A stretch of DNA of 64,000 nt from Dethiosulfovibrio faecalis. GTDB taxonomy: Bacteria; Synergistota; Synergistia; Synergistales; Dethiosulfovibrionaceae. The notes beneath the pieces are model-generated. The model was given only the letters and a program-made list of their open reading frames with translations. It was not told the origin of the DNA and did not search any database. The translations under genes and the position numbers were made by a program. Shown in pieces: positions 1 through 64,000 of this stretch; within the stretch, counting starts at the first letter, position 1; every line of letters starts with the position of its first letter. The DNA is taken from positions 1 to 64,000 of the forward strand of contig NZ_JAKGUE010000005.1 in assembly GCF_021568795.1 (NCBI RefSeq), given 5' to 3'.

Positions 1-141
1 AGGACTCAACAAGCAGGAAGATAGAAAAGGTAGTCTTTTTTGAGGAATCTCGAGAGATGAAGACGATGTAACATAAGGACCAATGAGTTTATTATACTCC
101 TATTTGTCGATAGAATCACCTACTTTTTAACACCGCTACTA

Positions 142-170
142 TTGCTCCGATACCAAAAGAACAGTATACT
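142..170 (+). promoter_or_regulatory. Sigma-70 type promoter for the peptide-binding protein gene
   Basis: TTGCTC and TATACT are separated by 17 bases, about 110 bases before the start codon. The rest of the first 280 bases holds no gene that I can support. Confidence 0.45.
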
Positions 171-280
171 CATAATGTATCCTCAAAATGGATTCCTTTG
201 TGGATTCTAAAAAGCTTGACATCACAGAGGGCGTATGGGGATCGATCATCTCGGCAGAGAGAAAATGGAGGGAAGAAAAA

Positions 281-1903
281 ATGAAAAGAACCTTTGCGCT
301 GGCATTGCTGGGCACCCTTATCGTAACTATCCTGTCTACCGCGGTATCGGCGAATCCTAAAAACGGGGGAATCCTCAGATGGAGGATAATAAACGACCCA
401 CCGTCGCTAGACCCGGTAACATCCAACATAACCACAGCCACGAGGGGAACCAATCTCTATCTAGAGACACTGGTCAAGACGAGTCCTTCCGGTAAGGAGA
501 TACTCCCCTGCCTCGCCGAAAACTGGGAGGTCGACGACGACTCCAGGGTATGGACCTTCCACCTCAGAAAGGGAGTGCTCTTTCACGATAACGTACTGGG
601 AGAACCTACTCTCAACGGAGGCAGAGAGATGACCGCCGAGGACGTAAAATATTCCTTCGAGCGTTTGGTAAAGATGAAATCTGCCAGGGTCTTCTTCGCA
701 GACAAGATAAAGGGCTACCAGGAGCTCAGCGATGGCAAGGTCTCCGAGTGGGCCGGAGTGGAGGTCCTGGACGACTACACCGTTCGGTTTACGTTGGACG
801 AGCCTTTCGCGCCGTTTCTGGCGGTACTGACCTATCCGTCCTTCGGGGTGATTCCTCGAGAGGACGCCGAAAAATGGGGCAAGAATTTCACGTTTCATCC
901 CGTAGGGACCGGCCCCTTCGTCCTCCAGGAATGGAAACACGACAGCGTCGCCTCTTTCCGTAAAAACCCGAATTACTGGGACAAGGACGATAGGGGAGTG
1001 AAGCTGCCATACCTGGACGGAGTCGATCTCATGGTCATACCGGACAACGGCGTAGCCTATCTGGAGTTCAAAAAGGGCAATATAGACGTCCTTCCGGACA
1101 TACCGGACGAGTACTATCAGGAACTCAAGGACGGCTTCGGCCCCTCCTTCCAGGAGCGCCCGGGGCTCAACACCTATTACTACGGCATGAGCCAGTCTGG
1201 CGAGCCGTTCATGGACAACCTCAAACTCCGTCAGGCTCTCAACTACGGGGTGAACAGAGAGGGCATAAACGAGCTGGTCCTCAACGGCAGATACCAACCG
1301 GCCAAAGGAGTGCTACCTCCTGGAATGCCGGGATACAACGACAATCTGAAGGGCTACGAGTACGACCCGGAAAAGGCTAAACAACTCCTCTCGGAGGCAG
1401 GTTATGCGAAAGGTTTGGAGCTTACGCTGTACTTCAACAACAACCCCAGACACCGCTCCATAGCGGAGGCCATGCAGGCCCAACTCGGAGAACTGGGAAT
1501 AAAGATCAAGCTGTCCTCCTCCGAGGTAGGGGCTCATTACGACGCGGTTAGGCGAGGAGATTTCAAGTTCTTCCGGGCCGGTTGGGCCGGAGACTACGCC
1601 GATCCGGACAACTTTCTCTACACCCTGTTCTGTTCCGACAACTTCGGCCCCAAGGGCAACTACTGCCGATATAAAAACGACGACGTCGACCGCTGGCTGA
1701 AAGAGGCCAGAAGAGAGACCGACCCCGACAAACGTTGGGAGCTCTACGGAAAGGCGGAGCAGCAAATAGTGGACGACGCGGTCTGGATGTTCCTCTTCTA
1801 CCAGACCACCAGCCTTGTCACCCGCCCCGACGTCCAGGGGGTAGAGCTGGCATTTTTGGGAGATTACATGACCGAACTGACCGAGGTCTGGCGGGACAGA
1901 TAG
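281..1903 (+). CDS. Peptide ABC transporter substrate-binding protein (DppA/OppA family)
   Basis: A 540-residue extracytoplasmic solute-binding protein of family 5 that should capture oligopeptides or dipeptides for import. The N-terminus is a signal peptide (MKRTFALALLG, a hydrophobic stretch, cleavage near AVSA-NP). Typical family blocks follow, such as GGILRWRIINDPPSLDP, the LRKGVLFHD region and LRQALNYGVNREG. The ATG at 281 is chosen because GGAGGGAA lies just upstream; an in-frame ATG at 188 would put 31 non-signal residues before the leader. No permease or ATPase gene is next to it, so it must use a transporter encoded elsewhere. It is a close paralogue of the protein at 17590-19227. 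Confidence 0.92.
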   Translation: MKRTFALALLGTLIVTILSTAVSANPKNGGILRWRIINDPPSLDPVTSNITTATRGTNLYLETLVKTSPSGKEILPCLAENWEVDDDSRVWTFHLRKGVLFHDNVLGEPTLNGGREMTAEDVKYSFERLVKMKSARVFFADKIKGYQELSDGKVSEWAGVEVLDDYTVRFTLDEPFAPFLAVLTYPSFGVIPREDAEKWGKNFTFHPVGTGPFVLQEWKHDSVASFRKNPNYWDKDDRGVKLPYLDGVDLMVIPDNGVAYLEFKKGNIDVLPDIPDEYYQELKDGFGPSFQERPGLNTYYYGMSQSGEPFMDNLKLRQALNYGVNREGINELVLNGRYQPAKGVLPPGMPGYNDNLKGYEYDPEKAKQLLSEAGYAKGLELTLYFNNNPRHRSIAEAMQAQLGELGIKIKLSSSEVGAHYDAVRRGDFKFFRAGWAGDYADPDNFLYTLFCSDNFGPKGNYCRYKNDDVDRWLKEARRETDPDKRWELYGKAEQQIVDDAVWMFLFYQTTSLVTRPDVQGVELAFLGDYMTELTEVWRDR

Positions 1904-1940
1904 GGGCTCGGGTAGGAGAATCGATCCAGAACTACAAGAC

Positions 1941-1973
1941 GATCGGGAGGCCGCATCCTGCGGCCTCCCGATC
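1941..1973 (+). terminator. Hairpin after the peptide-binding protein gene
   Basis: A perfect 15-bp stem with a 3-base loop (GATCGGGAGGCCGCA, loop TCC) lies 37 bases after the stop codon. The following T-run is weak, so termination may be incomplete. Confidence 0.6.
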
Positions 1974-2016
1974 TCTAAGTTTATTAAAATAGACCAAAAG
2001 AAAGGAATGATGAACT

Positions 2017-3954
2017 ATGAAAAAGGGAAACATGTCGCCTGAGGACCTGCTGGAGTTTCGCTTTCTATCCGGTCCGTCCATCTCTCCCGACGGAAGATCG
2101 ATCTGCTACTCGGTCCACAAGGCTGACCTGGAGAAAAACCGCTACGATTCGAAGCTGTGGCTACATATCCTGAACTCCGGAGAAAATCGCCCTCTGACGG
2201 GATCCGGACGGGAAAAGTGTTTCTGCTGGAACAACGACGGCGAGGAGATCGTCTTCGCCAGCGACAGGAAAGACCCAGAAAAGGGAACCACCGACCTGTA
2301 CGCCATAGCTCCAGGGGGAGGGGAAGCCCAGCCTATCGGATCCCTGCAGTTCACGATCTCGTCCATCGTCCACCTTGGAGGGAACCGCTATCTCCTGTCG
2401 GGAGAGGCTCCCAGGGAATCGGAAAAGCTGGCGGAAGCGGACTACATGGTCTTCGAGCAGGTGCCTTTCTGCTCCAACGGCAGGGGGTACACCGCCCAAA
2501 AGAGAACGGCTCTGTACCTCTACGAAAGGGGTGGCAAAGCCAGAAAGCTGACCCCCGACACGCTGGACGTGGATCGCTACAGGCTCTCACCGGACAAGAC
2601 CAAGGTACTGATAACCGGGCCGGATTTCATCGACGTAAGGCCCATAAAAAGCGGCCTCAGGGAGCTGGACCTTGAAACGGGGGTGATCGTCGAGCTTATC
2701 CCCGACGGGACCTTCGCCTGCAAGTGCGCCGACTATCTGGATGGAGCCGTGGTGCTCACGGGGTCGAAACTCGACAGGCACGGCATAAACGAGAACGTCA
2801 CCTTCCACGTGCTCAAAGACGGCGTCCCAAGTGAGATCACACCCGGACTCGACAGAGGACTCAGAAACTCCATAGGCTGCGACTGCCGTTACGGAACCTC
2901 CGATCTCAACCTGGCCTTCTTCGTGGACGGCGGCAAGATCTGGTTCGTCTCCACCGACGGAATCGAGTCGCATCTGCACTCTCTGGACCTGTCGGGAAAG
3001 ATCGTTCAGGAGACCGTAAAACTCTCCTCCGTGGACGATTACCACGTAAGTGGTGGAAAGGCCGCCGTGATCGGCCTCAAAGGGCTCTCCCTCCAGGACC
3101 TCTACATAGTGGAGAACGGAGAGGAGCGAAGGGTCTCGGACTTCAACGGATGGACTACGTCCGACAGGAAGCTGTCCGTTCCCGAACCTCTTACAAGCAG
3201 CTCCGACCCGAACTGGCCCATCGACGGTTGGGTGATGAAACCCACGGATTACAGGGAAGGCGAGAGGTATCCCGCCATAATCCACATCCACGGGGGCCCC
3301 AAGACGACCTTCGGCGAGGTGTATTTTCACGAGATGCAGCTCTGGGCCGCCAGAGGCTACGTGGTGGCCTTCTGCAACCCCAGGGGAAGCGACGGAAAGG
3401 GCAACGACTTCGACGACATCAGGGGCAAATACGGCACGGTGGACTACGACGACATAATGGCCTTCACGGACGAGGTGGAAAAGCTGCCATTCGTGGACGA
3501 AAACCGCATGGGGGTTACCGGAGGGTCCTACGGAGGCTATATGACCAACTGGATAATAGGCCATACCGATCGATTCAAGGCCGCGGTATCCCAGAGGAGC
3601 ATCTCCAACTGGATCTCCAAGGCCGGGATCTCCGACATAGGATATTATTTCGTCCCGGACCAGCAGGACGCCGACATATGGGACGACGTCGAGAAACTCT
3701 GGTGGCACTCCCCTTTGAAATACGCGGACCGCGCGACGACGCCTACTTTATTCATCCACTCCGACGAGGACTATCGGTGCGAGCTGTCCCAGGGGCTTCA
3801 GATGTTCACCGCCCTTAAGCGCCACGGGGTGGACAGCAAAATATGCGTCTTCAAGGGAGAGAACCACGAGCTAAGTCGAGGGGGGAAACCACGAGAGAGA
3901 CTGGCCCGTCTGGAGGAGATCTCCCGTTGGTTCGATAGATATCTCAAGGGCTAG
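2017..3954 (+). CDS. S9 family peptidase (acylaminoacyl-peptidase / prolyl oligopeptidase type)
   Basis: A 645-residue serine peptidase expected to cleave short or N-acylated peptides in the cytoplasm; no signal peptide is visible. Residues 1 to about 380 look like the WD40-like beta-propeller (SPDGRSICYSV, WNNDGEEIVFASDRK). The alpha/beta-hydrolase domain follows. The nucleophile Ser (about residue 504) sits in GGSYGGY, the acid is in SDEDYRC and the His is in GENHELSRGGKP, so the triad is intact. The oxyanion-region HGGP is also present. Length matches the family. It follows the peptide-binding protein gene and may process imported peptides (inference). Confidence 0.93.
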   Translation: MKKGNMSPEDLLEFRFLSGPSISPDGRSICYSVHKADLEKNRYDSKLWLHILNSGENRPLTGSGREKCFCWNNDGEEIVFASDRKDPEKGTTDLYAIAPGGGEAQPIGSLQFTISSIVHLGGNRYLLSGEAPRESEKLAEADYMVFEQVPFCSNGRGYTAQKRTALYLYERGGKARKLTPDTLDVDRYRLSPDKTKVLITGPDFIDVRPIKSGLRELDLETGVIVELIPDGTFACKCADYLDGAVVLTGSKLDRHGINENVTFHVLKDGVPSEITPGLDRGLRNSIGCDCRYGTSDLNLAFFVDGGKIWFVSTDGIESHLHSLDLSGKIVQETVKLSSVDDYHVSGGKAAVIGLKGLSLQDLYIVENGEERRVSDFNGWTTSDRKLSVPEPLTSSSDPNWPIDGWVMKPTDYREGERYPAIIHIHGGPKTTFGEVYFHEMQLWAARGYVVAFCNPRGSDGKGNDFDDIRGKYGTVDYDDIMAFTDEVEKLPFVDENRMGVTGGSYGGYMTNWIIGHTDRFKAAVSQRSISNWISKAGISDIGYYFVPDQQDADIWDDVEKLWWHSPLKYADRATTPTLFIHSDEDYRCELSQGLQMFTALKRHGVDSKICVFKGENHELSRGGKPRERLARLEEISRWFDRYLKG

Positions 3955-3962
3955 AGAAACGA

Positions 3963-3995
3963 TCGGAGGAAGAGCGATATCGCTCTCCCTCCGAT
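3963..3995 (+). terminator. Imperfect hairpin between convergent genes
   Basis: The core is the self-complementary AGAGCGATATCGCTCT, flanked by TCGGAGG and CCTCCGA. It lies just after the S9 peptidase gene and before the convergent cyclase gene, so it could serve both. Confidence 0.6.
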
Positions 3996-4011
3996 TTATC
4001 ACAGAGATGGA

Positions 4012-4743
4012 TCAGGGAAGTATGGCAAAACAACGGGCGGGGAAACCCGAGCCGTCCTTGAGCTTCGGGAAAGCCGCTATTATCAAAGCCCCTGTAGGTG
4101 GCACCTTATCCAGGTTCGCCATCAACTCTATCTGATAGCGATCCTGAGCCAGCACGTAATGCTCGCAGACCATGTTACCGTTGGAGGAATCGACGCCGCA
4201 GTCGGTATCGGCGGTCTCGTGTCCCGATGCAGTCACTCCCCTCTCCTCGTAGAGGAACTTGAGGGAATCCAGACTGTACCCGGGATAATGGGCAATGCCC
4301 TTCTCGTCCTTGTTGTCCATGGCATCGCAGTCGAGCCAGCGCTTGGACCAGTCGGTCCTGAGGGCGAAAAAGCAGCCCTCCGGGACCCTGCCGTAGGAGT
4401 CCTCCCAGGCGAGTATATCCTCCCTGGAGAGACATCTGTCCGGATTTTCCGAGACATCCCGAGAGAGGTCCAGGACGACCAGAGGCAGAAACATCTCCTT
4501 CACGTCGATCTGATCCACCGTCCTTCCTCCCGGGACAAAGTGTCTCGGAGAATCGACATGGGTTCCCCATTGGCCCACCAAAGTCATCTTCTCCACCCAG
4601 AAACCGTCGTTTTCCACCGTGTAGAGGTCTCGCCTCTCCATATCGTGAAGGGCGGGGTAGTGGGGAATTCCGGGACAAAAGGAGTGGGTGAGGTCGACGA
4701 AAGTCCTGCCCTTCAGCTCGCGGTAAAGCTCCATCAAATCCAT
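4012..4743 (-). CDS. Cyclase family protein (kynurenine formamidase-like metal hydrolase)
   Basis: A 243-residue member of the Cyclase superfamily (PF04199), metal-dependent amide or lactone hydrolases that include arylformamidase. The metal motif HVDSPRHF (His62, Asp64, His68) is intact, and a second set of likely metal or catalytic residues is in ASGHETADTD. The ATG at 4743 is chosen because AGGAGGTG ends 8 bases before it; a GTG at 4752 would overlap this SD. Substrate is unknown: no tryptophan catabolic gene is nearby, so kynurenine formamidase is only one option. Confidence 0.85.
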   Translation of the reverse strand: MDLMELYRELKGRTFVDLTHSFCPGIPHYPALHDMERRDLYTVENDGFWVEKMTLVGQWGTHVDSPRHFVPGGRTVDQIDVKEMFLPLVVLDLSRDVSENPDRCLSREDILAWEDSYGRVPEGCFFALRTDWSKRWLDCDAMDNKDEKGIAHYPGYSLDSLKFLYEERGVTASGHETADTDCGVDSSNGNMVCEHYVLAQDRYQIELMANLDKVPPTGALIIAAFPKLKDGSGFPARCFAILP

Positions 4744-4780
4744 TACAGACACCTCCTATCGGTCATCCGGACCTTAGGGA

Positions 4781-6472
4781 TCACACCTTGAACTGATCCA
4801 GATGCCTTCTCAGCTGCTCCATACCCTCCAAAAGGACCTCTGTCTGAGAGACCACCGATTCGAAAGCGTCCTTGGCCTCCTCGGTAACCCCTCCGATGTC
4901 GCCCAGACGCTCGACTATCTCGGAGGTCCCCTTCGCTATGCTGTCCACGGCGTTGGCCATCTCCGTACTGGACATGGACTGAGCCTTGCTCAGCTCTGAG
5001 ACCTCGTTCATGACGCCATCCACCGCCTCGATCTCCTTCATGCTGGAGGCTAGATCGTTCCTGAGCCTATCGGCCCTATCCACCACCTCACCCAGGATCT
5101 CCTCCTCCTCGACCGTTCCCTGGATGGATTCCTTGGCGTAGACCGACAGGGTCTCTATCAGTGAGGATATCTCCTGCGCCGCGGAGTTGGACTCCTCGGC
5201 AAGCTTGCGGACCTCCTCGGCGACAACGGCGAAACCCTTTCCGGCGTCTCCCGCCCTAGCGGCCTCGATAGCGGCGTTGAGGGCCAACAGGTTGGTCTGA
5301 TCGGCTATACCGGTTATGGCCCCCACAAAGCCGGTTATGGACTCCACAGCGTTCTCCAGAGAGGACATTTTTTTTCTGTTCTCCTGGGATTTAACGCTTA
5401 CGCCGTTTATGTCCTGCACCACCTGCTCCATCTGATTCGATACACCTTCGGTAAACTTATAGGTCTTGGACGAAGCTTCCACTCCCCGTTCCGAGGCCTT
5501 CGCCACGGATTCGGCTGTGGCGGCCATCTCCTCTACCCCGGCGTTGGACTCCTCCACGGCGGCGGCGTTGGTCTGAGAGAGCCCCATAATCTCCTCCATC
5601 GAGGATTTCACCGTATCTATCGTGCCGAGAGAGCTCTGCGATCTCTCCGCCAAGACGTGGGAATCCTCCCCGAGCCTTCGAGCTATGGACATCATGTCGA
5701 CCACGAGAGCCGAAAGCTTGTCCATAAACTGGTTCAACGATCCGCAGAGCCTGCCGACCTCGTCGGAGGTCTTTATGTCCATACGGACCGTGAGGTCTCC
5801 CTCTCCCTCGCCGAGATCCCTGACTACCTCGGTCATCTTACGAAGAGGCGAGGCGACCCTTAAAAGGACGAAAACGTTCAATGCCAACACGGCGGACAAC
5901 AGCACTATCGATATGGTTACGGTTCTGTTCCTTATGGCCCTCTCGGTCTCGGAGGCCTGCCGGTTGAACTCGGCTATCAGGTGATCTCTGGTCTCCTCGC
6001 TGCCCTTTCTGAGATCTCCCAGATAGGACAGATCGAGACCGACCTCCACGGAGCCGATGACCTCTTCCTCGTGGACGATGTCTGCCTTGAAGGGGGAAAA
6101 GCCGTCACCCTCGGGCTTCTCTCCCGCCGCAACCGCACCGCCGTCGTCGTAGATCACTGCATAGGCGACGTTGGGGACCTCCAACATCCCGGCGGCGTAA
6201 TCCGACAGTGACTCCTCGTTGAAATTCCACAGAGGGGCGGCGGATATCCAGGCCAGATAGCTCGACATGGCCTTACCGTAGTCCTCGGCTCCCTTGGCGT
6301 TCATGGCGTTCTTATTCTCTATGTCCTCGTTCAACATACGTTCAGCCACGGAACCGACGGAAAGGGACATATTCTCCACACCTCTGATGGCAACGAAGGC
6401 CAGGGCCCCTATCGACAATATTAAACTGAATGCCGTCAGGACCCCCAATTTGGAAACGATGCTACGAGACAA
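4781..6472 (-). CDS. Methyl-accepting chemotaxis protein
   Basis: A 563-residue transmembrane chemoreceptor. TM1 is about residues 9-31 and TM2 about 183-205. The roughly 150-residue extracytoplasmic part contains [19 protein letters not shown] and resembles a single-Cache-like sensor; its ligand cannot be read from sequence. A HAMP domain ([12 protein letters not shown] onward) and a long coiled-coil signalling domain follow. The CheA/CheW-contacting hairpin tip [20 protein letters not shown] is well conserved. No C-terminal pentapeptide tether for CheR is present. The start is TTG with AGGAGGG six bases upstream. Confidence 0.95.
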
Positions 6473-6568
6473 ATAAAGCCCTCCTTTTCACTCTCATCTA
6501 GGAAAAAAAACAATCCCATACAAGCTATATATGTCAGTATATATCGAATCCATCAAAAAAACCAAAAA

Positions 6569-7594
6569 CTATTTAGGGGGATTACAACGGGAACATGGAG
6601 AATATCCCAGGGATTTAGCCTTATCCAAAGACATCGGCTCGCCCTTACCCTTCAGATACGAGCATCCCTTGGAGTGATACTTTTTACCCGTCGCCGTCAC
6701 GTACACGATCTGTTCCTTTTTCTCTAAGTCTTCGACGTCTTTCGTCGAGGATGGGCTTCCATCCCAGTTCAGGTCCAAAAGCACCATATCGTGATCGGGA
6801 CTCTGGCTTCTCTTAGTAGACCTGGCGGGGATCGACGTCTCCACCTCGATTATCCTCCACGAGTCGGACATCTCTATTCCGCGGTAGCCGATGTAATCCA
6901 GACGGCTCTTTCTATCGTCGTAGCTGTAGCTCCCCTTCGGCAGAGAGAGAAGTGGAAAGTTCGTTCCCTTTGGATCGTCCACGTTGTAATCACCTAGGAT
7001 GAAGACCGCCCCCTTGAGAGAGCCGACTATCCCGTTTATACCGTCGATCTGAGCCCCTCTCTTGAAATCGTTGTAACGCTTCGCCCTGTCCTGATCTTCC
7101 TTGCCCCTGGTACTCTGGCTCTTGAGATGGACGTTGACCATGTGGAACCGCCTGTCTCCCTCGATATCGAGAAAGAGCCCCACCATTGGAGGCCTGTCGT
7201 GGAGACGATAGCTTTTTCCCTCGAACCGGAAGGACCCGTTGGCGCCGTAAACAACGGGGCCGTCCAAGATCCGAATCCTGTCCTTACGCCATAGAAAATA
7301 GAGGTCCTGTCTGCCTCCGGTGTCGTTGCCCGAATAAGCCCATCCGGGCAGGAATTTGGTGACGAAAAACCTCATGGTAGCGTCGCCCTCTATCTCCTGC
7401 AGGGCCAACAGGTCTACATCGCTCTCCTCTATTAGCCGAGCCAGATAGCTACAGTCCTCCGGCGAATATGCCTTTTTTCCCGACACGTTGAAATACTCGA
7501 TGTTGAAGGTCCCTATGACCAAAGCGGAGGCCTGAGCCGCCCATATGACCGCCAAAAGCGCCCCCAAAATCACCTTTTTCGTAAACCTTCTCAT
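6569..7594 (-). CDS. Secreted endonuclease/exonuclease/phosphatase-fold protein with Ada-like Zn tail
   Basis: 341 residues. A signal peptide (RRFTKKVILGALLAVIWAAQASA) is followed by an EEP-superfamily domain with its metal and catalytic blocks: GTFNIEYF, LALQEIEGD, NVHLKSQS, ILGDYNVDDP and SPDHDMVLLDL. About 40 C-terminal residues (YHSKGCSYL ... CSRC) resemble the Cys-rich zinc finger of Ada. It probably hydrolyses phosphodiesters, perhaps nucleic acid, outside the cytoplasm. The ATG at 7594 has AGAAGGGAGT before it; an upstream in-frame start would add 19 residues that do not look like a leader. Confidence 0.82.
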   Translation of the reverse strand: MRRFTKKVILGALLAVIWAAQASALVIGTFNIEYFNVSGKKAYSPEDCSYLARLIEESDVDLLALQEIEGDATMRFFVTKFLPGWAYSGNDTGGRQDLYFLWRKDRIRILDGPVVYGANGSFRFEGKSYRLHDRPPMVGLFLDIEGDRRFHMVNVHLKSQSTRGKEDQDRAKRYNDFKRGAQIDGINGIVGSLKGAVFILGDYNVDDPKGTNFPLLSLPKGSYSYDDRKSRLDYIGYRGIEMSDSWRIIEVETSIPARSTKRSQSPDHDMVLLDLNWDGSPSSTKDVEDLEKKEQIVYVTATGKKYHSKGCSYLKGKGEPMSLDKAKSLGYSPCSRCNPPK

Positions 7595-7650
7595 AAAAAA
7601 ACTCCCTTCTACTACAGACATTACCGAGGTTCGTGAAGATAAGCATACCA

Positions 7651-7694
7651 AAAAGCAAATAGGGCGGGGATAAATCCCCGCCCTATTTGCTTTT
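7651..7694 (-). terminator. Strong bidirectional-looking hairpin
   Basis: A near-perfect stem of about 20 bp (AAAAGCAAATAGGGCGGGGA and its complement, loop TAAA) ends in a T-run. It sits after the amino-acid permease gene on the minus strand. Confidence 0.85.
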
Positions 7695-7714
7695 TGCGAT
7701 AACCCAGAGGATCC

Positions 7715-8365
7715 CTACACAGCCAGACGTTTTTCGATCGATTTAGCCATCCATGAAACCAATCTGGTCAAGACAAAGTAGATGATAGCTACAGAAAGGT
7801 ATACCTCAAAGGGACGAAACGTTCTCGTATATATCAATTGTCCCATCCTCGCTATCTCCGTTATGGCTAAAACCGACACGAGAGAGGAATCCTTGAGCAA
7901 CGAAGAAAACGAATTCACAAGGGAGGGGATAGAGACCCTGAAGGCCTGAGGCAATATCACGAATCTAAGAGCCTGTAGGGTCCCTAAGCCTAAAACCTTA
8001 CAGGCTTCTTCCTGACCTGACGATACAGACATAAGCCCTCCCCTTACTATCTCAGAGATATAAGCTCCTCCATTTAACCCTAACCCTACGAAAGCGGCTC
8101 CCAAGCGAGGCAAAGATATACCGAGACTCGGAAGACCGTAATATATAAAAAACAACTGTATAAGAAGTGGAGTCCCCCTGAAAAACTCTACGTAGAGAGA
8201 TAACAGCCATTCAAACGGTCCTGGACGCCAACGGAGAACTCCTACAACTACGCCGACCATAAAAGCCAGTGCATAAGAGACAAGAGAGACATAAACAGTA
8301 ACGCAAAGAGCGTTAAGAAGAGCTGGGCCATTTGACCATATAAGGCCTAATTGAAAACCGCCCAC
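7715..8365 (-). CDS. Polar amino-acid ABC transporter permease
   Basis: A 216-residue inner-membrane permease of the His/Glu/Gln/Arg (HisM/GlnP) family with about five membrane helices. The cytoplasmic EAA loop that contacts the ATPase is visible around EEACKVLGLGTLQALRFVIL. It starts at GTG, 14 bases after the stop of the binding-protein gene, with a weak SD. It forms an operon with the two genes before it. No partner ATPase is encoded here; the next gene is unrelated and lies beyond a strong terminator. Confidence 0.9.
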   Translation of the reverse strand: MGGFQLGLIWSNGPALLNALCVTVYVSLVSYALAFMVGVVVGVLRWRPGPFEWLLSLYVEFFRGTPLLIQLFFIYYGLPSLGISLPRLGAAFVGLGLNGGAYISEIVRGGLMSVSSGQEEACKVLGLGTLQALRFVILPQAFRVSIPSLVNSFSSLLKDSSLVSVLAITEIARMGQLIYTRTFRPFEVYLSVAIIYFVLTRLVSWMAKSIEKRLAV

Positions 8366-8379
8366 AACATATTCTCAGA

Positions 8380-9150
8380 TCAATCTACGGACAACCATCT
8401 ATCTACCAAAGCCTGCCACTTTCCATTGGAACGCAAAGAAGCTAGAGCTTTATTCATTTGAGCGGTAAGATCGTCGGACCCTTTAGGCATGACTGCCACT
8501 ATCTCCGCAGCGTCACCTACAGGAGCGACCACTCGATAAGACGGATCTTCGTTAATACGTTCCACGGCATAAGCCAAGCCGACTATAACGGCATCTATGC
8601 GGCTATTTTTAAGGTCCAAAAAAGCCTCGGGATTATAGTTGTAATACATCTTTTCCTTTAGACCATCCAATTTATCCAAGACCTGCATAGCACCAGATCC
8701 CTGTTGAGCTCCAACGACCATACCCTTAAGATCTTCTTCGGAGGAGAATCTGTCGTCGTCCGCCCTGACGACTATAACATCTCTTAACTCGTAATACACA
8801 TCCGAAAAAGAAACGTTTTTACCTCTTCCTTCAGATTTGGACATACAGGTCATGAGAACATCATAGTCACCTTTAAATAAACCACCTATCAGCCCTTGCC
8901 ATTCACCATCGACAAATTTAACGGAAACTCCCATCTCTTCGGCAAGAGCTTTTCCTAAGTCGACGTCGAACCCCTCGAACTCTCCGGACTTTTCGTTTCT
9001 TGACTCAAACGGAGGATAGGCCGCACAAAAACCGACCAACAAGCAACCTCTATCCTCGACTTTTTTCCATGAATCATCGGCACCAAAAGCGACAGATCCG
9101 AAAGCAATAAACGTTATAGCCATCAAAGCACAAATAGATTTTTTTACCAA
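8380..9150 (-). CDS. Amino-acid ABC transporter substrate-binding protein
   Basis: 256 residues, family 3 solute-binding protein. The signal peptide is KKSICALMAITFIAFGSVAFGA. Family blocks include GEFEGFDVDLGKALAEEMG and DYDVLMTCMSKSEGRGKNVSFS. The start is a TTG whose SD (AAGGGAGG) lies inside the end of the upstream gene, and only two bases separate that stop from the TTG, so translation is probably coupled. The ligand is a polar amino acid; the TudS-like neighbour suggests a sulfur-containing one such as cystine (inference only). Confidence 0.88.
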   Translation of the reverse strand: MVKKSICALMAITFIAFGSVAFGADDSWKKVEDRGCLLVGFCAAYPPFESRNEKSGEFEGFDVDLGKALAEEMGVSVKFVDGEWQGLIGGLFKGDYDVLMTCMSKSEGRGKNVSFSDVYYELRDVIVVRADDDRFSSEEDLKGMVVGAQQGSGAMQVLDKLDGLKEKMYYNYNPEAFLDLKNSRIDAVIVGLAYAVERINEDPSYRVVAPVGDAAEIVAVMPKGSDDLTAQMNKALASLRSNGKWQALVDRWLSVD

Positions 9151-9152
9151 AA

Positions 9153-9725
9153 TTAACCCTCCCTTGAATTCAAACCCAACTTTAGCTCTATAGAGTTCCA
9201 AAAGAGCTCCTCCGGATTTTCCTCGTCCACCGCCGCAAAAGGTAAAGCGATATCTCTTTCTTTGAACATATCCGACAATACCTTCATGAAAACCCCTTGT
9301 CCCGAACCCATTCTGCCTGACTCTACGCTTCGGGCAACGGCATCCCCTCCTCCGATCATGCCTCCGGTGTAACCGTAACAGGTGCAGTCGACCCCGCAGC
9401 TCGGACTTCCGTCCACCCCCACAACGCCTAGAACCGACACTCCGTTGGCTAGATCGTCCTCGACCTGATCTACCACCTGTTCCAACAGCCATCTACTGTG
9501 ACGACGATAGGCCGGTATATCGTACTGTTCGACGGTCATTCCCCATCGCCTAGCTCCGGCGAAGGTGGCCTCGGGACATGGAAGCTGAAAGATCCCTATC
9601 CCCGACTTTATCAACGGAAGGACCAGAGGCTCCAGAGCTCCGGGATATAGCCCGTAGCCATCGACTTTAGCGTTTACGTTCAAAAGGCAATGAGATATAA
9701 GTACATAGCGCCGAGATCTGTTCAC
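9153..9725 (-). CDS. TudS/DUF523-related putative desulfidase
   Basis: 190 residues of the DUF523/TudS superfamily, members of which carry a [4Fe-4S] cluster and remove sulfur from thio-compounds. The conserved cysteines are visible: SHCLLN near the start, LPCPEATFAG, and GSPSCGVDCTCYG. The GTG at 9725 is favoured because GGAGG lies 7 bases upstream; a GTG at 9731 overlaps that SD. It is the first gene of an operon with an amino-acid binding protein and permease, which suggests that the imported compound or its sulfur is the substrate. The exact reaction is not known. Confidence 0.78.
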   Translation of the reverse strand: MNRSRRYVLISHCLLNVNAKVDGYGLYPGALEPLVLPLIKSGIGIFQLPCPEATFAGARRWGMTVEQYDIPAYRRHSRWLLEQVVDQVEDDLANGVSVLGVVGVDGSPSCGVDCTCYGYTGGMIGGGDAVARSVESGRMGSGQGVFMKVLSDMFKERDIALPFAAVDEENPEELFWNSIELKLGLNSREG

Positions 9726-9845
9726 AGGCACCCCTCCAATCAGGCATCTTGATTATAACAAAAAAGACGCCTTTATCTGCACGGGAAGACGGCTTTTCCG
9801 AAAAGATATCCACTAGTACAATGGGAACCGAAAGGAATGGTGGTC

Positions 9846-10811
9846 ATGAAGGGAAAGATACTGACGATGCTCAAGAAAAGACAAGGCGACTTCGTCTCGG
9901 GGCAGTCCATCTGCGACAGTTTGGGGGTAAGCAGGACGGCGATATGGAAGCACGTCAATCAACTTAAAGAGGACGGCTACCGGATCGAGTCCGTGCCTAG
10001 AAAGGGATACAGAATTGTCTCGTCTCCCGATATCCTGACCTCGGAGGAGATCGTTCCTCTTCTATACACCGACTTCATAGGCAGAAACGTGATAAACCAC
10101 CGCGAGGTGGAGTCGACGAACTTGACCGCCAAGGAGGAGGGGAGATCGGGCTGTCCGAACGGCACGGTCGTTACGACGGAGCATCAGACCGGAGGAAGAG
10201 GAAGGAGCGGCAGAAGCTGGAGCTCCTCTCCCGGCGAGGCCGTTCAGATGTCCATCGTGCTCAGACCGGGAACCCCTCCGGCAACGGCGCCGCCGATAAC
10301 CCAGATAGGGGCGGCCGCCGTCGCAGTGACCCTGGAGGCTATGGGATTCGCTCCCAAGGTAAAGTGGCCCAACGACGTCCTTATATCCGGTAAAAAGGTA
10401 TGTGGCATACTGACCGAGATGACCTGCGAGCTGGACAGAATAGACTTCATAGTGATGGGAATAGGCATAAACGTCAACGTAAAAGCCTTTCCGAAGCCGG
10501 TGGACGAGGTGGCGACATCGCTTCTGTTGGAAGGGGGCAGGTCTCTCGACCGAAGAAAAATCTCCGCTGAGGTTCTGAACCGTTTCGAGCCTCTCTACCG
10601 AGGATACCTGGAAGGAAACGGGGATGCCTATCTTGAGATATGCCGCAGGCTTTCCTGGCTCGAAGGCAAGGAGATATCCTTCGAGAAAGACGGAATCACC
10701 GTGACAGCTACGGCAGGAGACATCGACGAAGATGGAAGACTGGAGGTCCATTTTCCGGATGGACGCAGCGAAAAGCTTCTGTCCGGAGAGGTGCATCTAG
10801 GATCCGTTTAA
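9846..10811 (+). CDS. birA: Bifunctional biotin-protein ligase / biotin operon repressor
   Basis: 321 residues. It makes biotinyl-AMP and transfers biotin to carboxylase carrier proteins; with an N-terminal winged helix it can also repress biotin genes. The HTH lies in residues 1-60 (VSGQSICDSLGVSRTAIWKHVNQL). The ligase core has GGRGRSGRSWSS, the biotinyl-AMP loop, and KWPNDVLISGKKVCGIL. A C-terminal SH3-like domain ends the protein. The start at 9846 gives a good distance to AAAGGA; ATG at 9837 would leave one base. No biotin biosynthesis gene is in the window. Confidence 0.95.
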   Translation: MKGKILTMLKKRQGDFVSGQSICDSLGVSRTAIWKHVNQLKEDGYRIESVPRKGYRIVSSPDILTSEEIVPLLYTDFIGRNVINHREVESTNLTAKEEGRSGCPNGTVVTTEHQTGGRGRSGRSWSSSPGEAVQMSIVLRPGTPPATAPPITQIGAAAVAVTLEAMGFAPKVKWPNDVLISGKKVCGILTEMTCELDRIDFIVMGIGINVNVKAFPKPVDEVATSLLLEGGRSLDRRKISAEVLNRFEPLYRGYLEGNGDAYLEICRRLSWLEGKEISFEKDGITVTATAGDIDEDGRLEVHFPDGRSEKLLSGEVHLGSV

Positions 10812-10821
10812 AACGGATAAA

Positions 10822-10856
10822 ATCGGGAGAGGAGGAAAAAAACCTCCTCTCCCGAT
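10822..10856. terminator. Bidirectional terminator between birA and the triple-CheW gene
   Basis: A perfect 14-bp stem, ATCGGGAGAGGAGG with its complement, encloses a 7-A loop. It sits between two convergent genes. Confidence 0.75.
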
Positions 10857-10860
10857 CGCA

Positions 10861-12306
10861 TCAGGAAATAGAGTTTCTGGCCGATACGACCTCCTGGGAG
10901 GACAAAACGCTCTCGGGAGACAGGACCAAGACCATCCTCTCGCCCTCTACGTCCGTTCTGGCCACCTGGGACACGAAGTCCCTGGCCCTTCCCAGCTCCT
11001 TCATGGAAAGAGGGGGCTCGCTCATGTGGGACAGGGGGACCTCCATCACTCCGGTGACATCGTCGACCATGAAACCGAGAAAGGAGTCGTCCAGCTCGAC
11101 CACCAAGATCCTGCCGTCCTCCTCGGAGCCCTCGCTGGGGTTAAGGCCCAGTCTCTTGCAGAGGCTCACGACAGGTATGACGTCCCCTCGAAGGTCCAAC
11201 ACTCCCTCCACGAAATCCGGCATACCGGGGACCTCGGACAGGTTGCCAACCCGATTGATCTCCTTGATCCTGGTTATCGGAAGACCGAAAGGCTGGCCGC
11301 TGACCTTGAAGACCACCAGGGTCTCCGAGCCTCCGCCGTCCTCCTTATCCGCAACGGCCCTGTCGTCCTCCGAGGCCATCTCCCTCAGCCTCTCACGATC
11401 CACCAGACCGTCCTTATCCAATATGGTCACGATATCATCGTCGTGATGGACGATGGCGCTCACCGTCTGCCTGTTCGAATCGCCTCTGACCACGGAAGGG
11501 GGCTCGCTGACCTCCGACATGGGGACCTCCAACACCTCTTTTATCGCGTCCGCGACGAATCCTAGCCGGAAGTCCCCGTAATCCGCCACGAGGATCTTAC
11601 CCTTCTCCTGGTCCAGCTCCCCGCCTCGGTGAAGCCTTTCCCTCAGGTTGACCACAGGAAGGATATTGCCCCTTACCTGGAGTACTCCCTCGACGAAAGG
11701 AGGCGCATCGGGAACCGACACCGGAGGCTGGTACCGAAGGATCTCCCTGACCTCCTCCAGGCGAAAACCATAGTTATCCCCGTCTAGATCGAAGGTCACT
11801 ATTCTCATCGTTTCGTATTTACTCTGAGAGTCCATGTGATCGTCGTTGTTTTCAGCGGCTATGCGCTTCAACATCTCCCTGTCCACCGACAGTATGTCCG
11901 CCGCGTCGAGAAGAACCACAAGACGGTCTTCGTGTCTGACCACTCCCTTGACGGCACTCCTGTCCAATCCGGCACCTTCATTCCCCTCCGGTTCGGAGAG
12001 GTCGCCGAGATCCAGCTCTGCGACCTGCGACGCCGAATCCACCATGACCCCTGCGGTAAGACCGTCCAGGACCAGAATAAGGACCTCGGAGCGATCGACC
12101 TTATCTTCGCTGCTTCCCAATCGTATCGCCAGATCGACCACCGGAATAACGTCACCTCGAAGATTGATTATCCCTCTGACGTGTTTCGACGCCATGGGCA
12201 AAGGGGTAATCTCAGGGCGGGAAATTATCTCCTTGACGTTCTCCAACGGCAGAGCAAAATAACGCCCGTCGAGGACGAACTCGATACAGCTGTTTTTAGC
12301 CATCAT
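10861..12306 (-). CDS. Triple CheW-domain chemotaxis scaffold protein
   Basis: 481 residues made of three tandem CheW domains (about 8-145, 165-300 and 330-470) and nothing else; there is no kinase or receiver domain. Each repeat shows the CheW pattern: a short strand with LP or FGL, then VRGIINLRGDVIPVVDL, VEGVLQVRGNILPVVNL or VEGVLDLRGDVIPVVSL. Such proteins couple receptors to CheA or cross-link arrays. GGGAGG lies upstream of adjacent ATG codons at 12306 and 12303. The gene is divergent from the GGDEF gene, with about 210 bases between them. Confidence 0.93.
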   Translation of the reverse strand: MMAKNSCIEFVLDGRYFALPLENVKEIISRPEITPLPMASKHVRGIINLRGDVIPVVDLAIRLGSSEDKVDRSEVLILVLDGLTAGVMVDSASQVAELDLGDLSEPEGNEGAGLDRSAVKGVVRHEDRLVVLLDAADILSVDREMLKRIAAENNDDHMDSQSKYETMRIVTFDLDGDNYGFRLEEVREILRYQPPVSVPDAPPFVEGVLQVRGNILPVVNLRERLHRGGELDQEKGKILVADYGDFRLGFVADAIKEVLEVPMSEVSEPPSVVRGDSNRQTVSAIVHHDDDIVTILDKDGLVDRERLREMASEDDRAVADKEDGGGSETLVVFKVSGQPFGLPITRIKEINRVGNLSEVPGMPDFVEGVLDLRGDVIPVVSLCKRLGLNPSEGSEEDGRILVVELDDSFLGFMVDDVTGVMEVPLSHMSEPPLSMKELGRARDFVSQVARTDVEGERMVLVLSPESVLSSQEVVSARNSIS

Positions 12307-12519
12307 CTCACTTACCTCCCTCCACAGATTCAAATCCACTCTCAAAAAGACTACATATAACACCCCGAATGGGTCATTCTACGACAGCGACACCGGGTCT
12401 TTCCGCTCAATCTATCGGAAAACCGGAGAAGAAAGACAACATAAACTTGCCTAAGGCACCGTTTTTGTTTAAAGTGTCGGAGGCTGCCTACACGATCTCT
12501 CGGAAAAGAGCTGTTATTC

Positions 12520-14703
12520 ATGAAATTGCGATCCCAATCTCTATCGGTGATAGTCATAGCCACGACAGCCCTGCTGTTCATGGCAACATTGCTGGTGGGG
12601 ACCATCCAGATGGCTCGCTTCCGGAAACTGGAGGTACAGCAGCTGGAGGACCTCTCGACACATATGACCTCCGCCGCCGAAAAGATGCTGGAAGCCCAGC
12701 TTCGTCTGAACGAGGATTGGTCCTGGTGGGACGCAACCTACGACTTCGCTCGAGACGAAGACCTCTCTTATATAGATGAAAACATCCCCCCCGAATCTCT
12801 ATGGGACAACGGACTAGCCTTGATAGCGGTCTTCGGCGAGGACGGTATGCCGATCTGGACCGCTCTTAGAGGCGAAGAGCGGCCGACCGTCGTAACCATC
12901 CCCAACCCTATAATACATTCTATTCGAGAAATTCTCACGGGTCAGATTCAATATGAAAACTGTAGCCTATCCGGGTACGGAGCACTGCCCATACTCGGGA
13001 TAACCGCCGTCACGGCGTCTCCTATTCTCCACAACGACTGTTCCGGGCCGTCGGCGGGATGGATGGTCATGGCATCGATCCCGGATAAAAGCTGGTTCAC
13101 CCCTTCGAGAGAGACGACGGAGGTAAGGCTGATCCCGGAGGACGGCATACCAGGGAGGTCGTTCCCGGAAAACATCTTCCAGGATCGGGTGTACCTGACG
13201 GTCGACCTACCAGAGATAAAAGGCCTTACCCCCGTAAAGATGGTCGTCGACCGCCCGTCTCATCTGGTGCACGCCGGTGAAAGCCTCCTTCTTTGGTGTA
13301 TATTGGCCTTAGTCGTATCCAGTCTTATCGTGGGGTCCGGAACGTTGTTATGGCTGGACCGAAAATTCTTCAAGAGGCTCGAGTCCCTGGAGAAACAGGC
13401 AGCCAGGGATACCCCTCTTTTGTTGGACGACTATCAAGACGACGAAATAGGGACGCTTTGCCGGGCCTTCAATAACCTTCTCAGGACCAGAAAGAGAGAG
13501 TCTCTCGAGGATGTCCTGACCGGTCTCGAAAACCGAAGAGCACTGGAGGAAAAACTCACCGGCGCCCTCGACAAATCCCTACCGGAAAAACTTCAGGTGG
13601 GACTGATAATGATAGACCTCAACGGCTTCAAGGCCATAAACGACAGGTTCGGACATTCCGTGGGAGACCGATTGCTGAAAGAGGTCAGTCTTCGGTTTTT
13701 ATCGGTCATGGACGGAAGGAACTCCATCGCCCGAATAGGAGGGGACGAATTCTCCGCCGTAGTGGTAGGACAAGACGATATATTTTCGAACACCATGGCA
13801 CAGAGCAAGAGAATCCTGAACTCGCTGAGAGAGCCCTTCGCCATGGAGGACTCCTCCCTCCTTGTGTCGGCCAGTTTAGGGATCGCTTTTTATCCTAAAG
13901 ATGGCGAGACCCCCGATTCTCTCTTTCGATCCGCCGACTCCGCCATGTACAGGGCCAAGAGAAAAAGTCTGGGCATCGCGGTGTACGACGAAAAAGAGGA
14001 CGGAGTCGACGAAGAGGGAATGAAGCTCGACAAAAACATCCGAGAGGCAATGGAAAAGGACGCCTTCCACCCCCACTACCTACCGGAATTCCACATACAG
14101 AGGGACAAAGACCTCAGGGCTATAAAGGTCGTCCCCAGATGTGACGAACTAGAAGGGCTACCCTACATGGAAAGAGCGGAAAACACGGGAATAGCCACAC
14201 AGATCGACCTGGCGGTTCTCAGAAGAGCCATGAAGGAAAAGCCTATGACACCTCTGACCATGGATCTTTCTTCCTGGCATCTCTGGAACGGCGGCCTCTC
14301 GCTCTGCCTCTCCGGGATGCTTAAAGACGAGGGCAGAGACCCGTCGTCTTTGGAGCTGTCTATCGACGACGCTCTTCTGACCAAGGACGTAGAAAGACTG
14401 ATCTCCCTGTTGGACGAGCTATCCTCTATCGGGGTTTCTCTGGCCATAAGAAACTTCGGCAAACACTACATCCCGATCGACGTGCTGAAGAAGTTGCCGC
14501 TTAAATCGCTGAAGATCTACCCGGAGATGACGAAAAGAGACCGAACGGAGGAAGAGCTGTCCTATTTCGCCCTGAAAACCATGATCGGCCTGGGTGAAAA
14601 GCTGAGTCTGGACACTGTAGCGACGGGGATAGACACGGAGGAACAGCTGGATTTCGTCAGAAAAGCCGGGGCGTCCGCCGCGGCAGGAACCGCTCTAGGC
14701 TAG
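12520..14703 (+). CDS. CHASE4-GGDEF diguanylate cyclase with a degenerate EAL-like C-terminus
   Basis: 727 residues. TM1 (about 8-30) and TM2 (about 257-280) flank a CHASE4-like sensor domain containing DWSWWDATYDF. A short HAMP-like linker leads to a GGDEF domain (about 335-490) with intact LTGLENRRAL and ARIGGDEFSAVV, so c-di-GMP synthesis is expected. The last 220 residues follow the EAL fold, but the signature residues are gone: the EAL site reads IKVVPR, the DDFGTGYSS block is RNFGKHYIPI, the KID block is KIYPEM, and the chain ends before the usual C-terminal QG(Y/F)F block. This part probably cannot hydrolyse c-di-GMP. Confidence 0.9.
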   Translation: MKLRSQSLSVIVIATTALLFMATLLVGTIQMARFRKLEVQQLEDLSTHMTSAAEKMLEAQLRLNEDWSWWDATYDFARDEDLSYIDENIPPESLWDNGLALIAVFGEDGMPIWTALRGEERPTVVTIPNPIIHSIREILTGQIQYENCSLSGYGALPILGITAVTASPILHNDCSGPSAGWMVMASIPDKSWFTPSRETTEVRLIPEDGIPGRSFPENIFQDRVYLTVDLPEIKGLTPVKMVVDRPSHLVHAGESLLLWCILALVVSSLIVGSGTLLWLDRKFFKRLESLEKQAARDTPLLLDDYQDDEIGTLCRAFNNLLRTRKRESLEDVLTGLENRRALEEKLTGALDKSLPEKLQVGLIMIDLNGFKAINDRFGHSVGDRLLKEVSLRFLSVMDGRNSIARIGGDEFSAVVVGQDDIFSNTMAQSKRILNSLREPFAMEDSSLLVSASLGIAFYPKDGETPDSLFRSADSAMYRAKRKSLGIAVYDEKEDGVDEEGMKLDKNIREAMEKDAFHPHYLPEFHIQRDKDLRAIKVVPRCDELEGLPYMERAENTGIATQIDLAVLRRAMKEKPMTPLTMDLSSWHLWNGGLSLCLSGMLKDEGRDPSSLELSIDDALLTKDVERLISLLDELSSIGVSLAIRNFGKHYIPIDVLKKLPLKSLKIYPEMTKRDRTEEELSYFALKTMIGLGEKLSLDTVATGIDTEEQLDFVRKAGASAAAGTALG

Positions 14704-14715
14704 TGATAGGCGTTC

Positions 14716-14743
14716 TTGACAGGGAAAGATGAGATGTTATAGT
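14716..14743 (+). promoter_or_regulatory. Sigma-70 promoter of the encapsulin operon
   Basis: TTGACA and TATAGT are 16 bases apart, about 38 bases before the ferritin-like gene. The -35 box begins 12 bases after the previous stop codon, so the operon has its own promoter. Confidence 0.7.
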
Positions 14744-14780
14744 TAGTAAAGGATAAAATCATACCAAGGGAGGCGGAATT

Positions 14781-15134
14781 ATGGCAGGGTATTTCGAACC
14801 CTATGAAGCGCTTGACGACAAAACCAGAGAGATCTCTCGTGCTATCAGCAGCCTGAGAGAGGAACTGGAAGCTGTTGACTACTACAACCAGAGGGTGGCG
14901 ACGTCCACCGACGCTCAACTGAAGGCCATAATGGCCCATAACAGAGACGAGGAAATAGAACACGCCTGTATGACCATCGAGTGGCTGCGCCGCAACATGG
15001 ACAAATGGGACGCTGAACTGAGAGATTACCTCTTCACCGAAGCCGAGATACTCTCTCTGGAGGACGGCGGGGACGCCGATTCCAGTGGAACATCGGCCGG
15101 AGGATCGGACCTCGGCCTCGGCAAGCTTAGCTGA
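14781..15134 (+). CDS. Encapsulated ferritin-like protein (EncFtn cargo)
   Basis: 117 residues. It should form the annular ferroxidase that oxidises Fe(II) inside an encapsulin shell. The iron-binding residues of the family can be read: Glu27, Glu28 and Glu30 in EELEAVDYYNQR, and Glu58 and His61 in HNRDEEIEHACM, in the spacing seen in Rhodospirillum rubrum EncFtn. A flexible Gly/Ser/Asp linker (about 95-107) leads to the C-terminal SDLGLGKLS, a typical encapsulin-targeting peptide. GGGAGG precedes the ATG. The shell gene follows after 19 bases. Confidence 0.95.
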   Translation: MAGYFEPYEALDDKTREISRAISSLREELEAVDYYNQRVATSTDAQLKAIMAHNRDEEIEHACMTIEWLRRNMDKWDAELRDYLFTEAEILSLEDGGDADSSGTSAGGSDLGLGKLS

Positions 15135-15153
15135 CGAATAAGGAGGAACAGAC

Positions 15154-15948
15154 ATGGACCTTTTGAGAAGATCTTTGGCTCCTATCACTCAGGAAGCCTG
15201 GGACGCTATAGACGAACAGGCAAGGGACGTCCTCAAGGGCTGCCTCTCGGCCAGAAGGGTCGTTGACGTCAAGGGTCCCTTCGGCTGGGATTACCACGGC
15301 TGGCCTATGGGGAGATTGGACGTCTCCGATTCCCCTTTCGTGGAGGGAGCAAGCCATGGAGTAAGGAGAATTCAGCCTCTGGTAGAGGTCAGGGTTCCCT
15401 TCTCCATGAGCCGCTGGGATCTGGACGATATCAGCAGAGGCAGCGAGACCACCGATATGGGGCCCCTTGAGGAAGCGGCCAGAAAGATCGCCCTCTTCGA
15501 GGAGAAGGCGATCTACACCGGAATGGACTCCGGCTGCATACTGGGGATGGAGAACTCCTCCGAAAACGGAGCTGTAAAGGTATCCTCCGACGACGACGGA
15601 GCCATACAGGCCATCGCCGACGCCGTAATGACCCTGAAAGCCAGCTCGGTAGAGGGACCGTACGTCCTCATCGCCCAAAAGGAACTGTGGAAGAGGATAG
15701 CCACCCTCTCCAAGGGATATCCCCTCAGGAAAAGGATAGAATCCATGGTGGACGAAGTCGTGTTGTCCCCCATGGTGGATCGTTCCTTCGTCATCTCCAA
15801 GAGAGGCGGAGACATGGACCTGGTTCTGGGGCAGGATCTCTCCATAGGCTACTCCGGATCCTCCAACGGAATGGTGGAGCTGTTCCTCACCGAATCCTTC
15901 ACCTTCTTCGTTCCCGGACCGGAGGCAATCGTACCTCTGAGTCTGTAA
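15154..15948 (+). CDS. Encapsulin shell protein (family 1)
   Basis: 264 residues with the HK97 capsid fold of family 1 encapsulins. It assembles into the protein nanocompartment that holds the ferritin-like cargo and stores mineralised iron. Typical blocks are LLRRSLAPITQEAWDAIDEQ, the VVDVKGPFGWDYHG segment, VPFSMSRWDLDDISRG and a C-terminal LTESFTFFVPGPEAIVPL. Length is standard. AAGGAGG precedes the ATG. The operon is two genes, promoter to terminator, with no additional cargo. Confidence 0.96.
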   Translation: MDLLRRSLAPITQEAWDAIDEQARDVLKGCLSARRVVDVKGPFGWDYHGWPMGRLDVSDSPFVEGASHGVRRIQPLVEVRVPFSMSRWDLDDISRGSETTDMGPLEEAARKIALFEEKAIYTGMDSGCILGMENSSENGAVKVSSDDDGAIQAIADAVMTLKASSVEGPYVLIAQKELWKRIATLSKGYPLRKRIESMVDEVVLSPMVDRSFVISKRGGDMDLVLGQDLSIGYSGSSNGMVELFLTESFTFFVPGPEAIVPLSL

Positions 15949-15970
15949 TAACGGAAAAACGGCATAGCCG

Positions 15971-16007
15971 ACGGGGAGGAAGCGATATCGCTTCCTCCCC
16001 GTTTTTT
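15971..16007 (+). terminator. Rho-independent terminator of the encapsulin operon
   Basis: A perfect 32-base palindrome (arms ACGGGGAGGAAGCGAT and complement) is followed by six T residues. Confidence 0.93.
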
Positions 16008-16049
16008 CGCTACCCGCGGTAGACGGGCCGTCCGTCCATAAAGGCCGTA

Positions 16050-17480
16050 CTAACCCAAGAGAAACTCCAGGCAGGTTCTGACCCCGAAGGCGGTGGCCCC
16101 CTTACCGTAGCAGTCGAAGGCCTTCTCGTAGAAGTCCACCCCGGCTATGTCCATGTGAGCCCAGGGTATCTCGGAGCTCACGAACTCCCTGAGGAACATA
16201 CCGGCCGTGATCATGCCGCCACCGGGGCCGCCGGAGTTAAGGACATCCGCGACGGGAGAATCTATCTGCTCCCTTAGTTTCTCGTCGTCCATTGCGAAAC
16301 GATGGAACCTCTCCCCCGACTTCAGGGAAGCCGACAACAACTCACTGCTCAGATCGTCGAAGTCGCAGACGAGACCTGCGGTGTAGTTCCCGAGGGCAGT
16401 CACGGCGGCGCCGGTGAGGGTCGCCATGTCGATTATGGCATCCACCTCCAGCTCGGAGGCGAAGGATAGACTGTCCGCCAAGGTTACCCTGCCCTCGGCG
16501 TCGGTGTTGACTATCTCTATAGTCTTACCGTTTCTGGCCCTAACTATATCGTCCGGACGGTAGGAGGCCCCGTCGGGCATGTTCTCCGCCGCCCCCACTA
16601 TTCCGTGGACCTCGACGTCCGGCGTAAGCCGGCCGACCGCTTCCATTATCGCCAGGACGTTGCAACCTCCGGTCTTGTCGCATTTCATCGTCCTGATGCC
16701 GGTCCGGCCTTTTATACAGAGGCCACCGCTGTCGAAGGTTATTCCCTTGCCCACCAAGGCCACCTTTCGACGAGGCTTTCCCGCGGGACGATAGACCATG
16801 TGGATAAAGCAAGGCTTGTTCTCCGAACCTTTCCCAACGTGCCACAGGGCCGACATCCTTTCCTCCTGGAGGCGATCTTCGTCCCAGATATCGCACTCCA
16901 TACCGTATTTTTCCGCAATTCTCACGGCCTCGTCGGCCATCGTCTCCGGGATAACGTCGTTTCCGGGACGATTTGCCAGATCTCTCGAGGCGGCCTGGGC
17001 CTCGCCTAGGACGATTCCCCTGTCGAGTCCAGCTCTCTGTCCGTCCTTGAGGTACAGGGTATCGACCGATACGGAACGCTCCTCTTCCTTGGGGGAACGG
17101 AAACGGTCGAAACGATAGTTCCCCAAAACGGCTCCTTCCGCCACGGCGGAGCTGATCGCCTCGTCGGGAGTTATCGGAAGGACGAAGGCCAACTCGGAGA
17201 TTCCAATGGCCCCGACCTTCCTCACGACATCGGACACCGCGTTTCTGTAGTTCCCAAGACCGCATTCATCCCTCTTCCCCAGGCCGACGAGGAAGAGATC
17301 CCTTACCTCTCCATCCAGGGGATAACGAAAGAACTCGCCCTTTTTACCCTTGCCATCGAAATGGGCCATAGCCCTGGTCGGAGCTCCATCCAACACGTCC
17401 TCCGAGACTCCATCGTCAAAAAACAAAACCGCCACCGCCCTAACGGCGGGGAGTTCACCGCTGAAAACCTCTATATCCAT
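16050..17480 (-). CDS. pepA: Leucyl aminopeptidase (M17 family)
   Basis: 476 residues. A cytosolic two-metal aminopeptidase that removes N-terminal residues from peptides; it should act on peptides entering through the neighbouring transporter. The family signature NTDAEGR is intact, as are the metal/catalytic region GKGITFDSGGLCIK and the DMATLTGAAVTALG block. The ATG at 17480 is placed after GGAGGTGAT; upstream in-frame codons would add 61 residues without family similarity. The C-terminal metallopeptidase domain is well conserved and the N-terminal macro-like domain is divergent, as usual. pepA is used by similarity; the true specificity is not shown. Confidence 0.93.
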   Translation of the reverse strand: MDIEVFSGELPAVRAVAVLFFDDGVSEDVLDGAPTRAMAHFDGKGKKGEFFRYPLDGEVRDLFLVGLGKRDECGLGNYRNAVSDVVRKVGAIGISELAFVLPITPDEAISSAVAEGAVLGNYRFDRFRSPKEEERSVSVDTLYLKDGQRAGLDRGIVLGEAQAASRDLANRPGNDVIPETMADEAVRIAEKYGMECDIWDEDRLQEERMSALWHVGKGSENKPCFIHMVYRPAGKPRRKVALVGKGITFDSGGLCIKGRTGIRTMKCDKTGGCNVLAIMEAVGRLTPDVEVHGIVGAAENMPDGASYRPDDIVRARNGKTIEIVNTDAEGRVTLADSLSFASELEVDAIIDMATLTGAAVTALGNYTAGLVCDFDDLSSELLSASLKSGERFHRFAMDDEKLREQIDSPVADVLNSGGPGGGMITAGMFLREFVSSEIPWAHMDIAGVDFYEKAFDCYGKGATAFGVRTCLEFLLG

Positions 17481-17537
17481 CGGTATCACCTCCGAAAAAA
17501 TGTATCCGTTAACGAGTATAACACCCAAAATCCAAAA

Positions 17538-17566
17538 GAGAGGTCCCCCCCAAAGGAGGACCTCTC
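17538..17566 (-). terminator. Terminator after the second peptide-binding protein gene
   Basis: GAGAGGTCC pairs with GGACCTCTC around an 11-base loop, and T-runs follow on both strands. It serves the gene that ends at 17590. Confidence 0.75.
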
Positions 17567-17589
17567 CGTTTTTTCGATCGAAGATTGGG

Positions 17590-19227
17590 TTACTTCTTCT
17601 CCATCCATACCTCGGTGAGATCGGTGGTGTAGTCTCCCATAGCCGGAAGATAGACGTTCTCAATGTCGGCGCCGTGTACCAGGCTGGTGGTGTAGTGAAA
17701 GAGGAAGATCCACGGGGCGTCGTCCACTATCTGCTGCTCCGCCTTCTGGTAAAGCTCGACCCTCTTATCCCAGTTCGTCTCGGAACGGGCGGCCCTGAGC
17801 CACTCGTCGACCTGAGGATTGCTGTAGCGGGAGTAGTTACCCTTGGAGCCTATGTTCGAGGAATCGAGCAGTACGAAGAGGAAATTGTCCGGGTCGGGAT
17901 AGTCGACGACCCAAGCCATCCTGAACATCTCGAACTCGCCTCTGGAACAGGCGTCCAGATGGGTTCCCCAGTCCTGAACCTTCAGGTTCAGTTTTATCCC
18001 CAGCTCCGACACCTGAGCCTGTATAGCCTCGGCGATGGATCTATGTCTGGGGTTGTTGTTATACATGAGGGTAAGCTCTATACCGTCGGGATATCCGGCT
18101 TCCTTGAGAAGCTGCTTGGCCTTCTCAGGGTTGTACTCGTAGCCCTTTATGTTCGGGTTGTAACCGGGCATTCCGGGAGGCAGTATTCCCTTGGCGGGGC
18201 CGTAACGTCCGTTGATGACCAGCTCGCTGATCCCCTCACGGTTGACGGCGTAGTTGAGAGCCTGACGAAGCTTTTTGTTGCTCTTGAAGGGCTCCTCGGC
18301 GTTGTTGAAACCGTAGTAGTAAGTTCCCATATGAGCCCTCTCCTGGAACTGACCGCTCTCGGAGTAAGAGCCCTTGATCTCCTCGTAGAACTCGTCTGGG
18401 ACGTCCTGAAGGATATCGATGTTGCCCTTCTTGAACTCCAGATAGGCCACGCTGTTGTCGGGAATGACCCTGTAGACGATCTTGTCCAGATAGGGAAGGC
18501 TGTTGCCTTCGGCATCCTTCTTCCAATAATCGGGGTTTCTGACCAGGACGACCTCGTTATCGTGATCCCACTTCTCCAGCATGAAGGGACCGGACCCTAC
18601 GAGGTGGAAGTTGAAGTCCTTGCCCCACTTCTCGGCGTCCTCCTTGGGGACGACGGTGAATGAGTTATAGGCAAGTATGGACAGGAAGGGAGCGAAGGAA
18701 TAGTCGAGAGTAAAACGAAGGGTATAGTCGTCCACGGCCTCTATGCCGACCCACTCGTCCGCCTTGCCATCGGTGAAATCCTGATAGCCCTTTATCTGCT
18801 CGACGAAATAAGCCCTGGGGGAGTTCTCCTTCACGAGGCGCTCGAGGGAATACTTGAAGTCCTGAGCTGTGACCTCCCTCCCGCCGTTGGCGGTGGGCTG
18901 TCCCTCGCAGGTCTTGTGGAACTTGACTCCCTTGCGGAGGTGGAAGGTCCACACCGTGGCGTCGTCGTTGACGTCCCAGCTTTCCGCTATCTCCGGAAGG
19001 ACTCCCTCTCCGTCGGGATGGTACCCTACGAGCCCCTGACAGATCATGTTGAGGGCACGGCTGGACGTAGTATCGGTTGAAAAAGCCGGATCCATCTTGG
19101 GAGGATCGTTGACCAGACGCCATACCAGAGTCCCGCCGTAGACGGGCTCCTCCGCCGCCAGGGAAACCCCGGAAAGACAGAAAGCCAGAGCTACACCGAG
19201 AGCCAACAAAGCACATATTTTCTTCAT
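17590..19227 (-). CDS. Peptide ABC transporter substrate-binding protein (DppA/OppA family)
   Basis: 545 residues. Signal peptide MKKICALLALGVALAFCLSG followed by a family 5 binding domain: GGTLVWRLVNDPPKMDP, LRKGVKFHK, LRQALNYAVNREG and GILPPGMPGYNPNIKGYEY. It is a close paralogue of the protein at 281-1903, especially in the second half, which points to duplication. The ATG at 19227 follows GGAGGTG by about 9 bases; a GTG at 19239 lies inside that SD. Permease and ATPase genes are absent. The M17 aminopeptidase gene next to it fits a role in peptide use. Confidence 0.93.
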   Translation of the reverse strand: MKKICALLALGVALAFCLSGVSLAAEEPVYGGTLVWRLVNDPPKMDPAFSTDTTSSRALNMICQGLVGYHPDGEGVLPEIAESWDVNDDATVWTFHLRKGVKFHKTCEGQPTANGGREVTAQDFKYSLERLVKENSPRAYFVEQIKGYQDFTDGKADEWVGIEAVDDYTLRFTLDYSFAPFLSILAYNSFTVVPKEDAEKWGKDFNFHLVGSGPFMLEKWDHDNEVVLVRNPDYWKKDAEGNSLPYLDKIVYRVIPDNSVAYLEFKKGNIDILQDVPDEFYEEIKGSYSESGQFQERAHMGTYYYGFNNAEEPFKSNKKLRQALNYAVNREGISELVINGRYGPAKGILPPGMPGYNPNIKGYEYNPEKAKQLLKEAGYPDGIELTLMYNNNPRHRSIAEAIQAQVSELGIKLNLKVQDWGTHLDACSRGEFEMFRMAWVVDYPDPDNFLFVLLDSSNIGSKGNYSRYSNPQVDEWLRAARSETNWDKRVELYQKAEQQIVDDAPWIFLFHYTTSLVHGADIENVYLPAMGDYTTDLTEVWMEKK

Positions 19228-19278
19228 TCGCCAAAACACCTCCTGATATGATAGCCTCTATACTTAGACATATTACGA

Positions 19279-19299
19279 AACGGCTGAGGCTCAACCGTT
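19279..19299. promoter_or_regulatory. Inverted repeat in a divergent promoter region
   Basis: AACGGCTGAG and CTCAACCGTT face each other around one G, with one mismatch. It lies between the divergent peptide-binding gene and the 19436 gene. It could be an operator or a hairpin in the leader; I cannot tell which. Confidence 0.35.
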
Positions 19300-19356
19300 C
19301 ATTTTCATAATACCACCTCTGTCAATATATTGCTAAAAATAAATACACCCAATCTC

Positions 19357-19385
19357 ATGACAGAGCCCGACAAGGAAAGTATAAT
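19357..19385 (+). promoter_or_regulatory. Sigma-70 promoter for the 19436 gene
   Basis: ATGACA and TATAAT are separated by 17 bases, about 50 bases before the start codon. Confidence 0.7.
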
Positions 19386-19435
19386 AAGTCGGTATACGGC
19401 TTGGGCCGTGGAAATCAGTTCGAGGAGGATTTTCT

Positions 19436-19945
19436 ATGCAAAGCTTAACCGATCTACTGGTAAACAACCCCTTCATACAGGGCCTGGTGTTGGGCCTGGC
19501 CGTAGCCGCCATCGCCTGGCTGCAGGGGATAGTGAAAAACGGGAAACTCAACAAGGAAGTCAACAAACTCAAGGACGGTCTAAACGCCCAGATATCCACC
19601 TCGGCTCAGAACAACGCCCAGTACATCAGGGAAAACGAGGAGATGAAGAAGAAGCTGGCCAACATGGAGATGACCCTGGCCACTCTCTCCCAAAAGCCGA
19701 AGAGAGCTGAGCTCAAGACTCTCTACGTCTACGACAAAGCGGTCCACCTGATGTACGCCAGGACCCCGGGATTCGCCACCGCATGGGAGAGCGTGATAAA
19801 GGAGGCCGAACAGGAGGTCGCCAAGGCGGAATCGGGAATCATACCTCTGATGAAAAAAGTCTTCCATCCGTCTCTATCGGCCAAGACCGAAAGCGACGAG
19901 ACCGTGACGGAGACCGACACGGAACGAAGCGAAGAGGTGCAGTAG
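19436..19945 (+). CDS. Hypothetical membrane-anchored coiled-coil protein
   Basis: 169 residues, family not recognised. One N-terminal membrane helix (about residues 13-31, FIQGLVLGLAVAAIAWLQG) is followed by a Lys/Glu/Asn-rich helical segment likely to form a coiled coil (about 35-85), a conserved-looking AELKTLYVYDKAVHLMYA stretch, and an acidic Thr/Glu-rich tail. GAGGAGG precedes the ATG. It has its own promoter and is followed by a terminator, so it may be transcribed alone. Confidence 0.8.
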   Translation: MQSLTDLLVNNPFIQGLVLGLAVAAIAWLQGIVKNGKLNKEVNKLKDGLNAQISTSAQNNAQYIRENEEMKKKLANMEMTLATLSQKPKRAELKTLYVYDKAVHLMYARTPGFATAWESVIKEAEQEVAKAESGIIPLMKKVFHPSLSAKTESDETVTETDTERSEEVQ

Positions 19946-19948
19946 ACG

Positions 19949-19976
19949 AGGAGGGGATCGGTTCCCCTCCTTTTTT
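19949..19976 (+). terminator. Rho-independent terminator
   Basis: AGGAGGGGA pairs with TCCCCTCCT around a 5-base loop and is followed by six T residues, between the 19436 and 19996 genes. Confidence 0.85.
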
Positions 19977-19995
19977 GGAATCAGGAGGTGCTGCT

Positions 19996-21828
19996 ATGAG
20001 AAAGGGAGCTATCTGTTTCATCGTCGCCATCTCGTGGGCGATACTGGGCACAACCTGCACCTTTCAGCCGAAAGCGGAGGCGATCGTCCTCCCCTGGAAC
20101 AAGGAGCACGCCGACGCACTGAGGGTCTTCCAGTTTCTGAACTACATAGATTTCGGGCTATCCGAAGCTATACAGACCGAAGACGCCCTCGTACTGGCCA
20201 GACAATACGAGATACTGGCGGGAAATTTGGATCTAGCGGTCATCAAAGACGAACAGTTGATAGAGGTGATAGAAGCTCTAGGAGAGCTGGTCGACAGGAC
20301 GGAGACGGACAGGCTCGACGAACAGGTCAGAGCCGTCTTCTCCGCCAAGACCAGGGAACGGATCTACGGGAACCTATCCGGATCCGAAGACATCCTGGAC
20401 TCTATAAGACAACAGATACCCCGTCTAGGAGCCCCATGGTACGACTATCGCAAGAACCGGGACGAATACGCTGCCATACTGCGTGGAAAGATAAAGCTTA
20501 CGGAGGGGCAGCTCAGAAAACTGACGGAGCTGCGAAAGGAGATGCTCAGGGTCTCTTGGGAACTCTTCGGAAAGTACCAGATAGGCGAGGAAGAGAGGAT
20601 CATGGAGAAGGAGATAGACCGATTCGTCGCGGTGATAGACGAGTACGATCCAGATCTCATGGCAAGACAGCTCAGAAGACTCCTCAAAGACCAGCCAGCC
20701 TTCGAAGCCTTCCCCCCCTTCTGGTTCTACTCGGGAATGGCAGAGATAGAGGCAGGAAGAGTCCACGACAACTACGGACTGAACTGCTTCAACCGATATC
20801 ACCAGACATACAGGGACCTATTCAAAAAGGACCCGCTTCTGGCCATGACGGCGGTCGAGAGACTTTACCTCCTTCATGCCGGAGAGAGGGTCCAGCGGCT
20901 TAAAAACCTGGAGCTTGTGAGAGCTAACTGCTCGTCCACCGACTGGCAGTTCTATCTCTTCGCCTCCATCCTGGAGGGCGAGATGGGGATGATACCCCAG
21001 GCTCGAGAGGACCTCTACAGAAACATCGACAACGGAAGACAGGTCTCCCTTTGCAGCGCCGTTCTCGGAAGGATCCTTATGGACAGCAAGGACATAAGGG
21101 GTTTCTCCGATGTAATGGCGGATTTCATCGATGACGACAGAGTCCTTCCAGGAGACATACTCATGCTGGCCTCCTACTGCGACCTGAAAGGATGTCGGGA
21201 ATGGCTGGACGGCGAGATGTTTAAATTAAACCTGTCCATAGCGAGAAGCGACGAAAGCTGCATCAGGATGGAGATACCGTCGGGATGGCTATCCTTCCCC
21301 TGCTCTATGGACGTAGACGTCTCGTGGTCGAGGGACGAGAGGGGATGGAATACGTCACTTTCGCCTACCGCCATAGCGGTCCTGCCGGAGGGAACTGTCG
21401 ACGATAAAAACCGTCTCGTCGAGACATACAGCACCCCTAACGGACCGGAACTTCCAGAAAAACTGTATGCCCATATAAACCACCGGCTCTTCGAGGTCTC
21501 CTCCGAGTGGAAGCTGATCCCTCCGGACGAGGGGATCGGCAGAGACGTAAGGTTGGCCTTGGGGAAGGCATTCCCCTTCTATAGACCGGAGATCGGCCGT
21601 TACGAGCTGGTCTATTACCGTATCGGAGACAGATCCATAAGAAAAGAGCCGGTGGAGCGGGAACATCCCTCCGAAGAGGAAACCACCGCTCCATCCGCTA
21701 CCCCGTCGGACGACACGATATCGGAGGACTCTCTGCCGAATAGACCGGGAGATGCAATATCGGAGGACATCGCATCTCCCGATAAAATCCTCGAAGAGAA
21801 GGTCACGAACATATCGGAGGACCTTTAG
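19996..21828 (+). CDS. Hypothetical secreted protein
   Basis: 610 residues, family not recognised. A signal peptide (RKGAICFIVAISWAILGTTC) opens it; a lipobox is not convincing. The middle is mostly alpha-helical and rich in charged residues, with possible TPR-like helical pairs (about 60-420). About residues 420-550 look like a beta-rich domain (PSGWLSFPCSMDVDVSW). The last 60 residues are low-complexity and acidic, with repeats of SED. TCAGGAGGTG fixes the ATG. An in-frame upstream ATG at 19783 is rejected since it overlaps the previous gene and hides the signal peptide. Confidence 0.8.
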   Translation: MRKGAICFIVAISWAILGTTCTFQPKAEAIVLPWNKEHADALRVFQFLNYIDFGLSEAIQTEDALVLARQYEILAGNLDLAVIKDEQLIEVIEALGELVDRTETDRLDEQVRAVFSAKTRERIYGNLSGSEDILDSIRQQIPRLGAPWYDYRKNRDEYAAILRGKIKLTEGQLRKLTELRKEMLRVSWELFGKYQIGEEERIMEKEIDRFVAVIDEYDPDLMARQLRRLLKDQPAFEAFPPFWFYSGMAEIEAGRVHDNYGLNCFNRYHQTYRDLFKKDPLLAMTAVERLYLLHAGERVQRLKNLELVRANCSSTDWQFYLFASILEGEMGMIPQAREDLYRNIDNGRQVSLCSAVLGRILMDSKDIRGFSDVMADFIDDDRVLPGDILMLASYCDLKGCREWLDGEMFKLNLSIARSDESCIRMEIPSGWLSFPCSMDVDVSWSRDERGWNTSLSPTAIAVLPEGTVDDKNRLVETYSTPNGPELPEKLYAHINHRLFEVSSEWKLIPPDEGIGRDVRLALGKAFPFYRPEIGRYELVYYRIGDRSIRKEPVEREHPSEEETTAPSATPSDDTISEDSLPNRPGDAISEDIASPDKILEEKVTNISEDL

Positions 21829-21905
21829 GCTCCCTCTAATAACTCACGTCCGAGTTTTCTCGGAAAGGTCCCACATGTCTCCGCCCTGTCTCGCACGGCA
21901 CATCC

Positions 21906-21939
21906 CTTGGGGCGACATCCTGTCGCCCCATTCGTATTA
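21906..21939. repeat. 34-bp palindromic element, copy A
   Basis: It contains a 9-bp stem (GGGGCGACA and complement, 3-base loop) followed by ATTCGTATTA. A copy with 31 of 34 identical positions lies in inverted orientation at 23593-23626, on the other side of the FMN protein gene. It can act as a terminator between the convergent genes and overlaps the stop codon of the minus-strand gene by 3 bases. Confidence 0.7.
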
Positions 21940-23442
21940 TTCCATTAGATCGCTTGCATAGTACGTAAGAGGGATCAGGTCGCTTCTATCCAGATATTTA
22001 AGATCAAACTTACGATTTAAGGCTGCAAAATGTCTCAGACCGCAGCCTAGCTTGTTGAGATAGGAGAAAACCCCAACGGCTCCGGTGGAAAAACTATCCG
22101 CTTCCTTTCCGTATATTGCCCTCAGGTCCGCCAGATCATGGAACACCTCGTTAACGGTGTTACCGAACTTTTTGAAAAGCTCCGGCGTATTGCCCGCTTT
22201 TATATCATCTCCAACTTTCTTTCCCGTCATGGCAGCTGCCATAGAGGCACGGCAGACACCGATGCCGCTTATAAATCCGTCTCCAAACGCGAGGGACTTG
22301 AAAAGCTGATCTTCACTGGCGAAACCACCGGCCATTACCATGGCAGGAAGGATCTTGCCCTGTTTTTCCAGTTTTGAACAGATATCCACGACAGCCTTTT
22401 CGAGCAGGATCGTCGGTAGAGACCATTCGTTCATCATCTTTGAAGGGCTGTAACCCGAACCGCCACCAGCACCGTCAAAGGTTATCATGTCCACTCTGTT
22501 TTCAATGGCCATGTCGATAACCCGTTCGATATCTGGAAGATCAAAGCCAGCCATCTTAAAGTAAACGTTCTTCATACCCATGGCACGAAGCTCGGAAATT
22601 CTCTTTGCCATGGACTCTTCGGTCCACATCGGGAGCCTGCCGTATGTGTAGAAATTAGGACAGCAGCCCTTTTCTCTAAGAGCCAGTATTTCAGGATCGA
22701 ATGGGTCTGGCATGACGAGGTTCCCACTCTCTACTTTTCTCACAGCCTCGTCATAATCCTTAAGCCTGTTAACCGGCTGAGTCCCCTTTGCACCCTGTCC
22801 AAACTTAAACTCCAGGGCCTCAAAGCCGTATTTATCGAGAGCAATCTCGGGAACTCCCATAAGATGGTCGTCTACGTTACACTGAAGCACCATCTGACCG
22901 AAACCCCGGTGATATTTATAATAACTATCGTGAATTTCCTTGAGCATGGGAAACGAGGTGATCTTACCCTTCTCTATTTCAAGCCTGGAGTCCTTATTTC
23001 TAGCGTCTTCCCCTACCATACAGGTAACGCCTGACATGGCAGCTCCGGCAAAGTAATCTGCCCAGTTCATTTTAACCAGTGCGGGCAGGACGACAGGCAG
23101 CTCAAGCTTTATTTTATCGTCATAGCCATATTCGGAAGCCAAGTTAACCTTGAATATCTCAGCATCTCCGCAATCGAGATCCAGCCCTACCGCACCGAAA
23201 GCCCGACCATTTATATTAAAATGAGAAAAATCGACAGGGTAATCTTTTTCCGACGCTATTTGATTGGAACCTGTAGTCGTCGGATAGACAGACAGCTTTC
23301 CTAAAACCGCGGCCTGAGCGATCTCACAAGTTCCTGCACATTCCTCCGTACATAAAGAACACATTCCAGATTGAGGAGAGATAAAATTACTTCTGTTCCT
23401 CGCTGCCGTAAAACCGGAACTCAAACTAGGTGAAAAGGACAT
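21937..23442 (-). CDS. FMN-binding glutamate-synthase-family protein
   Basis: 501 residues. The chain from about residue 100 matches the FMN-binding TIM barrel of the glutamate synthase large subunit (FDGAGGGSGYSPSKMMNEW, MVMAGGFASEDQLFKSLAFGDGF). There is no glutaminase domain. The cysteines that bind the [3Fe-4S] cluster in true glutamate synthase are missing: the region reads GVCRASMAAAMTGKK. Instead a N-terminal motif CSLCTEECAGTC could bind an Fe-S cluster. It is probably an FMN oxidoreductase of unknown substrate. The ATG at 23442 follows GGGGGT. The gene is more AT-rich than its neighbours and is flanked by inverted 34-bp repeats. Confidence 0.8.
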   Translation of the reverse strand: MSFSPSLSSGFTAARNRSNFISPQSGMCSLCTEECAGTCEIAQAAVLGKLSVYPTTTGSNQIASEKDYPVDFSHFNINGRAFGAVGLDLDCGDAEIFKVNLASEYGYDDKIKLELPVVLPALVKMNWADYFAGAAMSGVTCMVGEDARNKDSRLEIEKGKITSFPMLKEIHDSYYKYHRGFGQMVLQCNVDDHLMGVPEIALDKYGFEALEFKFGQGAKGTQPVNRLKDYDEAVRKVESGNLVMPDPFDPEILALREKGCCPNFYTYGRLPMWTEESMAKRISELRAMGMKNVYFKMAGFDLPDIERVIDMAIENRVDMITFDGAGGGSGYSPSKMMNEWSLPTILLEKAVVDICSKLEKQGKILPAMVMAGGFASEDQLFKSLAFGDGFISGIGVCRASMAAAMTGKKVGDDIKAGNTPELFKKFGNTVNEVFHDLADLRAIYGKEADSFSTGAVGVFSYLNKLGCGLRHFAALNRKFDLKYLDRSDLIPLTYYASDLME

Positions 23443-23592
23443 CACAATACCCCCTATAAAAACTCTCAACGATTACTTCCTGTAACTACGCCGTACTATC
23501 TCTCATAATACTGCAAAAAAACAAAACATTACTATCGGAAAGATCGTTTCGGCGGAGCCCGTTAGAGCCCGTCTCTCCGAGCTGCCGTCGTG

Positions 23593-23626
23593 TAATACAA
23601 ATGGGGCGACATGACGTCGCCCCAAG
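23593..23626. repeat. 34-bp palindromic element, copy B (inverted relative to copy A)
   Basis: Read on the minus strand it repeats copy A (21906-21939) with three differences, including the flanking CTTGG and ATT-GTATTA. It lies downstream of the binding-protein gene ending at 23675 and may terminate it. Confidence 0.7.
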
Positions 23627-23674
23627 CAACTCGGCTTTTGCCGTCATTTAGTCCCAGGAGAGCAACGGAGTCCC

Positions 23675-24448
23675 TCAACGAAACCATTTATCGTATAGGG
23701 TCCTCCGAGCCTCAACCACCACGGAGTCGACCACCTTCCTAAGAGCCTCCTCCCCTTTGGGAAACACCACCCCGTATCTCTCGGTGGTAACCATTCCCTC
23801 GAGAGCGATCAATCCGTCGTACTTATTAGCCGCAGAGATCACTATGGTGGCATCGGAGAGAGCACCGTCGACCTTCCCGGCCCTTAGGGCATCGACGGTC
23901 TCCTGAGGGCTATCCATAACCACCGTCTGGGCAGCCAGATCCCTCTTGGCCGTCTCATAGCCGGTGGAACCGGCCATCACCGCGATGGTCTTCCCCTCCA
24001 GATCGAGAGGGGTCTCGTAACCGTCACCCTCTCTGACCAAAAGCTTCTGTCCCGTGTAGAAATACCAGTCCGAGAAATCGCAGGCTCTGGCTCGACTCTG
24101 CCTTATGGTTATGCTGGCGATCGCCATATCGTAACGACTCCAGGGGTAACGGCTGTACCAGGCCAGGGCTATCAGACCGTCCCATGGAACCCTGACGAAG
24201 CGGACGTCCACCCCGATTTCCTCCGCTATCATCCTGCCCAGATCGACGTCGAAACCGACGAGATCGCCATCATCGACGAAGAAAAACGGCTCGTTCTCGA
24301 AATCGCCGACAGCCACAACCATCTCGCCCCGTTTTACTATATCGTCCAGTCTGTCTCCGGCCCAAGCGCAGGAGGCGGAGATAAAAACCGTCAACAAAAC
24401 CGAGGATATAAACCGCACAAAGGCACCCGCTTTAAACGTATTGAACAT
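23675..24448 (-). CDS. Amino-acid-type substrate-binding protein (family 3)
   Basis: 257 residues. A signal peptide (VRFISSVLLTVFISASCAWAGD) is followed by a family 3 solute-binding domain: VAVGDFENEPFFF, LVGFDVDLGRMIAEEIG and DMAIASITIRQSRARACDFSDWY. It begins 18 bases after the stop of an NSS-type sodium symporter gene, so the two should be co-transcribed. No ABC permease or ATPase is adjacent. It may feed an ABC transporter encoded elsewhere or serve as a sensor. GGGAGG lies 10 bases before the ATG. Confidence 0.88.
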   Translation of the reverse strand: MFNTFKAGAFVRFISSVLLTVFISASCAWAGDRLDDIVKRGEMVVAVGDFENEPFFFVDDGDLVGFDVDLGRMIAEEIGVDVRFVRVPWDGLIALAWYSRYPWSRYDMAIASITIRQSRARACDFSDWYFYTGQKLLVREGDGYETPLDLEGKTIAVMAGSTGYETAKRDLAAQTVVMDSPQETVDALRAGKVDGALSDATIVISAANKYDGLIALEGMVTTERYGVVFPKGEEALRKVVDSVVVEARRTLYDKWFR

Positions 24449-24466
24449 CGCCGATATCCCTCCCTG

Positions 24467-25807
24467 CTACCATTTAAGCCCGGCCACGAAGATGACCAGT
24501 ATACATATCGGAGCCACGAAACGGAGGATGAAAAGCCAGATCCTCTTTCCTCCGAACGGCCTGGTTCCTTCGTTGGTGATGCCTTCTTCCGCGACCGAGG
24601 GGACGACCCAACCGAGAAAAACGGAGATGAGGAACCCGACGATCGGCATTATCAGATTAGAGGCGAAAAAATCGGCTGCGTCCAGAAAGGAAAGCCCGAA
24701 AACGTTTATCCTCGCCGCCCCCTGGGATAGGGCGGATGGGATTCCGACCAAAGTTATAAGACATCCCAAAAAGATCGTCGCCCTCCGCCTCGCCCAGCCT
24801 AGACTGTCGATGAGATAGGACACAGCCACCTCGAGAAGGGACACCGACGAGGTCAGAGCCGCGAAGAAGAACAATACGAAGAAGGACGCCGACCAAAGCA
24901 CTCCCCCGGGCATCTTGGAGAAGACCACCGGCAATGTTATGAAGGTCAGTCCGGCCCCGGCCCCTGGTTCCATTCCGAAGGCAAAGAGAGAGGGAAATAT
25001 TATCAGACCGGCCATCAGGGAGATCAGAAAGGTGAGGAAGCAAATCTGGAGGCTGGACTTGGGGATGTCCGAATCCTCGGGAAGATAGCTGCCGTAGATT
25101 ATCATGGCCCCGATACCGAGGGAGAGCGAGAAGAAAGCCTGTCCGAGAGCGGAAAGGAAGACCTCACCGGTGACCTTGCTGAAGTCGGGCTTTAGAAAAA
25201 AGGCGACCCCCTCCATGGCTCCCGGCAAGGTAACCGATCTCCCTATCAAAAGCAGCATCAGGACGAACAAGGCCGGCATACAGAAGGTACAGAGTCTCTC
25301 GATACCTCCGCTGACCCCTCGAAAAACGACGAACACGGTCGCCCCCATGAAGAGACATTGGAAAAAGACCATCTGAGTCCCGCTGGATATGAAATCCTGA
25401 AAGACCCTGGCGACCTCACCGGCACCGGTAACCTCCATAAGCCCGAAAAAGGACTTGAAGATATAGGCTATGGTCCATCCTCCTATGACACCGTAGTAGG
25501 ATAATATGACGAAAGCCGCCACGACGCCTCCCCAACCGACCAGAGACCATCTCCGTCCGCCCAGCTTACCGAAGGATCCTACGGCGTTTAGCTTTCCCTT
25601 TTTGCCTATGACTATCTCCGCCATCATCAGGGAGATCCCGATCGAAAAGACGAGGACGAGATAGACCGCCACGAAAGCAGCGCCTCCCGATTGCCCCGCG
25701 ATATAGGGAAACCTCCAGATACTTCCCAACCCTATGGCGGAACCTGCGGCTGCAAGAATGAAACCGATCTTACTGCTCCATTCGCCCCTGGACGATTCAT
25801 CCTTCAC
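24467..25807 (-). CDS. Sodium-dependent transporter, NSS (SNF) family
   Basis: 446 residues, about 11-12 membrane helices. It should import an amino acid or related amine with Na+, as LeuT, TnaT and MhsT do. The family signature in TM1 is intact: IGFILAAAGSAIGLGSIWRFPYI, with GGAAFV after it. Substrate cannot be assigned from sequence. The start is GTG after AAGGAGG. It forms an operon with the downstream family 3 binding protein. Confidence 0.95.
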   Translation of the reverse strand: MKDESSRGEWSSKIGFILAAAGSAIGLGSIWRFPYIAGQSGGAAFVAVYLVLVFSIGISLMMAEIVIGKKGKLNAVGSFGKLGGRRWSLVGWGGVVAAFVILSYYGVIGGWTIAYIFKSFFGLMEVTGAGEVARVFQDFISSGTQMVFFQCLFMGATVFVVFRGVSGGIERLCTFCMPALFVLMLLLIGRSVTLPGAMEGVAFFLKPDFSKVTGEVFLSALGQAFFSLSLGIGAMIIYGSYLPEDSDIPKSSLQICFLTFLISLMAGLIIFPSLFAFGMEPGAGAGLTFITLPVVFSKMPGGVLWSASFFVLFFFAALTSSVSLLEVAVSYLIDSLGWARRRATIFLGCLITLVGIPSALSQGAARINVFGLSFLDAADFFASNLIMPIVGFLISVFLGWVVPSVAEEGITNEGTRPFGGKRIWLFILRFVAPICILVIFVAGLKW

Positions 25808-25910
25808 GATAACGCCTCCTTATGATAGAAAGTTAGTCAGACTACTCACACAAGGAGTGTATCATAAGCCATAAAATAATAAAAAAGACTAAAAATAAAT
25901 AATCTGCAGA

Positions 25911-26489
25911 TTACTGCATCTTAGAACATTCCCCATGTCGAAAACAATCCACTAGGTGGTCGTTGACCAAGCCTGCCGACTGGATCAAGGAATAGATTAT
26001 GACGGGACCGACGAAGCGGAATCCCCTTTTCTTCATATCCCTGGAGATCCTCCTGGACAGATCCGTCTCTGCCGGGACCTGTGAGATAGAGTTCCATCGA
26101 TTCTCTATAGGCCTTCCGTCGACGAAACCCCATAGATACTCGGAGAAGCTCCCCTCCCTTTCCTGCAAAGCCAGAAAAACCCTGGCGTTTTCCACGACCG
26201 ATCGGACCTTGAGCCTGTTTCTTATTATCCCTCGCTCCGTCAGGATCTCGTCTATCCGTCGCTGGCCGTAACGGGCCACCGCCCCAGGATCAAACCGATC
26301 GAAAACCCTTCGGTACGCCTCCCTTTTCTTGAGAACCGTTATCCAGCTGAGACCAGCCTGAGCCCCCTCGAGACACAAAAGCTCGAAAAGCGCCCTGTCA
26401 TCCCTCAGAGGCACACCCCATTCTCTGTCGTGATAATCGACGTAGAGGGGATCTTCCCCGCACCATGGGCACCGAAAGATATCTTTCAC
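25911..26489 (-). CDS. tag: DNA-3-methyladenine glycosylase I
   Basis: 192 residues. A base-excision repair enzyme that removes 3-methyladenine from alkylated DNA. The zinc-binding pairs are present: the N-terminal CPWC, the His of YHDREWGVP, and DHLVDCFRH near the C-terminus. The central LEGAQAGLSWITVLKKREAY and RNRLKVRSVVENA blocks are typical. The start is GTG, 8 bases after GGGAGGA. It is monocistronic. Confidence 0.95.
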   Translation of the reverse strand: MKDIFRCPWCGEDPLYVDYHDREWGVPLRDDRALFELLCLEGAQAGLSWITVLKKREAYRRVFDRFDPGAVARYGQRRIDEILTERGIIRNRLKVRSVVENARVFLALQEREGSFSEYLWGFVDGRPIENRWNSISQVPAETDLSRRISRDMKKRGFRFVGPVIIYSLIQSAGLVNDHLVDCFRHGECSKMQ

Positions 26490-26676
26490 GAAAATCGTCC
26501 TCCCGACTAAAATCCAATCCTGAAATAAAAGCTACTCTAAGCCCTTGGGTAAATAAGAGCAACAACCGTCACATGGACGACCTCTCTGCGGGATGCTCCA
26601 GCAAAATGGGGGATCCTATCCCATCAAGAGGAAAAGAAAGCCCTTACGATTTAGACATTTAAACTATATACGGCAA

Positions 26677-26705
26677 TTGTGAAAACAGACCATGAAGCGT
26701 ATAAT
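26677..26705 (+). promoter_or_regulatory. Sigma-70 promoter before the first beta-helix surface protein gene
   Basis: TTGTGA and a perfect TATAAT are 17 bases apart. The -10 box lies inside a 25-base inverted repeat (26693-26717). The rest of the 308-base gap between tag and the surface protein gene shows only hairpins. Confidence 0.7.
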
Positions 26706-26717
26706 CCATACGCTTCA
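26693..26717. promoter_or_regulatory. Inverted repeat overlapping the -10 box
   Basis: TGAAGCGTAT and ATACGCTTCA form a perfect 10-bp inverted repeat around AATCC, placed exactly over the -10 box. This is the position expected of a repressor operator; a stem in RNA from an upstream start is the alternative. Confidence 0.5.
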
Positions 26718-26737
26718 TTTACGTTTCTTCATAGGGC

Positions 26738-26754
26738 ATGCTTCACCGAAGCAT
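26738..26754 (+). other. Second hairpin in the leader of the surface protein gene
   Basis: ATGCTTC-ACC-GAAGCAT with nearby GGG/CCC pairing falls in the predicted untranslated leader, about 45 bases before the start codon. Confidence 0.4.
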
Positions 26755-26797
26755 CCCCACGTTTTCAGGCAAATCTCCTTCAGCCGAGGTGTAATGA

Positions 26798-29209
26798 TTG
26801 TCCATTAAATTAAGATCTTTTTTATCGTCGTTGGCTGCATCGATCTGTGTCCTTTGTCTTTTCGGTCTGATCGAGACCTCCGAGGGAACGATCATATACG
26901 TCAAGGCCGGTTCGTCGGGAGACGGATCCTCCTGGGGCGCCGCCAGCTCCGACCTGACCGCAATCCTGGACGGCGCCGTAAGCGGAGACGAGGTGTGGGT
27001 GGCAGCCGGGACCTATCGGCCCGATGCTGCGTCTCGAGACGTATACTTTACGCTCAAGGACGGAGTCGGCCTCTACGGCGGCTTCGCAGGCACGGAAACG
27101 GACCTCAGCCAGAGGGACCCGGCGACGAATGAGACGATTCTGAACGGCGGGGATCTCAGCTACCACGTCGTCTACTCCGGTCCGGGCGTGACAGCCTCGG
27201 CGATCCTGGACGGCTTCACCGTCACCGGCGGCAAAGCCAACGATCCGACCGTCGACAACCAGGACGTCGGCGGCGGGATGTTCAACGTCGACTCCAGCCC
27301 CACCGTCTCCAACTGCACCTTCCGCGACAACAACGGGAGAAACAACGGCGGCGCCATGTTCAACTACAGGGCAAGCCCGACGGTGACGAACTGCACCTTC
27401 TCGGGAAACCTGGCCTCCAACTACCACGGCGGTGCGATGTACAATTTGCAGGGCTCCCCGACGGTGAGGGGCTGCACCTTCTCGGACAACTGGACCAAGG
27501 AAAGGGGCGGAGCCATCTACAACGACGGGGAAAGCCCGACGGTGACGGACTGTACCTTTTCGGACAACAGAGCGCTCACTGAAAGCGGCGGGGCGCTGTA
27601 CAGCAGCGGCGGCACGCCGTCTGTGACGGGCTGCACCTTCTCGGGTAACAGCGCCGCCGGCGACGGAGGCGGGATGTCCAACGCCAGCGGCGCCGCGACG
27701 GTGAGTGCCTGCACCTTCTCGGGCAACAGCGCTAGATGCGGAGGCGGGATATCCAACGCCAGCGGCACCGTGACGGTGAGTGCCTGCACCTTCTCGGGCA
27801 ACAGCGCCTCCGTCTGCGGAGGCGGGATATCCAGCAACGGCGGCACCGATGAGGTGATGAACTGCACCTTTGCAGACAACAGCACTGTCGGCAACGGCGG
27901 CGGGCTATACGCCCTGGGGAGCGTCGCGACGGTGAAAAACTGCACCTTCTCGGGCAACGGCGCCCTGGTCGGCAGGGGGATGTGCCAATCTGGCGGCACC
28001 CTCACGGCGACCAACTCCGTCCTCTGGGGGCCGGACGCCACGGCGGGCCAGCTTTTCAGCGCCGGAAGCGCGGTCACGACCATCACCTACTCGGTGACGG
28101 ATTGGGCCGACACTGGCAACGTCGAGGCCGATCCCAGGCTAGGTCCCCTGGCGGCCAACGGGGGGTCCACCAAGACCTGCGCCCTGTTGGCGGGAAGCTC
28201 GGCTCTTAACTCCGGTACCTCCATCGGTGCTCCTGCCACGGACCAACGTGGCGTAGCCAGGCCCCAGGGGCTCTCCTTCGACATGGGGGCCTACGAGGCG
28301 GAGCCGACTCCGGTCCCTCCTCCCGCTCCGACGCCGACGCCTACGCCGGAACCGACTCCGACCCCTACGCCGACTCCAGAGCCGGAGCCCGAACCTGTGC
28401 CGGAGCCCATACCGGTTCAACCCTCTTTGACGCCGATTCTGTCCTCTGACGTGATCCTGCCCAGGTCGGACCGGGTGACCGTGGCTGTTCCCATAATCGT
28501 CGAAATATCCGGCGACGCCACGGAGCAGGAAAGGACGGATCGGCTGATGGAGGCCCTGAGAAGGGCCCTGGTCCCGGAGCCCCTTATAGAGGATCTGGTT
28601 CCCCTTCTGGCCATAGACGATACGGGGCAGGTCTATATAAAAGGCGAAGCCATGGACGGGCTTTTGCCCCTATCCACCGATATGGAGATAAAGGAAGGGA
28701 CCTCCGGTCTGTCTCTGCCCTTTTTCAGGGCCCTGATCCAGGCCAGGGCCCAGGACCAGGCTACGAACGAGCCGACAACGGCTGTGGTGTTCTTCCAGAT
28801 CCCGGACTGCTTCAGGGGTAAGAGCTCCGACCTGCTACAGATAGTGAAGGTGCTCTCCTCCGATATGGTTCTGCCCTACTCCAGGGTCTACGATCTGTCG
28901 GATCTCACCGACGGATGCTTCGCCGTGTTGGATACCGAGGCGACCTCGGTGGGACCTGAGGTCAAAGGAGCTATTTCTGGGGACGATACTGTCTCGGACC
29001 GATGCGTCGTGGCCATGGCTCTCTCCGACGGTGGCAGCTTCGACCTGGACGGCAGGGAGGACGGCGGCGTGACCGACCCGGCCTTCATGATAGAGGGCGT
29101 AAGGAGAGAAAAGACCCCTTCCTCGGGAGGTGGCGGCTGTTCGGTGGGGCACATCGGCGGATGGGCTATCTTCATGGTCCTGCCTCTGCTTGTGTTCGTG
29201 AAGAAATAA
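26798..29209 (+). CDS. Beta-helix surface protein with Synergist-CTERM-like sorting tail (paralogue 1)
   Basis: 803 residues. A signal peptide (about 1-30) leads to a right-handed beta-helix of about 400 residues built on turns such as PTVTNCTFSGNLASNYHGGAMYN. A choice-of-anchor-Q-like segment (LGPLAANGGSTKTCALLAGS ... DMGAYE) follows, then a Pro/Thr/Glu linker, a folded domain of about 230 residues, and a tail with GGGGCSVGHIGG, a hydrophobic helix and KK. That tail resembles the Synergist-CTERM signal, thought to route proteins to the surface. The start is TTG after GAGGTG. The C-terminal half is almost identical in the next two genes. Ligand or adhesion target unknown. Confidence 0.88.
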   Translation: MSIKLRSFLSSLAASICVLCLFGLIETSEGTIIYVKAGSSGDGSSWGAASSDLTAILDGAVSGDEVWVAAGTYRPDAASRDVYFTLKDGVGLYGGFAGTETDLSQRDPATNETILNGGDLSYHVVYSGPGVTASAILDGFTVTGGKANDPTVDNQDVGGGMFNVDSSPTVSNCTFRDNNGRNNGGAMFNYRASPTVTNCTFSGNLASNYHGGAMYNLQGSPTVRGCTFSDNWTKERGGAIYNDGESPTVTDCTFSDNRALTESGGALYSSGGTPSVTGCTFSGNSAAGDGGGMSNASGAATVSACTFSGNSARCGGGISNASGTVTVSACTFSGNSASVCGGGISSNGGTDEVMNCTFADNSTVGNGGGLYALGSVATVKNCTFSGNGALVGRGMCQSGGTLTATNSVLWGPDATAGQLFSAGSAVTTITYSVTDWADTGNVEADPRLGPLAANGGSTKTCALLAGSSALNSGTSIGAPATDQRGVARPQGLSFDMGAYEAEPTPVPPPAPTPTPTPEPTPTPTPTPEPEPEPVPEPIPVQPSLTPILSSDVILPRSDRVTVAVPIIVEISGDATEQERTDRLMEALRRALVPEPLIEDLVPLLAIDDTGQVYIKGEAMDGLLPLSTDMEIKEGTSGLSLPFFRALIQARAQDQATNEPTTAVVFFQIPDCFRGKSSDLLQIVKVLSSDMVLPYSRVYDLSDLTDGCFAVLDTEATSVGPEVKGAISGDDTVSDRCVVAMALSDGGSFDLDGREDGGVTDPAFMIEGVRREKTPSSGGGGCSVGHIGGWAIFMVLPLLVFVKK
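28127..29209 (+). repeat. 1.08-kb direct repeat, copy 1 (C-terminal half of paralogue 1)
   Basis: From GCCGATCCCAGGCT to the stop codon this DNA is nearly identical to 30490-31572 and 32858-33946, including synonymous positions in the Pro/Thr linker. The upstream beta-helix parts are far more different. Confidence 0.9.
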
Positions 29210-29260
29210 AATCTGAGATCTTTTTTTGATCCATAGGATCCCGAAAAGCGATTGAGGAAG

Positions 29261-29319
29261 TATAATAAACCCTTCAACTGTGGCTATTTTCTGACTCTAT
29301 GTCGATGGGGTGCGTAAGT
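29261..29319 (+). promoter_or_regulatory. Conserved promoter/leader of paralogue 2
   Basis: AAGTATAATA carries a perfect -10 box without a clear -35 box. The leader that follows shares GACTCTA and ATGGGGTGC-TAAG with the leader of paralogue 3. GGGGTG serves as the SD. Confidence 0.5.
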
Positions 29320-31572
29320 ATGTCCGTGATGCGAAAAAGTAGCTTCTTAGCGTTGTTTTTTCTCTCAATTATCTGGGCTCTATCATTTCCGTGGATCTCC
29401 GAGGGGACGGTCATCTACGTCAAACCGGGAGGGGGCGGAGACGGATCCTCCTGGGCCTCCGCCAGCTCGGACCTGACCGCGATCTTGGACAGTGCCGTAA
29501 GTGGAGACGAGATATGGGTGGCGGCTGGAACCTATCGGCCCCATACAGTGTCTCGAGACGTATACTTTACGCTCAAGGACGGAGTCGGCCTCTACGGAGG
29601 ATTTGCAGGCACGGAATCTCTTCGCAGCCAGCGTGACCCGGTGGCAAACGTGACGATCCTGAGCGGAGGAAATCTGAGCTATCACGTAGTATACGCAGGG
29701 CCGGGTGTTAGCGCATCGACGGTTGTCGATGGCTTCACAGTCGCTTACGGTAAGGCTAACGGTTCTTCAGGGAGTTACCAGGGCGAGCGCGGAGGGATGT
29801 TTAACCAAAACTCCAGTCCTAAAGTAATTAATTGTATATTCAATAACAATGAGAGCAATACTGTCGGAGGGGGCATGTACAACCTTCAAGGGAACCCCAC
29901 CGTGATTGGTTGTTCCTTTGGGCTAAACCAATCCATATTGAATCACGGTGGAGGCATGTGTAACATTATTGCCAATACGACCGTGACAAGCTGTACCTTC
30001 TACAATAACATCGCGGGACAAAACGGCGGTGGAATGTACAACGAAGGAGGAGAGGTCACGATAACAGACTCTTCTTTTTCCTCCAACGGAGCCAACCTCA
30101 GCGGAGGTGGAATGTTCAACCAAGGCACCATTTCCACTGTCATCAACAACTGCACTTTTTCGGGCAACTCCGCAGCAGGTGACGGAGGGGGTATCTTCAG
30201 CGTTTTTTCATCTTCAACGCTAAAAAACTGCACCTTTTCTGGAAACCACGCAAACAACGGCGGAGGGACATACGCCGCCGGTGGTTCTTTTACGATGACG
30301 AACTGCACCTTTTCGGCAAACACGGCTACCACCAACGGCCATGGAGCATGCAACAATAGTTCCACCTTTACTTTGACCAACTGTATCCTCTGGGGCTCAG
30401 GTACCACTGTAGGCCAGATAACCAACAGCGGAGGAACGCCGACCTTCGCCTACTCGGTGACGGACCAGGTTGGGACGGGCAACACGTCTGCCGATCCCAG
30501 GCTCGGGCCCCTGGCGGCCAACGGGGGGTCCACCAAGACCTGCGCCCTTCTGGCGGGAAGCTCGGCTCTTAACTCCGGTACCTCCATCGGTGCTCCTGCC
30601 ACGGACCAACGTGGCGTAGCCAGGCCCCAGGGGCTCTCCTTCGACATGGGGGCCTACGAGGCGGAGCCGACTCCGGTCCCTCCTCCCGCTCCGACGCCTA
30701 CGCCTACGCCGGAACCGACTCCGACCCCTACGCCGACTCCAGAGCCGGAGCCCGAACCTGTGCCGGAGCCCATACCGGTTCAGCCCTCTTTGACGCCGAT
30801 TCTGTCCTCTGACATGATCCTGCCCAGGTCGAACCGGATCACCGTGGCGGTTCCCATAATCGTCGAAATATCCGGCGACGCCACGGAACAGGAAAAGACG
30901 GACCGACTGAGGGAGGCCCTGAGAAGGGCCCTAGTCCCGGAGCCCCTTATAGAGGACCTGGTTCCCCTTCTGGCCATAGACGGCACGGGACAGGTCTATA
31001 TAAAAGGCGAAGCCATGGACGGGCTTCTTCCCCTATCCACCGACATGGAGATAAAGGAAGGTATCTCCGGTCTGTCTCTGCCCTTTTTCAGGACCCTGAT
31101 CCAGGCCATGGCCCAGGACCAGGCTACGAACGAGCCGACAACGGCGGTGGTGTTCTTCCAGATCCCGGACTGCTTCAGGGGTAAAAGCTCCGATCTGTTA
31201 CAGATAGTTAAGGTGCTCTCCTCCGATATGGTTCTGCCCTACTCCAGGGTCTACGATCTGTCGGATCTCACCGACGGTTGCTTCGCGGTTCTGGATACCG
31301 AGGCGACCTCGGCGGGCCCTGAGGTCAGGGGAGCTATTTCTGGGGACGATACTGTCTCGGACCGTCGCGTCGTGGCCATGGCCCTCTCCGACGGTGGCAG
31401 CTTCGACCTGGACGGCAGGGAGGACAGCGGCGTGACCGACCCGGCCTTCATGATAGAGGGGGTAAGGAAGGAAAAGACCCCTTCCTTGGGAGGTGGCGGC
31501 TGTTCGGTGGGGCACATCGGCGGATTGGATATCTTCATGGTCCTGCCTCTGCTTGTGTTCGTGAAAAAATAA
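29320..31572 (+). CDS. Beta-helix surface protein with Synergist-CTERM-like sorting tail (paralogue 2)
   Basis: 750 residues, same order of parts as paralogue 1: signal peptide (SSFLALFFLSIIWALSFPWISEG), beta-helix with Cys/Asn-rich turns (INCIFNNNESNTVGGGMYN), choice-of-anchor-Q-like block, Pro/Thr/Glu linker, C-terminal domain, and tail GGGGCSVGHIGGLD plus hydrophobic helix and KK. The beta-helix DNA is visibly AT-richer than the rest. The ATG at 29320 is chosen because GGGGTG is spaced as in paralogue 3; ATGs at 29299 and 29305 lie before this SD. About 110 bases separate it from paralogue 1, with its own -10 box. Confidence 0.87.
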   Translation: MSVMRKSSFLALFFLSIIWALSFPWISEGTVIYVKPGGGGDGSSWASASSDLTAILDSAVSGDEIWVAAGTYRPHTVSRDVYFTLKDGVGLYGGFAGTESLRSQRDPVANVTILSGGNLSYHVVYAGPGVSASTVVDGFTVAYGKANGSSGSYQGERGGMFNQNSSPKVINCIFNNNESNTVGGGMYNLQGNPTVIGCSFGLNQSILNHGGGMCNIIANTTVTSCTFYNNIAGQNGGGMYNEGGEVTITDSSFSSNGANLSGGGMFNQGTISTVINNCTFSGNSAAGDGGGIFSVFSSSTLKNCTFSGNHANNGGGTYAAGGSFTMTNCTFSANTATTNGHGACNNSSTFTLTNCILWGSGTTVGQITNSGGTPTFAYSVTDQVGTGNTSADPRLGPLAANGGSTKTCALLAGSSALNSGTSIGAPATDQRGVARPQGLSFDMGAYEAEPTPVPPPAPTPTPTPEPTPTPTPTPEPEPEPVPEPIPVQPSLTPILSSDMILPRSNRITVAVPIIVEISGDATEQEKTDRLREALRRALVPEPLIEDLVPLLAIDGTGQVYIKGEAMDGLLPLSTDMEIKEGISGLSLPFFRTLIQAMAQDQATNEPTTAVVFFQIPDCFRGKSSDLLQIVKVLSSDMVLPYSRVYDLSDLTDGCFAVLDTEATSAGPEVRGAISGDDTVSDRRVVAMALSDGGSFDLDGREDSGVTDPAFMIEGVRKEKTPSLGGGGCSVGHIGGLDIFMVLPLLVFVKK
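30490..31572 (+). repeat. 1.08-kb direct repeat, copy 2 (C-terminal half of paralogue 2)
   Basis: Nearly identical to 28127-29209 and 32858-33946. The boundary with the divergent beta-helix region is sharp, just before the ADPRLGPLAANGG block. Confidence 0.9.
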
Positions 31573-31629
31573 CCCCATAAAAAGCTTTCTTTGGTCCTTA
31601 AGCCCCACTGGAATATAAAGTCGAATAAG

Positions 31630-31687
31630 TATAATATATTTGTTAACTACGACTATTTATCGACTCTAATTCTATGGGGTGCATAAG
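31630..31687 (+). promoter_or_regulatory. Conserved promoter/leader of paralogue 3
   Basis: TATAAT at 31630-31635 follows the same AAG as in paralogue 2. The untranslated leader keeps GACTCTA and ATGGGGTGC-TAAG at the same distances from the start codon. Confidence 0.5.
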
Positions 31688-33946
31688 ATGTTCGTGACTC
31701 AAAAAAAGGGATTGTTATCGTTGTGCGTTCTCTCTCTCCTTTTGGTCCTCTCAGTTCCGTGGATCTCCGAGGGAGCGGTCCTCTACGTCAAACCGGGAGG
31801 GGTTGGAGACGGATCCTCCTGGGCCTCCGCCAGCTCGGATCTGACCGCGATCTTGGACTGTGCCGTAAATGGAGACGAGGTATGGGTGGCGGCTGGGACC
31901 TATCGGCCCCATACAGTGTCTCGAGACGTATACTTTACACTCAAGGACGGAGTCGGCCTCTATGGTGGATTTGTGGGCACGGAATCTCTTCGCAGCCAGC
32001 GTGACCCGGCGGCAAACGTGACGATCCTGAGCGGAGGAAATCTGAGCTATCACGTAGTATACGCAGGGGCCGGAGTCACGACCTCAGCGGTGCTGGACGG
32101 CTTCACCGTCACAGGTGGAAACGCCAATGATAGTTCATCAGTTCAGGTCTATGGCGGGGGGATGTGCAACAACGAAGCCTCACCGACTGTGATCGGCTGT
32201 ACCTTTTCGGGCAACAACGCCAGCAACGGCGGGGGGATTTACAACTACAGATGCTCCCCTAGGATAATAAACTGCGCCTTCTCTGACAACAACGCCAGCG
32301 GCGGTGGTGGGATGTACAACTATAACAGCATCACTACCGTGATCAACTGCACCTTTTCGGGCAATCACACCAACATCCACGGCATTGGTGGAGGAATGTA
32401 TAACCTCGGAGGTTCCCCGACTGTGACGGACTGCACTTTTTGGGCCAATACCTCCTACTTAGGAGGCGGAATGTACAACTACAGCAGCAACGCTAATGTG
32501 ACAAACTGCGCCTTCTCCGGCAACACCACCACCAACTATGGTGGCGGAATATACAATTACAACAACAACACTACTGTGACCAACTGCACCTTCTCGGACA
32601 ACAGTGCCGCCCACTATGGTGGGGGGATGTATAACAATACCGGCTTTCCAAGGATAACCAACTGCACTTTTTCGGCAAACACCGCCACCGACGGCGGCGA
32701 TGGGATGCATAACTACAACAGCGACGTTACAGTGATGAACTGTATCCTCTGGGGATCGAACACCACGGTTGGCCAGACCACCAACGACGTAGGGACCACC
32801 ACAATAACATACTCTGTAGTGGACACTACCCTCTTCGGCAACCCCACTAATATTTCGGCCGATCCCAGGCTCGGGCCCCTGGCGGCCAACGGGGGGGCCA
32901 CCAAGACCTGCGCCCTGCTGGCGGGAAGCTCGGCTCTTAACTCCGGTACCTCCATCGGTGCTCCTGCCGCGGACCAACGTGGCGTAGCCAGGCCCCAGGG
33001 GCTCTCCTTCGACATGGGGGCCTACGAGGCGGAGCCGACTCCGGTCCCTCCTCCCGCTCCGACGCCTACGCCTACGCCGGAACCGACTCCGACCCCTACG
33101 CCGACTCCAGAGCCGGAACCCGAACCTGTGCCGGAGCCCATACCGGTTCAACCCTCTTTGACGCCGATTCTGTCCTCGGACGTGATCCTGCCCAGGTCGG
33201 ACCGGATCACCGTGGCGGTTCCCATAATCGTCGAAATATCCGGCGACGCCACGGAACAGGAAAAGACGGACCGACTGAGGGAGGCCCTGAGAAGGGCCCT
33301 GGTCCCGGAGCCCCTTATAGAGGATCTGGTTCCCCTTCTGGCCATAGACGATACGGGGCAGGTCTATATAAAAGGCGAAGCCATGGAGGGGCTTCTGCCC
33401 CTATCCACCGACATGGAGATAAGGGAAGGGACCTCCGGTCTGTCTCTGCCCTTTTTCAGGGCCCTGATCCAGGCCAGGGCCCAGGACCAGGCTACGAACG
33501 AGCCGACAACGGCTGTGGTGTTCTTCCAGATCCCGGACTGCTTCAGGGGGAAGAGCTCCGACCTGCTACAGATAGTTAAGGTGCTCTCCTCCGATAAGGT
33601 TCTGCCCTACTCCAGGGTCTACGAACTTTCCGACCTCACCGGCGGGAGCTTCGCCGTGCTGGAGACCGAGGGCACACCAGCGGATCCCACGGTCAAGGGC
33701 GCTCTTTCAAGGGACAACCTGGTCTCCGATTGCTGTATCGTGGCCATGGCCCTGTCCGACGGGGGCAGCTTCGATCTGGACGGCAGGGACAACGGCGGCG
33801 TGACCGACCCGGCCTTCATGATAGAGGGCGTAAGGAGGGAAAAGACCCCTTCCTCGGGAGGTGGCGGATGTTCGGTGGGACACTTCAACGGCTTCGCCCT
33901 CGCTCTGATTCTGCCGCTTCTGCTGATGGTCGGACGATACAGATAA
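31688..33946 (+). CDS. Beta-helix surface protein with Synergist-CTERM-like sorting tail (paralogue 3)
   Basis: 752 residues, same order of parts as its two neighbours. The signal peptide contains LLSLCVLSLLLVLSVPW. The beta-helix has many Asn/Tyr turns (GGGMYNYNS, NCTFSGN). The final 80 residues have drifted from the other two copies (SGGGGCSVGHFNGFALALILP, ending in GRYR), but the Gly-Cys / hydrophobic / basic plan is kept. The ATG at 31688 is preferred over the GTG at 31679, which lies within the SD GGGGTG. A terminator follows at once, so it ends the cluster. Confidence 0.87.
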   Translation: MFVTQKKGLLSLCVLSLLLVLSVPWISEGAVLYVKPGGVGDGSSWASASSDLTAILDCAVNGDEVWVAAGTYRPHTVSRDVYFTLKDGVGLYGGFVGTESLRSQRDPAANVTILSGGNLSYHVVYAGAGVTTSAVLDGFTVTGGNANDSSSVQVYGGGMCNNEASPTVIGCTFSGNNASNGGGIYNYRCSPRIINCAFSDNNASGGGGMYNYNSITTVINCTFSGNHTNIHGIGGGMYNLGGSPTVTDCTFWANTSYLGGGMYNYSSNANVTNCAFSGNTTTNYGGGIYNYNNNTTVTNCTFSDNSAAHYGGGMYNNTGFPRITNCTFSANTATDGGDGMHNYNSDVTVMNCILWGSNTTVGQTTNDVGTTTITYSVVDTTLFGNPTNISADPRLGPLAANGGATKTCALLAGSSALNSGTSIGAPAADQRGVARPQGLSFDMGAYEAEPTPVPPPAPTPTPTPEPTPTPTPTPEPEPEPVPEPIPVQPSLTPILSSDVILPRSDRITVAVPIIVEISGDATEQEKTDRLREALRRALVPEPLIEDLVPLLAIDDTGQVYIKGEAMEGLLPLSTDMEIREGTSGLSLPFFRALIQARAQDQATNEPTTAVVFFQIPDCFRGKSSDLLQIVKVLSSDKVLPYSRVYELSDLTGGSFAVLETEGTPADPTVKGALSRDNLVSDCCIVAMALSDGGSFDLDGRDNGGVTDPAFMIEGVRREKTPSSGGGGCSVGHFNGFALALILPLLLMVGRYR
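32858..33946 (+). repeat. 1.09-kb direct repeat, copy 3 (C-terminal half of paralogue 3)
   Basis: Nearly identical to 28127-29209 and 30490-31572 up to about 33600, then it diverges in the last 350 bases. Confidence 0.88.
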
Positions 33947-33972
33947 AGGAGGCTCCCTAGGAAGCCTCCTTT
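33945..33972 (+). terminator. Terminator at the end of the surface protein cluster
   Basis: AAAGGAGGCT pairs with AGCCTCCTTT around an 8-base loop and a short T/C run follows. The stem begins in the stop codon. Confidence 0.8.
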
Positions 33973-34002
33973 TCTTCTATACGACCTTGTAAAAGAACTC
34001 CG

Positions 34003-35409
34003 TCAGTCCTGAGCCAGAGATACTATGGCGGCGGCCATTATCTTGGTACTGGTCATCATGTTCTCGATGCTCCAGCACTCGTCGGCCTCGTGTATGTTGG
34101 ACGGCTCGCCAGGAAGGGTGGGACCGAAGGCCAATACGTTCGGCATGGCCTTGGCGTAGGTGCCTCCTCCGATGGACATGGGCTTGTCGTCCATCCGACC
34201 GGTCTCCCTACGATAGACCTCCATCAGCTTGACCACCAGTTCGGAATCCTCCGGCATATAAAGAGGCTCGTCCTTTCTCATGGACAGGATCTCGAATCCA
34301 GCATCGGAGAAGGTCTTCTCCAGGATCTGCACCATGTCCTCGGTGCGATAGCTCACGGGGAACCTCGGGTTAAGGCTGAAGACGACCCTGTCCCCCTCGG
34401 TCTTCATGGTGCCCCAACAGACAGAGGTGTATCTGGATACGTCGTCGTAGACGCAGACTCCCAGGCTCTCTCCGTGACAGTCGATCCCCACGTAGCGATC
34501 CAAGGCGGCCAGGATACACCCCTGCTCGCCGGTAACTCCAAGTGTGAGCAGGACCTTGACCAGCCAGGCCACTGCGTTGACTCCCTGCTCCGGAAGACTC
34601 CCGTGGGCAGGAACTCCCTCCATGGACAGCAGGAAACGTCCCTCACCCTTATCGTCCAAAGAAAGCTTTGCCCTCTCGGGGCCGTGCCAGTTCGATACGG
34701 TGTACTTGACCCTTTCGGCCATATCGGTCTTCACGAGGATCTCCGCCTTGGCCACCGAAGGCACCGAGTTAGGCGCCACGCCTCCGTCGAAGGAAACCAC
34801 CTGAACGTCTCCTTCTGCCTTGAAGGGAGCGGAGAGCCTGGCTATGACGATACCCTTTTCGCCGTTTATCAGCGGGTACTCCGCATCGGGGGTAAAACCA
34901 GCGACGGGGAGGTCCTGTCCTGCCTCTACGTAACGGGCTACGGCCTTGCTGCCGCTTTCCTCGTTCGTTCCGATCAGGATCCTAACCCTCTTTTTGAGGG
35001 GGATCTCGAGATCTTTTATGGCCTTTAAAGCGTAGAGAGCGCAGATCACCGGACCCTTATCGTCCATGACTCCTCGACCGTAGAGTTTGCCGTCCTCTAT
35101 TTTGCCCTCGTAGGGATCACAGCTCCAGCCGTCTCCCTCTGGGACCACGTCGACGTGACCGAGTATGGCCACCATGTCGGCATCGGGATCTCCGAATTCG
35201 GCCCAACCGACCATATCCTCGAAGACACCTGTTTCGAAACCGAGGCGACCGGCTATCTGAACGAAGTTATCCATCGCAGCTTTAGGCCCGGGACCGAAGG
35301 GAGCTCCCGGCTCGGCGGGACCTTCCACGCTCTTGACCGCTACGTTTTCCCTGATGGCCGCTACGATATCGTCCTTCATGGCATCGATGCTCTGTCTAAG
35401 TCGTTCCAC
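34003..35409 (-). CDS. M20 family dipeptidase (PepV/Sapep type)
   Basis: 468 residues, the usual length of PepV-like zinc- or manganese-dependent dipeptidases. The metal ligands are in LGHVDVVPEGDGW (His, Asp), GRGVMDDKG (bridging Asp) and TNEESGSK (catalytic Glu), and a distal His is near the C-terminus. It completes breakdown of imported peptides in the cytoplasm. The start is GTG at 35409, with AGGAGGT about 7 bases upstream; longer in-frame openings (to 35487) would add residues not seen in the family. The next gene upstream on the strand is deoC, about 80 bases away. Confidence 0.92.
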   Translation of the reverse strand: MERLRQSIDAMKDDIVAAIRENVAVKSVEGPAEPGAPFGPGPKAAMDNFVQIAGRLGFETGVFEDMVGWAEFGDPDADMVAILGHVDVVPEGDGWSCDPYEGKIEDGKLYGRGVMDDKGPVICALYALKAIKDLEIPLKKRVRILIGTNEESGSKAVARYVEAGQDLPVAGFTPDAEYPLINGEKGIVIARLSAPFKAEGDVQVVSFDGGVAPNSVPSVAKAEILVKTDMAERVKYTVSNWHGPERAKLSLDDKGEGRFLLSMEGVPAHGSLPEQGVNAVAWLVKVLLTLGVTGEQGCILAALDRYVGIDCHGESLGVCVYDDVSRYTSVCWGTMKTEGDRVVFSLNPRFPVSYRTEDMVQILEKTFSDAGFEILSMRKDEPLYMPEDSELVVKLMEVYRRETGRMDDKPMSIGGGTYAKAMPNVLAFGPTLPGEPSNIHEADECWSIENMMTSTKIMAAAIVSLAQD

Positions 35410-35491
35410 GTCTCTACCTCCTAAAATATTTCGATAAAATTCACCGAATTCGATTATAGGGGATATCCGACGGAGCCGGGATAACACTTGT

Positions 35492-36169
35492 TTACAAAAC
35501 CGGGCAGGTCTCCTTGATTATGGATAGTCCAGAACTGGTTCCGAAGACGTCTCCTCCGACCACGACGAACCTCTCAAGGTCGGCCATAGACCGTACCCCT
35601 CCGGAGACCTTTATCCTCTTCTCGCCCATCATGGTCTCCGCCAAAATCCTTACCTGGTCCTCCGTGGTGGGGCTTCCGCAGAAACCGGAAGAGGTCTTGA
35701 CGTAGTCGAGCCCGTCGACGCCGGCGCAGATACGGCCAATTTTACGTATCTCGTATTCGGATAAAAGAGGTGTCTCGACTATAAGCTTGAAGATCCTGTC
35801 CGAGAGCCTACCGGCCAGAGCTCTTATCTCGCTTTCCACGTAATCCCACATTCCGGACTTCAAGGCAGACAGGTTCAAGACCACGTCGAAATCGGTCACC
35901 CCTGACCCCATTTCCATATAATGATCTATCTCGGCCAACTTCACTCCAAGAGGATGGTACCCCAGGGGAAAACCGATGACGACGGATACCCCGGTTTCGC
36001 TGTTCTCCGTCATGGAGACTGCATGGGCTACCATCCAGGGGGGAACCACCACCGTACGAAAACGGGCCTCCATCGACCGGGAGACGAACTCCTCAACCTC
36101 GACCACCGACACATCCTGACGGAGAAGGGTGTTATCTATCGTTCTGCAAAGATCCCGCAACGAATCCAA
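35492..36169 (-). CDS. deoC: Deoxyribose-phosphate aldolase
   Basis: 225 residues. It splits 2-deoxyribose 5-phosphate into glyceraldehyde 3-phosphate and acetaldehyde in deoxynucleoside catabolism. The class I aldolase residues are present: the Schiff-base Lys in DYVKTSSGF, the second Lys in IKVSGGVR, and the Asp in DFDVVLN. The start is TTG with AGGAGGT 7 bases upstream. No other deo gene is in the window. Confidence 0.94.
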   Translation of the reverse strand: MDSLRDLCRTIDNTLLRQDVSVVEVEEFVSRSMEARFRTVVVPPWMVAHAVSMTENSETGVSVVIGFPLGYHPLGVKLAEIDHYMEMGSGVTDFDVVLNLSALKSGMWDYVESEIRALAGRLSDRIFKLIVETPLLSEYEIRKIGRICAGVDGLDYVKTSSGFCGSPTTEDQVRILAETMMGEKRIKVSGGVRSMADLERFVVVGGDVFGTSSGLSIIKETCPVL

Positions 36170-36287
36170 GACATCGACCTCCTTTTATCATCGGATACAT
36201 AATATCCCTTCCTCCTAAGGGGGAACAGGGACGAGGGTACCGTTATAGAGAGTATAATGGCTCATGAATCGGAAAGGAGAGATAATT

Positions 36288-37064
36288 TTGAGGCTAAAAG
36301 AAATCGACGAAATCCGCCGCTGGTTCGACGACTATGTGGCTTCTTTCTACAGCACCTGCGGGAGACTTCCTCAGCTGGAATTGAAGGAAAGACACAGCCA
36401 CAGGGTCGCGGAAAACGCCGGACTCCTGGCGGACGAACTCGGATGGGACGAAACGAACAGACACCTGGCAGTTGCGGCCGGTCTCCTTCACGACTTGGGA
36501 AGGTTTCCTCAATACAGGGACTACGGGACATTCTACGACTTCAGATCTCTGGATCACGGAGACAGAGGGGAGAGGGTTCTCAGAGAGGATTTCCCCGGGA
36601 ACATTATCGACCCTATCGAGCTAGAGCTTATCGCCTTCACGACGAGAGAACACAACAAGAAGGACCTTCCGGTAGAACGCACAGACAACGAGATGGAACT
36701 TCTGAAACTCATAAAAGACAGCGACAGGATAGACATCTTCCGGGTGGTCCGAGAGCACATCAAAAGAGGGGAGACCGACTCCATATACCCCGGGATAGGC
36801 CCGGAAGGACGGTTCACCCCAGCGGTGCTGGACGAATTGAGACGTTACGGCAAGGCCCGCTACGACCAGTTAAGGACTCTGTCGGATGTGCTGCTGTTTC
36901 AGCTCTGCTGGATCAAGGACATGGCTCACCCTCAATCGGTAGAGCTCCTAAGGGACAGAGGGGACCTAGAGTGGATTCTGGACCGTCTGCCGGAGGATTC
37001 CACCGCCGCCGAGATTCTGGAATCCCTGACGGGATCCGTGCTGCCATCGCAGACCTGCCGATGA
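36288..37064 (+). CDS. HD domain phosphohydrolase
   Basis: 258 residues. The H-HD-D metal-binding set of the HD superfamily is intact: His in ERHSHRV, His-Asp in GLLHDLGRF, and a later Asp in DSDRIDIFRV. Members act on nucleotides or other phosphomonoesters; substrate is unknown. The start is set to a TTG at 36288 because AAGGAG sits 8 bases upstream; an in-frame ATG at 36264 has no SD. A TATAAT at 36253-36258 gives a likely -10 box very near the start. The iron transport operon begins about 70 bases after its stop. Confidence 0.85.
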   Translation: MRLKEIDEIRRWFDDYVASFYSTCGRLPQLELKERHSHRVAENAGLLADELGWDETNRHLAVAAGLLHDLGRFPQYRDYGTFYDFRSLDHGDRGERVLREDFPGNIIDPIELELIAFTTREHNKKDLPVERTDNEMELLKLIKDSDRIDIFRVVREHIKRGETDSIYPGIGPEGRFTPAVLDELRRYGKARYDQLRTLSDVLLFQLCWIKDMAHPQSVELLRDRGDLEWILDRLPEDSTAAEILESLTGSVLPSQTCR

Positions 37065-37066
37065 TG

Positions 37067-37095
37067 TTGACAGCTCTTACATTCTTGTAGATAAT
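37067..37095 (+). promoter_or_regulatory. Sigma-70 promoter of the iron(III) ABC operon
   Basis: A perfect TTGACA and GATAAT are 17 bases apart, starting three bases after the preceding stop codon. Confidence 0.75.
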
Positions 37096-37135
37096 CCTTT
37101 TTATAGACCCTAGGCATAATAGAGGAGGGGGAAAA

Positions 37136-38152
37136 ATGAGAAAGGCTACGATTTTAATAGCTTTATCGGCGGTCTTGGCGGTGGCCTCTATCTCGTTCGC
37201 ACAGACGGACAAACCCTTGGCAGGGCAGAGCATCAGCATTTTCGTCGCCGCCACCGGCATAGACGAGACCTTCGCCGAGTTCACCAAGGATACGGGGATC
37301 AAGGTCAACTATCTGGAGATGTCCTCCGGAGAGGTCCTCACCAGGCTTAGAGCGTCCAAGGGCAAGAATCTGGCGGACGCCTGGTTCGGAGGCGGAGTCG
37401 ACAGCTTCATGGTCGCGGGCCAGGAGGGGTTCCTGGAAAGCTACGTCTCTCCCGAGGCGGAGAAGATCCCAGAGGAATACAGGGATCCCGATGGATTCTG
37501 GACCGGACTGTCCCTTGTGGCGGTTGATTTCATCGTCAACAAGGACATATTGAAGGAAAAGGGACTTCCCGCCCCTAAAAGCTGGATCGACCTGGGCAAG
37601 CCGGAGTACAAGGACGAGGTAATGATGAGCAACCCGACCATCTCCGGCACCAACTACTCGGTTATCTTCGAGATCCTCGAGATATTCGGAGAGGAAAAAG
37701 GCTGGGAGGTCATCCGAAACATCGACGCCAACATCCCGTTTTACACCAAGAGAGGCTCCGCTCCGCCGAACAAGGCAGCCATGGGCGAGGTGGCAGTCGG
37801 AATAGACCCCTACGACGTGGGAGTCAAACTGATAGCTCAGGGACATCCGGTGATCTCCGTCTTTCCCGAGGAAGGCACCCCCGGATCGTTGGCTCCGGTC
37901 GCCATAATGAAGGGAGCAAAGAACATGGAGGCGGCTAAAGCCTTCGTCGACTGGTGTCTCTCCAAGAGGGGCCAGGAGGTCCAGATGGCAAACACCGCAA
38001 AGGTCGGGACCAGGCCGGACGCGGAGGTACCGGAGTATCTCAAGGGACTGAAGGACGCCAAGATAATTCTGGTGGATCCGATAAAATCCGGAGAGAAACG
38101 CAAAGAGATACTTGGCAGATGGCAGAAGGAATTCGGTGAGAAAACCGAGTAG
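37136..38152 (+). CDS. Iron(III) ABC transporter substrate-binding protein (FbpA/AfuA-like)
   Basis: 338 residues. A signal peptide (RKATILIALSAVLAVASISFAQ) opens a family 1-type binding protein: GIKVNYLEMSSGEVLTRLRAS, the DAWFGGG block, IPEEYRDPDGFWTG and a C-terminal VDPIKSGEKRKEILGRWQ. It should bind ferric iron or a ferric chelate outside the membrane. GAGGAGGGG precedes the ATG. The permease gene starts inside its 3' end and the ATPase follows, so the transporter is complete. A paralogue starts at 49891. Other metals or organic anions cannot be excluded. Confidence 0.9.
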   Translation: MRKATILIALSAVLAVASISFAQTDKPLAGQSISIFVAATGIDETFAEFTKDTGIKVNYLEMSSGEVLTRLRASKGKNLADAWFGGGVDSFMVAGQEGFLESYVSPEAEKIPEEYRDPDGFWTGLSLVAVDFIVNKDILKEKGLPAPKSWIDLGKPEYKDEVMMSNPTISGTNYSVIFEILEIFGEEKGWEVIRNIDANIPFYTKRGSAPPNKAAMGEVAVGIDPYDVGVKLIAQGHPVISVFPEEGTPGSLAPVAIMKGAKNMEAAKAFVDWCLSKRGQEVQMANTAKVGTRPDAEVPEYLKGLKDAKIILVDPIKSGEKRKEILGRWQKEFGEKTE

Positions 38153-39806
38153 ACACGCAAGAGGGGCATCTCACGATGCCCCTCTTTTGCCGTTCGTCCT
38201 TCTCTCCGCCGGGGTGTTGGCATTCGTCCTGTGGCCGACCATCGCAATCCTAAGGGAGAGCCTTTATCCCGACGGCAGCTTCAGCCTGGCCTGCTATGAA
38301 GACCTCATCGTAAAAAACTACGGACTGATCGAAAACAGCCTGTTCATAGGGTTCTGGACCACGTTGTTCGCCCTGTCAATCGGACTATGCTGCGCCCTAT
38401 ACGTCACCCACACGGACTACCGCGGCAAGAGAGCCGTTCTGGCGGTGCTAATGATGACCCTGATATCGCCGCCATTCATGTCCTCTCTGTCCTACATCAT
38501 GCTGTTCGGCAGGAGGGGCCTGATATCGTGGAAACTGCTGGGACTTCACTGGAACCCCTACGGTCCTCACGGCATAATACTGATGGAGTCGGTGGGATTG
38601 GCATCCATAGCCGCCTTTCTCATAATGGCGGTGCTCAAGGGAATGGACAGGGACCTCGAGACGGCGTCTCTGGACCTCGGAGCCGGGAAGGGAGCTACCC
38701 TGACGAAGATCACCCTCCCCCTGGCCAGACCGGGCATAGTTACGGCGGGGCTTATAGTCTTCATAAGATCTCTGTCCGATTTCGGAACCCCCATATTCAT
38801 AGGGGGAAACTACAGCGTCCTCGCCACCCACGCCTACACCACCGCGGTGGGATCCTACGACCTTCCCAAGGCCGCAGCCATATCCACTCTGCTGCTTCTG
38901 CCCGCCCTCGTGGCCTTCGTGATATACAGAAGGCTTATGGGGAAAAACTCCCTCTTCTCGGTGAAACCCGGAGGCGGAACATCGTCCGAATCCCGCCTTC
39001 CCAGGGCACTGGGGACGGTCATATACCTAGTGGTCTGGAGCTACGTCGCCTTCGAGATCGCCAAATACGGTGCCATCTTCTGCGGTGCCTTCGTGAAGAC
39101 CTGGGGAGTGGATTTCTCCCTCACCTACAGACATATGGAAGCCCTGAAGATAGCCAAGATGGGCAGCCTGTTCAGGAGCCTTAAGTACGCCTTTACGGCG
39201 GCGACGGCGGCGGGGCTCATGGGGGTGCTCATGGCCAGATACCTCGGACGTGCCGAAGGTCCTCTGGTCAGGATGATAGACTTCGTGGCGGATCTGCCCT
39301 TCATACTGCCGGGACCGTTTTTCGGCATAGCCTATCTCCTGGCCTTCAACTGGATGCCAGAGGCAGTACTGGCCTCGGGGTTTCTGATAGTCACGAACTG
39401 CGTCTACAGACAGCTATCCATAGGTATAAAAAGCGGGATATCCGTCATGGGACAGATCAACCCCGAACTGGAGGACGCGGTAAGGGATCAGGGCGGAGGC
39501 CCACTGGCGGCTCTCAGGGACGTGACGATTCCCCTGATGACACCGGCCTTCGCTGTAAGCTTCATAAACACCTTTACCTTCACCATGACCACCGTGGGGG
39601 GGATAATCTTCCTGATAACCCCCTACACGAAGGTGATGACGGCGGAGATGTTCGAGGCCATACAGAGCGGCGACATAGGAGCGAGTTCCGCCATGGCCTC
39701 CGTCATAGTGGCCGTAACCATGGCGGTCAACCTGATATTCTCCCGAGTGATCCTAGGCGGGAAGAGACGGGAGGATCGAGATGTATCTTCGACTGAACGA
39801 CCTTAA
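38136..39806 (+). CDS. Iron(III) ABC transporter permease (FbpB-like, fused double permease)
   Basis: 556 residues with two binding-protein-dependent permease domains in one chain (about 12 helices). EAA loops that touch the ATPase are seen at ETASLDLGAGKGATLTKITL and EDAVRDQGGGPLAALRDVTI. The start is taken as GTG at 38136, after AGAAGGA, which overlaps the binding-protein gene by 17 bases; an ATG at 38112 is also in frame. The overlap implies translational coupling. Confidence 0.92.
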   Translation: MRKPSRHARGASHDAPLLPFVLLSAGVLAFVLWPTIAILRESLYPDGSFSLACYEDLIVKNYGLIENSLFIGFWTTLFALSIGLCCALYVTHTDYRGKRAVLAVLMMTLISPPFMSSLSYIMLFGRRGLISWKLLGLHWNPYGPHGIILMESVGLASIAAFLIMAVLKGMDRDLETASLDLGAGKGATLTKITLPLARPGIVTAGLIVFIRSLSDFGTPIFIGGNYSVLATHAYTTAVGSYDLPKAAAISTLLLLPALVAFVIYRRLMGKNSLFSVKPGGGTSSESRLPRALGTVIYLVVWSYVAFEIAKYGAIFCGAFVKTWGVDFSLTYRHMEALKIAKMGSLFRSLKYAFTAATAAGLMGVLMARYLGRAEGPLVRMIDFVADLPFILPGPFFGIAYLLAFNWMPEAVLASGFLIVTNCVYRQLSIGIKSGISVMGQINPELEDAVRDQGGGPLAALRDVTIPLMTPAFAVSFINTFTFTMTTVGGIIFLITPYTKVMTAEMFEAIQSGDIGASSAMASVIVAVTMAVNLIFSRVILGGKRREDRDVSSTERP

Positions 39807-40740
39807 AAAAAGCTTCGAAGGGATTCCCGCGGTGAACGGGCTTTCCATCGACATAGAGGAAGGCGAGATGGTTTCCCTGCTGGGACCTAGCGGATGCGGC
39901 AAGACGACGACTCTCAAGATGGTGGGAGGTTTTGTAAGCCCAGATGGGGGCACTATCACCCTGGACGGAGAGGACATCACGGAGCTTCCACCGGAGAGGA
40001 GACCGACCGCCACCGTATTCCAGAGCTACGCCCTCTTCCCACACATGACGGTGCTCCAGAACGTCGCCTACGGATTGAAATTTCGAGGAATAAAGAAAAA
40101 GGCGGCGCTGAGGACGGCGGAGGAGATGCTCGAGAGGGTCGGACTTCCCACGTCGCAGGAAAAGACGATACATCAGCTGAGCGGAGGGGAGCAACAGCGT
40201 GTGGCACTGGCCAGAGCGCTGGTGATCCGTCCCAAGGTGTTGCTGATGGACGAGCCTCTCAGCAACCTGGACGCCAAGCTCCGGATCAGGATGAGGTCGG
40301 AGATAAGAAGGGTTCAAAGGGACATGGCAATAACGGCCATATACGTCACCCACGACCAGGAGGAGGCACTGGCCCTCTCGGACAGGATCGCCGTCATGGA
40401 AAGGGGGATCGTAGCCCAGACCGGAACGCCCTACGAGATATACAGCCATCCCGATACCTCTTTCGTGGCGGATTTCATCGGAAGGAGTAATTTCGTGGAC
40501 ATGGGCGACGGACGCAGAGCGGCCGTTCACCCGGAAGACGTATCTCTCTCCTCGGACGGAGGAGACTTCACCGGAACGATTATCGGCCGACAGTTCAAGG
40601 GTGCCATGACCACCTACTCCGTAAGGGTCGGACAATCGACGATAGAGGCCGACGTTCTGAGCAGGGACGATCCGCGATGGGACGAGGGAAATTCGGTGCA
40701 TCTAAAGCTGAACAGGGACAAGCTGGTCCATCTGGACTAG
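39781..40740 (+). CDS. Iron(III) ABC transporter ATP-binding protein (FbpC/PotA-like)
   Basis: 319 residues. Walker A (GPSGCGKTT), the Q-loop, signature LSGGEQQRVALARAL, Walker B (VLLMDEPLSNLDAKL) and the switch His (YVTHDQEEAL) are intact. A C-terminal TOBE-like regulatory domain follows from about residue 235. The gene overlaps the permease gene by 26 bases. Its stop codon overlaps the stop of the convergent sugar permease gene. It may also power the second iron transporter at 49.9-52.5 kb, which has no ATPase of its own (inference). Confidence 0.94.
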   Translation: MYLRLNDLKKSFEGIPAVNGLSIDIEEGEMVSLLGPSGCGKTTTLKMVGGFVSPDGGTITLDGEDITELPPERRPTATVFQSYALFPHMTVLQNVAYGLKFRGIKKKAALRTAEEMLERVGLPTSQEKTIHQLSGGEQQRVALARALVIRPKVLLMDEPLSNLDAKLRIRMRSEIRRVQRDMAITAIYVTHDQEEALALSDRIAVMERGIVAQTGTPYEIYSHPDTSFVADFIGRSNFVDMGDGRRAAVHPEDVSLSSDGGDFTGTIIGRQFKGAMTTYSVRVGQSTIEADVLSRDDPRWDEGNSVHLKLNRDKLVHLD

Positions 40741-41702
40741 CTTGTCCCTCCTCTTCTGGCCATCAAGGTATAGATTGAGACCGACACCACTATGATAAGC
40801 CCATAGACCAGTCTGGTCCAGAACCCGGCCAGCCCGGCGCTCACTATGCCAGCCTCTATTATGCCTATTATGGCGGCCCCTATCAACGAACCGTATATGG
40901 TGCCCTCTCCTCCGTAGGCGGAGGTACCCCCCACGAAAACCGAAGCGAAGACCAACAACATATACCCCTCGCCCTGGGTCGGCCACCAATTGGCCAGCTC
41001 AAAGGTGGACAACAACCCAGCAAAGGCAGATAAAACGCCCATAAGGACGAACGCCTTTGTCCTAACTTTCGCCACGGGTACACCCATCATGAGGGCGGTG
41101 CGACGGTTGTCGCCGATAAACAGCAATGCATCGCCAAAGATATGTCGATTTAGGATAAAGGCCAACAAGACGGCTAAGGCTAAACACCATACCGTCTGGG
41201 CAGGGATCTCCCCTCCTATTCGACCGACGAAGAGAAGATGAAGTAAAGATCCTCGGATTTCAGCCAGACTGATGGCAACGCCATCGGAGAGAAGAAGTAT
41301 CAGGCCTCGCCAGAAAAACTGAGTTCCTATGGTAGCTATTATGGACGGCACCCCTATGCGGACCACCACGATCGCATTGATCCACCCCATAAAGACGCCA
41401 GAGACCATGGCACCCAAAAAAGCTAGCAACAGAGAGCCGGTTCGGACGAATATCTCGGCAAAGAAGTATGAAGCTGCGGCGGCTATCGACGGAAAACTAA
41501 GGTCCATCTCCCCCACTACGACAAGCAGAGTCATCCCCAATGCGAGTATGGCGGTAACCGGTATGGTCGACATAAACGATCTGTAGATCCTCATACTCAG
41601 AAACGTCTGAGGACTGGCGATCATGAAAGAAGCCAAAAGCCCGACAAGAGCCAACGTAACCAATAGATGCAACCTATATTTCCTGAGCAACCACATTATC
41701 AT
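40737..41702 (-). CDS. Sugar ABC transporter permease (RbsC-like)
   Basis: 321 residues, around 8-10 membrane helices, of the RbsC/XylH/AraH branch (LALGMTLLVVVGEMDLS; the GVPSIIATIGTQFFWRG block). It pairs with the ATPase and binding protein encoded just before it. The start ATG overlaps the ATPase stop as ATGA. Base composition is somewhat more AT-rich than in the flanking iron and lysine genes. Confidence 0.92.
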   Translation of the reverse strand: MIMWLLRKYRLHLLVTLALVGLLASFMIASPQTFLSMRIYRSFMSTIPVTAILALGMTLLVVVGEMDLSFPSIAAAASYFFAEIFVRTGSLLLAFLGAMVSGVFMGWINAIVVVRIGVPSIIATIGTQFFWRGLILLLSDGVAISLAEIRGSLLHLLFVGRIGGEIPAQTVWCLALAVLLAFILNRHIFGDALLFIGDNRRTALMMGVPVAKVRTKAFVLMGVLSAFAGLLSTFELANWWPTQGEGYMLLVFASVFVGGTSAYGGEGTIYGSLIGAAIIGIIEAGIVSAGLAGFWTRLVYGLIIVVSVSIYTLMARRGGTS

Positions 41703-42457
41703 GAAATATCTCCATTAACCAAATGAAGCATAACTCCCACCAGTTCCTCCGTAGATATTTCACCGTTGTTATAAGAGGCCACCACCCTGCCTCTATCCAT
41801 GAGGACGAAACGATCGGCTACACTGGTGATATGTCCCAGATCGTGGCTTATAACTATGCAGGAACGCCCCTCGTCTCTTATGGACCTTATAAAGGAAAGT
41901 ACTTTCTCCACTTCGCTCAGTGCCAATGCGGTGGTAGGTTCGTCTAAAGCTATTATCTCCGCTCCAAAATACATGGCTCTTGCTATGGCAAGTCCCTGTC
42001 TTTCCCCACCCGAAAGAGTTCCCACCCTGGCGTCAGGACTAAGGCCTACTCCCTTAAGGCCCAATACAGTCGACAATAGATTCAAGGTCTCTCTTTTTTC
42101 TCGGGCTACGTCTATGAAGCCCAGACGATCAGTTATATGACGTCCTATGAAGACATTCCTCCAAAGCGGCTGTTTTTCGCCTAAAGACCTTTCCTGATAC
42201 ACCGTCTCTATCCCAAGAGATCTGGCCATCCTCACATCGTAGAGACTAAAGTCCACGTCCTGTCCCGAGACAGCCATGGAACCCATATCAGGACGATAAA
42301 CTCCGGACAAGATCTTTATCAGAGTGGATTTTCCCGCACCGTTATCACCCAATAAAGCCACTATTTCCCCCTTTTCCAGGGAAAAATCCACATCCTTAAG
42401 GGCTTCCACGGAGCCAAAAGATTTCGTTACTCCACGCATCTGAACAAGTCTTTCCAA
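41699..42457 (-). CDS. Sugar ABC transporter ATP-binding protein (single-domain)
   Basis: 252 residues. It has Walker A (LGDNGAGKSTL), signature LSGGERQGLAIARAM, Walker B (IIALDEPTTALAL) and the switch His (VISHDLGHI). RbsA, XylG and AraG are tandem two-ATPase proteins of about 500 residues; this one has only one domain, as in FrcA-like systems, so it should work as a homodimer. The start is TTG, 7 bases after AAGGTGG. It is the second gene of the operon. Confidence 0.92.
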   Translation of the reverse strand: MERLVQMRGVTKSFGSVEALKDVDFSLEKGEIVALLGDNGAGKSTLIKILSGVYRPDMGSMAVSGQDVDFSLYDVRMARSLGIETVYQERSLGEKQPLWRNVFIGRHITDRLGFIDVAREKRETLNLLSTVLGLKGVGLSPDARVGTLSGGERQGLAIARAMYFGAEIIALDEPTTALALSEVEKVLSFIRSIRDEGRSCIVISHDLGHITSVADRFVLMDRGRVVASYNNGEISTEELVGVMLHLVNGDIS

Positions 42458-42492
42458 ATCCCCACCACCTTCAGATTAGTCAACCACGAAGG

Positions 42493-42522
42493 GGGGACGA
42501 AAGCATCTACGCTCTCGTCCCC
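42493..42522 (-). other. Intercistronic hairpin in the sugar ABC operon
   Basis: GGGGACGAAAGC and GCTCTCGTCCCC form a 12-bp stem with one G-U pair on the minus strand and no T-run. It lies between the binding-protein and ATPase genes and may protect the upstream mRNA part, or attenuate, so that more binding protein is made. Confidence 0.55.
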
Positions 42523-42550
42523 GTTCGACTCTTTCACATCTATCGAAATA

Positions 42551-43543
42551 TCAACGAATTCCCTTGGCGGCCAAAGGAGCGATATCCTTTATGTTTTCGG
42601 CGGTAACATAGCTTCCGCTCGTATCGATAACCAAACCGCCGAATCCATATTTTTTAGTCTGGACGACCTGAACCACCGACAAATACCCCAGCAGATAAGG
42701 CTGGTGTTCCGATACCAAGGTAAGATAGCCATCTTCAATGGCCGTCGCAGTTGCAGGGGACAGACTGAAGCCAGCGGTGAATATCTCGCCTGGTTTCACT
42801 CCAGCGGCCCTAAGAAAATTTCCTACCTGCGAGGTGAGAGCCCCATGATCCATGATCATCAGCTTGCAATCTGGATGGCTAGATAGATAGCCGGTGATTA
42901 TTGGAGTTCCTAAAGAGGTATCCTTGTCTATCTCAGGAGATATCTCCAGGTAGTCTACAGTGAGCCCCGCTTCTTCAAGTACCTTTATGATGGCTCGGGC
43001 TCTTATTCCGCTGTTTTCGTTCCTCTTACGCCCCCAGAGGAAAGCACGATCGCCTTTCTTAAAGTTTCCTCTCCTCAGAGCCTCCAAGGCCAGAGTTTCA
43101 CCCTGCTTTCTATTGTTCGCTCCGATGTAGCCAAATCCCTTCGACTTAAAATTTTCCTGTAACCTCAAAAATTCGGTATCTACGGCGGTTACCACTATAC
43201 CTTTTTCCAAAGCCTCTTCAATCAGAGGCTCGTAGGCATCGTCTCCCGGAACGCCATAGACCACCATACCGTCGGGGTTCATTGCCAGGCCGTTCTTAAA
43301 GTTTTCCAGCATTTTCTCCGGACTCCAGTCCGAGTACACCAGAGTAAGCTCACAACCGAGATCGGTCGCGGCCTGTTTGGCACCGTTGGCCACTATCGTG
43401 TTGTATGGTCCCCCTACCGGACCTCCCGTATCGAACCAGACCTTCATTCCTTCTCCGCTTCGTGTCTGCCCACCGAAGGACATTCCAGCCGCCATGACGA
43501 CACAGAACACTAAAACCGCAGCTATCTTAGATAAAACCCTCAT
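42551..43543 (-). CDS. Sugar ABC transporter substrate-binding protein (RbsB family)
   Basis: 330 residues. A signal peptide (SKIAAVLVFCVVMAAGMSFGG) is followed by a periplasmic-binding domain of the ribose/galactose type (GGPVGGPYNTIVANGAKQAATDLGCELTLVYSDW; GVPGDDAYEPLIEEALEKGIVVTAVDTE). It should deliver a sugar or related compound to the permease and ATPase encoded downstream. The particular ligand cannot be read. It is the first gene of the operon, about 50 bases after the reductase gene. Confidence 0.93.
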   Translation of the reverse strand: MRVLSKIAAVLVFCVVMAAGMSFGGQTRSGEGMKVWFDTGGPVGGPYNTIVANGAKQAATDLGCELTLVYSDWSPEKMLENFKNGLAMNPDGMVVYGVPGDDAYEPLIEEALEKGIVVTAVDTEFLRLQENFKSKGFGYIGANNRKQGETLALEALRRGNFKKGDRAFLWGRKRNENSGIRARAIIKVLEEAGLTVDYLEISPEIDKDTSLGTPIITGYLSSHPDCKLMIMDHGALTSQVGNFLRAAGVKPGEIFTAGFSLSPATATAIEDGYLTLVSEHQPYLLGYLSVVQVVQTKKYGFGGLVIDTSGSYVTAENIKDIAPLAAKGIR

Positions 43544-43593
43544 AGAACCACACCTCTCCGTCGTTTAAAGATATAGATTTATATGGAAAAACG

Positions 43594-44736
43594 TTACAGC
43601 ATCTCCAAAAAGGCGCCTATTCTGGTGGAGAGCTGGCCTATGTCGCTCTTGGAATAATCGGTCTCGACGGACATATAAGGCCGTCCGGTGGAACGAACCA
43701 GCTCTCTGACCTCGTAGGTCTCCACTGCGTAGGTATGGCAGGCCTGAAGGACCACCTCCACCACTCCGTCTACACTGTAGTTTTCGATAAGTTTTTTCAG
43801 GTTATCCATCCGGGAGGTATTGGGGGTCATGACGGAGCAGCCCACGTTGAGATATTTATCCGTCAGGGCCTCCATCGGAGGTCTGTCCTCGTCCACCAGG
43901 AAGCCCAGCTCCTTGACGCCTCCGCAGTTCTCGTAACAGACGACCACGGCTCCGGCGTCCTCTATGGCGTGGATGACCTTCTGAGCTCCTCCCAGAGGAC
44001 AGCCCGTTATCAATATCCTCGGGGCGTCCTTGCAAACCCGCCTCTCCCCTAGGTCGTAGGCCTCTCGGATCTGAGAGACCAGGTTCTCCAGCCAGGGGAC
44101 CAGATCTTCCTTGTGGAAGTGGAACTCGCAATACTCGGATATGAGGAACTGCTCCCTGCCGGTTATGGCGGGAGGATCCAACCTGGACAGTTCCCAGAGG
44201 GATTTCAGGGCCAGACGCTCCCTGTTTCTAAGGGAGATCCTCTCGGAGATAGCCCCGTCGTTTATGGAAACGTCGAAAGCCCTTTCCAGTCCGTCTTTTA
44301 GCCTGTCCAGCTCGGCACGCCACGCCGACCGGGATCCGTCTCCCTCGGCGGTCTGAGGCAGCATCATCAAGTGTAGGGGCTTCATCCTCGACATAAGCTC
44401 GTACATCTTCTTCTTGCCGTCACAGGTGCTTTCCGCTATGACCATGTCGCAGAAGTGAAAGTAGGGACATTTATCGGTCAAGGCGTAGCCGTAGCTCGAT
44501 TTTATCAGAGGGCAGAGGTTCCTGGGCAGATGCTCCTCCGCCGCGGTTATGGGGTCCTCTCCTCTGGCGCACAATGTGGCCGGGATGGCTCCGGCCGCGG
44601 TGATAAGCTCCCATGGAGCGAAGGTACAATAGGTTCCGACGATGGGACGCCCCTTCTCGGACGCCTCCTTTACCTGAAGGACCCCGTCTTTTAAATGGGC
44701 CTCCACATCGGCCAGCAGTTCGTCTATCCTCGACAC
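43594..44736 (-). CDS. Double-cubane-cluster type reductase (HgdB/BcrC superfamily)
   Basis: About 380 residues of the 2-hydroxyacyl-CoA dehydratase superfamily. It resembles the stand-alone double-cubane-cluster proteins more than the two-subunit dehydratases: single gene, many conserved Cys (TYCTFAP, NLCPLIKSSYGYA, DKCPYFHFCD, STCDGKKK, TGCPLGG, NCGG), and an activase gene directly upstream. Such proteins use ATP-driven electrons from the activase to reduce small substrates at a double-cubane cluster; the natural substrate is unknown. The GTG at 44736 follows GAGGAGG by 9 bases; ATG at 44745 and GTG at 44754 are alternatives that overlap the SD. Confidence 0.86.
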   Translation of the reverse strand: MSRIDELLADVEAHLKDGVLQVKEASEKGRPIVGTYCTFAPWELITAAGAIPATLCARGEDPITAAEEHLPRNLCPLIKSSYGYALTDKCPYFHFCDMVIAESTCDGKKKMYELMSRMKPLHLMMLPQTAEGDGSRSAWRAELDRLKDGLERAFDVSINDGAISERISLRNRERLALKSLWELSRLDPPAITGREQFLISEYCEFHFHKEDLVPWLENLVSQIREAYDLGERRVCKDAPRILITGCPLGGAQKVIHAIEDAGAVVVCYENCGGVKELGFLVDEDRPPMEALTDKYLNVGCSVMTPNTSRMDNLKKLIENYSVDGVVEVVLQACHTYAVETYEVRELVRSTGRPYMSVETDYSKSDIGQLSTRIGAFLEML

Positions 44737-44750
44737 GCGCTTCATCCTCC

Positions 44751-45512
44751 TCACAGCTCGGAGGCTATCAGGGCGGAGCCAAGGGCTCCGGCGTAATGAG
44801 AGTCTCCGTAAGTTCTAACGTCGCAGCTCAGCTGCCCCTCCAGAAGAGAGACCAGGGAAGGACAGCGGGAAACCCCGCCGGTAAAGCCCACTACGGGCTT
44901 TATCCCCAGACGGCCCAACATGGAGGAAGCCCTGACCGCCACCGACTCGAGCAACCCCAAGGCCACCGCATCCTTACTGACTCCTTTGGCCAGATGGCTG
45001 ACGACCTCCGACTCGGCGAAGACGGTGCACATACTGGAGATCTTCTGCATCTCTCCATCCGGGTCTACCGCCCCGAACTCCTCTATGGAATACTCCAGCA
45101 AGGTCGCCATTACCTGAAGAAAACGGCCGGTACCGGCGGCGCATTTATCGTTCATCATGAAATCCAAGACCCTGCCTTGATCGTCCAGGAGAATCACCTT
45201 GCTGTCCTGCCCTCCTATATCCAGAACGGTACGGATCTCCGGGTCCATGAAGTGGGCTCCTCTGGCGTGGCAGGTTATCTCCGTGACCGCCTTATCCACC
45301 TCCGCGAAGGACTTTCTGCCGTATCCGGTGGAGACCACGCGGTCGATCCTGCCTGGCGACAACGAGTTCCTTTTCAACAGGGACTCCATGGCCCTATGCC
45401 CCGCCTCCGAGGGATTCCAACCGGTGGACTCAAGATGCCGGTCCACTATGTCTCCGTCGAACAGAACTGCCTTGGTTCCCACCGACCCTATATCGACACC
45501 TATGGTCAGCAA
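44751..45512 (-). CDS. Acyl-CoA dehydratase activase / ATP-dependent reductase activator
   Basis: 253 residues of the BadF/BadG/HgdC ASKHA family. It has the phosphate loops GVDIGSVGTKAVL, DIGGQDSKVI and GFTGGVSR, and Cys in DKCAAGTGRF and SSMCTVF, where the homodimer holds its bridging [4Fe-4S] cluster. It couples ATP hydrolysis to low-potential electron transfer to the downstream double-cubane protein. The start is TTG after GGGGTGAT. The 3' end meets or overlaps the start of the reductase gene, depending on the start used there. Confidence 0.92.
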   Translation of the reverse strand: MLTIGVDIGSVGTKAVLFDGDIVDRHLESTGWNPSEAGHRAMESLLKRNSLSPGRIDRVVSTGYGRKSFAEVDKAVTEITCHARGAHFMDPEIRTVLDIGGQDSKVILLDDQGRVLDFMMNDKCAAGTGRFLQVMATLLEYSIEEFGAVDPDGEMQKISSMCTVFAESEVVSHLAKGVSKDAVALGLLESVAVRASSMLGRLGIKPVVGFTGGVSRCPSLVSLLEGQLSCDVRTYGDSHYAGALGSALIASEL

Positions 45513-45547
45513 AGGATCACCCCTATCGGTAATATTATTTATTTACT

Positions 45548-45576
45548 TTGATTATGATCCAAGCGAATAGTATATA
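45548..45576 (+). promoter_or_regulatory. Sigma-70 type promoter for the response regulator gene
   Basis: TTGATT and TATATA are 17 bases apart, about 90 bases before the start codon, in the divergent region. Confidence 0.45.
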
Positions 45577-45668
45577 GGTCACGGATAAATGAGTCAACTG
45601 CGTCATGACCGATGGCGACAGGACTGATATACTTAAAAAACAAAGTGGACCCGATAGGAGGGAGACCT

Positions 45669-46031
45669 ATGTCTAGAATTATGGTGGTGGACGACGCCGC
45701 TTTCATGCGTATGATGTTGTCCAACATGCTTACCAAGATGGGACATGAAGTGGTGGCCGAAGCGGACAACGGAAAGACGGCCCTGGAGATGTACAAGAAA
45801 CACTCTCCCGACGTGGTCACGATGGACATAACCATGCCTCATGTGAACGGCATAGAGGCGGTAAAGGGCATCATAGGGTTCGATCCGAAGGCGAAGATAG
45901 TGATGGTAAGCGCCATGGGACAGAAGGAAATGGTAATAGAGGCGGTAAAGGCGGGAGCGAAGGACTTCATCGTGAAGCCCTTCAAGGAAGACGCGGTCTG
46001 GAAGGCGATAGAACAGGCCATGGGAAGCTGA
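45669..46031 (+). CDS. CheY-like single-domain response regulator
   Basis: 120 residues, a receiver domain alone. The acidic pair is in VVDDAAFMR, the phospho-acceptor Asp in VVTMDITMP, the Thr/Ser switch in VMVSAMGQ and the Lys in FIVKPFKED. It probably carries phosphate from CheA to the flagellar switch or another target. The ATG at 45669 follows TAGGAGGGAG; an upstream in-frame ATG (45612) would add 19 residues absent from CheY. No chemotaxis kinase gene is adjacent. It is monocistronic. Confidence 0.94.
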   Translation: MSRIMVVDDAAFMRMMLSNMLTKMGHEVVAEADNGKTALEMYKKHSPDVVTMDITMPHVNGIEAVKGIIGFDPKAKIVMVSAMGQKEMVIEAVKAGAKDFIVKPFKEDAVWKAIEQAMGS

Positions 46032-46038
46032 AAAAACG

Positions 46039-46077
46039 AGGTGGGGACCTCTCTAGTCGGATGTCCCCACCTTTTTT
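46039..46077. terminator. Bidirectional terminator between cheY-like gene and gyrB
   Basis: AGGTGGGGAC pairs with GTCCCCACCT around a 14-base loop. Six T residues follow on the plus strand and a T-run also follows on the minus strand. Confidence 0.9.
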
Positions 46078-46103
46078 ATCTTTATCCGATCGTTAAGACG
46101 ACG

Positions 46104-48017
46104 CTACACGTCCAGATTTTGGACCTCATGGGAATGAGCCTGAATAAATTCCCTTCTGGGCTCGACCTTGTCGCCCATCAGTATGCTGAAGTACTCGTCC
46201 GCGGCCAGGGCGTCGTCCACCTCTATCCTCTTCATTACCCTGTTTTCAGGATCCATGGTGGTCTCCCAAAGCTGCTCCGGGTTCATTTCTCCCAGCCCCT
46301 TATACCTCTGAACCCCTATCTTCTTTCCCGTGTCCTTATGGCTGTTCATGAACGTACGAAGGTCCTTGTCGCTGAAGATGTACTCCGAATGTCTGCCGAT
46401 CTGAACCCTGTAGAGAGGCGGCTGGGCCAGGTATATGTATCCTCCCTCTACAAGTTCCTTCATGTAGCGGTAGAAGAAAGTCAGGAGCAAGGTGCTGATG
46501 TGAGCTCCGTCGACGTCGGCATCGGTCATGATTATTATCTTGTGATACCTGAGCTTCGTTGTGTCGAAGTCCTCCCCTATTCCACAGCCGAGGGCCTGTA
46601 TGATGGTCCTTATCTCCTTGCTGCTGAGGATCCGATCCAGGCGGGCTTTCTCCACGTTGAGGATCTTTCCCCTCAGGGGAAGGATGGCCTGAAAGGCCCT
46701 GTCCCTTCCCTGTTTGGCACTTCCTCCGGCGCTGTCTCCCTCGACTATGTAGACCTCGCAGTTTTCCGGGGTACGGCCCGAGCAGTCAGCCAGCTTTCCC
46801 GGCAGGTTCAAGCCGGTCATGGCGGTCTTCCGGACGAGCTCCCTGGCTTTCTTGGCGGCCTCTCTGGCCTGACGGGCCCTTACCGCCTTGTCCACCACCG
46901 GTTTAAGGACGGAGGGGTCGTCGTCCAGGGCCACCAAAAGCCCTTCGTAGACTATGGAGTCGACTACCCCCTTGACCTCGCTGTTGCCGAGCTTGGTCTT
47001 CGTCTGACCCTCGAACTGGGGATCGCCGAGCTTCACCGATATAACGCAGGTCAGACCTTCCTTGAGGTCCTCTCCTGTCAGGTTGGCGTCCTTGTCCTTG
47101 AGGACCTTGTTCCTCCTGGCGCTTTCGTTTATGGCCCTCGTGATGGCAGAACGCAGGCCTATTACGTGGGTTCCGCCCTCCATGGTGTGGATCAGGTTGG
47201 CGAAGGAAAACAACCTCTCGTGATATCCGTCGTTGTACTGAAGTCCCACCTCGACGAAGGTGGAGTCCTTCTCTCCCGACACCACTATGGGCTTGGGAAA
47301 CAGCGAACTCTTGTCTCGGTTGAGGTATTCCACGAAGGACGCCAGTCCTCCCTCGTAGTGAAAGGCCCATTCCTTTTCCTCTCTATCGTCGACCAGGGTT
47401 ATCTTCAGCCCCGGGTTCAGGAACGCCATCTCCCTGAGCCTGTTGCCCAGGATCTCGGCGGAAAAGCAGACCTCTTCGAATATCTCGTCGTCGGGCATAA
47501 AGTGGACGGTCGTACCGCTTTTATCCGTATCGTAGCCGCCCTCCAGATCGGTCACAGGGATGCCCTTCTCGAACCTCTGCCCCCATGTCTTGCCGTTCCT
47601 GCATATGTCGAGCTCCAGCCAGGACGAAAGGGCGTTCACCACCGATACACCGACTCCGTGAAGTCCACCGGAGACCTTGTAGGTATCGTTGTTGAACTTG
47701 CCTCCGGCGTGCAGCACGGTCAAAACGACCTCGCAGGCCGGACGTCCGTTGGAGGGATGGGGATCGACGGGTATTCCTCTACCGTTGTCCGACACGGACA
47801 CGCTTCCGTCGGTATGTATGGTTACCTTTATCTCGGAACAGTAACCGGCCAAGGCCTCGTCAACGGCGTTGTCGACGACCTCGTAGACACAGTGATGAAG
47901 TCCCCGGGTCGCGGTGTCTCCTATGTACATTCCCGGGCGCTTGCGTACCGCCTCCAAGCCCTCGAGAATCTGTATGCTCTGTGCCGTATATTGAGACTGG
48001 GCCGAAGTTGCCGTCAT
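46104..48017 (-). CDS. gyrB: DNA gyrase subunit B
   Basis: 637 residues. The ATPase subunit of DNA gyrase, which introduces negative supercoils. The GHKL domain has YEVVDNAVDEAL and DNGRGIPVDPHPS, the TOPRIM domain has EGDSAGGSAKQGRDR and MTDADVDGAHI, and the C-terminus ends with RREFIQAHSHEVQNLDV, as in GyrB. Length suits the short (about 640-residue) GyrB type. The ATG at 48017 follows GGAAGGAG; upstream in-frame codons would overlap the preceding small gene. ParE is the alternative, but the RemB-like upstream gene matches a gyrB context. Confidence 0.95.
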   Translation of the reverse strand: MTATSAQSQYTAQSIQILEGLEAVRKRPGMYIGDTATRGLHHCVYEVVDNAVDEALAGYCSEIKVTIHTDGSVSVSDNGRGIPVDPHPSNGRPACEVVLTVLHAGGKFNNDTYKVSGGLHGVGVSVVNALSSWLELDICRNGKTWGQRFEKGIPVTDLEGGYDTDKSGTTVHFMPDDEIFEEVCFSAEILGNRLREMAFLNPGLKITLVDDREEKEWAFHYEGGLASFVEYLNRDKSSLFPKPIVVSGEKDSTFVEVGLQYNDGYHERLFSFANLIHTMEGGTHVIGLRSAITRAINESARRNKVLKDKDANLTGEDLKEGLTCVISVKLGDPQFEGQTKTKLGNSEVKGVVDSIVYEGLLVALDDDPSVLKPVVDKAVRARQAREAAKKARELVRKTAMTGLNLPGKLADCSGRTPENCEVYIVEGDSAGGSAKQGRDRAFQAILPLRGKILNVEKARLDRILSSKEIRTIIQALGCGIGEDFDTTKLRYHKIIIMTDADVDGAHISTLLLTFFYRYMKELVEGGYIYLAQPPLYRVQIGRHSEYIFSDKDLRTFMNSHKDTGKKIGVQRYKGLGEMNPEQLWETTMDPENRVMKRIEVDDALAADEYFSILMGDKVEPRREFIQAHSHEVQNLDV

Positions 48018-48021
48018 ATAT

Positions 48022-48213
48022 TCATTCTCCTTCCTTTCGGGAAACCAGATCGGTTCGCCTCGGAAAACAGCGCCGTGCCAGAGTATCCGGTCTGAAGACC
48101 GAACGCTCAACGGTCCCGTCGTCGCGATATATACATGTCCCATCTCCGTCCTTGACGAGAGCCACTACGGTCTCGAGAGACAGGACACCTTGGGATTCCA
48201 ACATCAAAAACAT
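48022..48213 (-). CDS. Small DUF370 / RemB(YaaB)-like protein
   Basis: 63 residues, stopping 4 bases before the gyrB start. The first half, MFLMLESQGVLSLETVVALV, resembles the N-terminal strand-turn-strand of the RemA/RemB (DUF370) family, and in Bacillus-type genomes a RemB (YaaB) gene lies between recF and gyrB. A position-for-position argument supports this, although overall similarity is weak and the protein is shorter than RemB. GAAAGGGGG precedes the ATG. It is probably co-transcribed with gyrB. Confidence 0.62.
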   Translation of the reverse strand: MFLMLESQGVLSLETVVALVKDGDGTCIYRDDGTVERSVFRPDTLARRCFPRRTDLVSRKEGE

Positions 48214-48286
48214 AGCATCCCCCTTTCGGGAACACTGTTCTCAACCGATCTATTATAACTCAACAGAGGTACATATAGTAACAGGA

Positions 48287-49732
48287 CTACCGAACTCCCT
48301 CGGAATCGAACTTGGTCTTGAACCATTCCCTGACCTCCCTGGGGAGGACCCTGAAACCGAATCTCTCCTTGGTAAGCCATAAATAGTAGTCGTTGGAAAA
48401 AGACGATGCCAGCCCCTTTATGGACTTGCCCCTGTTCTCCTTGAGAAGCTCGTAGGTGTTTTTGAACTCCCTGTCCTCGTCGGCATCCCATCTGAAGGTC
48501 GCCAGGGAATAGGCCACCGCCCTCTCGGCACTGTGGCTCGGAAAAAGGGGAAGCATAAAGGTATTGTCCGTCCAGTCGTACGTACCGTATCCCTGACCGG
48601 GAACTATTATCACCCTGGGAATTCCGTACATTCGCACCCTGGGGACCCTGAGCATGTCGTTATCCAGAGGTACGAGACGGTTCAATATCTCCGATACGGT
48701 CTCGAAGGTCAGAGGAGGTTGATGGGACTGCTGACACAGAGGGGACGTGTCGGTTCGGGCCATCCCGGCCATCTGCGCCGCTATCTCCTTCTTCACCTTC
48801 AAGGCCTCTTCCATCTGGACCAAACGATCTCCGTCCGATTCGGCGTCGAACTTGGAGGCGCTTCTATCCACCGCCCTATCCCAACGGTCCATCTCGTTTC
48901 TTATGTGTATGGTCACCGATCCCAAGAAAACGACGTCGTCCAGAAGCCCCTTGAGCTTGCGCCTCTGGCTGTCCTCGAATCCCTCCACAGACCTGACGGC
49001 CCTCGTGAGGATCGACTCTATCTCCTTCCTTGCATAGAAGAAAGAGTTAGCCCCGTCCACGACCTCGTTATATTCCTTTTTCTCCAGCTCTCTGAAATAG
49101 CGGGTCCTCATGTGACGTTCAAGGAAAGGCTCCAGGTTCTTCTCCAACCTGTCGACCAGTTCGTCCGCCTTTTCCTTGGGACATTCGGGGATCTGAGGCA
49201 ACATGGCCCTCAGAGAAAAGGCCGCCCTCTTCACCGCTCCGGAAAGCTGGGTCTGATACCGCTGAAGCTTGTCTCCGAACCTTCCGATACCGCTTCTTTT
49301 ATCCCTGTTGTAGAGTAAGGCGTATTTCTCGATCCAAAGATCCGTGAAGGAAAAATAACGGAACATATCGTCCGGTACCTCCTGGTCCAACCAACTTGGC
49401 AGATCCTTGTTGAACGGGGTCACACCGGGGGAGAGAAAGCCACAGTCCAGAAAGAGCCTCTCCTTCGAGGAAAAAGAAAGAGACACCGGAAGGGTCTTGA
49501 TCATGGCCATAAGCATCTCCCTGAAGATCTGCCAATAACGATCGGACATGGAGACCCAGAGCTTTCTAGCCTCCACTCTGTCCTCTCTATCCGAGGACTC
49601 CTGATATTTTTTATATGCCCCGATATCCTTACCGTAATCGGAGCAAAGGGTCCTTATTCCTTCCTCCTGTTTCCACCGTTCCACGAGAGCGGAAAGTATT
49701 ACCTCTTGTGCCAAGGGGGACTCCCCTTTCAT
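48287..49732 (-). CDS. Hypothetical protein, mostly alpha-helical
   Basis: 481 residues, family not recognised. There is no signal peptide or membrane segment. It is rich in charged residues with long helical stretches (about 185-340), and a better-conserved-looking C-terminal section around GIPRVIIVPGQGYGTYDWTDNTFMLPLFPSHSAERAVAYSLATFRW. The ATG at 49732 has no SD; a TTG at 49714 (codon 7) lies 6 bases after GGGGAG and could be the true start. It lies upstream of the RemB-like gene and gyrB on the same strand with a 70-base gap. Confidence 0.75.
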   Translation of the reverse strand: MKGESPLAQEVILSALVERWKQEEGIRTLCSDYGKDIGAYKKYQESSDREDRVEARKLWVSMSDRYWQIFREMLMAMIKTLPVSLSFSSKERLFLDCGFLSPGVTPFNKDLPSWLDQEVPDDMFRYFSFTDLWIEKYALLYNRDKRSGIGRFGDKLQRYQTQLSGAVKRAAFSLRAMLPQIPECPKEKADELVDRLEKNLEPFLERHMRTRYFRELEKKEYNEVVDGANSFFYARKEIESILTRAVRSVEGFEDSQRRKLKGLLDDVVFLGSVTIHIRNEMDRWDRAVDRSASKFDAESDGDRLVQMEEALKVKKEIAAQMAGMARTDTSPLCQQSHQPPLTFETVSEILNRLVPLDNDMLRVPRVRMYGIPRVIIVPGQGYGTYDWTDNTFMLPLFPSHSAERAVAYSLATFRWDADEDREFKNTYELLKENRGKSIKGLASSFSNDYYLWLTKERFGFRVLPREVREWFKTKFDSEGVR

Positions 49733-49762
49733 AGTTAGATATATACATTCCCTATTGTACCG

Positions 49763-49825
49763 TAACCAGGCGAGACCTGTGCCACTTGAGCAGGTATTTC
49801 AGGCCTATCTGGTTATGGAGCCTGG
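49763..49825 (+). promoter_or_regulatory. Structured leader before the second iron(III) transporter
   Basis: TAACCAG (49763-49769) pairs with CTGGTTA (49809-49815), enclosing a second helix ACCTG/CAGGT (49775-49779 and 49791-49795). CCAGGC (49766-49771) can instead pair with GCCTGG (49820-49825), so two folds exclude each other. It matches no riboswitch class I know. Confidence 0.4.
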
Positions 49826-49890
49826 GAACCAAAAGGATTACAATCCAAACAAAGCTAATCGAGGTTAAAAATCCGGAAAGGATGACGACT

Positions 49891-50892
49891 ATGAAAAAGA
49901 CTCTAGCTCTGACGATCGGGTTCATAGCCCTGGCTCTCTCTGTCTCCTCCGCAACCGCATCCCAGAAAACCCTGAGGGCCTATACTATATGGTCCGAACG
50001 ATATGCAAAGGCGATCTTCGACGCATTCACTTCGGACACCGGGATAAAGGTCGAATGGATGAGGTTCTCCTCGGGGGAGCTTCAGGCCAGGCTGGAGGCA
50101 GAGAAAGCCAATCCCCAGGTGGACGTGGTTTTCGGCAACATGGCTGAGGCATTCGTGGACGGAATGGCTAAGGGCCTGTTCGATCCCTATCTCCCGGAAA
50201 AGGCGGAGAAGATTCCCCCGGAGTTCAGGGACGAAGAGGGTTACTGGACGGGAGTGGCGCTGGACCCCATATGTTTCATGACGAACCAAAAGTTTCTACA
50301 GGATAAGGGCATGGCCCCACCGAAATCCTGGGATGACCTCCTGGACGACCGCTACGGAAAGAGGCTGCAGATGGCCGACGCCAGGACCTCCGGAACGGCC
50401 ATGTACAGGGTACTCAGCCTGGTTCAGGCCATGGGAGAGGACGAGGCCTACGCCTATCAGATGAAACTCAACGATAACGTACAAGTATACACTAAGAGCG
50501 GATCGGGAGGAGCCCTGCCGATCGCCCGAGGCCAGGCCGCCGGAGGCATATTCTTCCTGGTCGACGCTCTGGAGATGAAACAGAAGGGCTACCCCGTCGT
50601 GGTAAGCTATCCGGAAGAAGGGGTGGTGGCTGGGATAGAGGCCATGGCCCTCGTGAAGGAAGCGTCGCGCCCCGATCTGGCTAAACTCTTTCTCGACTGG
50701 GCCTCGGGAGAGAGAATGCAGCGCCTCTACGGGGAGAACGGCATCAACCTCGTTCCCACAAATCCCGACGTTCCTCCAGCGACACCGGAGCTGGATATCA
50801 AGTCGATAAAGATCCTGCCACTGGACGTCGAATGGGCGGGAGCAAACAGGGACAGACTGGTCGAGAGATGGGTAGAAGAGGTGCTTCGCTAG
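49891..50892 (+). CDS. Iron(III) ABC transporter substrate-binding protein (second copy)
   Basis: 333 residues. A signal peptide (KKTLALTIGFIALALSVSSATAS) is followed by an FbpA/AfuA-like domain: LRAYTIWSERYAKAIFDAF, GIKVEWMRFSSGELQARLEAEK, IPPEFRDEEGYWTG. It is paralogous to the protein at 37136-38152. The ATG at 49891 follows AAAGGATGA; ATGs at 49786 and 49882 are rejected because they lie before or on the SD and hide the leader. The permease gene overlaps its 3' end. About 160 bases of leader with possible alternative hairpins precede it. Confidence 0.9.
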   Translation: MKKTLALTIGFIALALSVSSATASQKTLRAYTIWSERYAKAIFDAFTSDTGIKVEWMRFSSGELQARLEAEKANPQVDVVFGNMAEAFVDGMAKGLFDPYLPEKAEKIPPEFRDEEGYWTGVALDPICFMTNQKFLQDKGMAPPKSWDDLLDDRYGKRLQMADARTSGTAMYRVLSLVQAMGEDEAYAYQMKLNDNVQVYTKSGSGGALPIARGQAAGGIFFLVDALEMKQKGYPVVVSYPEEGVVAGIEAMALVKEASRPDLAKLFLDWASGERMQRLYGENGINLVPTNPDVPPATPELDIKSIKILPLDVEWAGANRDRLVERWVEEVLR

Positions 50893-52481
50893 CTTTATGG
50901 GCGGCCTTGGGGATATTCGTGCTTTATCCCCTGGGCCGTCTCTTCGTCGTAGCGACCACCAATGGCGGAGGATTCTCGCCGACCCACCTGCTGAACGTGA
51001 TGACCGACGGCTACAGCCTCGCCGCCATGAGGAACACAGCGGTACTGGCGACGGCTGTGGCCACGGCGGGAACGGCGATAGGCTTCGCCTTCGCGCTCTG
51101 CTCCTCGGGGATGCCGATTCCCCGTTGGCTCGGCAGGACCGTCGACAGCGTAGTCGTGCTGCCGCTGGTCTCCCCGCCCTTCATGACCGGGATATCCCTG
51201 TCGATACTGCTGGGACCGGGGGGAACCATACCGAATCTGATCGGCATGCCCGATCTGAACCTCTACGGGTTCTGGGGAACCTGGCTCGCAGAGATCATGA
51301 CCTATTTTCCTCTCGCCTATCTGGCACTGTCGGCGGTCCTCAAGGGGATAGGCGGAGAACTGGAGGAATCGGCCATGACCCTGGGGGCCACCAGGCTTCA
51401 GGCTTTCCGAAAGGTGACCATTCCTATGGCGATCCCTGGCCTGGCCAACTCGTTCCTGCTGCTCTTCGGAGCCTCTTTGGCCGATTTCGCGTCGCCTATG
51501 GTGATGGGGGGACACGGTTTTCCCGTCCTGACCACCCAGGCCTATCTCAGGATAACGGGCATGTACGACCTCCAGGGAGGAGCGGCCCTCTCTCTTTTTC
51601 TGATAATACCCGCCATAGGGGTTTACCTGATCCAGAGAAGGTGGACCGAGAACCGGGAGTTCACCACCATGTCGGGGAAAGGCGGCAGGGACCGCCCTCG
51701 AAGACCGGTCGAGACGTGGGAAAAGTGGATCCTGGCCGTCGTGGCGTCCATATCGTCGTTCCTGCTGGTCGTATACGGCACCATACTGACGGCGTCTTTG
51801 GTCCGGGCGTGGGGACTGGACAACAGCTTTACGCTGGAACATTACGGCTACGCCCTGTCGTCGGGGCTGAGCTCCATAAAGGACACCGTCCTGCTGGCTG
51901 CCACCGCTACCGTGATCGGCACGGTCGTATCGGTGACGGCGGGCTATCTGGTAACTAAAAGGGAGACTCCCCTCAGACGGACCATGGAGGCTACCTCCCT
52001 TCTGAACTCCATATTGCCCGGCACAGCCGTCGGGATAGCCTACGTGATAGCCTTCAACTCCGGCCCGATCGTCTTGACCGGAACCATGACCATACTGGTG
52101 GCCCTGTGCGTTTTCCGCTACGGTGCCGCAGCGATGAGGCTCACGATAGCGTCGCTGAGCCAGATGGACCGTTCCCTGGAGGAGGCCGCCATGAACCTAG
52201 GAGCCTCGGGATTCACAGTGTTCAGGAAGATAACCGTCCCTCTTATAGCCCCGGCCATATCGGGAGGGATGAAATCACTGTTCGTGATATCGATGACGGC
52301 GATAAGCGCCATGATATTTCTGGTCTCGGTCAGATGGAACCTCCTCACGGTTAGGATACTGGAGTGCATCACCGAGCTTATGTTCGGCCAGGCGGCGGCC
52401 CTGTCGGTGGTGCTGGTCACCATCGTCTTCTCCGTTTCGAAGCTGATAGACCGGCTCTTTCGAGTCAGATGGAGAAATTGA
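50868..52481 (+). CDS. Iron(III) ABC transporter permease (second copy, fused double permease)
   Basis: 537 residues, two permease domains in one chain (about 12 helices). EAA loops are visible in LEESAMTLGATRLQAFRKVTI and LEEAAMNLGASGFTVFRKITV. The ATG at 50868 overlaps the binding-protein gene by 25 bases; an ATG at 50832 is in frame but has less family support. No ATPase gene follows: the next gene is convergent and overlaps the 3' end by 17 bases. It must use an ATPase from elsewhere, possibly the product of 39781-40740. Confidence 0.9.
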   Translation: MGRRGASLALWAALGIFVLYPLGRLFVVATTNGGGFSPTHLLNVMTDGYSLAAMRNTAVLATAVATAGTAIGFAFALCSSGMPIPRWLGRTVDSVVVLPLVSPPFMTGISLSILLGPGGTIPNLIGMPDLNLYGFWGTWLAEIMTYFPLAYLALSAVLKGIGGELEESAMTLGATRLQAFRKVTIPMAIPGLANSFLLLFGASLADFASPMVMGGHGFPVLTTQAYLRITGMYDLQGGAALSLFLIIPAIGVYLIQRRWTENREFTTMSGKGGRDRPRRPVETWEKWILAVVASISSFLLVVYGTILTASLVRAWGLDNSFTLEHYGYALSSGLSSIKDTVLLAATATVIGTVVSVTAGYLVTKRETPLRRTMEATSLLNSILPGTAVGIAYVIAFNSGPIVLTGTMTILVALCVFRYGAAAMRLTIASLSQMDRSLEEAAMNLGASGFTVFRKITVPLIAPAISGGMKSLFVISMTAISAMIFLVSVRWNLLTVRILECITELMFGQAAALSVVLVTIVFSVSKLIDRLFRVRWRN

Positions 52482-53562
52482 GCTTATCCAACATCTCCTC
52501 TATCTCGTCGTCCGTCACGTTCAGGGCCGGCAGGAAACGTATAGCCCCTCCGGCTACGTTGAGCAGAACTCCTCGATCGAAGGCCACCTGGCGAACCGCA
52601 CCGGCGTCTTCCGTGACGGCACCTATCATGAGCCCCAAACCTCTGACCGAATCGACCCAGGGAAGCCCTCTCAGCCCCTCGGACAGAAGCCGCCCCTTAC
52701 GGGTCACCTCCGACAGAAATTCGTCGGTCATGGCCCGCAGGACGGGAAGCCCCGCCGCAAGGGATAAGGGGTTTGGCGCAAAGGTGGAGCCGTGTTCCCC
52801 CTGGGCGAAGGGAGAACATCCGAAGGCCATGAGGGCTCCCAGAGGCAGCCCACCTCCCAGCCCCTTCCCCAAGGTGACCAGATCGGGCTTAAGGCCGTAG
52901 TGCCGATAGCCGTAGCCCTTTCCGGTTCGTCCCAGTCCGGACTGGATCTCGTCGGCCACCAAGAGGAACCGACCTTCCTCGTGAAGGGAGCGTATGGTCT
53001 CGGCCAGATCCTCCGAGCAGGGAAGAATTCCGCTGTTGCCCTGCACCGTCTCCAGAAAGACCGCCGCCACCTCGTTGGCCTCGCAGAAGAGCCTCAGGCA
53101 TTCGCCGCTTCGAGGTAAAAATATGCCGTCGGAAAGCAGCGGTTCGAAAGGCTTCCTTATGCCCGGGCCCCAGGTGATGGACAGGGAGCCGCAGGTCCTG
53201 CCATGGAAGTTCCCCTTAAAGGAGATTATCTTGCCCGGTCTGAGGGCCTTAACAGCCTTGATAGCCGCCTCGGTGGCCTCCGCCCCCGAGTTGGAAAATG
53301 CGACCTGTCCTTCTCTTCCGTCCAGAGCCAGAACGGCCTCGGCCATGGAAAGGGCGTCGGGGTCGAGAAAGTAGTTTCCCAGGTGAAGATGTCGGCCTGC
53401 CTTGGCCTCGATGGCCTTCAAGGTCGGTCCGTAGGAATGGCCCATGGCCATGACTCCTATGCCGGAGTAACAGTCCAGAAACTCTCCCCTGTCGGTGAAG
53501 ATCCTGACCCCCTCGGCACGTTCCACCGTGATCGGGAGGGGACTGTAGAGAGGTGCCAGCAT
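52465..53562 (-). CDS. Class III aminotransferase (ArgD/LysJ-like), probable acyl-diaminopimelate aminotransferase
   Basis: 365 residues, a little shorter than most ArgD proteins because of a short N-terminus. The PLP lysine is in TLGKGLGGGLPLG, and LVADEIQSGLGRTG is the cofactor-facing block. Position as the last gene of a dapA-dapB-dapH-lysC operon suggests it aminates the N-acyl-keto-amino-pimelate intermediate, although class III enzymes are better known from arginine synthesis; dual use is possible. Its ATG shares a base with the lysC stop (TGATG), so it is translationally coupled. Confidence 0.88.
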   Translation of the reverse strand: MLAPLYSPLPITVERAEGVRIFTDRGEFLDCYSGIGVMAMGHSYGPTLKAIEAKAGRHLHLGNYFLDPDALSMAEAVLALDGREGQVAFSNSGAEATEAAIKAVKALRPGKIISFKGNFHGRTCGSLSITWGPGIRKPFEPLLSDGIFLPRSGECLRLFCEANEVAAVFLETVQGNSGILPCSEDLAETIRSLHEEGRFLLVADEIQSGLGRTGKGYGYRHYGLKPDLVTLGKGLGGGLPLGALMAFGCSPFAQGEHGSTFAPNPLSLAAGLPVLRAMTDEFLSEVTRKGRLLSEGLRGLPWVDSVRGLGLMIGAVTEDAGAVRQVAFDRGVLLNVAGGAIRFLPALNVTDDEIEEMLDKLNFSI

Positions 53563-54782
53563 CAGAATTGTTCCTCCCTACGGTCGAACTCCGCCACCAG
53601 AGCTTTGGCGGCGTCGCCGGCCTGATCCCTCGGAACTAGCACCGATATCTTTATCTCCGACGTGGTGGTCCCCAGAACCGAGACCTCCGCTCCGTCCAGA
53701 GCGGAGAAGAAACGGGCCGCCACGCCGGAGCTGGTCTTCATTCCGACTCCCACGGCCGACACCTTGGCAACGGTGGAGTCGTCCGACAGGGACCAACCGT
53801 CGATACCCTCCAGACTCTCCCTCACGGAATCACGGACCTGACATATATGCCCCGACACCACGGAGAAGGTTATGGATGTCCTCCCTCCGGCGGAGACGGT
53901 GGATATCATGTCCACGTTGACCCCGTCGGCGGCGAGACATCCGAATAACCTCGTGAGAAGGTCGACCCCGTCGGGCAGACCCTCCAGAGTGACCTTCATC
54001 TGATCCATGTCGACGGCGATACCGGTTACCACAGGTTGTTCCAGCCACTCCGGAAGCGTATTCACTATTCTCGTCCCCTCCTCGTCGGAAAATGTGGAGC
54101 CGCAGTAAAGGTCCACCTCGTATTTCTTAGCTATCTCCACCCCTCTGGAATGAAGGACCCTGGCTCCCAACGCGGCCATCTCTAGCATCTCGTCGTAGAC
54201 CACGTAGTCCAACTTCTTGGCCTCCGGCACGACTCTGGGGTCGCAGGCGTATATACCGGCCACGTCGCTGTATATCTCGCAGGGGACCCCCAGCTTGGCC
54301 GCCACGGCTATAGCCGAGGTGTCCGAGCCACCCCTGCCCAACGTGGTCACGTCGCCGTCGGGCGATATGCCCTGAAATCCGGTGATGACCACCACCTGAA
54401 CGTCCTCGAGGCGATGCCTGAGCTTTGATAGGTCCAGATCAACTATGCGGGCGTCGCGAAACCGTCCGGTAGTCTCTATGCCGAGCTGAAAGGCGTTGAG
54501 AGACAGGGCGGAGACCTCCATGTCGTGCAGGGCCATCGCCAGCAGGGCGGCGGAGGTCTGTTCCCCCGTCGAGAGAAGCATGTCCATCTCCCTGGGGCTC
54601 GGCGACGAACTAACCTGCTCCGCCAGGGAGATCAGGTCATCGGTGGTATCTCCCATGGCGGAGACCACCACGGCCAGCCTATCCCCTCGGGCTACCCTGT
54701 CTACTATCTTTCGGGCGACCGCCTTTATGTGCCCAGCAGTGGCGACCGACGAACCTCCGTATTTCTGGACCACCAAGGCCAT
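53562..54782 (-). CDS. lysC: Aspartokinase
   Basis: 406 residues. It phosphorylates aspartate, the first step towards lysine, threonine and methionine. The N-terminal kinase domain starts with VVQKYGGSSVA, has GRGGSDTSAIAVAAKL, and is followed by two ACT-like regulatory repeats (about 265-400; GVDLLTRLFGCLAADGVNVDM and GVAARFFSALDGAEVSVLG) where lysine or threonine can inhibit. The gene starts 2 bases after dapH and overlaps the next start codon. Confidence 0.95.
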   Translation of the reverse strand: MALVVQKYGGSSVATAGHIKAVARKIVDRVARGDRLAVVVSAMGDTTDDLISLAEQVSSSPSPREMDMLLSTGEQTSAALLAMALHDMEVSALSLNAFQLGIETTGRFRDARIVDLDLSKLRHRLEDVQVVVITGFQGISPDGDVTTLGRGGSDTSAIAVAAKLGVPCEIYSDVAGIYACDPRVVPEAKKLDYVVYDEMLEMAALGARVLHSRGVEIAKKYEVDLYCGSTFSDEEGTRIVNTLPEWLEQPVVTGIAVDMDQMKVTLEGLPDGVDLLTRLFGCLAADGVNVDMISTVSAGGRTSITFSVVSGHICQVRDSVRESLEGIDGWSLSDDSTVAKVSAVGVGMKTSSGVAARFFSALDGAEVSVLGTTTSEIKISVLVPRDQAGDAAKALVAEFDRREEQF

Positions 54783-54784
54783 GG

Positions 54785-55483
54785 CTAAAGTTCCCTCAGA
54801 TCCGCCACTATGCGGGTTTTATCGGCGGTCTGGGCATCCACGTCCTTTACCACCCTGGCTGGGATACCGGCCACCACTACTCCGGGAGGAACGTCCTTGG
54901 TGACTATGGCTCCGGCCGCCACCACAGAACGGGCTCCGACCCTCACTCCCTCGAATATGACGGCGTTGGCCCCCACCAGGACGTCGTCCTCCACCACCAC
55001 AGGCAGGGCGCTAGGGGGCTCTATGACTCCGGCCAGCACCGCTCCGGCACCGATATGACAGTTCTTCCCCACCGTGGCCCGACCTCCAAGCACGGCGTTC
55101 ATGTCTATCATGGTGCCCTCTCCTATCACCGCTCCGATGTTTATGACAGCCCCCATCATGACGACGGCCCCTCTGTCTATCTCCACCATATCGCGGATGA
55201 TCGCACCGGGCTCTATTCTGGCCTCGTATCTGGTCAGGTCCGCCATCGGCACGGCCGAGTTTCTGGCCTCGACCTCGACCTCGAAATCGTCGATGCGGTC
55301 CGAGTTGGCCTCCAAAAAGGCCATAACCTCGGCTCTGTCTCCCTTGACGACGCCGAACTCGGATCCTCCGACGAAACGGAGATCGCCCCAGTTCAGCCCA
55401 TCCAGTTTGCCGGAGAGAAAAACCCTGACCGGCGTTTTCTTGACCGACTCCTTTATTAGTCGGATCACCTCTTCAGTGCGCAT
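54785..55483 (-). CDS. dapH: Tetrahydrodipicolinate N-acetyltransferase
   Basis: 232 residues. It acetylates tetrahydrodipicolinate, which commits DAP synthesis to the acetylase branch. An N-terminal DapH_N domain (about 1-85, ending near [17 protein letters not shown]) is followed by a left-handed beta-helix of hexapeptide turns ([31 protein letters not shown]). Length and the N-terminal domain distinguish it from the longer succinyltransferase DapD. It overlaps the end of dapB by 19 bases. Confidence 0.93.
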
Positions 55484-56115
55484 CGAACGACCTCCTCGAA
55501 ATCGTAAAGTCCCGGCTCGCTATCCAGGGCGAAACGAGCCGCCCTGTAGGCTCCCATGGCGAATACCTTTCTGGACAGTGCCCTGTGTCCGAAGGACAGA
55601 ACCTCCCCCTCGTTGGCGAAGGATACGGAGTGATCCCCGGGAACTCCGCCGAGCCTGAGCGAGTGGGTGGGGCAATCCCTGCCGACAGCGTCTTTAAGTA
55701 GAATGGCGGTACCGGAAGGGGCGTCCACCTTGTGTACGTGGTGGGTCTCGCATATCTCGACATCCCAGTCATCGAGGGCGGCGGAATAATCCCTAAGGAC
55801 CATCTTCAACAGTCCGATGCCCATGGAAAAGTTGTATCCCTGGACCACCGGTACGGTCCTAGCCAGGTCGGCCAGGGCCTCGAAATGCCTCTCCTTCAGC
55901 GCCGTTGTGCCGAGGACCAGGGCCGACCGATATTCCCTGCATATGCCCATGGTCCTCTCCAGAGCCTCGGGACGAGAGAAGTCGACCATCACCTCCGGCC
56001 GGTCGAGAACGGCCTCGTCCTCCAGGGACACTGTGGCCACACAGTCGTCCGGGCCGAATACCTCCAGCAGCTCTCGCCCCATCCGGCCGGATGCCCCGGT
56101 TATTCCGTACTTCAT
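55465..56115 (-). CDS. dapB: 4-hydroxy-tetrahydrodipicolinate reductase
   Basis: 216 residues, shorter than the usual 240-270. It reduces the DapA product with NAD(P)H. The N-terminal nucleotide loop is [13 protein letters not shown], and the catalytic motif [15 protein letters not shown] has the conserved His and Lys. The shortening lies in the N-terminal domain between the Rossmann loop and [10 protein letters not shown]. It starts one base after dapA ends and overlaps dapH. Confidence 0.94.
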
Positions 56116-56116
56116 A

Positions 56117-56995
56117 TCAGAGACCCAGTTCGTCCATCAGGCAGTCTAGGCCGTCTCTGGCTTTCTCCGACAGGGGTACCAGAGGCAGGCGTATCTCCTG
56201 AGAGCAATAGCCGAGACGGGCCACCGCGTACTTGACCGGTATGGGATTGGTCTCCACGAAAAGCCCCTTCATCATGGGGAAGAGTTTCATATGGGCCTTT
56301 CTGGCCGCAGGCAGATCCTCGTCCAGGACGGATCTGATCATGGTCGAGGTCTCTCGGGGAACCACGTTGGACAGAACGGAGATCACTCCGTCCCCTCCGC
56401 TGCAGACCAGGTGGAAGGCCTGGTCGTCGTTGCCAGAGTAGACCTTGAACTCCGGACGGACCTTCTTGACCCTCCGTATGAGGTCGTCCACCTGGGCCAT
56501 GTCGCCGCTGGCCTCCTTGATTCCTGCGACGTTTTCCAGATCCGCCAGTCTCAGGACCGTATCGGGATGGATGTTGCATCCCGTGCGTCCCGGGACGTTG
56601 TATATCACCATCGGTATGGATATGGCCTTGGCCACCTCCCGAAAATGACGATAGAGCCCCTCCTGTGTGGGCTTGTTGTAATAGGGGGTTACGACCAAGA
56701 CGCCGTCCGCTCCCAGCTCCTGGGCCCTCAAGCTGGACGACACCGCATGATCCGTCGAGTTGCTGCCGGTTCCCACTATCACAGGGACCCTGCCTGCCGC
56801 AGCAGCGACGGCACAGGAGATTATCTCCGTCCTCTCCTCCTCGGAGACCGAAGGAGCCTCCCCTGTCGTGCCGAGGACGATCAGGGCCTCCACACCGCCC
56901 TCTATCTGAAACTCTATGAAACGACGAAAGGATTCCTCGTCGAAACGCCCCTCGGCAAAGGGGGTTACCAAAGCCGTTCCGGTTCCTCTGAACAT
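56117..56995 (-). CDS. dapA: 4-hydroxy-tetrahydrodipicolinate synthase
   Basis: 292 residues. It condenses pyruvate with aspartate semialdehyde, the first committed step of DAP and lysine synthesis. The pyruvate-binding Lys lies in VAGIKEASGD, the Tyr in MVIYNVPGRTG, and the GTTGEAPSVSEEER block is typical. GAGGAGGAA precedes the ATG by a normal distance. It is the first gene of the five-gene operon controlled by the T-box leader. Confidence 0.96.
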   Translation of the reverse strand: MFRGTGTALVTPFAEGRFDEESFRRFIEFQIEGGVEALIVLGTTGEAPSVSEEERTEIISCAVAAAAGRVPVIVGTGSNSTDHAVSSSLRAQELGADGVLVVTPYYNKPTQEGLYRHFREVAKAISIPMVIYNVPGRTGCNIHPDTVLRLADLENVAGIKEASGDMAQVDDLIRRVKKVRPEFKVYSGNDDQAFHLVCSGGDGVISVLSNVVPRETSTMIRSVLDEDLPAARKAHMKLFPMMKGLFVETNPIPVKYAVARLGYCSQEIRLPLVPLSEKARDGLDCLMDELGL

Positions 56996-57062
56996 CTCTC
57001 CATTCCTCCTCTCGAATTTCGGGACCCTCCGGGATCCCAGTAAATGATATCCCTATTATACG

Positions 57063-57095
57063 AAAAAAGCTCGCCCCCGAAATAGGGACGAGCTT
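57063..57095 (-). terminator. Second T-box terminator
   Basis: AAGCTCG/CGAGCTT with inner CCC/GGG pairing is followed by six T residues on the minus strand. Its 5' arm contains CTCGTCCCT, the partner of the second T-box core. Confidence 0.85.
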
Positions 57096-57171
57096 GAGCC
57101 CGCGGTACCACCCTGATTGGACGATCGGAAGTATCACCGGGGAGATCCCGCAAAGGTCTGTCCTAAAGACA

Positions 57172-57200
57172 AGGCCCGTCCCTCGTCGAGGGACGGGCCT
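57172..57200 (-). terminator. First T-box terminator
   Basis: A perfect 13-bp stem, AGGCCCGTCCCTC with complement, loop GAC, followed by TTGTCTTT on the minus strand. It lies 4 bases after the first T-box core. Confidence 0.8.
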
Positions 57201-57471
57201 AAAACCCGCGGTACCACCCTGGTTGAGCATCTTCCGACGCCCCGCTTACGGCCCTGTGACGGGAGCCTCCCGGAGAGCTTACTACGACGACCTCCGTAAA
57301 GATCGCCTTTCGGCCTCGGCTCGCCGGACCTTATCCCCCGAAACGACGTCTCAGGTCCCTTCCAGCCGATGGAGACCTCTCTCTGGCAAAACGTCTTACG
57401 TCGCAGGGGCTTCCGGTTCATCGCCTTTGACGGTATGCTTGTGTAACTCCGATATCCGGAGATTTCCGAGA

Positions 57472-57500
57472 ATTATATACGCCTATATATGTGAAGTCAA
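57472..57500 (-). promoter_or_regulatory. Sigma-70 promoter of the T-box/dap operon
   Basis: Minus-strand TTGACT and a perfect TATAAT are exactly 17 bases apart. The promoter lies in the gap shared with the divergent M20 gene, whose start codon is 19 bases from its -35 box. Confidence 0.85.
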
Positions 57501-57518
57501 GTGGAAAGGATGAGATAA

Positions 57519-58712
57519 ATGGATACCATGGTTCAGGCCAGAGAGCTCAGCAGTTGGCTCATCGATCTTCGCCGGGAGATACACCGTAGACCGGGGCTGG
57601 ATTTCGACCTGGAGGAGACGGCTCTGCTTGTAGAGAGAGAGCTCGACGAGATGGGAATACCGTTCAGAAGGCACGCCGGAACCGGGATAGCCGGAAGAAT
57701 AGAGGGAAACTCCAAGGGGCCTACCGTTCTTCTCAGAGCGGACATGGACGGGCTGCCTGTAAAGGAACTGACCGGTCGACCTTACTCGTCGGAGATCCCG
57801 GGAGTCATGCACGCCTGCGGACACGACGGACACACCGCCTGCCTGCTAGGGGCGGCGAAACTGCTGAGCTCGGCTAAGGACTCCCTCGAGGGAGATATAC
57901 TGCTGGTTTTTCAACCGGCGGAGGAGACCTCCGGGGGGGCCAAGCCCATGATCGACGACGGCCTGCTGGACCCGGGAAAGCCGCTGGCGGCGCTCGGGCT
58001 TCACGTAAACCCCAACCTGAAGGTCGGAACGGTGGGGATAAACCCGGGGAAGACCATGGCTGCATCGGATATGTTCGACCTGGTGATCAGAGGAGAGGGA
58101 TGCCACGGAGCGGAACCCCACCGCGGACTGGACGCCGTGGCCATAGCCTGCCAGACCGTCACGGCGTTACAGCAGATAGTCAGCAGAAGGACCGACCCGG
58201 TGGAATCGGCTGTATTGACAGTGGGCTCCATCCACGGGGGCAACGGCAGGAACGTGGTTGCCTCAGAGGTCCGTCTGGAGGGAATCATAAGGACGGTGGA
58301 CAGAGACCTCAGGGAAAAGCTGAGGGAGGAGACCGCCAAGATGGCAGTGGAGATCCCTAAAGCCATGGGAGGCGAGGCGGAAATAACCTTCGTGCAGGGA
58401 TATCCTCCTCTGATAAACGACAGGAGGGTCTGTTCCGCCGTCTCCCTTTCGGCCCGATCCATACTGGGCGACGGTTCGGTGATACCGATGGACAATCCTT
58501 CCATGGGAGTCGACGATTTTGCATACTTCGCCGAACTCTGCCCCTCCTGCTATTTCATGCTGGGCGTAGGCAACGGAGGCAAGGGGATATCGGCACCGTT
58601 GCACAGCCCCTATTTCGACCTGGACGAATCGGCCCTCCCCATAGGAGCAGCTATACTCGCCAAATCCGCGGCAACCCTGTTGAAAGAGGGACTCACCGAC
58701 CGAAAGCCTTGA
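57519..58712 (+). CDS. M20 family amidohydrolase, candidate N-acetyldiaminopimelate deacetylase
   Basis: 397 residues, M20D group. Metal ligands are seen in MHACGHDGHTA (Cys/His), PAEETSGGAKPM (Glu-Glu), GLHVNP (His) and the C-terminal LHSPYFDLDE. It lacks a signal peptide. The neighbouring operon encodes the acetylase branch of DAP synthesis, which needs a deacetylase of this family, so that is the best guess; hippurate-type or indole-acetyl-amino-acid hydrolase activity cannot be excluded. AAAGGATGA precedes the ATG. Its 3' end overlaps the convergent HD-GYP gene by 20 bases. Confidence 0.88.
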   Translation: MDTMVQARELSSWLIDLRREIHRRPGLDFDLEETALLVERELDEMGIPFRRHAGTGIAGRIEGNSKGPTVLLRADMDGLPVKELTGRPYSSEIPGVMHACGHDGHTACLLGAAKLLSSAKDSLEGDILLVFQPAEETSGGAKPMIDDGLLDPGKPLAALGLHVNPNLKVGTVGINPGKTMAASDMFDLVIRGEGCHGAEPHRGLDAVAIACQTVTALQQIVSRRTDPVESAVLTVGSIHGGNGRNVVASEVRLEGIIRTVDRDLREKLREETAKMAVEIPKAMGGEAEITFVQGYPPLINDRRVCSAVSLSARSILGDGSVIPMDNPSMGVDDFAYFAELCPSCYFMLGVGNGGKGISAPLHSPYFDLDESALPIGAAILAKSAATLLKEGLTDRKP

Positions 58713-59955
58713 TAAACCGGCCCTTCCAGTCGGACAAGACCGACCATTCCGACGGATCCAGTCTTTTGTCCTCCTCCCTCAGGGCAGAGAAGAACTCCCG
58801 CTTCACCCTCCAGGCCAACCCCTGGAGGGTGGAACCTCCCAAAAGCACGTCCTCGACTCCGAAACTGAAGATATCCCCCAAAGCCCGTCCCTTTAAGGGG
58901 GCCATCAGGGCCAAGGCCCTCCCCCACGGGCTGCCGGAAGGAGTCGATCTGTCCTGGCTGAAGCCCGAACGGGTTACCATGCAGATTTCCCCCCTCTTGA
59001 GGAGGACGAAGCACCCTATCGGGAATGGGACCACCATCCTCTCCAGAAGGGAGAAGGCCTTGGAGTCCAAGGCATCTCCCACGGACTTTCTCATCGTTCG
59101 CAGGACCTCCCAGGGAAGATATCCCGGGCGATAGGGACGGTCGGTGGCTATGGCGTCGTACACGTCGGCCACGGAGGCGAGACGGATTATCTTGGGGATC
59201 CTGTCGCCGGACAGGATATTCTCCCTGTTTCTAGGGCCATATCCCTTGCCGTCCAACCTCTGATGATGGTGGATTATGATACCCCTCGCCATGGGCATCA
59301 CGTTCGGCTGGTTCCTTACGAGCTCCAGTCCATGCCAGGGATGGAGCTTCATCTCCTCCCACTCTTCCTCGTTCAGCATGCCCGGTTTGTTGAGTATCTC
59401 CAGCGGGACCTTCAACTTTCCTATATCGTGTAGAACCGCTCCCAGTCCCATGTTTATACCGTCCTGGAAGGTCCCCAGAGGAAGCCAGCCGTCCTCTATG
59501 GCCTCCCTGTACAGGGCCAGGGACAACACAGCCACGGACCAACAGTGGTCGAAGGTCACCTTGTCCATGTCAGCCACTGCCCTAAGACTGCCCATGGTCA
59601 GGGGACCTCCTTTGGAGAGCTCGGCCATCACCGAAGAAAGCAGATCGGATAAAACCTCGACGTCCTTGACGGAAATGGACATCTTCTCCACCGCATTAGA
59701 GAAGATCGTCTCGACCTTACGCCTGCCCTCCCGCTCCAGCTCGTGAGACAGAAGCCCTGGAGGAGTCTCGGACGGCCCGTCGGAATCGTCCTTTACGTAT
59801 ATCTGCTCGATCTTCTGTCTGCGAATGGCGTTTATCAAAGCCCCCGAGAGAGGGACCCCCTGGGTCACCAAGGGGATTCCTCCTGCGCCGAAGATGGGGC
59901 GTCCCACCACCATACCGGGCTCCAGATCGTCTATGGACGCTATGTATATTGCCAT
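58693..59955 (-). CDS. HD-GYP-type protein with altered GYP motif
   Basis: 420 residues. The first 120 residues resemble the N-terminal domain often found before HD-GYP (SIDDLEPGMVVGRPIF, IEQIYVKDD). The HD-GYP core (about 130-320) has FDHCWSVAVLS, LHDIGKLKVP and HHHQRLDGKGYGPRN; the GYP tripeptide reads GYG. The last 100 residues (FPIGCFVLLKRGEI) are a beta-rich tail. It probably hydrolyses c-di-GMP, though the GYG change makes that uncertain. The ATG at 59955 follows GGGGGT. Confidence 0.88.
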   Translation of the reverse strand: MAIYIASIDDLEPGMVVGRPIFGAGGIPLVTQGVPLSGALINAIRRQKIEQIYVKDDSDGPSETPPGLLSHELEREGRRKVETIFSNAVEKMSISVKDVEVLSDLLSSVMAELSKGGPLTMGSLRAVADMDKVTFDHCWSVAVLSLALYREAIEDGWLPLGTFQDGINMGLGAVLHDIGKLKVPLEILNKPGMLNEEEWEEMKLHPWHGLELVRNQPNVMPMARGIIIHHHQRLDGKGYGPRNRENILSGDRIPKIIRLASVADVYDAIATDRPYRPGYLPWEVLRTMRKSVGDALDSKAFSLLERMVVPFPIGCFVLLKRGEICMVTRSGFSQDRSTPSGSPWGRALALMAPLKGRALGDIFSFGVEDVLLGGSTLQGLAWRVKREFFSALREEDKRLDPSEWSVLSDWKGRFIKAFGR

Positions 59956-60071
59956 CGTAAAAACCCCCAAATATAGCGGTATTATGCACCATCCTAGGAG
60001 ACCGTGCCAGGCCGCTCTCCTTGTTTCCTCGCCTACGATTACAGTATCATATAGGAAAAGGAGGTTTCGCC

Positions 60072-60962
60072 ATGAGAAGATCGTCTAAACCGTTTTTCGC
60101 CTGCCTGGCTGCGATAGTCGCTCTGGTAGCGTCGTTTAGATCCATCGAGGGATCGGATCTCGTGGAACCCCTGATCCTGTGGTCCGACGACAGGATAGTA
60201 GCGACCGGACAGGGCGTCGCTCCGGACTGGGTAGAGTCGCCCGGAAGGGCAAAGCTGCTGGCTCAAAGGGCCGCCATTTTAGACCTCAGGAGAAACCTTC
60301 TGGAGTTCGTAAACGGCATATCCATCCAATCCACGACCACAGTAAAGGACTTCATGGCCTACGACGAGGTAAGGACCTCCGTCGAGGGGAACATAAAGGG
60401 AGTCTCCATAGAGAGAGGTACCTGGGACGGACAGATCTACACCGTCGCAGGAGATCTGCCGATGAAAGACCTTCGAGGAGCGATTGCATCGAAAGTTCCC
60501 GACCTGAAAAGCAGGGAGGTCCCCACCTACGAGGGAAGCGGGTTCGACCGCCTGGTCCTGAACCTCGGGGATCGTCCCTTTAAACCATCCATGATACTCA
60601 CCGTGATGTCAAGATCGGGGAAACAGGTATACGGATCTCCCTTCATGGACAAAGAGTCCTTCATCGATAAAGGCGCGTTCTCCCTTGAAAAGAGCGAGCT
60701 CTCTTCAAGGGGCATATCCTGGGGGATCTCACCGGCCTGGGCCGAGGAGGGCAAGCCTCTGGTCATATCCCACGATATATTTGTCACCCAGGACGGGACA
60801 GTGGTCATATCGGACGAGGCCGCCTCCATCATAGAGGCCAACGGTTTCGACTTCAGAATCCCCTGCGACGTAACGATAATATCGAAAGCCACCGCGGTCA
60901 GGGGGGACTCTGGGAAGCTAAGAGTCGCCAGACAGGTACTGCCCCGCCAGAGGGACAGATGA
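60072..60962 (+). CDS. LPP20-like envelope protein
   Basis: 296 residues. A signal peptide (RRSSKPFFACLAAIVALVASF) is followed by a region similar to the LPP20/FlgT-N-type fold (ATGQGVAPDW ... RAKLLAQRAAILDLRRNLLEFVNGI), which occurs in small outer-envelope proteins, some linked to flagella. A lipobox Cys is absent at the cleavage site. The C-terminal half is beta-rich and not recognised. AAAAGGAGG precedes the ATG. Its stop overlaps the start of the next gene (ATGA), so the two products may work together. Confidence 0.75.
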   Translation: MRRSSKPFFACLAAIVALVASFRSIEGSDLVEPLILWSDDRIVATGQGVAPDWVESPGRAKLLAQRAAILDLRRNLLEFVNGISIQSTTTVKDFMAYDEVRTSVEGNIKGVSIERGTWDGQIYTVAGDLPMKDLRGAIASKVPDLKSREVPTYEGSGFDRLVLNLGDRPFKPSMILTVMSRSGKQVYGSPFMDKESFIDKGAFSLEKSELSSRGISWGISPAWAEEGKPLVISHDIFVTQDGTVVISDEAASIIEANGFDFRIPCDVTIISKATAVRGDSGKLRVARQVLPRQRDR

Positions 60963-63088
60963 GAAATTCCAGATACCTCCGACGTAAGGGACTACTGCTC
61001 CTCATGGTAATGACCTTCGGGACGATAGTGGCGATGTCTCCCATAGATATGTTTATCCGTATGGATAGGTTTCTAATGGACCGTTATTTCGACGCTCTCA
61101 CCCCTCCCGAGATGAGAGACAAGGTCATCCTGGTTCTGGCACAGGAACCTTCCTTCATGGAGCTCGGAGGATGGCCCTGGCCCAGGTCGGTACACGGAAG
61201 ACTTCTAACCCAGCTGAACGAGGCCCGTACCGTAGTGCTGGACATGATATTCCCGGAAAAATCGGTGTCCTGGCAAGACCGCTTCCTGGCAGAAAAGGCC
61301 GCGGAACAGGGAAACTGCGTCGTAGCCTATCACCTGACGGAACAAAACGGAACGATAGAACCGGTGCTGCCATATCGAGATCTAGTCCTATCGGCGAAGT
61401 CTTTCGGAGTAGCCAACGTGGTCCCCGATATCGACGGGCTGTACCGGTTTCTCATACCCCTGTGGACCTTCGAGAAGGGAAGTCAACCGTCGCTTCCTCT
61501 GGCCGCCGCTCTCGCCCACGGAGGAGGGCCTCTGACCATCTCGAAAGAGACAGGACGACCGACTCTCATGCTCGGAGATCGGGCCTTCCCCATAAACGAT
61601 GAAGGAGGCATATGGATAATCCACCGCCCCCTAGGGGATATACCTGTCTACGAGTACTCGGACGTCCTGGCCGGCAGGGTCCCCAAGGACACCTTCGAGG
61701 ACGCCTTGGTCGTCGTAGGAGTAAACGCCGCAGGCCTGGGGATACAGGATACCGTATCCCTCTACAGCCAGGGTGCCATAAGACCGATCCCCGGAGCGTC
61801 GTTTGTAGCCCTCTCCATAGCGACGCTTCTGGACCCTGGCGGCATCCGGTCGGTACCTAGACACTACGAGACCTTGCTGAGCCTTTTCTCCATACTCTGC
61901 TCCGGAGCGATCGGGCTTCTGTCCCCTCCGATATTGAGTTGGGCCATCGTATCCATAATGGTTATCGGCACAACGATAATACCCTTTATCCTGCTCTCTC
62001 TGTGGGGCCTTTGGATCTCTCCCGGGACGGCCGTGGTCCTGGGGCTCTCGTCCTATCTGATATCCGTGGCATACAGACTGTTGGGGCTCTCTAGATCGGC
62101 CAGAATGGGAGCCCTTTACTCCAACCTTCTGGCCTCGATAACCTTCGGAGCCTGGAAGGACGGGGACATGGCGAAATCACCGGAGACGGTTCTGGATCGG
62201 GTTTGGCCGGAGATAAATAAGCTGACCTCCATAAAGTTGATTAAAAAACACGTGCCGCCCCAAGAGATCTCCGAAACCATGAAAAGAGGAGAGGTAATAT
62301 CACAGGACGACGGGACTTCCCTGGTGAAGGTCCCGGGAGACTCGGAAAGATATCATATGTTCATAAAACCGCCCTCGGGATGGAACGGAGTGGTGGAACT
62401 CGGCTGGACCGGAGAGATATCCGAGGAGGATCTCGGAAGCGCCGTCGCGGTGGTCCTGACCGCCTGCTGGTTCTCCGTGGCTCTACAGAGAGAGCAGCAA
62501 CGAGCTCAGGCCATACAGGGGGCCATAAAGGCCATCGTGGCGGCGGTCGACGCCAAGGATCAGGACACCAGAGGACATTCCGACAGGGTCGCCTCTCTAT
62601 CGAGGGACCTGGCCATAGCAATGAACCTCTCGGACGAGTTCGTGAAAGAGCTGTATCTGGGAGCGACCCTGCACGACGTGGGCAAGATAGGCATACCGGA
62701 CGCCATCCTCCAGAAACCGGACAAGCTTACCGAGGAGGAATACGGAAGGATAAAGGAACATCCCTCCATCGGAAGGGATATCATGGCGACAGTGCCTTTG
62801 AGCGAGGTGGCGAAAAAGGCGTTGCTGGAACACCATGAAAAGCTGGACGGGAGCGGATATCCTCTGGGATTGAAGGGGGAGGAGATAAGCCTGGCCGGAA
62901 GGATCGTGGCTGTTGCGGACGCTTTCGACGCCCTCTCCAGCAGAAGATGTTACAAGGAAGGCTGGGATCTTGAGGAGATATTGAAGCTCTTCGACCGAGA
63001 CTCTGAAACCCTTTTCGACTCCGACGTGGTGGAGGCCCTTCATCGGATAGGTCCCTCCTGGTACGAGAAAAACCATAGCGACAGGTAA
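60959..63088 (+). CDS. CHASE2-HD-GYP transmembrane phosphodiesterase
   Basis: 709 residues. TM1 (about 10-30) precedes a large extracytoplasmic CHASE2 domain (about 40-295: ILVLAQEPSFMELGGWPWPRSVHGRLL, VVLDMIFPE), then three membrane helices (about 303-372), a GAF-like linker, and an intact HD-GYP domain (HSDRVASLSRDLA, LHDVGKIGIPD, HHEKLDGSGYPLGLKGEEI). It should hydrolyse c-di-GMP in response to an envelope signal. It is coupled to the LPP20-like gene by an ATGA overlap. Confidence 0.93.
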   Translation: MRNSRYLRRKGLLLLMVMTFGTIVAMSPIDMFIRMDRFLMDRYFDALTPPEMRDKVILVLAQEPSFMELGGWPWPRSVHGRLLTQLNEARTVVLDMIFPEKSVSWQDRFLAEKAAEQGNCVVAYHLTEQNGTIEPVLPYRDLVLSAKSFGVANVVPDIDGLYRFLIPLWTFEKGSQPSLPLAAALAHGGGPLTISKETGRPTLMLGDRAFPINDEGGIWIIHRPLGDIPVYEYSDVLAGRVPKDTFEDALVVVGVNAAGLGIQDTVSLYSQGAIRPIPGASFVALSIATLLDPGGIRSVPRHYETLLSLFSILCSGAIGLLSPPILSWAIVSIMVIGTTIIPFILLSLWGLWISPGTAVVLGLSSYLISVAYRLLGLSRSARMGALYSNLLASITFGAWKDGDMAKSPETVLDRVWPEINKLTSIKLIKKHVPPQEISETMKRGEVISQDDGTSLVKVPGDSERYHMFIKPPSGWNGVVELGWTGEISEEDLGSAVAVVLTACWFSVALQREQQRAQAIQGAIKAIVAAVDAKDQDTRGHSDRVASLSRDLAIAMNLSDEFVKELYLGATLHDVGKIGIPDAILQKPDKLTEEEYGRIKEHPSIGRDIMATVPLSEVAKKALLEHHEKLDGSGYPLGLKGEEISLAGRIVAVADAFDALSSRRCYKEGWDLEEILKLFDRDSETLFDSDVVEALHRIGPSWYEKNHSDR

Positions 63089-63094
63089 GACGTA

Positions 63095-63122
63095 AAACGC
63101 GAGCCCCTAGGGGCTCGCGTTT
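63095..63122. terminator. Terminator between convergent genes
   Basis: A perfect 14-bp palindrome, AAACGCGAGCCCCT with complement, ends in TTT on either strand. Confidence 0.8.
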
Positions 63123-63133
63123 GTAGAGGAACT

Positions 63134-64000
63134 CTAGAGTATCTTTTCCATCTCGGAGAGGGCTTTTTTCAGTGAATCCACGTATCTATCGGCCAGATCT
63201 CCGTCGCTCTTCCAGGAGGCCACGTGGAAGATAAGCTCTTCCCGTCTGGAAAGATATCTGGAACTCAGCCCCCCGGGCTCCACCGGACCGTAGCCGGCCA
63301 GCCTCAACCCGTCGCCCTTGGTGGTGCTGGAGGATATGACGTTTCTGGTCAGCCTTCGCCAGGCTGGAGAACTGTAGAGCTCCGGCTCTTTCGGGATGTT
63401 CAGATCGTCGCCTCTCTCCCTCCATATCCTTCGCAGAAGCGATAGATGTCCCTCCGGCCCCTTGCCGTCCATGCACTGAGCTATCCTGTCCCTGTGGGCT
63501 TCCCCCGCTCTCTGAAGAAGGGACTTCAGCGTCTCGTCGTCGGACTTCCCTGACAGAAAGGCATCGACGAAAACCGCGGACTCGGCGGTCAGAGGCCTGG
63601 TCCCCTCGGTCCTGCCACCTTCGAAACGACGTAGCTGAACCGATTCGTAGACGCTCTGCCAATCGTCCCAGATCTCTTTCTGTGCCATCAGCATGGCGGT
63701 CTGGACGAATGCGTCCGGACTGACTCCGCCGCTCTTTATCCTCTCCCGTCCGAAGAGATCGAAGACGAAAGGACGCTGGACTATCGAGTTCCCCAGTTCC
63801 TCACAGTCCCTCCGGGCCTTCTCCAAAAGCTCGACCAGTCTGGGAGAACGGGAGAAAGTCAGCTCCGAAGGATCGGACATGTCGGACCGACCGGCCCCGG
63901 CCGCACCGCAGCTGGCCAGGATCTCCCGGACCAGCCTCCCGACATAGGTTCCGTCTCTTCCCGAATGTTCGAAGTTCAACCCACAGTGTCCGTCGGAGGT
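63134..64000 (-). CDS. Choline/carnitine O-acyltransferase family protein (5' part outside the window)
   Basis: 288 residues of the C-terminal half; the frame stays open to the window edge. NFEHSGRDG matches the catalytic-His block of carnitine acyltransferases (EHS..DG). QLRRFEGGRTEGTRPLTAESAVFVDAF matches the RxFxxGRTxxIR block, and SSSTTKGDGLRLAGYGPVEPGGLSSRY matches the STT...GYGPV block that binds the carnitine or choline side. Enzymes of this family move acyl groups between CoA and carnitine or choline. It is unusual in bacteria. Acceptor specificity cannot be told. Confidence 0.85.
   Translation of the reverse strand, partial: TSDGHCGLNFEHSGRDGTYVGRLVREILASCGAAGAGRSDMSDPSELTFSRSPRLVELLEKARRDCEELGNSIVQRPFVFDLFGRERIKSGGVSPDAFVQTAMLMAQKEIWDDWQSVYESVQLRRFEGGRTEGTRPLTAESAVFVDAFLSGKSDDETLKSLLQRAGEAHRDRIAQCMDGKGPEGHLSLLRRIWRERGDDLNIPKEPELYSSPAWRRLTRNVISSSTTKGDGLRLAGYGPVEPGGLSSRYLSRREELIFHVASWKSDGDLADRYVDSLKKALSEMEKIL

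Follow-up and report, generated by a model that had tools for sequence, protein, structure and literature searches.

T-box work assumes one tRNA and one discriminator. In the window analysed here, which comprises the first 64,000 nucleotides of contig NZ_JAKGUE010000005.1 of Dethiosulfovibrio faecalis, the minus strand carries a T-box leader with one stem I and two antiterminator/terminator modules in series, upstream of dapA. This arrangement raises the question of how a single decoding domain may serve two switches. We consider it probable that the leader is a transcriptional T-box of the duplicated-discriminator kind, in which one reading of tRNA-Lys(CUU) is followed by two serial checks of tRNA-Lys.

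On the minus strand, the leader extends from a sigma-70-like promoter at 57500-57472 to dapA at 56995. Besides this promoter, no promoter-like site was found in 56980-57530, so that none separates the two modules. The extent of 57465-57063 proposed in the earlier note agrees with transcription beginning a short way past the -10 box. A covariance-model search matched RF00230 end to end (model 1-219) at 57430-57186, with 62.8 bits and an E-value of 2.3e-13. Stem I, stem II, stem IIA/B, stem III and antiterminator 1 are thus all present as in the canonical single T-box (RF00230), to which the leader adds a second antiterminator/terminator while scoring below the gathering cut-off. Since 62.8 bits is lower than the curated cut-off of 93 bits, an Rfam scan at the gathering threshold returns no match on the leader, and the T-box becomes visible only in E-value mode. 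All T-boxes of this genome score under the cut-off, as do the lysine leaders of the family, and standard annotation would therefore miss these leaders.

Fold predictions on GC-rich RNA are weak evidence. The whole leader folds better than its shuffled versions (z -3.6); stem I alone does not (z -1.05), and a full-leader fold without constraints did not reproduce the T-box architecture upstream of terminator 1.

The second module is a partial repeat. The core AGGGTGGTACCGCGGG occurs exactly twice in the window, at 57220-57205 and 57114-57099 of the minus strand, with starts 106 nt apart. Allowing up to 3 mismatches gave five matches against 0.82 expected, and the three besides the exact pair all have 3 mismatches. 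Each core is followed by a terminator-like hairpin (57200-57172 and 57095-57067; 2 found by the consensus scan, 0.6 expected in shuffles). In the genome-wide search, the second core yielded a partial RF00230 match restricted to model positions 183-216 (27 bits), which corresponds to the antiterminator alone; a second full-length match at this core was not found by the covariance-model search. Only ~50 nt lie between the terminator-1 tail and core 2, which is too short for a second stem I, and the second complete stem I of a tandem T-box is accordingly absent. The doubled core at a distance of 106 bases, the single stem I and the search outcome of one full T-box plus an antiterminator-only match all bear out the earlier note. 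Its claim of a terminator after each core also stands, with the small correction that the terminator-1 U tract is imperfect in this strain (UUGUCUUU). This broken tract, with a small hairpin (GUCUUUAGGAC) after it, lies at 57172-57160 (minus strand) and also occurs in the two closest relatives of the window leader; in other Dethiosulfovibrio genomes the terminator-1 U tract is clean.

Table 1. Features of the leader and its operon (coordinates in the window)
Feature	Position	Strand	Basis
Promoter, sigma-70-like, TTGACT-17-TATAAT	57472..57500	-	11/12 consensus matches
Stem I (decoding domain), the leader's only one	57319..57425	-	RF00230 alignment and fold; approximate boundaries
Specifier AAG (Lys), next base G57329	57330..57332	-	fold and comparison
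Stem II and stem IIA/B region	57243..57318	-	RF00230 alignment, AGUA and CCGUnA motifs; approximate boundaries
Stem III, module 1 (GGGCGUC-GGAA-GAUGCUC)	57225..57242	-	segment fold -10.7 kcal/mol
Antiterminator 1, UGGU bulge (AGGGUGGUACCGCGGG...CCCGUCCCU)	57189..57220	-	RF00230 alignment and predicted fold
Terminator 1, 13-pair stem, imperfect U tract UUGUCUUU	57165..57200	-	fold and terminator scan
Inter-module linker, without stem I, weak possible hairpin only	57115..57164	-	fold
Antiterminator 2, second UGGU bulge (AGGGUGGUACCGCGGGCUCAAGCUCGUCCCU)	57084..57114	-	partial RF00230 match and predicted fold
Terminator 2, 12-pair stem, clean U tract	57063..57095	-	fold and terminator scan
dapA, 4-hydroxy-tetrahydrodipicolinate synthase	56117..56995	-	TIGR00674 above cut-off
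dapB	55465..56115	-	TIGR00036 above cut-off
dapH/dapD, tetrahydrodipicolinate N-acetyltransferase	54785..55483	-	TIGR03532 above cut-off
lysC, aspartate kinase	53562..54782	-	NF005154 above cut-off
argD-like aminotransferase	52465..53562	-	best matches below curated cut-offs; start abuts lysC end

In both modules the antiterminator and the terminator are predicted to be mutually exclusive. Predicted energies are -11.7 kcal/mol for the antiterminator versus -28.1 kcal/mol for the terminator in module 1, and -10.4 versus -20.7 kcal/mol in module 2. Terminator 2 is predicted to be more stable than antiterminator 2 by 10-30 kcal/mol in all but one of the aligned leaders; in the exceptional one, whose fold is cut short, the difference is only 5 kcal/mol. 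Because terminator 2 is much more stable in nearly all leaders, antiterminator 2 would require the help of a ligand. No convincing stem III was seen in module 2 of the window leader. Among the doubled leaders, such hairpins can be drawn in those of lysA and asd and are weak in those of dapA; they are no better than shuffles, a test which the well-founded stem III of module 1 failed too.

Which amino acid does the leader sense? In a fold of 57432-57321, the AAG at 57332-57330 lies unpaired in an AUAAGG loop, between the helix CCGGA/UCCGG and the upper stem, as expected of the lysine specifier that had been read from the base of stem I. Single lysine T-boxes of other Synergistota families carry AAA or AAG followed by a purine at the homologous place; those compared stand before lysA (L173), dapA (L177, L180), asd (L208) and lysW (L170, L171). 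The Rfam register is off by one base and would give an arginine specifier (AGG). This alternative was rejected, and the lysine reading preferred, since the homologous leaders have AAA/AAG plus a purine and the genes downstream are lysine genes. The genome encodes two tRNA-Lys(CUU) and one tRNA-Lys(UUU), and both tRNA-Lys(CUU) genes specify a discriminator A73 and an encoded CCA, complementary to the UGGU bulge. Taken together, sequence and comparison show both the anatomy and the lysine specificity of the leader.

The proposed dapA-dapB-dapH-lysC order was confirmed, with profile matches above cut-off for all four genes; an argD-like aminotransferase follows and is probably the last gene of the operon. 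A divergent M20 amidohydrolase-like gene (57519-58712, plus strand) adjoins this acetyl-pathway lysine operon and could be a candidate N-acetyl-diaminopimelate deacetylase.

A search of 151 Synergistota genomes for two cores spaced as in the window found doubled leaders in 11, all within the window's own family, the Dethiosulfovibrionaceae. The 24 doubled leaders (21 aligned and three further loci) belong to Dethiosulfovibrio, the genus of the window (including STD2_11), and to Pyramidobacter (including C12-8). They precede dapA and lysA in the former and lysA and asd in the latter, and every lysine T-box examined in the two genera is doubled (24/24); the second core is thus kept in close relatives. 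The threonine-type leaders of Dethiosulfovibrio (L001, L028-L030) are single, and so are the tryptophan-type leaders of Pyramidobacter (L209-L215), which show an apparent UGG (Trp) specifier and a UGGC bulge and stand before an ABC substrate-binding protein, a trpS-like gene and others. Lysine leaders of other Synergistota families are single, except for a full tandem T-box before asd in one genome (L174, G020:C10:69450-71330). Its two copies are complete and nearly identical, with cores 279 nt apart, and it is a different route to two lysine checks. Lysine-type T-boxes (AAA/AAG) also occur in several Synergistota families before lysW-like genes of the alpha-aminoadipate lysine pathway (L170, L171, L181, L184, L197, L206), which were identified from motifs and translated starts only.

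In a FastTree phylogeny of the leader part up to core 1, the 21 aligned doubled leaders group together as a single clade within the lysine T-boxes (support 1.0); the inner branches of a tree built from such short, structured sequence should not be over-read. As this clade lies inside otherwise mostly single lysine T-boxes, the simplest history would be that the discriminator part was duplicated once, in the ancestor of the family, and that the doubled leader was kept and later copied between lysA and dapA/asd. In the window leader the two cores agree at all 16 nt, as they would after a recent duplication without function, an explanation that we find scarcely credible. The event predates the split of Dethiosulfovibrio and Pyramidobacter, the linkers have drifted apart in sequence and length around cores and terminators that all stayed in place, and module 2 remained whole when the doubled leader was copied into further operons.

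The pattern of change within module 2 is consistent with selection on both of its structures. All 24 leaders, from two genera and three gene contexts, retain core 2 whole, both its UGGU and its ACC side. Linkers are variable, with core spacings from 91 to 116 and differing sequences. Of the 21 aligned leaders, 11 have T and 10 have G as the base directly 5′ of CGUCCC. In terminator 2 this base is paired as TA/TG in 8 leaders and as GC in 10, and is unpaired in 3; in antiterminator 2, pairing at -3, -2 and 0 is kept in 21/21 and at -1 in 14/21. Terminator 2 therefore covaries clearly and antiterminator 2 mostly (18/21 versus 14/21 at the varying base). Module 2 looks functional by these measures, and the comparison shows an inherited second switch in which the capacity for both structures has been preserved.

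Such conservation bears on an explanation which we regard as unlikely, namely that module 2 is a fixed second attenuator that trims read-through by a constant factor, core 2 being a relic of the duplication unused by tRNA. Neither stem I nor a clear stem III serves module 2, and a fully bound tRNA would be expected to remain on module 1, as a fixed attenuator would have it. However, a mere terminator would not need an antiterminator-2 pairing that is largely kept while the strands change, and the intact core 2 with its UGGU and ACC side argues in the same direction.

We infer a second switch that responds to tRNA and lowers the leak, and a hand-over step between the two modules. In the reading that we favour, stem I would read the anticodon of tRNA-Lys(CUU) once, and RNA polymerase would have to pass both switches, each presenting a UGGU bulge to the tRNA ACCA end, in order to reach dapA. 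With charged tRNA-Lys both terminators could form, and the leak would thus be roughly the product of the two individual leaks. With uncharged tRNA-Lys, the 3′ end would stabilise antiterminator 1; after the polymerase has moved past, the more stable terminator-1 hairpin would refold and free the 3′ end while the anticodon is still bound. The freed 3′ end of the same tRNA, or that of a newly bound one, would then stabilise antiterminator 2. Terminator 1 is predicted to be ~16 kcal/mol more stable than antiterminator 1, and its displacement of antiterminator 1 once the polymerase has passed is the preferred but unproven form of the hand-over.

Single-molecule data for the glyQS T-box give ~4 s for tRNA held by the anticodon only and >24 s for fully bound tRNA, with polymerase proceeding at 40-50 nt/s (PMC6197855). 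Transcription of ~106 nt would take 2-3 s, so a tRNA held on stem I would outlast the synthesis of module 2. The same kinetics oppose an easy hand-over: by analogy with glyQS, a tRNA in full contact with antiterminator 1 should not let go of it during the synthesis of module 2. The latter would then be left vacant, and with its complete UGGU bulge and no decoding domain it might instead capture a second, free uncharged tRNA by the acceptor end, thereby sensing total uncharged discriminator-A tRNA and not tRNA-Lys. We judge this quite improbable, because without a stem I contact only four base pairs plus stacking would hold the second tRNA, the tRNA bound to stem I is presumably at far higher local concentration, and the doubling is confined to lysine leaders in the family, unlike what a general starvation sensor would suggest.

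What the two serial checks would achieve depends on whether tRNA is exchanged. Let each terminator have a leak b and a read-through g, and let u be the uncharged fraction; in our model a single switch then responds as b+(g-b)u. If one tRNA serves two switches, the response becomes ug^2+(1-u)b^2, with a much lower leak and still linear in u, whereas with an independent tRNA at each switch the single response is squared and is steeper. The suggestion in the earlier note that the arrangement would sharpen repression is therefore plausible only as a reduction of the leak in the off state; as long as one tRNA answers at both switches, the response remains linear in uncharged tRNA, and true sharpening would take a new tRNA at the second switch. 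Its further proposal, that module 2 tests tRNA acceptor ends independently, is possible.

A variant that we would count as a long shot couples the two cores directly. Core 1, freed by terminator 1, might pair with core 2 through the palindromic GGUACC, over as many as 10 bp, so that antiterminator 2 is blocked; a polymerase that had leaked past terminator 1 would be steered to terminator 2, while a core 1 occupied by tRNA would leave module 2 free. In fragments that begin at core 1 and end shortly after core 2, the core-core pairing probability is 0.39-1.0 in 21/21 leaders; it is mostly lost when the fold includes the upstream leader, and the palindrome is a simple consequence of UGGU. If true, such coupling would make the leader a coupled proofreading switch and not two separate gates.

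The layout is not unique to this family. A scan of 84,980 species genomes at core spacings of 91-121 nt found the two-core pattern in 110 stretches. About a quarter of the pattern sites had no antiterminator and terminator features, resembled chance matches in GC-rich repeats and were dropped; 92 sites were left, and 65 pass a filter requiring the stem I CAGAGA motif and both antiterminators. All eight loci checked with Rfam have a full-length T-box match at the first module. In two distant doubled T-boxes, of Desulforamulus and Syntrophomonas, the match of the second module starts from position 156 or 147 and includes stem III. Hosts are mostly Bacillota, with Syntrophomonadaceae, Desulfotomaculum relatives, Alicyclobacillus, Negativicutes and others, and the genes that follow, named from translated starts and not by family search, include those for DAHP synthase, chorismate mutase, amino acid transporters and acetolactate synthase. 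The doubled T-boxes of Syntrophomonas, Desulfotomaculum relatives, Alicyclobacillus and Dialister share the single upstream stem I, the two modules and the spacing (91-121 nt, the range scanned) with the window leader, but stand before genes other than those of its lysine operon.

With ~90 such sites, the layout is not categorically new and seems to represent a rare structural class that is already known. The abstract of a 2008 study by Vitreschak et al. reportedly names T-boxes with duplicated terminator-antiterminator elements as a new structural class. This class likewise has one specifier hairpin followed by two antiterminator/terminator modules, which is what the window leader contains; the restriction to lysine leaders across a whole family was found here. 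No description of the duplicated class turned up in the set of papers that we searched, and we know of no test of how it works. Tandem T-boxes, as found in trpE, thrS and ilv operons of Bacillota, also respond to one amino acid with two terminator decisions in succession, but they repeat the whole T-box including stem I (PMC12452182), whereas the window leader repeats the discriminator part only.

The feature is real, conserved and lysine-specific within the family, and belongs to a known, little-studied structural kind. The Rfam cut-off misses these doubled lysine leaders. The 24 of them in one family, set against single homologues in sister families, form a natural comparison set, which also bears on whether the effect of serial checks is a smaller leak or a steeper response. 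As the leader joins a single decoding domain to two discriminators, it lets one ask directly whether a bound tRNA can be released and then tested again.
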